From Succinivibrio sp. (GTDB lineage: Bacteria > Pseudomonadota > Gammaproteobacteria > Enterobacterales > Succinivibrionaceae), in the NCBI GenBank assembly GCA_017959135.1, contig JAGDBH010000054.1, forward strand, positions 1 through 12,514: a stretch of 12,514 nt of DNA. Reading direction: 5' to 3'. Below are positions 1-12,514 of this stretch, one piece after another. Numbering within the stretch: position 1 is the stretch's first letter; every line of letters begins with the position of its first letter. Under the pieces are notes generated by a model. It saw only the letters and a program-made list of their open reading frames with translations. It was not told the origin of the DNA and did no database searches. The position numbers were made by a program, and so were the translations under genes.

Positions 1-10
1 AAAAGCTCTA

Positions 11-1495
11 TCAGATTCGGTGCAGGAAGAATATCTTCAGTCTGTCCTTTGAGGTATCAGGGAAGATATAGCTTCCAATGATACTGAAGATTAAACCGCA
101 GGCTGTACCGATCACAATATTGTGGAAGGCCATGAATTTAAAGCCGGTTGCCATACACATTGTATAAATGCCAAGACCGAATATGATTCCAAGCAGAGCT
201 CCGCCCGCATTCATCTTTTTCCAGAAAAGTCCCAGAACCAGAGGCCAGAGGAAGGCAGATTCAAGGCCACCGAAGGCAAACAGGTTAACCCACACTACAA
301 TATCCTGTGGATACATGGCTAATAGGATAGCAATAAAACCGATGAATGAAGTAATAAAAATTGTCACAAACTTGTTGTTTGCACTAATTTTTTCCTTCCT
401 GCCTTCTTTTTTATCATTAAGCTGAGAGTAGATGTCAGACACTACAGCTGATGATGCAGAAATCAGAAGAGAGCTTACAGTACTCATGGTTGCAGCCAGC
501 GGTCCGATAATGGTAATTCCAGCCAGAATCGGATGCATGTGGGTCGCAATCAGAACCGGAATAACCGCATCTGTACCATTCTCAGGCAGCTGCAGAATAA
601 CACCTCGTGAGAGCACACCTAAAAGCGTCATGCCGATCATAAGTGCTCCGCAGACAACCGTTGCCACAAACATTGCCATGTGAAGATCACCTGTTGTCTT
701 ATAGGATAAGGCTCTAACCGCAGACTGAGGCAGGGCAACAGTGTAGAATCCAACTAAAAGCCAGGCTGAGAACAGCAGTGAATAAGGCAGAGCACCGTTA
801 GCTGTAACCTTAAGATTTGCAGATATTCCATCCTCGCCGACGTTGGTGTTTCTTATAACCTCCATGATGCTGGCAAGTCCGCCGCCATCTCTGATGATTA
901 CATAGCCCAGGGTAATCATACCGGTTATCATGAGAAATGCACACAGGGTATCGGTAAGTACTACAGCCTTGAATCCGGATGAGGTGTAGATTACGGTAAC
1001 CGAGGCAAAGATCAGAAGTCCAAGCTTGTAATCAAGTCCTGTAATTGCAGTGAAAATCTGTGCTCCGCCGATAAACTGTCCTACAACCATGGCGGTGAAG
1101 AAAATCAGTAGGACGATGGATAGAAGCAGAGTAAGTGATTTGTTGGCATAACGGTAATGAATCACATCAATAATTGTGTATGCCTCAATCTTTCTGCCGA
1201 TGCAGGCAAGTCTTTTTCCTATCAGACCTAGAAGCAGAAAGCCTGTAATGATCTGAGGAGCTGCAAACACAACCCAGCCAAAACCAAGATTCCAGGCAAC
1301 ACCTGGACCTGAGATGAATGAGCTTACAGAACCATAGGTTGCAACCAGTGTCATGGCCAGCACAATACCGCCCAGAGAACGGTTGGCAACAAAATACTCT
1401 TTTTTGAAATTCTCAGCCTTTTTCAGATCTTTTTTGGCGTAGACGCCAATCATAATCATCAGAGCAAGAAAAACGAGAACTGGAACTAGTGTCAT
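11..1495 (-). CDS. panF: Sodium/pantothenate symporter
   Basis: This is an inner-membrane secondary transporter of the sodium:solute symporter (SSS) family that imports pantothenate, the coenzyme A precursor, with Na+. The 494-residue protein is hydrophobic throughout, with about a dozen membrane segments, and is close to the roughly 483 residues of E. coli PanF. Recognisable PanF stretches are the RS-GGIVLAMTL-ATY...SSF-GPG block at residues 39-65, QFIGGA at 140-145, and NLFAFGGLESAFLWPLVLG at 404-422. Residues 24-33 form a charged loop after the first helix. The ATG directly follows the yhdT stop (TAAATG on the minus strand), and a GGAAGA Shine-Dalgarno lies in the last yhdT codons, so translation is probably coupled. 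The gene is complete, with its TGA at the left edge of the window. Recognised from family resemblance; other SSS members are less likely because yhdT precedes it. Confidence 0.93.
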   Translation of the reverse strand: MTLVPVLVFLALMIMIGVYAKKDLKKAENFKKEYFVANRSLGGIVLAMTLVATYGSVSSFISGPGVAWNLGFGWVVFAAPQIITGFLLLGLIGKRLACIGRKIEAYTIIDVIHYRYANKSLTLLLSIVLLIFFTAMVVGQFIGGAQIFTAITGLDYKLGLLIFASVTVIYTSSGFKAVVLTDTLCAFLMITGMITLGYVIIRDGGGLASIMEVIRNTNVGEDGISANLKVTANGALPYSLLFSAWLLVGFYTVALPQSAVRALSYKTTGDLHMAMFVATVVCGALMIGMTLLGVLSRGVILQLPENGTDAVIPVLIATHMHPILAGITIIGPLAATMSTVSSLLISASSAVVSDIYSQLNDKKEGRKEKISANNKFVTIFITSFIGFIAILLAMYPQDIVVWVNLFAFGGLESAFLWPLVLGLFWKKMNAGGALLGIIFGLGIYTMCMATGFKFMAFHNIVIGTACGLIFSIIGSYIFPDTSKDRLKIFFLHRI

Positions 1496-1753
1496 TTATT
1501 TATCTTCCAAATCAAAGTCTTTCATAAAGTATTTAATCAGCACAGCGACTCCAACAACAGAGAGCAGGTATCCTCCAATGCAGGAGACCACAAACCACAG
1601 TGGCATCTGCCATAGAGTTGCCTGACAGTTCTGCAGGATAAAAATTGCTCCCCAGAAAAATACAAATATCACCACAGAAAGGATAAGCGTATAGAGTGCT
1701 TCCTTATCCATCTGTACAAATTTCTTTGCATAATGATTGTGTTTACTGTTCAT
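1496..1753 (-). CDS. yhdT: YhdT family small membrane protein, panF partner
   Basis: This 85-residue inner-membrane protein of the YhdT (DUF997) family has no known biochemical role but is typically encoded immediately upstream of panF, as here. Two membrane segments are visible at about residues 20-41 and 52-75. A charged N-terminus precedes them, and the C-terminus is short and acidic (residues 77-85, containing DFDLED), resembling the E. coli YhdT ending. I chose the ATG at 1753 rather than a TTG two codons upstream. The only ribosome-binding candidate, a weak GAG, lies seven bases before this ATG and is too close to the TTG. Its stop codon touches the panF start codon. An accessory or stabilising role for PanF is inference from gene order only. 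Confidence 0.85.
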   Translation of the reverse strand: MNSKHNHYAKKFVQMDKEALYTLILSVVIFVFFWGAIFILQNCQATLWQMPLWFVVSCIGGYLLSVVGVAVLIKYFMKDFDLEDK

Positions 1754-1842
1754 AGTCAAACTCGATTTAAAACAAAAAAATTGTTAATAATCCTTAGTCT
1801 GTGTTACCTGACTTTTACTGAAAGTTTAGGTGATTATAGAAG

Positions 1843-1876
1843 AAAAAAAGCAGCTAATTTGTTTTTTAGCTGCTTT
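1843..1876 (-). terminator. Rho-independent terminator after galU
   Basis: Inverted repeat AAAGCAGCTAA (1847-1857) / TTAGCTGCTTT (1866-1876), an 11-bp perfect stem with an 8-base loop. Read on the minus strand the stem is followed by an unbroken T-run from the A-tract at 1843-1849. It lies 17 bases beyond the galU stop, in the right orientation to end the galU transcript before yhdT. Confidence 0.85.
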
Positions 1877-1893
1877 CTGTAAAAAACACTGTT

Positions 1894-2802
1894 TTATTTA
1901 AGCAGTTTTTTTACAAAATCCTTTAAAGCAGGAGCTAAATCAGGATTTCTCATAGCATATTCGATAAAGGTTTCAACATAACCCAGCTTGTTACCGCAGT
2001 CATGTGATTTACCGACGATATTATAAGCCTCGATATCCATCATCTGCATCAGAATCTCGATGGTATCTGTCAGCTGGAACTCGCCACCGGCACCAATAGG
2101 AGTCTTCTTGAACAGTGACCAGATTTCTGCTGGCAAGACATAACGACCAACAACGGCAAGATCAGATGGTGCCTCATCCTGCTTTGGCTTTTCAACCATA
2201 TCTTGGATCTTGCATGACTCACCAGGCTTTAACACCTTACCCTCAATGTCTACAATACCGTAGCTTGAAACACTCTCGTGAGGTACCTTCTCAACCATAA
2301 TCTGAGGTGCACCGGTTGCCTCAAACTTTCTAACCATTGCAGACAGGTTGTCTTTCTTAAGATCTGATGCCATGTCATCAATGATTACATCAGGAAGAAT
2401 AACTGCAAAAGGATTCTTTCCTACGATAGGGAAGGCACATGAGATTGCGTGAGCCAGACCCTTTGATTCACCCTGACGTACATTCAGAATTGAAACATCA
2501 CTAGGAATGATGTTCTGAATTTCTGCCAGAAGCTGTCTTTTAACACGTTTTTCTAGTGTTGCTTCCAGCTCGAAAGAAGTATCGAAGTGGTTTTCAATGG
2601 CATTCTTTGAAGCGTGAGTTACCAGAACGATGTTTTTAATATTTGCCTCAATTGCCTCGTTTACAACGTACTGAATCAGAGGCTTGTCTACCAGCGGAAT
2701 CATCTCCTTTGGAATAGCCTTGGTTGCTGGTAATAAACGGGTACCCAGTCCTGCAACCGGGATCACTGCATACTTAATATTTCCGTAATTCTGATCTGGC
2801 AT
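1894..2802 (-). CDS. galU: UTP--glucose-1-phosphate uridylyltransferase
   Basis: This cytoplasmic enzyme makes UDP-glucose from UTP and glucose-1-phosphate, feeding lipopolysaccharide, capsule and galactose metabolism. The 302-residue length equals that of E. coli GalU. The nucleotidyltransferase signature is intact: [16 protein letters not shown] at 13-28 with the G-x-G-T-R nucleotide loop, followed by PKEM at 31-34 and LVDKPLIQY. Further family motifs are the ILPDV acidic metal/nucleotide site, the EKPK block, GRYVLP and [10 protein letters not shown]. The start is supported by GGAG seven bases upstream of the ATG. It begins 18 bases after the yciB stop and is probably co-transcribed with it. 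A Rho-independent terminator follows. Nothing is missing. The paralogous GalF is less likely because all catalytic motifs are present. Confidence 0.95.
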
Positions 2803-2820
2803 TTTATTACTCCAAATATT

Positions 2821-3402
2821 TTATTTTTCTAGGTTTTTCATTATGTCTGGATATTTTTTTAATAGCACAAAGCCGCAGATTAACGCAAAAATACCATTTA
2901 AAATTGCGTTTCCAAAGGTTTTGTAGTCAACCCAGATTTCTTCTGCCTCTACCTCGGTTACACCGATTAGTGCTGGAAGGTAGAATGCGATAACGATATT
3001 TAAAAGGCCTGCTGCTACAAAGAAAACCATCCACCATACACTTAGAGTGTTATAGGCTTCCTGAGGCAGTGGCAGCTCTTTTTCAAACAGGAAGGCAAAT
3101 GGATTTTTCTTCAGGATAAACTGGAACACAAAAATAGTTGCTGCAAACAGGAAGTTTACTACTGTAACCTTCCACTTGATGATTGAAGGATCATTCAGAA
3201 GTACTGTTGGCAGACCGAACAGCAGTACAGCTGCAACTAAAAAAATCTGCATTCTTGAAAGCTGCTTTGTCATTGCATATTCAACAGCAGTCGCAATAAT
3301 GCAGGCTACAACAATTACAGCTGTAGATAAAATCAGATTAGATGTCATTTTGTAGGTTATAAACCATAAAATGACAGGTAGAAACTGTAATACTTTTAAC
3401 AT
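2821..3402 (-). CDS. yciB: YciB / septation protein A family membrane protein
   Basis: This inner-membrane protein of the YciB (IspZ, septation protein A) family has been linked in other bacteria to cell-envelope synthesis and division. The 193-residue sequence shows the family hallmarks: FLPVILWFITYK at the N-terminus, NDPSIIKWKVTVVNFLFA at about 70-87, KELPLP at 108-113, and W-MVFF-AAGL-NI-IAFYLP at about 123-143. Five membrane segments can be seen. Compared with the 179-residue E. coli protein as I recall it, there is an acidic insert of about 11 residues at 144-155 between the last two helices. TAGGA five bases before the ATG supports the start. It sits between an uncharacterised secreted-protein gene (33 bases upstream) and galU (18 bases downstream), all on one strand with no terminator between, so an operon is likely. 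Confidence 0.92.
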   Translation of the reverse strand: MLKVLQFLPVILWFITYKMTSNLILSTAVIVVACIIATAVEYAMTKQLSRMQIFLVAAVLLFGLPTVLLNDPSIIKWKVTVVNFLFAATIFVFQFILKKNPFAFLFEKELPLPQEAYNTLSVWWMVFFVAAGLLNIVIAFYLPALIGVTEVEAEEIWVDYKTFGNAILNGIFALICGFVLLKKYPDIMKNLEK

Positions 3403-3435
3403 GTTATTCCTAATTTATGTTGTGACTGCCGTTGC

Positions 3436-4269
3436 TTACTGAACGGAGTTCTGTATCTGTTCAGAGCCTTGTGTGTTAGTAACCTCATTCTGAGGAGCTC
3501 TGGTTTCATTTTGTGCAGAAGTTATTTTATCATCAGATTGCACTGTTTTGGTATTCTGTTTCTGATTAAGTTCCTGATCAAGCTGTTCCTTGGTCAGTAA
3601 ATCATTAACCTTTAGTACAGGCGGCTCCATTCTTGAGTAGAAGATACCCTTGTTATCAGCCTTGATGATTTTAATCTGCTCATCTAAAAATCTGATTTCA
3701 TCTCCGAAACTCAGATCATAACTTAAGGTTGGTTTTGAAATGGTGGAGCAGTCATTAACTGCAAATTTTAAAGTATTGCCGTCGCGACCGAAGTAAACCA
3801 GTGATGGGGCACAAAGACCTTCAGTGGTATGACTTTTCTTGGTTACCACATAGCTTATGGAATCATCGACGGCACAGGAATTTACTTTCAGCGCAGACTT
3901 TACGCATAGTGTCTTTGGGGTCTGTTTTCTTATGACAAGATAATCAATCGGATCACAGACTGAGCAGCTTTTTACTTTCTGACCAGCCCCGTTGTCAGTT
4001 GAAAATAAAACCTCTTCAGCATCTATCTGAAGTGCTCTGTATTCTCCCTGAGGGATGGTAATTGCGTTCGATACTGTATCAAATGGAATTATCAGATAAT
4101 GATTGGTGCAGGTTTCATCTGCAATCTTCAGAGATGAGCCCACCGCAGCAAATGCGGTTTCATTTGTTTTAGGTCTGTAGGAAAGATTGCATACGCTTAT
4201 CTCAGATGCGTCTGCAGCTCCACAGAAGGATAATGCTAAAGGTATAAGTAATAAAGACACTATTTTCAT
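3436..4269 (-). CDS. Secreted cysteine-rich protein of unknown function with internal repeats
   Basis: I do not recognise this gene. The 277-residue product starts with a signal peptide (hydrophobic residues 3-18, AxA-type cleavage near 19-21); a cysteine at 16 does not fit a lipobox. The mature part has eight cysteines (27, 54, 102, 105, 122, 132, 153, 174), an even number that suits disulfide pairing in the periplasm. Two tandem units align well: 101-122 (SC-V-DPI-YLV..K....LC) and 131-153 (SC-VDDSISYVV..K....LC). A weaker cognate begins at 53. Residues 180-222 look like beta-strands, and the last 55 residues are a Q/N/T/E-rich, probably disordered tail. I chose the ATG at 4269 because it starts the signal peptide; an upstream TTG at 4302 is possible but would add 11 residues ahead of it. 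There is no Shine-Dalgarno. It is followed closely by yciB and galU. A role in the envelope is inferred from export and neighbours. Confidence 0.7.
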   Translation of the reverse strand: MKIVSLLLIPLALSFCGAADASEISVCNLSYRPKTNETAFAAVGSSLKIADETCTNHYLIIPFDTVSNAITIPQGEYRALQIDAEEVLFSTDNGAGQKVKSCSVCDPIDYLVIRKQTPKTLCVKSALKVNSCAVDDSISYVVTKKSHTTEGLCAPSLVYFGRDGNTLKFAVNDCSTISKPTLSYDLSFGDEIRFLDEQIKIIKADNKGIFYSRMEPPVLKVNDLLTKEQLDQELNQKQNTKTVQSDDKITSAQNETRAPQNEVTNTQGSEQIQNSVQ

Positions 4270-4277
4270 ATGACTGT

Positions 4278-4283
4278 AGTATA
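4278..4283 (-). promoter_or_regulatory. Extended -10 promoter, possibly giving a leaderless mRNA
   Basis: On the minus strand the sequence TGATATACT is an extended -10 (TGnTATAxT). A start about seven bases downstream falls at roughly 4271, only one or two bases before the ATG at 4269. No Shine-Dalgarno is present, and no convincing -35 box was seen. A leaderless or near-leaderless transcript for the cysteine-rich gene is inference. Confidence 0.4.
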
Positions 4284-4360
4284 TCAAACTTACCCGTAAC
4301 AAAAATGAAACGCAGATTAAAGAAAATCAATAATTTTTTGATTCTTAGAGAAAAATCAAG

Positions 4361-4387
4361 AAAACCACGGTATTTCTCCGTGGTTTT
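4361..4387 (-). terminator. Rho-independent terminator after the RimK-like ligase operon
   Basis: Perfect 10-bp inverted repeat AAAACCACGG (4361-4370) / CCGTGGTTTT (4378-4387) with a 7-base loop. On the minus strand it is followed by TTTT, CTTGA and a second T-run. It begins five bases past the ligase stop codon and separates this operon from the cysteine-rich gene downstream. Confidence 0.8.
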
Positions 4388-4392
4388 GGGGA

Positions 4393-5388
4393 TTATTCGT
4401 TGAAAACACCAAAGTGTTCCATTGAGAATGCGACTCTCTCCTTGATTGAGAGTCGATGTTTCTTGGTGATTGCTTCAATCAGTCGCAGTCTTGGCAGAAG
4501 TCCTGCGTTGTTACAGGTCTGAATTGCAAGACCAGGACGGGCATTAAGCTCAAGAAGCATTGGGCCTCTGTCTCTATCAAGAACGATATCTGTTCCGATA
4601 TAGCCAAGTCCTGACATGTCATAGCAGGATGATGCCAGCTCTAAAACCTGATGCCAGTGAGGTACCTTTAGCAGACTCAAATCCTTGTCGGTATCAGGAT
4701 GAATTGAAACAGGCTCGTTGAACTGTACGGCACGAACTGCACGTCCGGTTCTCAGACAGATACCAACACCCACGGCTCCCTGATGCAGATTTGCCTTTCC
4801 ATCGGATGCTGCAGTTGAAAGTCTCATCATACTCATGATAGGGAAGCCCTGGAACACAATCACACGTGTATCAGGAACACCATCATAGCTGTAGCCTGAG
4901 AAAACATTATCAAAGTGAATCAGATCCTCAATCAGGGCGATATCCTGTTTTCCACCTAATGAGAAAAGACCAGCCAGAATATTGGTGATATGTCTTTTTA
5001 GTTCATGAGTAGGAATTTCCTGACCTGAAGCCTTAATAAAGTTACCTGAGGTCTTTGATCTGTCCTTGATAACCAGAATTCCCTTACCGCCTGAACCGTG
5101 AGCAGGCTTGATACAGAACTCTGTATGGTCTCCGATAATATTGAAGATGTCCTCAACCTGATGCTGATTCTCGACAGAACCGATAAGTACAGGTGTATTT
5201 ACATGGTTTTCAAGAGCAATCTTTTTGGTTAAAAGCTTGTTATCAACCAGAGGAAACAGGGAACGCTTGTTGTATCTGCCAATATAATTGACATTACGCT
5301 GGTTCATTCCCATGATACCGTCGTCTCTCATTTCAAATGGAGACGCATAACGGTTTTTAAAATCTTTTAACTTTTTAAGAAGATCCAT
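4393..5388 (-). CDS. RimK-like ATP-grasp ligase (alpha-L-glutamate ligase-like)
   Basis: A cytoplasmic ATP-grasp amide ligase resembling RimK, which adds glutamates to the C-terminus of a protein or small molecule through an acyl-phosphate intermediate; the substrate of this branch is not known to me. The 331-residue protein carries an ATP-grasp nucleotide loop at 94-103 (KPAHGSGGKG), acidic and Asn metal ligands in DIVLD (267-271) and LELNARPG (279-286, E280 and N282), and a basic N-terminal section with GMNQRN at 27-32 typical of this sub-family. All core catalytic residues appear intact. Its ATG overlaps the stop of the membrane-transglutaminase gene by one base (TAATG), which indicates translational coupling. 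It is the last gene of a three-gene operon with a retropepsin-like protease, a conserved association described in comparative genomics of ATP-grasp peptide-modifying systems. A true RimK is less likely given the partners and distinct N-terminus. Confidence 0.85.
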   Translation of the reverse strand: MDLLKKLKDFKNRYASPFEMRDDGIMGMNQRNVNYIGRYNKRSLFPLVDNKLLTKKIALENHVNTPVLIGSVENQHQVEDIFNIIGDHTEFCIKPAHGSGGKGILVIKDRSKTSGNFIKASGQEIPTHELKRHITNILAGLFSLGGKQDIALIEDLIHFDNVFSGYSYDGVPDTRVIVFQGFPIMSMMRLSTAASDGKANLHQGAVGVGICLRTGRAVRAVQFNEPVSIHPDTDKDLSLLKVPHWHQVLELASSCYDMSGLGYIGTDIVLDRDRGPMLLELNARPGLAIQTCNNAGLLPRLRLIEAITKKHRLSIKERVAFSMEHFGVFNE

Positions 5389-7064
5389 TATTCATGATCC
5401 TTCTTTGTTTCTTCCTCTTCAACCATGTGCTGAGCCTGTTTCTTCCAGGTTCTGTAGGTATTATGAGGATCAGCCTTAATCTCTTTTAATTCTTCCTTTA
5501 GTCTTACAGCCTCAAGCTCGGTTTCATCACCGTTTCTGAAGTTCTTGATCTGTACTGCAAGTGGCTTGAATCTCTTCATCTCAGACAGTCTGAAGCCGGT
5601 ATAGTTACCCATAATCAGAACTAAAGCCAGAAGAATCAGCTGCAGACCTAAGAAGTTGAAGCTTAGGTGCTGGATAAAGAAGCTGCTCATAGACAGGTAT
5701 GCACATACTGCAACAAACAGTGAACCGCCACCCTGCTTGATAACTTCCTTATAGCCTTCCTCTTCCCACAGAATACTCATTCTCTCAATTGTCCATGACA
5801 GAATAATCATAGGGAAGAATGTAATCTTAACACCCTCGGTAAGACCGATCTTATAGGTAAAGAATGAAATGAATCCAATCAGCGCAATAACTGTGATAAT
5901 AACTGCCGAAATTCTGGCTACAAGCAGCAGATTCAGGTGCGACAGCCAGGAGCGTACTATCAGACCAACACCTACAATGGATATGAAACCAATCAGACCA
6001 ATCCATAGTGAAGTCTGAAGGAATGACATGGCAATCAGAACAGGCATGAAGGTACCGGAGGTCTTGATACCAACAATAACACGAAGGAATACAACGATAA
6101 CCACACCGATAGGAAGCAGAAGCAGAGACTTGAACAGTGACTGCTCTTCAACTGGAAGTGCCTGAAGAGAGAATGGAATCAGCTCTTCACCTGCAGCCAT
6201 ATCGATATTTGCCTTTCTGTTACCGGCTTCAATAGCACTTACAGAGTTGCTGATAGTGGTGAAGCTTACAGATGCATGCTTACCGCCTGCAACATCAAGA
6301 AGAGAGGTGCCGTTATCAGTCCAGATAATCTGGTTTTTCTTTAGACCGCTGTGGCCGTTCTTTGGATCAAAAATCTTGTATTCGGTCTTGTCAAAAACTG
6401 CTACATAGTTGTGTAGTCTCTGATTTCTTCTGCCGTCTTTAAGATCAAGCACACCCACGGTTCTTGCATGAACATGACCAAGATTCAGAATGTGAACCAC
6501 AAGCTCTGGCTTTGAATATTTTGATAAAAGCAGAGAAGTGATCTCATTATCAAGTGAAAGTTCATGAATAATCTGGTTTGCAAATGAGTATGGATTTGAG
6601 CTTCTTGAGCCTGCGACTGATGCAATCTCTCTCATTGCAGTTGCATATGGTTCAGCCTCAACGTTCTCAATTAAGGCTGGAACAATCATTGAGCTTTCCT
6701 GTGATTTCTCATCAACAAGAATATCTGCAGTATAGTAAAGGATCTGTAGGCCCTGAGGATTTCTCTTGGTCCATTCTACAAAGGTGGTGCCGTCTTTCTT
6801 TACATAGTTAACACCGTAGCCAAGAGATGCTGTGTTCTGCTGCAGCTGGGTGAAGCCAGGCTGTACAGCTGGCAGTGAAAGCTTAACTTCACTAGCCTCG
6901 CCAATATTCGGCTCAAATTCAACCTTAGCCTCTACTGTCCAGATTTCTCTGGCAAGATTAGGAACGAATGGGACATTGAAGGTGATTCTCTGATAGGCAA
7001 TCAGCAGAATACCTGCAAGGAAAAGAATTGCTGTAACAAAATAAAATAATCCGCGGGAAACCAT
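5388..7064 (-). CDS. Inactive transglutaminase domain fused to C-terminal membrane helices
   Basis: A 558-residue inner-membrane protein. An N-terminal membrane anchor (about 5-24) is followed by a large extracytoplasmic region, a transglutaminase-like fold at about 140-240, and six or seven membrane helices between 311 and 489; a charged cytoplasmic tail (490-558) is rich in K and E. In the transglutaminase part, the ARTVGV strand, LHNYVAVF (His218) and IFDPKNG (Asp233) match the fold and two members of the catalytic triad. The region expected to hold the nucleophile, around 181-192, has no cysteine, so the domain is probably a binding rather than catalytic module. This agrees with the known family of inactive transglutaminases fused to 7TM domains. 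AAGGA five bases before the ATG supports the start. It begins 24 bases after the protease gene and overlaps the ligase gene, suggesting the products form one pathway or complex at the membrane. The substrate is unknown. Confidence 0.85.
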   Translation of the reverse strand: MVSRGLFYFVTAILFLAGILLIAYQRITFNVPFVPNLAREIWTVEAKVEFEPNIGEASEVKLSLPAVQPGFTQLQQNTASLGYGVNYVKKDGTTFVEWTKRNPQGLQILYYTADILVDEKSQESSMIVPALIENVEAEPYATAMREIASVAGSRSSNPYSFANQIIHELSLDNEITSLLLSKYSKPELVVHILNLGHVHARTVGVLDLKDGRRNQRLHNYVAVFDKTEYKIFDPKNGHSGLKKNQIIWTDNGTSLLDVAGGKHASVSFTTISNSVSAIEAGNRKANIDMAAGEELIPFSLQALPVEEQSLFKSLLLLPIGVVIVVFLRVIVGIKTSGTFMPVLIAMSFLQTSLWIGLIGFISIVGVGLIVRSWLSHLNLLLVARISAVIITVIALIGFISFFTYKIGLTEGVKITFFPMIILSWTIERMSILWEEEGYKEVIKQGGGSLFVAVCAYLSMSSFFIQHLSFNFLGLQLILLALVLIMGNYTGFRLSEMKRFKPLAVQIKNFRNGDETELEAVRLKEELKEIKADPHNTYRTWKKQAQHMVEEEETKKDHE

Positions 7065-7088
7065 TTTTTATCCTTGATAATCAGTATA

Positions 7089-8186
7089 TTATGAACGACT
7101 CTTTTTAGAATTCTTAGATAGCTCTAAAGCTGCCTTTTCTTTCTCAGTCAGTTCTTTTTTCTTCTCATCTTTTTTCTTTTCGTCATTAGTCTTCTTTACA
7201 GGATCTTTCTTAATGGTAGGCTTGCTGCCATTCTCTGTTTCGATCTTGTCTCTAACAGATGGTAAAGCTTTATCAGGATTGGTTCCAAGACTCTGACCCT
7301 TGTCTGCTGACAGGGTAGCAACCTGACCGCCTGCATTTTCTTTCTGCATCTCGTCATATTTCTGATTTACATCGACCCCTTTCTTTTTGTTGTCTTCGTA
7401 ATCATCGATAGAGATAATCAGCAGGCCATCCTTGTCTGCTCGTTTCTGAACATTGTTTCTAGATACATCAACAACTGCGATATCTGTCAGCAGGTTTCTG
7501 CCGATCAGCAGGGCAAACTGCATCTGAGTTCTGTCAATCAGGTTGAATTCAGCCTCGGTTGAATAGTCACCGATTTTGATATTCAGTTTAACAACTGAAC
7601 GGTAGCTGTAACCGTCAATTGAAGACTGTCTTAATCTGGTCTGTTTTACATAAGGAGCTTCAACATTGATAGTACGGTCGTTGTGAACAATATTAAAACG
7701 AAGCCACTTCTTTCCGTTTCGTTCAAATTCAACAACATCTGAGGCGCTGATGGAAGACTGGGAAGCACCGGTATCGATACGTGCATCGATGGTTGCATTT
7801 GCTTCCTTTACATAAACATATTCTTTCTGACCTAAAATCATCTTTCCGTCAGGAGTCTGCAGATTATAGTTGCGCAGAGGTTTAATCATCTTTCCTCCAA
7901 GGCTTTCGCGTTCTGCAAGAATAGCATCGTATACATACTGATTCTGTCTCTGTACTGATTTTAGTTCTTCTAAAACCTGTCTGTGCAGTTTGAGATTAGC
8001 ATTCTCAATTTCTGATTTGAGACCGCTTAGGGTAGCTCTCTGAGAATTTAACTCTCCATTGATGCTGTCAATGGTTCCATTAAGTTTGGTGAATTTGTCA
8101 TTGATATCTTCATCTGAAGATGCTGCCATAGCAGACTGGCATACAAAAAAAACGGCAGTGGCTAGTATTTTTGCATTAAGACGCAT
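7089..8186 (-). CDS. Retropepsin-like aspartic protease family protein with signal peptide
   Basis: The 365-residue product has a signal peptide (residues 1-21, cleavage after AMA), placing it in the periplasm. Residues about 28-85 are polar and heptad-like, suggesting a coiled coil. Then comes a retropepsin-type fold: A-IDARIDTGASQSSISA at 132-147 contains the DTGA catalytic aspartate motif (Asp138), and LLIGRNLL at 227-234 is the matching distal strand. This family (RimB-like; often labelled ATP-dependent zinc protease) is seen beside RimK-like ligases. The C-terminal part from about 250 is low complexity and ends in a highly lysine/glutamate-rich stretch (about 325-365). I start at the ATG at 8186 because it opens the signal peptide and has GGA eight bases upstream; a GTG at 8243 would put 19 residues in front of it. 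As first gene of the operon it probably cleaves or reads peptides whose modification involves the two downstream products; that is inference. Confidence 0.85.
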   Translation of the reverse strand: MRLNAKILATAVFFVCQSAMAASSDEDINDKFTKLNGTIDSINGELNSQRATLSGLKSEIENANLKLHRQVLEELKSVQRQNQYVYDAILAERESLGGKMIKPLRNYNLQTPDGKMILGQKEYVYVKEANATIDARIDTGASQSSISASDVVEFERNGKKWLRFNIVHNDRTINVEAPYVKQTRLRQSSIDGYSYRSVVKLNIKIGDYSTEAEFNLIDRTQMQFALLIGRNLLTDIAVVDVSRNNVQKRADKDGLLIISIDDYEDNKKKGVDVNQKYDEMQKENAGGQVATLSADKGQSLGTNPDKALPSVRDKIETENGSKPTIKKDPVKKTNDEKKKDEKKKELTEKEKAALELSKNSKKSRS

Positions 8187-8206
8187 TTTTATTGTCCATA
8201 TTGTTC

Positions 8207-8220
8207 TTGGAAATTTCCAA
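8207..8220. promoter_or_regulatory. 14-bp perfect palindrome, candidate operator of the protease-ligase operon
   Basis: TTGGAAATTTCCAA is its own reverse complement. It lies six bases downstream of the predicted -10 box of the minus-strand operon, at or just after the expected transcription start, and 20 bases before the ATG. A dimeric repressor bound here would block transcription. The regulator is unknown; the position and symmetry are seen, the function is inferred. Confidence 0.45.
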
Positions 8221-8226
8221 CCGTGA

Positions 8227-8235
8227 AATATAGCA
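8227..8235 (-). promoter_or_regulatory. Extended -10 promoter of the protease-7TM-ligase operon
   Basis: On the minus strand TGCTATATT is an extended -10 element (TGnTATAxT with one mismatch). The expected start of transcription is near 8220, giving a leader of about 34 bases to the ATG at 8186. The candidate -35, TTAATC about 18 bases upstream, is weak. Confidence 0.5.
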
Positions 8236-8372
8236 CAAATCACAGATGGCGATTAAGCATCGGCCAAAATTATTTAAAATAATTTAGTTGATTTTTTCTT
8301 TTTTTTTGCTTGTTTGATTGTTCGGGATTTTCATTGTAAATATGTTGACTTAGATCTCGATTAGTTACAAAT

Positions 8373-8391
8373 GATAATAATAATTATTACT
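8373..8391. promoter_or_regulatory. Fur-box-like AT-rich palindrome
   Basis: GATAATAATAATTATTACT matches the classical 19-bp Fur consensus (GATAATGATAATCATTATC) at 15 of 19 positions by my count. It lies 94 bases before the start of the glycyl-radical mini-gene, in an AT-rich spacer (8187-8484) that also holds long T-runs at about 8291-8308. Such a match can arise by chance in DNA this AT-rich. No -10/-35 pair for the mini-gene was convincing; TTGAAA at 8397-8402 with TAATAT or TATATA near 8420-8428 is the best candidate. Confidence 0.3.
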
Positions 8392-8484
8392 AATAATTGA
8401 AAACTGATTTTCTTTTAATTAATATATAGATAGGTTATTTCCAAAATGTTGTGAAGATTGTCTATTTATTAATAAGGTGTATTT

Positions 8485-8664
8485 ATGAATAATCAGATGA
8501 ACGTAAGTCGTTTAAGACCGGATCATACAGGCTGTATCGGAACAGGTGTTCCTTTTCAGAGAATAAGACGTGTAACAGGTTATCTGGTCGGTACTCTGGA
8601 CAGATTCAATGACGGTAAAAGAGCAGAGGAGTCTCAGAGAGTAAAGCATCTCCATGTATCCTAA
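8485..8664 (+). CDS. Mini-protein resembling the C-terminal glycyl-radical segment of NrdD
   Basis: A 59-residue protein matching the extreme C-terminus of class III (anaerobic) ribonucleoside-triphosphate reductases. RVTGYLVG at 29-36 corresponds to the glycyl-radical loop (RVCGYLG in T4 NrdD), with Gly32 the expected radical site. RFNDGKRAE (40-48) and RVKH (52-55) correspond to the conserved R-FN-GK-E...RVKH tail of NrdD. The rest of the enzyme is absent: no finger-loop cysteines, no nucleotide or effector domains, and the four-Cys zinc site that normally precedes the loop is missing (one Cys only, Cys17). The ATG is supported by AAGG seven bases upstream; a second in-frame Met is residue 5. 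Upstream DNA is AT-rich spacer without NrdD coding similarity, so this looks like a real small gene rather than the end of a broken one. By analogy with YfiD/GrcA, which replaces the damaged C-terminus of pyruvate formate-lyase, it may be a spare part or activase target for NrdD. That role is inference. Confidence 0.72.
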   Translation: MNNQMNVSRLRPDHTGCIGTGVPFQRIRRVTGYLVGTLDRFNDGKRAEESQRVKHLHVS

Positions 8665-8681
8665 GTTTTCTGAACTAATAT

Positions 8682-8757
8682 AGGGCCTTGATTTTTCCTA
8701 TTGAAATTGTGACCTTTGCTCATATAATAGGAAAAAAATCTTGAATATTAAGGTCCT
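8682..8757. repeat. Imperfect inverted repeat enclosing the porin-like gene promoter
   Basis: The outer arms are AGGGCCTT (8682-8689) and AAGGTCCT (8750-8757), complementary with one G-T pair. The inner arms are GATTTTTCCTAT (8690-8701) and ATAGGAAAAAAATC (8727-8740), complementary with two extra A residues; nine unpaired bases (8741-8749) sit between the right-hand arms. The right outer arm contains the Shine-Dalgarno of the downstream gene. GACCTT at 8711-8716 could instead pair with AAGGTC at 8750-8755, so two exclusive folds are possible in RNA. Confidence 0.6.
8701..8728 (+). promoter_or_regulatory. Sigma-70 promoter of the outer-membrane protein gene
   Basis: TTGAAA (8701-8706, 5 of 6 to the -35 consensus) and TATAAT (8723-8728, perfect -10) are separated by 16 bases. 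Transcription should start near 8735, giving a short leader of about 29 bases with AAGG at 8750-8753, ten bases before the ATG. This is the strongest promoter seen in the window. Confidence 0.75.
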
Positions 8758-8763
8758 AATGTT

Positions 8764-9567
8764 ATGAAAAAATTATCTCTCCTATTTTTAGGTGTTGCTC
8801 TTTCCTTAAATGCATCTGCAGCATGGCAGATTACTCCATACGGTTATTTCTCATCAAAGGCTGATGTAAAAGGCACTTCAAACAAGGCTTCATACTCTGT
8901 TTACGGTTTTGATGCCAAGAGTGAGCACTTTGGCTTTGGTTACAAGAGAACCTCATATGATTTTGACAGAAAAGCTGGATTTGATGATCTTAACCTGATC
9001 TATGGTTCTGTTAACTATGCTGATTCTCTAGTTGGCAATCTTGGCTATGCCGTTGGTACCTACCTGTCATTCGGTTTTGAGGATGAAATCAAGGTAGCAA
9101 AGAGCTATGATTTGATTCCAACCGCAGCTTTAACCTATGATTTTGAAAACGACTGGTCAATGATTGCTGGTGCCGGTGTTTCTTTCAACAAGGCTAATAA
9201 TTTCGGATTCGGTATTATCGGTCTTAAGTACAGAAATCCATCAGATATGGGCTTATCTGCATCAATCGCATACCCAAGAACTATGGTTAACTACAGATTT
9301 ACCGAGGTATTTGCTGTAGGTGCTGATGCCGGTGCTATCCGTGATGGTCACTACTATCTGGATAACTCAAAGACTTACGCTTATGAGAAGGGCTATGAGG
9401 CTAACCTATATGCTCTGATTACTCCAATCAGCCAGTTATCAATCAAGGCTGGTGTTGGCTACAATATCGACAGACAGATTAAGTTCTATGAGAACAGAAC
9501 TTATGTTGGCAAGATGAAGTTTGAAAACGAAACCAACTTCTTTGTTAACGGTTCTCTATCTTTCTAA
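8764..9567 (+). CDS. Predicted outer-membrane beta-barrel protein
   Basis: The 267-residue product has a classical signal peptide (KK at 2-3, hydrophobic 4-14, cleavage after ASA at about 19). The mature part of about 248 residues consists of alternating polar/aromatic strands, rich in Tyr, Phe and Gly and without cysteine, and ends in NGSLSF; the C-terminal Phe is the usual signal for the BAM assembly machinery. By eye there are 10 to 12 strands separated by short turns, such as those near residues 39-41, 70-74 and 143-146. It is smaller than general trimeric porins. It could belong to a small uncharacterised barrel family (DUF6268-like is possible) rather than OmpA or OmpW, but I cannot assign it. 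A near-consensus promoter and a strongly biased codon choice suggest high expression. It starts 99 bases after the glycyl-radical mini-gene and is convergent with the antiporter gene. Confidence 0.82.
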   Translation: MKKLSLLFLGVALSLNASAAWQITPYGYFSSKADVKGTSNKASYSVYGFDAKSEHFGFGYKRTSYDFDRKAGFDDLNLIYGSVNYADSLVGNLGYAVGTYLSFGFEDEIKVAKSYDLIPTAALTYDFENDWSMIAGAGVSFNKANNFGFGIIGLKYRNPSDMGLSASIAYPRTMVNYRFTEVFAVGADAGAIRDGHYYLDNSKTYAYEKGYEANLYALITPISQLSIKAGVGYNIDRQIKFYENRTYVGKMKFENETNFFVNGSLSF

Positions 9568-9590
9568 AGACTGATCTTACTTAAATATCG

Positions 9591-9619
9591 TGCAGTTACA
9601 GTAAAAAACTGTAACTGCA
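9591..9619. terminator. Hairpin between convergent genes, probable bidirectional terminator
   Basis: Perfect 11-bp inverted repeat TGCAGTTACAG (9591-9601) / CTGTAACTGCA (9609-9619) with the 7-base loop TAAAAAA. It lies between the barrel gene stop (9567) and the antiporter stop (9626). Neither side has a good T-run, so termination efficiency is uncertain, but the position fits a shared terminator. Confidence 0.65.
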
Positions 9620-9625
9620 TTCTAG

Positions 9626-10882
9626 CTAATCCTTTCTTATCAATCCGTATACTTTTTTCAGAGTCAGTCCCTGTATAACAGTTGTGAAGAACACTATTGC
9701 ATAGGTTGCTCCCATTATGTACTGGAAATGTTCTTCGCTGACCATATTCTGTGTGCTCATAGCAAGAGCAATGCACAGACCTCCTCTGAGTCCGCCCCAG
9801 GTCATAAGTGTAGTAAATCCGTTTCTAGAGAAGTTGTCTGGTATTTCCTTTATAAAGAAGGTACAGAAATAGACGCTTGCTCCTCTGCCTATAAGATTAC
9901 TGAAGATAGTTGCAAGGCAGATTACCAGCACGGCATTCATGTTCATGATGAGAAGAACAGATAGTCCCATGATTACGTAGAGTACTGAGTTTAAAAAATG
10001 ATCAATTGCCTCCCAGCAGACATCAAAATTGCCGAATGATGCCTGAACCTCCTCAGTCTGTTTTTCTCTCCAGCTGGAGAACATGATTCCGCAGACAACA
10101 CAGGCTATTGCTCCAGAGCAGTTAAAGTACTGACAGAGAAGGTATGAGAGTGAAACACAAAGAAGACTTATATATATTCTCTGTTTAAAATCATCTTCCT
10201 TGCTTAGAAGATTAAAACAGATAAAACTTACAAAGGCACCTATTACCATTGCTCCTGCCAGCTGGTGAATAAGTACTGAGAATACTGTACTGTCAGGTGT
10301 CGCATTGGCTATTACAAGTCCTGAGAAGCAGACAAATACCGCAACACCTACACCGTCATTAAGAAGAGATTCTGCCTCGATTAAAAATCCGGTTTTCTGT
10401 GGCAGACCGAATTTGTTAAGAATACTTGTTGCTGCAATAGGATCGGTAGGTGAGATGATACTTCCCAGCATCAGACATTCAGCAAAGGACATTCCGATTG
10501 AAAAGACTCGGACAAAGGCATAGAAAATCAGACCGTAGATAACAGCCCCGAGAAATGTTGCCAGAAATGAATATATGCCGACAGATCTGGCCTGTTTTAG
10601 AAAGTCTGATATTTTCAGATGACAGGCGCCTGCAAACAGCATGAAACACAGAGCTCCGTCCATCAGGAAAGATTCTATGTTGATTGGCTGTAATTTTTCC
10701 AGAACTTTTCCTATAGAGGTATCCAGGAAATAGTTGCTCAGTCCGATAAATACTGCGCCTAATACAGTTGCAAAAAGCATTAGAGCAATTTCATAGGAAA
10801 AATGAAAGAATTTTCTGTTAATGAAGTTAAATATAATAACTAGAAACAGCAGGGTGATTATAAGTGGAAGAAAATCTGTCAT
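9626..10882 (-). CDS. CPA1 family sodium(cation)/proton antiporter
   Basis: An inner-membrane antiporter that exchanges Na+ (or another monovalent cation) for H+, serving pH and salt homeostasis. The 418-residue protein has about 12 hydrophobic helices and the CPA1/NhaP signatures: SPTDPIA at 144-150, ESLLNDGVGVAVF at 171-183 with the ion-binding Asn175-Asp176 pair, and TWGGLRGG at 361-368. The length fits family members without a long cytoplasmic C-terminal domain. I start at the ATG at 10882 because TAGGA lies eight bases upstream and the protein then opens directly with its first helix. An upstream ATG at 10969 has no ribosome-binding site and adds 29 residues with no resemblance to the family. 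The gene stands alone, convergent with the barrel gene and divergent from accD. Ion specificity cannot be read from the sequence. Confidence 0.9.
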   Translation of the reverse strand: MTDFLPLIITLLFLVIIFNFINRKFFHFSYEIALMLFATVLGAVFIGLSNYFLDTSIGKVLEKLQPINIESFLMDGALCFMLFAGACHLKISDFLKQARSVGIYSFLATFLGAVIYGLIFYAFVRVFSIGMSFAECLMLGSIISPTDPIAATSILNKFGLPQKTGFLIEAESLLNDGVGVAVFVCFSGLVIANATPDSTVFSVLIHQLAGAMVIGAFVSFICFNLLSKEDDFKQRIYISLLCVSLSYLLCQYFNCSGAIACVVCGIMFSSWREKQTEEVQASFGNFDVCWEAIDHFLNSVLYVIMGLSVLLIMNMNAVLVICLATIFSNLIGRGASVYFCTFFIKEIPDNFSRNGFTTLMTWGGLRGGLCIALAMSTQNMVSEEHFQYIMGATYAIVFFTTVIQGLTLKKVYGLIRKD

Positions 10883-10915
10883 TACATGTATCCTAAAAGC
10901 CTGACCTACATGGTT

Positions 10916-10921
10916 ATTATA
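10916..10921 (-). promoter_or_regulatory. Candidate -10 box of the antiporter gene
   Basis: Minus-strand TATAAT, a perfect -10, predicts a start near 10909 and a leader of about 27 bases containing the TAGGA ribosome-binding site. This would exclude the upstream ATG at 10969 and supports the chosen start. No good -35 is present at the usual distance. Confidence 0.4.
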
Positions 10922-11129
10922 GTTTGCGATATATATAAGCTCGGTCAGGGATTGCGATGTTTGAGACATTGTCTACAAAAAAGCAGGGCACTTGTACCTA
11001 TAGTCTTTAAATAGAGGTGAGTCTGTTGATTCAAAATACGAACGGCATCATATTTTCTCGGCACATGTTTTTTATTGATTTTTTTTGTTAAAATACACAA
11101 CACTTAAAAATCAATACAGTAAAGAGTAG

Positions 11130-11135
11130 TATAAT
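11130..11135 (+). promoter_or_regulatory. Candidate -10 box of accD
   Basis: TATAAT is a perfect -10 on the plus strand with only a weak -35 (TTAAAA at 11104-11109, 20 bases away). If used, transcription would begin near 11142 and accD would have an unusually long leader of about 200 bases. TTGACT at 11191-11196 is a -35 lookalike closer to the gene, but no matching -10 follows at the right distance. Confidence 0.35.
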
Positions 11136-11339
11136 TTGTCCTGTTCGTGGATTTAATGATTATTGTAACAGGTCAGATACGTCGATTGTTTTGACTGCTG
11201 TTTGCGGTTTTATATGGCACATTATGTTAATAGGATCGCAGATTTAAAGGATTTCATAAATAAACTTTCGCGGAATTCTTTTTATCAGGAATTTTGTGGA
11301 GAAGTTTTTTTAAATTTTATTTATTAAGGTACAGTTAAT

Positions 11340-12311
11340 ATGAGTTGGCTTGAGAATCTTTTACACAAAGCAACTCCATCAATTATTGGTGGAACCAAAC
11401 ACGAGATCCCTGAAGGTGTTTGGACAAAATGTTCAGCTTGTGATCAGGTTTTATATAGAGCAGAGTTAGAAAGAAATCTTAATGTCTGCCCTAAGTGCGG
11501 TCATCATATGCACATCAAGGCCAGAGTTCGTCTTGATTCATTCCTGGATAAGGATGGCAGAGAGGAGCTTGCTGAGGATTTAGAGCCAAAGGATATTCTA
11601 AAATTCAAGGATCTTAAGAAGTACAAGGATAGATTCACTGCAGCCCAGAAAAGGTCAGGTGAAAAGGATGCTATCGTTGTAATCAAAGGTTCTTTAAAGG
11701 GCCTTCCTGTTGTAGCCTGTGCTTTTGAATTTGATTTCATGGCTGGTTCCATGGGTTCAGTAGTTGGTGCAAGATTCTGTGCCGCTGTTGAGGAATGTCT
11801 GCGTACCCACCGTGCATTAATCTGCTTTGCAACCTCAGGTGGTGCTCGTATGCAGGAGTCATTATTTTCACTTATGCAGATGGCTAAGACTTCAGCTGCT
11901 CTTGCCAAGTTATCAAAGGCTCATCTTCCATTTATCAGTGTTCTGACCGATCCAACCATGGGTGGTGTTAGTGCTTCACTTGCAATGTTAGGTGATGTTA
12001 ATATCGCTGAGCCTAATGCTCTGATTGGTTTCGCTGGTCCTCGTGTTATCGAGCAGACTGTGAGAGAGAAGCTGCCAGAGGGCTTCCAGAGAGCAGAGTT
12101 CCTGGTTGAAAAGGGTGCTATCGATATGATCGTAACCAGAGCTCGTATGAGAGATGAGGTTGCTGATCTTGTTGCTCTTCTTTTAGGTTCTCAGAATCCT
12201 GACACTCCTCTGATTGAGGTAAAGACTGCAGCTAAACACCGTAAGAAGGCTCAGAAGACACAGAATTCTGTTGACGCTCAGCTAGTTGAATCTTCAGGTG
12301 TTAAGATTTAG
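11340..12311 (+). CDS. accD: Acetyl-CoA carboxylase carboxyltransferase subunit beta
   Basis: The beta subunit of the carboxyltransferase half of acetyl-CoA carboxylase; with AccA it moves the carboxyl group from biotin on AccB to acetyl-CoA, giving malonyl-CoA for fatty acid synthesis in the cytoplasm. The N-terminal zinc ribbon is complete: Cys31 and Cys34 (CSAC), Cys50 and Cys53 (CPKC). The crotonase-like core follows, with the [13 protein letters not shown] block, the oxyanion-hole region [12 protein letters not shown], and [18 protein letters not shown], then [11 protein letters not shown]. Length is 323 residues against 304 in E. coli; the excess is mainly a Lys/Gln-rich C-terminal tail after residue about 290. 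AAGG ten bases upstream supports the ATG. folC follows on the same strand, the usual gammaproteobacterial order. Confidence 0.96.
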
Positions 12312-12317
12312 GACATT

Positions 12318-12345
12318 ATTCTCTGCTTTGGCAGAGAATTTTGTT
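12318..12345 (+). terminator. Hairpin between accD and folC, terminator or attenuator
   Basis: Perfect 9-bp stem ATTCTCTGC (12318-12326) / GCAGAGAAT (12331-12339) with a TTTG loop, followed by TTTGTT. It starts six bases after the accD stop and ends eight bases before the folC ATG. It looks like a Rho-independent terminator of moderate strength that would leave part of the transcripts to continue into folC. Confidence 0.6.
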
Positions 12346-12353
12346 GATATAGG

Positions 12354-12514
12354 ATGACTAATAAAAAAAATAGCGATAAGCCTGGCTCTCTTGATGCCTG
12401 GCTTGATTATATAGAAGGCCTGAATCCTACTAAAATGGAACTGGGCCTTTCTCGTGTTCAGAAAGTTATTTCCAGACTTTCTTTAGATTCTCTTGAACAA
12501 GCATTAAACTCATA
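12354..12514 (+). CDS. folC: Bifunctional folylpolyglutamate/dihydrofolate synthase, N-terminal part
   Basis: FolC is a cytoplasmic ATP-dependent ligase that joins glutamate to dihydropteroate and extends the polyglutamate tail of folates. Only the first 53 codons are in the window, and the frame is still open at the right edge. Residues 12-39 (SLDAWLDYIEGLNP...MELGLSRVQKV) match the FolC N-terminus (SWLxYLExLH...DLGLERV in E. coli) that precedes the ATP-binding loop, which lies outside. The ATG at 12354 is the first start after an in-frame TGA at 12345. GG sits immediately before it, too close to be a normal Shine-Dalgarno, so initiation may be weak or coupled to accD translation. The position after accD strongly supports the identification. 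Confidence 0.9.
   Translation, partial: MTNKKNSDKPGSLDAWLDYIEGLNPTKMELGLSRVQKVISRLSLDSLEQALNS

Follow-up and report, generated by a model that had tools for sequence, protein, structure and literature searches.

In the genus Succinivibrio, the anaerobic ribonucleotide reductase NrdD is, as judged from its genes, split: the radical loop and the C-terminal tail are carried by a separate, small polypeptide. A stand-alone copy of the gene for such a polypeptide, of 59 amino acids, lies at positions 8485..8664 (+ strand) of the window, by which we mean the whole 12,514-nucleotide stretch of DNA analysed here, one contig of a 1.79 Mb draft genome (G000, 87% complete). Class III ribonucleotide reductases (RNRs) are a source of DNA precursors without oxygen, and glycyl-radical enzymes are prone to cleavage by oxygen at the radical glycine. 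The data suggest a class III RNR whose radical subunit is detached and would work like the GrcA family while standing outside it.

The mini-gene of the window

Translation, profile matches, orthologues and dN/dS values all identify the window product as a detached NrdD glycyl-radical protein. It matches the Pfam family NRDD (PF13597) at positions 526-562 of 562, with an E value of 9.2e-8 and above the curated cut-off; the Pfam scan gave, besides this, one sub-threshold chance match. Among NCBIfam models it matches the ends of those for NrdD, the best being NF005497 (PRK07111; positions 710-744 of 746, E 2.7e-11), a full-length model under whose cut-off the mini-protein scores, as expected. No match to PF01228 or to the GrcA model was listed at E values up to 1. 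In an alignment of 17 family members, the window protein included, the R.TGYL loop, the RFN..K..E segment and RVKH were invariant.

The predicted radical glycine is Gly32, in the motif RVTGY (codon at 8578..8580, + strand). When the family profile is aligned with PDB chains, it falls on the radical glycine of Prevotella copri NrdD (8p23, chain residue 715), which would correspond to Gly711 in the available text of PMC11226230, provided that the chain has four additional residues. The preliminary description, made from the letters only, had proposed a stand-alone NrdD glycyl-radical protein with its own ribosome-binding site, and both points were borne out: a Shine-Dalgarno sequence, AAGGTG, is present at 8474..8479 (+ strand), 5 nt upstream of the ATG, and AAGGT is retained in four orthologues.

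Codon comparisons indicate that the window mini-gene is under strong purifying selection. Over a 37-codon core, pairwise dN/dS with the four closest orthologues was 0.054 (G003), 0.048 (G009), 0.020 (G010) and 0.020 (G014), synonymous sites being near saturation for the last two. A chance ORF or a pseudogene is ruled out by these values (0.020-0.054); moreover, the frame, the neighbours and the promoter region are conserved in relatives, so that the window ORF is no chance ORF. None of the outcomes named beforehand as counting against the gene was seen in the tests: its frame is conserved, NrdD is present in the genome, and dN/dS is far under one.

Upstream and divergent lies a Zn_protease gene (PF05618, retropepsin-like; 7089..8186, - strand), a conserved neighbour that marks the window-type copy in ten genomes and itself adjoins 7TM-transglutaminase and ATP-grasp genes. 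Downstream is another conserved neighbour, a gene for an outer-membrane-like protein (8764..9567, + strand) without Pfam match. Neither neighbour is thought to have a part in the mechanism. A long hairpin between the mini-gene and the downstream gene (8676..8764, + strand; -27.9 kcal/mol, z -4.6, as good in 1 of 200 shuffles) is a possible 3' end; no classical terminator-like site was called 3' of the mini-gene. Neither nrdD nor nrdG was seen among the ten window proteins scanned, in keeping with the original remark that the mini-gene sits away from them; both are on another contig, C75, of the same genome.

The split NrdD operon

The NrdD body of G000 (contig C75, locus L036) is 754 amino acids long and ends ...CPRCGRKDGEGVSIERLRKLGVGCICTG, then stop. 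It is followed after 63 nt by a 52-codon mini-gene with its own Shine-Dalgarno sequence, encoding MQTRLHARNGIVGEGVKFERIRRVTGYLVGTLDRFNDGKKAEERDRVKHMHV, and next by nrdG, which runs off the contig end. Direct translation shows three in-frame stops, the body's own included, between body and mini-gene. The 52-residue protein is 69% identical to that of the window. With such a mini-gene already present in the operon, behind the NrdD body and ahead of nrdG, the window gene counts as a second copy of the subunit. Mini-genes were found in 16 of the 19 genomes of the genus, 14 of these 16 having two or three copies.

The body scores 1024 bits against NF005497 and retains the ATP-cone, the cysteine of MGCR (aligned with 8p23) and the four zinc cysteines of a complete zinc ribbon. 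Placed on 8p23, the body (residues 5-705) and the mini-protein profile (708-739) tile without overlap. Taken together they have, by sequence, the ATP-cone, the ten-stranded barrel and the catalytic finger-loop MGCR of a class III RNR; the zinc site and the radical glycine loop, which that class has in one chain, are here on two polypeptides. The same residues are thus spanned in P. copri NrdD (8p23; ATP-cone included) and phage T4 NrdD (1h78), whose glycyl-radical domain, unlike that of Succinivibrio, is the C-terminus of one chain. Two earlier statements hold in part. The zinc-site cysteines, described as lost, are indeed absent from the mini-protein but are kept by the other polypeptide, and the nrdD and nrdG expected in the genome are both there, but the only nrdD detected is split instead of full-length.

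Twenty nrdD loci were picked from family members whose NRDD match ends near model position 532. A body and a separate mini-gene, with Shine-Dalgarno sequence and ATG, were present in all 20, one body being only a contig-cut piece. The bodies terminate 22-23 residues past the zinc ribbon, and the gaps to the mini-gene range from 18 to 133 nt, in all three frame relations. The nrdG motif comes next in 18 of the 20, and the copy at L084 passes TIGR02491. Programmed frameshifting or read-through is excluded by the size of the gaps, the mixed frames and the three in-frame stops in G000.

Within the genus, an NrdD body was detected in 14 of 19 genomes and was split in all 14; it was not found in the other five (59-89% complete). 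The large subunit of class I/II RNRs (PF02867) gave no match in 13 of the 14 split-body genomes, including single-contig G014 and G009; the sole one with a match was G013. Because the body is always split and PF02867 is absent from 13 of 14 genomes, the detached subunit must work, unless an unrecognised RNR exists. It is apparently obligatory in the genus, and this natural two-part form raises directly the question of whether the radical domain works in trans.

Another reductase with a divided chain is known from Pseudomonas aeruginosa. It is of class II, depends on cobalamin, and its division is not known to isolate a protein radical. It, too, is called split in the available part of PMC4520616. 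In the CC0, CC BY and CC BY-SA literature, as far as its accessible text extends, we came upon neither a split NrdD nor a spare part for this enzyme (among others PMC11528403, PMC9531940, PMC4390871, PMC8683613, PMC12288474, PMC2864759, PMC9669993, PMC11226230, PMC12338860, PMC3019208 and PMC1524935).

Predicted control of the stand-alone copy

A 19-base palindrome resembling operators of the Fur/PerR family, AATGATAATAATAATTATT, lies at 8370..8388, 115 nt upstream of the start codon, and is kept in orthologues of the window copy within an otherwise drifting upstream region. We examined 19 stand-alone copies, 15 from the genus and four from other genera of the family, leaving out L062 (G007), where the motif scan saw no mini-gene. 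The box was present in ten of the 19, with a score reached by at most 7 of 200 order-1 random samples, and all ten boxed copies (ten genomes) adjoin the same Zn_protease gene. At L061 (51%) and L304 (41%) the adjacent gene is a relative of this Zn_protease gene, and neither copy has the box; it was also absent from four further stand-alone loci besides L304. A boxed copy was not found in 6 of the 16 genus genomes with mini-genes.

Genome-wide searches with the box pattern gave mixed results. With the strict pattern, G009 gave two sites, one upstream of ahpC and the other upstream of a BOF/YgiW-like gene (PF04076 match just under the cut-off). G014 gave a single site, again upstream of this BOF gene, and G000 gave none, a total of 3 in the three genomes versus 5 for the reversed control. 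With two mismatches allowed, and palindromes counted on both strands, the hits numbered 10 versus 6 for the control in G000, 9 versus 8 in G014, 18 versus 9 in G003 and 19 versus 9 in G009, thus barely above control in two of the four genomes.

A position weight matrix (PWM) was built solely from the ten mini-gene sites. On ahpC upstream regions from six genomes, the best score was reached by 0-1 of 300 samples in five and by 12 of 300 in the sixth, the set including the diverged ahpC of G013 and G015; on those of the BOF/YgiW-like gene it was reached by 0 of 300 in three of three genomes. Both genes were first found via the box pattern in G009, so that the evidence from G009 is circular. The ahpC site of G009 agrees at 18 of 19 bases with the mini-gene sites of G001 and G012, differing only at the centre. 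The plain Fur consensus was unremarkable on the ahpC sites (reached by 15 to 94 of 500 samples). A PWM score of at least 14 occurs at 16 places in 213,672 bases of genus loci, training sites included. The gene ahpC was detected in 6 of 19 genomes and not found in G000 or G014; the BOF/YgiW-like gene, for a secreted protein, is a candidate member of the same regulon. A similar box was observed 112 nt upstream of the latter in L197, L200 and L206, which stand for three genomes. Of the nrdD upstream regions, 2 of 12 reached 2 of 300 or fewer under the PWM; their scores were low, so that the operon copy is not obviously co-regulated.

The stronger of the two Fur-family proteins of G000 has Bacillus subtilis PerR (2fe3, E 8.6e-19) as its best PDB match and PerR as its best NCBIfam match, at 105 bits, below the cut-off of 180. 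It resembles B. subtilis PerR more closely than Fur and carries Asp at a position where Fur has Glu. No box was found before the PerR-like gene of G000 itself. Taken together, control of the window-type gene by peroxide via a PerR-like regulator is likely, as far as predicted sites and homology can tell, but it is the weak link of the overall reading. FNR was considered as a regulator of the stand-alone copies and rejected, the FNR-like sites upstream being inconsistent, with one perfect site, at L056. Two side observations concern the same elements: in two genomes some 11 kb separate the PerR-like gene from the mini-gene of the window type (G009:C32:10505 and 21845; G014:C1:174536 and 162918), and a box conserved between G000 and G009 (L199:193-211, L214:1501-1519) precedes a peptidase-like ORF by about 665 nt.

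On the whole we think it fairly probable that Succinivibrio has a two-part class III RNR and that the window gene is a PerR-induced second supply of its disposable radical subunit. The enzyme would consist, besides the activase, of two polypeptides. One, the body, has the ATP-cone, the zinc ribbon and the barrel that holds the catalytic cysteine; the other, a protein of about 6 kDa, would bear the glycyl radical and dock where the C-terminal tail of an ordinary NrdD lies. Once the small protein is docked, NrdG would form the radical on it, and from there the radical would pass to the cysteine of the body. Under oxygen or peroxide, the PerR-like regulator would induce the window gene as a second source of subunits, and those cleaved at the radical glycine could be replaced without remaking the large body. 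Such a two-part RNR is an accessible system for radical docking and transfer.

It is unlikely, though worth keeping in view, that the window gene is a gene-dosage or isoform duplicate with no link to oxygen, perhaps serving under iron limitation if the box is that of Fur and not of PerR. The window box does agree at 16 of 18 positions with a Fur palindrome, nine of the 19 stand-alone copies and five further ones are without a clear box, and the strict search gave no excess over its control. Against such a duplicate speak the similar boxes before ahpC and the BOF/YgiW-like gene, as well as the PerR-like character of the stronger Fur-family protein.

Relatives in other bacteria and in viruses

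Short homologues of the mini-protein proved widespread, as had been anticipated. In a scan of named genome contigs, the best 80 of 586 relatives were analysed. Short ORFs hold 60 of these 80 matches, one of them (L159) being a contig-cut full-length protein. By motif scan, body and mini-gene occur together at 32 of the 80 loci. Another 20 encode a full NrdD or have the tail within a long ORF, and the remaining 28 show a mini-gene but no body in the sequence available, which can stop at a contig end; for one of the 28, L087, a later scan found the body.

The preliminary description had likened the window protein to YfiD/GrcA, that is, to a stand-alone spare part that rescues NrdD after oxygen has cleaved its built-in tail. 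The predicted peroxide-type operator would fit a rescue subunit, and the layout it calls for, an intact NrdD plus a lone mini-protein, is real elsewhere: among 18 genomes chosen for a lone mini-protein, 14 have a full-length NrdD (one of these genes carries an internal TAG), three only tail-less bodies and one no body. In G000, however, an intact NrdD was not found, and the NrdD detected has no built-in tail to lose, which makes this role distinctly unlikely for the window gene.

Examples of an intact NrdD with a lone protein include Ruminococcus flavefaciens FD-1 and Sporobacter termitidis. Lone proteins beside an intact NrdD have an N-terminal extension of about 50 residues (ten aligned), for which no Pfam match was obtained in the two proteins tested; this long form occurs in 11 of 51 genomes of the R. 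flavefaciens family. The closest NrdD counterpart to YfiD is this lone form of about 90 residues with its conserved extension (L098:2607-2870, L129:5848-6108 and L111:5845-6114), which Ruminococcus flavefaciens and Sporobacter have in addition to a separately encoded intact NrdD.

The likeness of the Succinivibrio protein to YfiD/GrcA of Escherichia coli and to Y06I of phage T4 extends to several traits: a small, free protein with a glycyl-radical loop, a separate gene, occurrence on phages and a proposed logic of oxygen damage; like GrcA, moreover, the mini-protein is without a catalytic barrel. It differs from YfiD/GrcA in belonging to the NRDD family, not to Gly_radical/GrcA, and in having a tail-less partner. 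With a partner NrdD that ends before the tail, the small protein has the look of an obligatory subunit more than of a repair part. In the accessible text of PMC8683613, spare parts are validated for pyruvate formate-lyase (PFL) only and considered possible for other glycyl-radical enzymes; the mini-protein is a real candidate for the non-PFL spare part raised there as a possibility.

Split bodies of several Clostridia and of Mailhella have C-termini that resemble decayed radical tails, which is what would be expected if a spare part took over. Body C-termini with apparent tail remnants were noted at L100, L112, L119, L139, L105 and L141, several of them keeping GY. A quick tree was made of 94 NrdD cores, 49 from full and 45 from split enzymes, after thinning of an initial 110; 32 more loci lacked a usable core. 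On this tree the state switches between split and full at least 8 times, and the AU test rejects one split clade, and with it a common origin of all split NrdDs (p 0.00016, with long-branch caveats). The split NrdDs of the Succinivibrionaceae form one clade on the Bacillota side of the tree. Elsewhere in that family, other genera retain an E. coli-type enzyme with its tail, so the split form probably came in by acquisition. One genome, G050, has both a full E. coli-type NrdD and a second, split one (L074:320-4761), with other ORFs between body and mini-gene, perhaps on a mobile element.

A row of body, gene of about 60 codons and nrdG is also found in Cupriavidus necator H16 (plasmid pHG1), Bradyrhizobium, Azospira and Sulfuricurvum, where the small gene is named nrdD or annotated as reductase. 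The split NrdDs at L075:137-2433, L076:2289-5365, L077, L078 and L079, with tails like RVMGYHRPV, are of the Pseudomonas type. This arrangement, seen in several proteobacteria, is apparently an independent case, and the NrdD of C. necator, unlike that of Succinivibrio, is of a distant type (PRK08270). RefSeq annotates nrdD of pHG1 in two pieces, and it calls comparable small genes nrdD in some proteobacteria, so the surmise that such short proteins may be filed under the NrdD name was correct. The two-part form also implies that short 'nrdD' entries can be real subunits and that the tail-less NrdD proteins matching them are not necessarily truncated. NrdDG is said to be needed for complete denitrification in C. 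necator H16 (PMC2864759, available text, citing Siedow 1999); taken with the split nrdD, this speaks for in vivo activity of a split enzyme.

Stand-alone and operon copies differ by an N-terminal cysteine. It is present in 15 of the 19 stand-alone copies and in all ten of those with the box (Cys17 in the window copy, at 8533-8535), versus none of the 20 operon mini-proteins, and in 12 of 73 viral ones. This difference means that the two kinds are not identical parts. Many NrdD bodies end in CxC, and any redox connection of these cysteines with that of the mini-protein would be conjecture. The cysteine is also what might point to a decoy or regulator that titrates NrdG or fills the NrdD groove, thereby shutting the enzyme down. 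Because the protein retains the radical glycine together with the motifs found in the tail of a full-length NrdD, under strong purifying selection, this is highly improbable, and the early suggestion of a decoy for the activase, or a regulator, found no positive evidence in its favour.

Among viral sequences (IMG/VR), 80 of 452 relatives were analysed (L220-L299): 69 loci have a mini-gene without body or full NrdD, six a full NrdD, and five were unclassified. Of the 37 larger viral records searched whole, some of which may be fragments, 35 have a single NRDD match, the mini-gene, and two also a split body. Many viruses of anaerobes thus carry the radical part.

A throw-away 6 kDa RNR radical subunit, its PerR-controlled refill, the phage copies and repeated loss of the NrdD tail might all belong together, a joint reading to which we give not quite even credence. 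The phage copies would then keep dNTP synthesis going in anaerobic hosts, and the intact NrdD plus spare of Clostridia would represent the prior state, from which the tail was lost and the spare became essential several times.

On three of the four viral contigs scanned, the mini-gene has tail-fibre, integrase, endolysin or reverse-transcriptase genes as neighbours; no such phage genes were seen on the fourth, L225 (two proteins scanned). Among the stand-alone copies of the genus, L066 gave a match of unknown function for one of four proteins scanned, and L057:4851-5060 (G002) is part of a prophage that also has genes for integrase, reverse transcriptase and tail proteins. That the window gene is a relic or prophage cargo persisting by chance, as this genus copy (at least one is in a prophage) and the many viral contigs with such genes might suggest, is scarcely credible, for the window copy stands among non-phage genes, with conserved synteny in ten genomes, a box of its own and dN/dS of about 0.05 or below. 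The lone NrdD mini-genes of viruses parallel Y06I of phage T4, which serves pyruvate formate-lyase (PMC8683613, available text).
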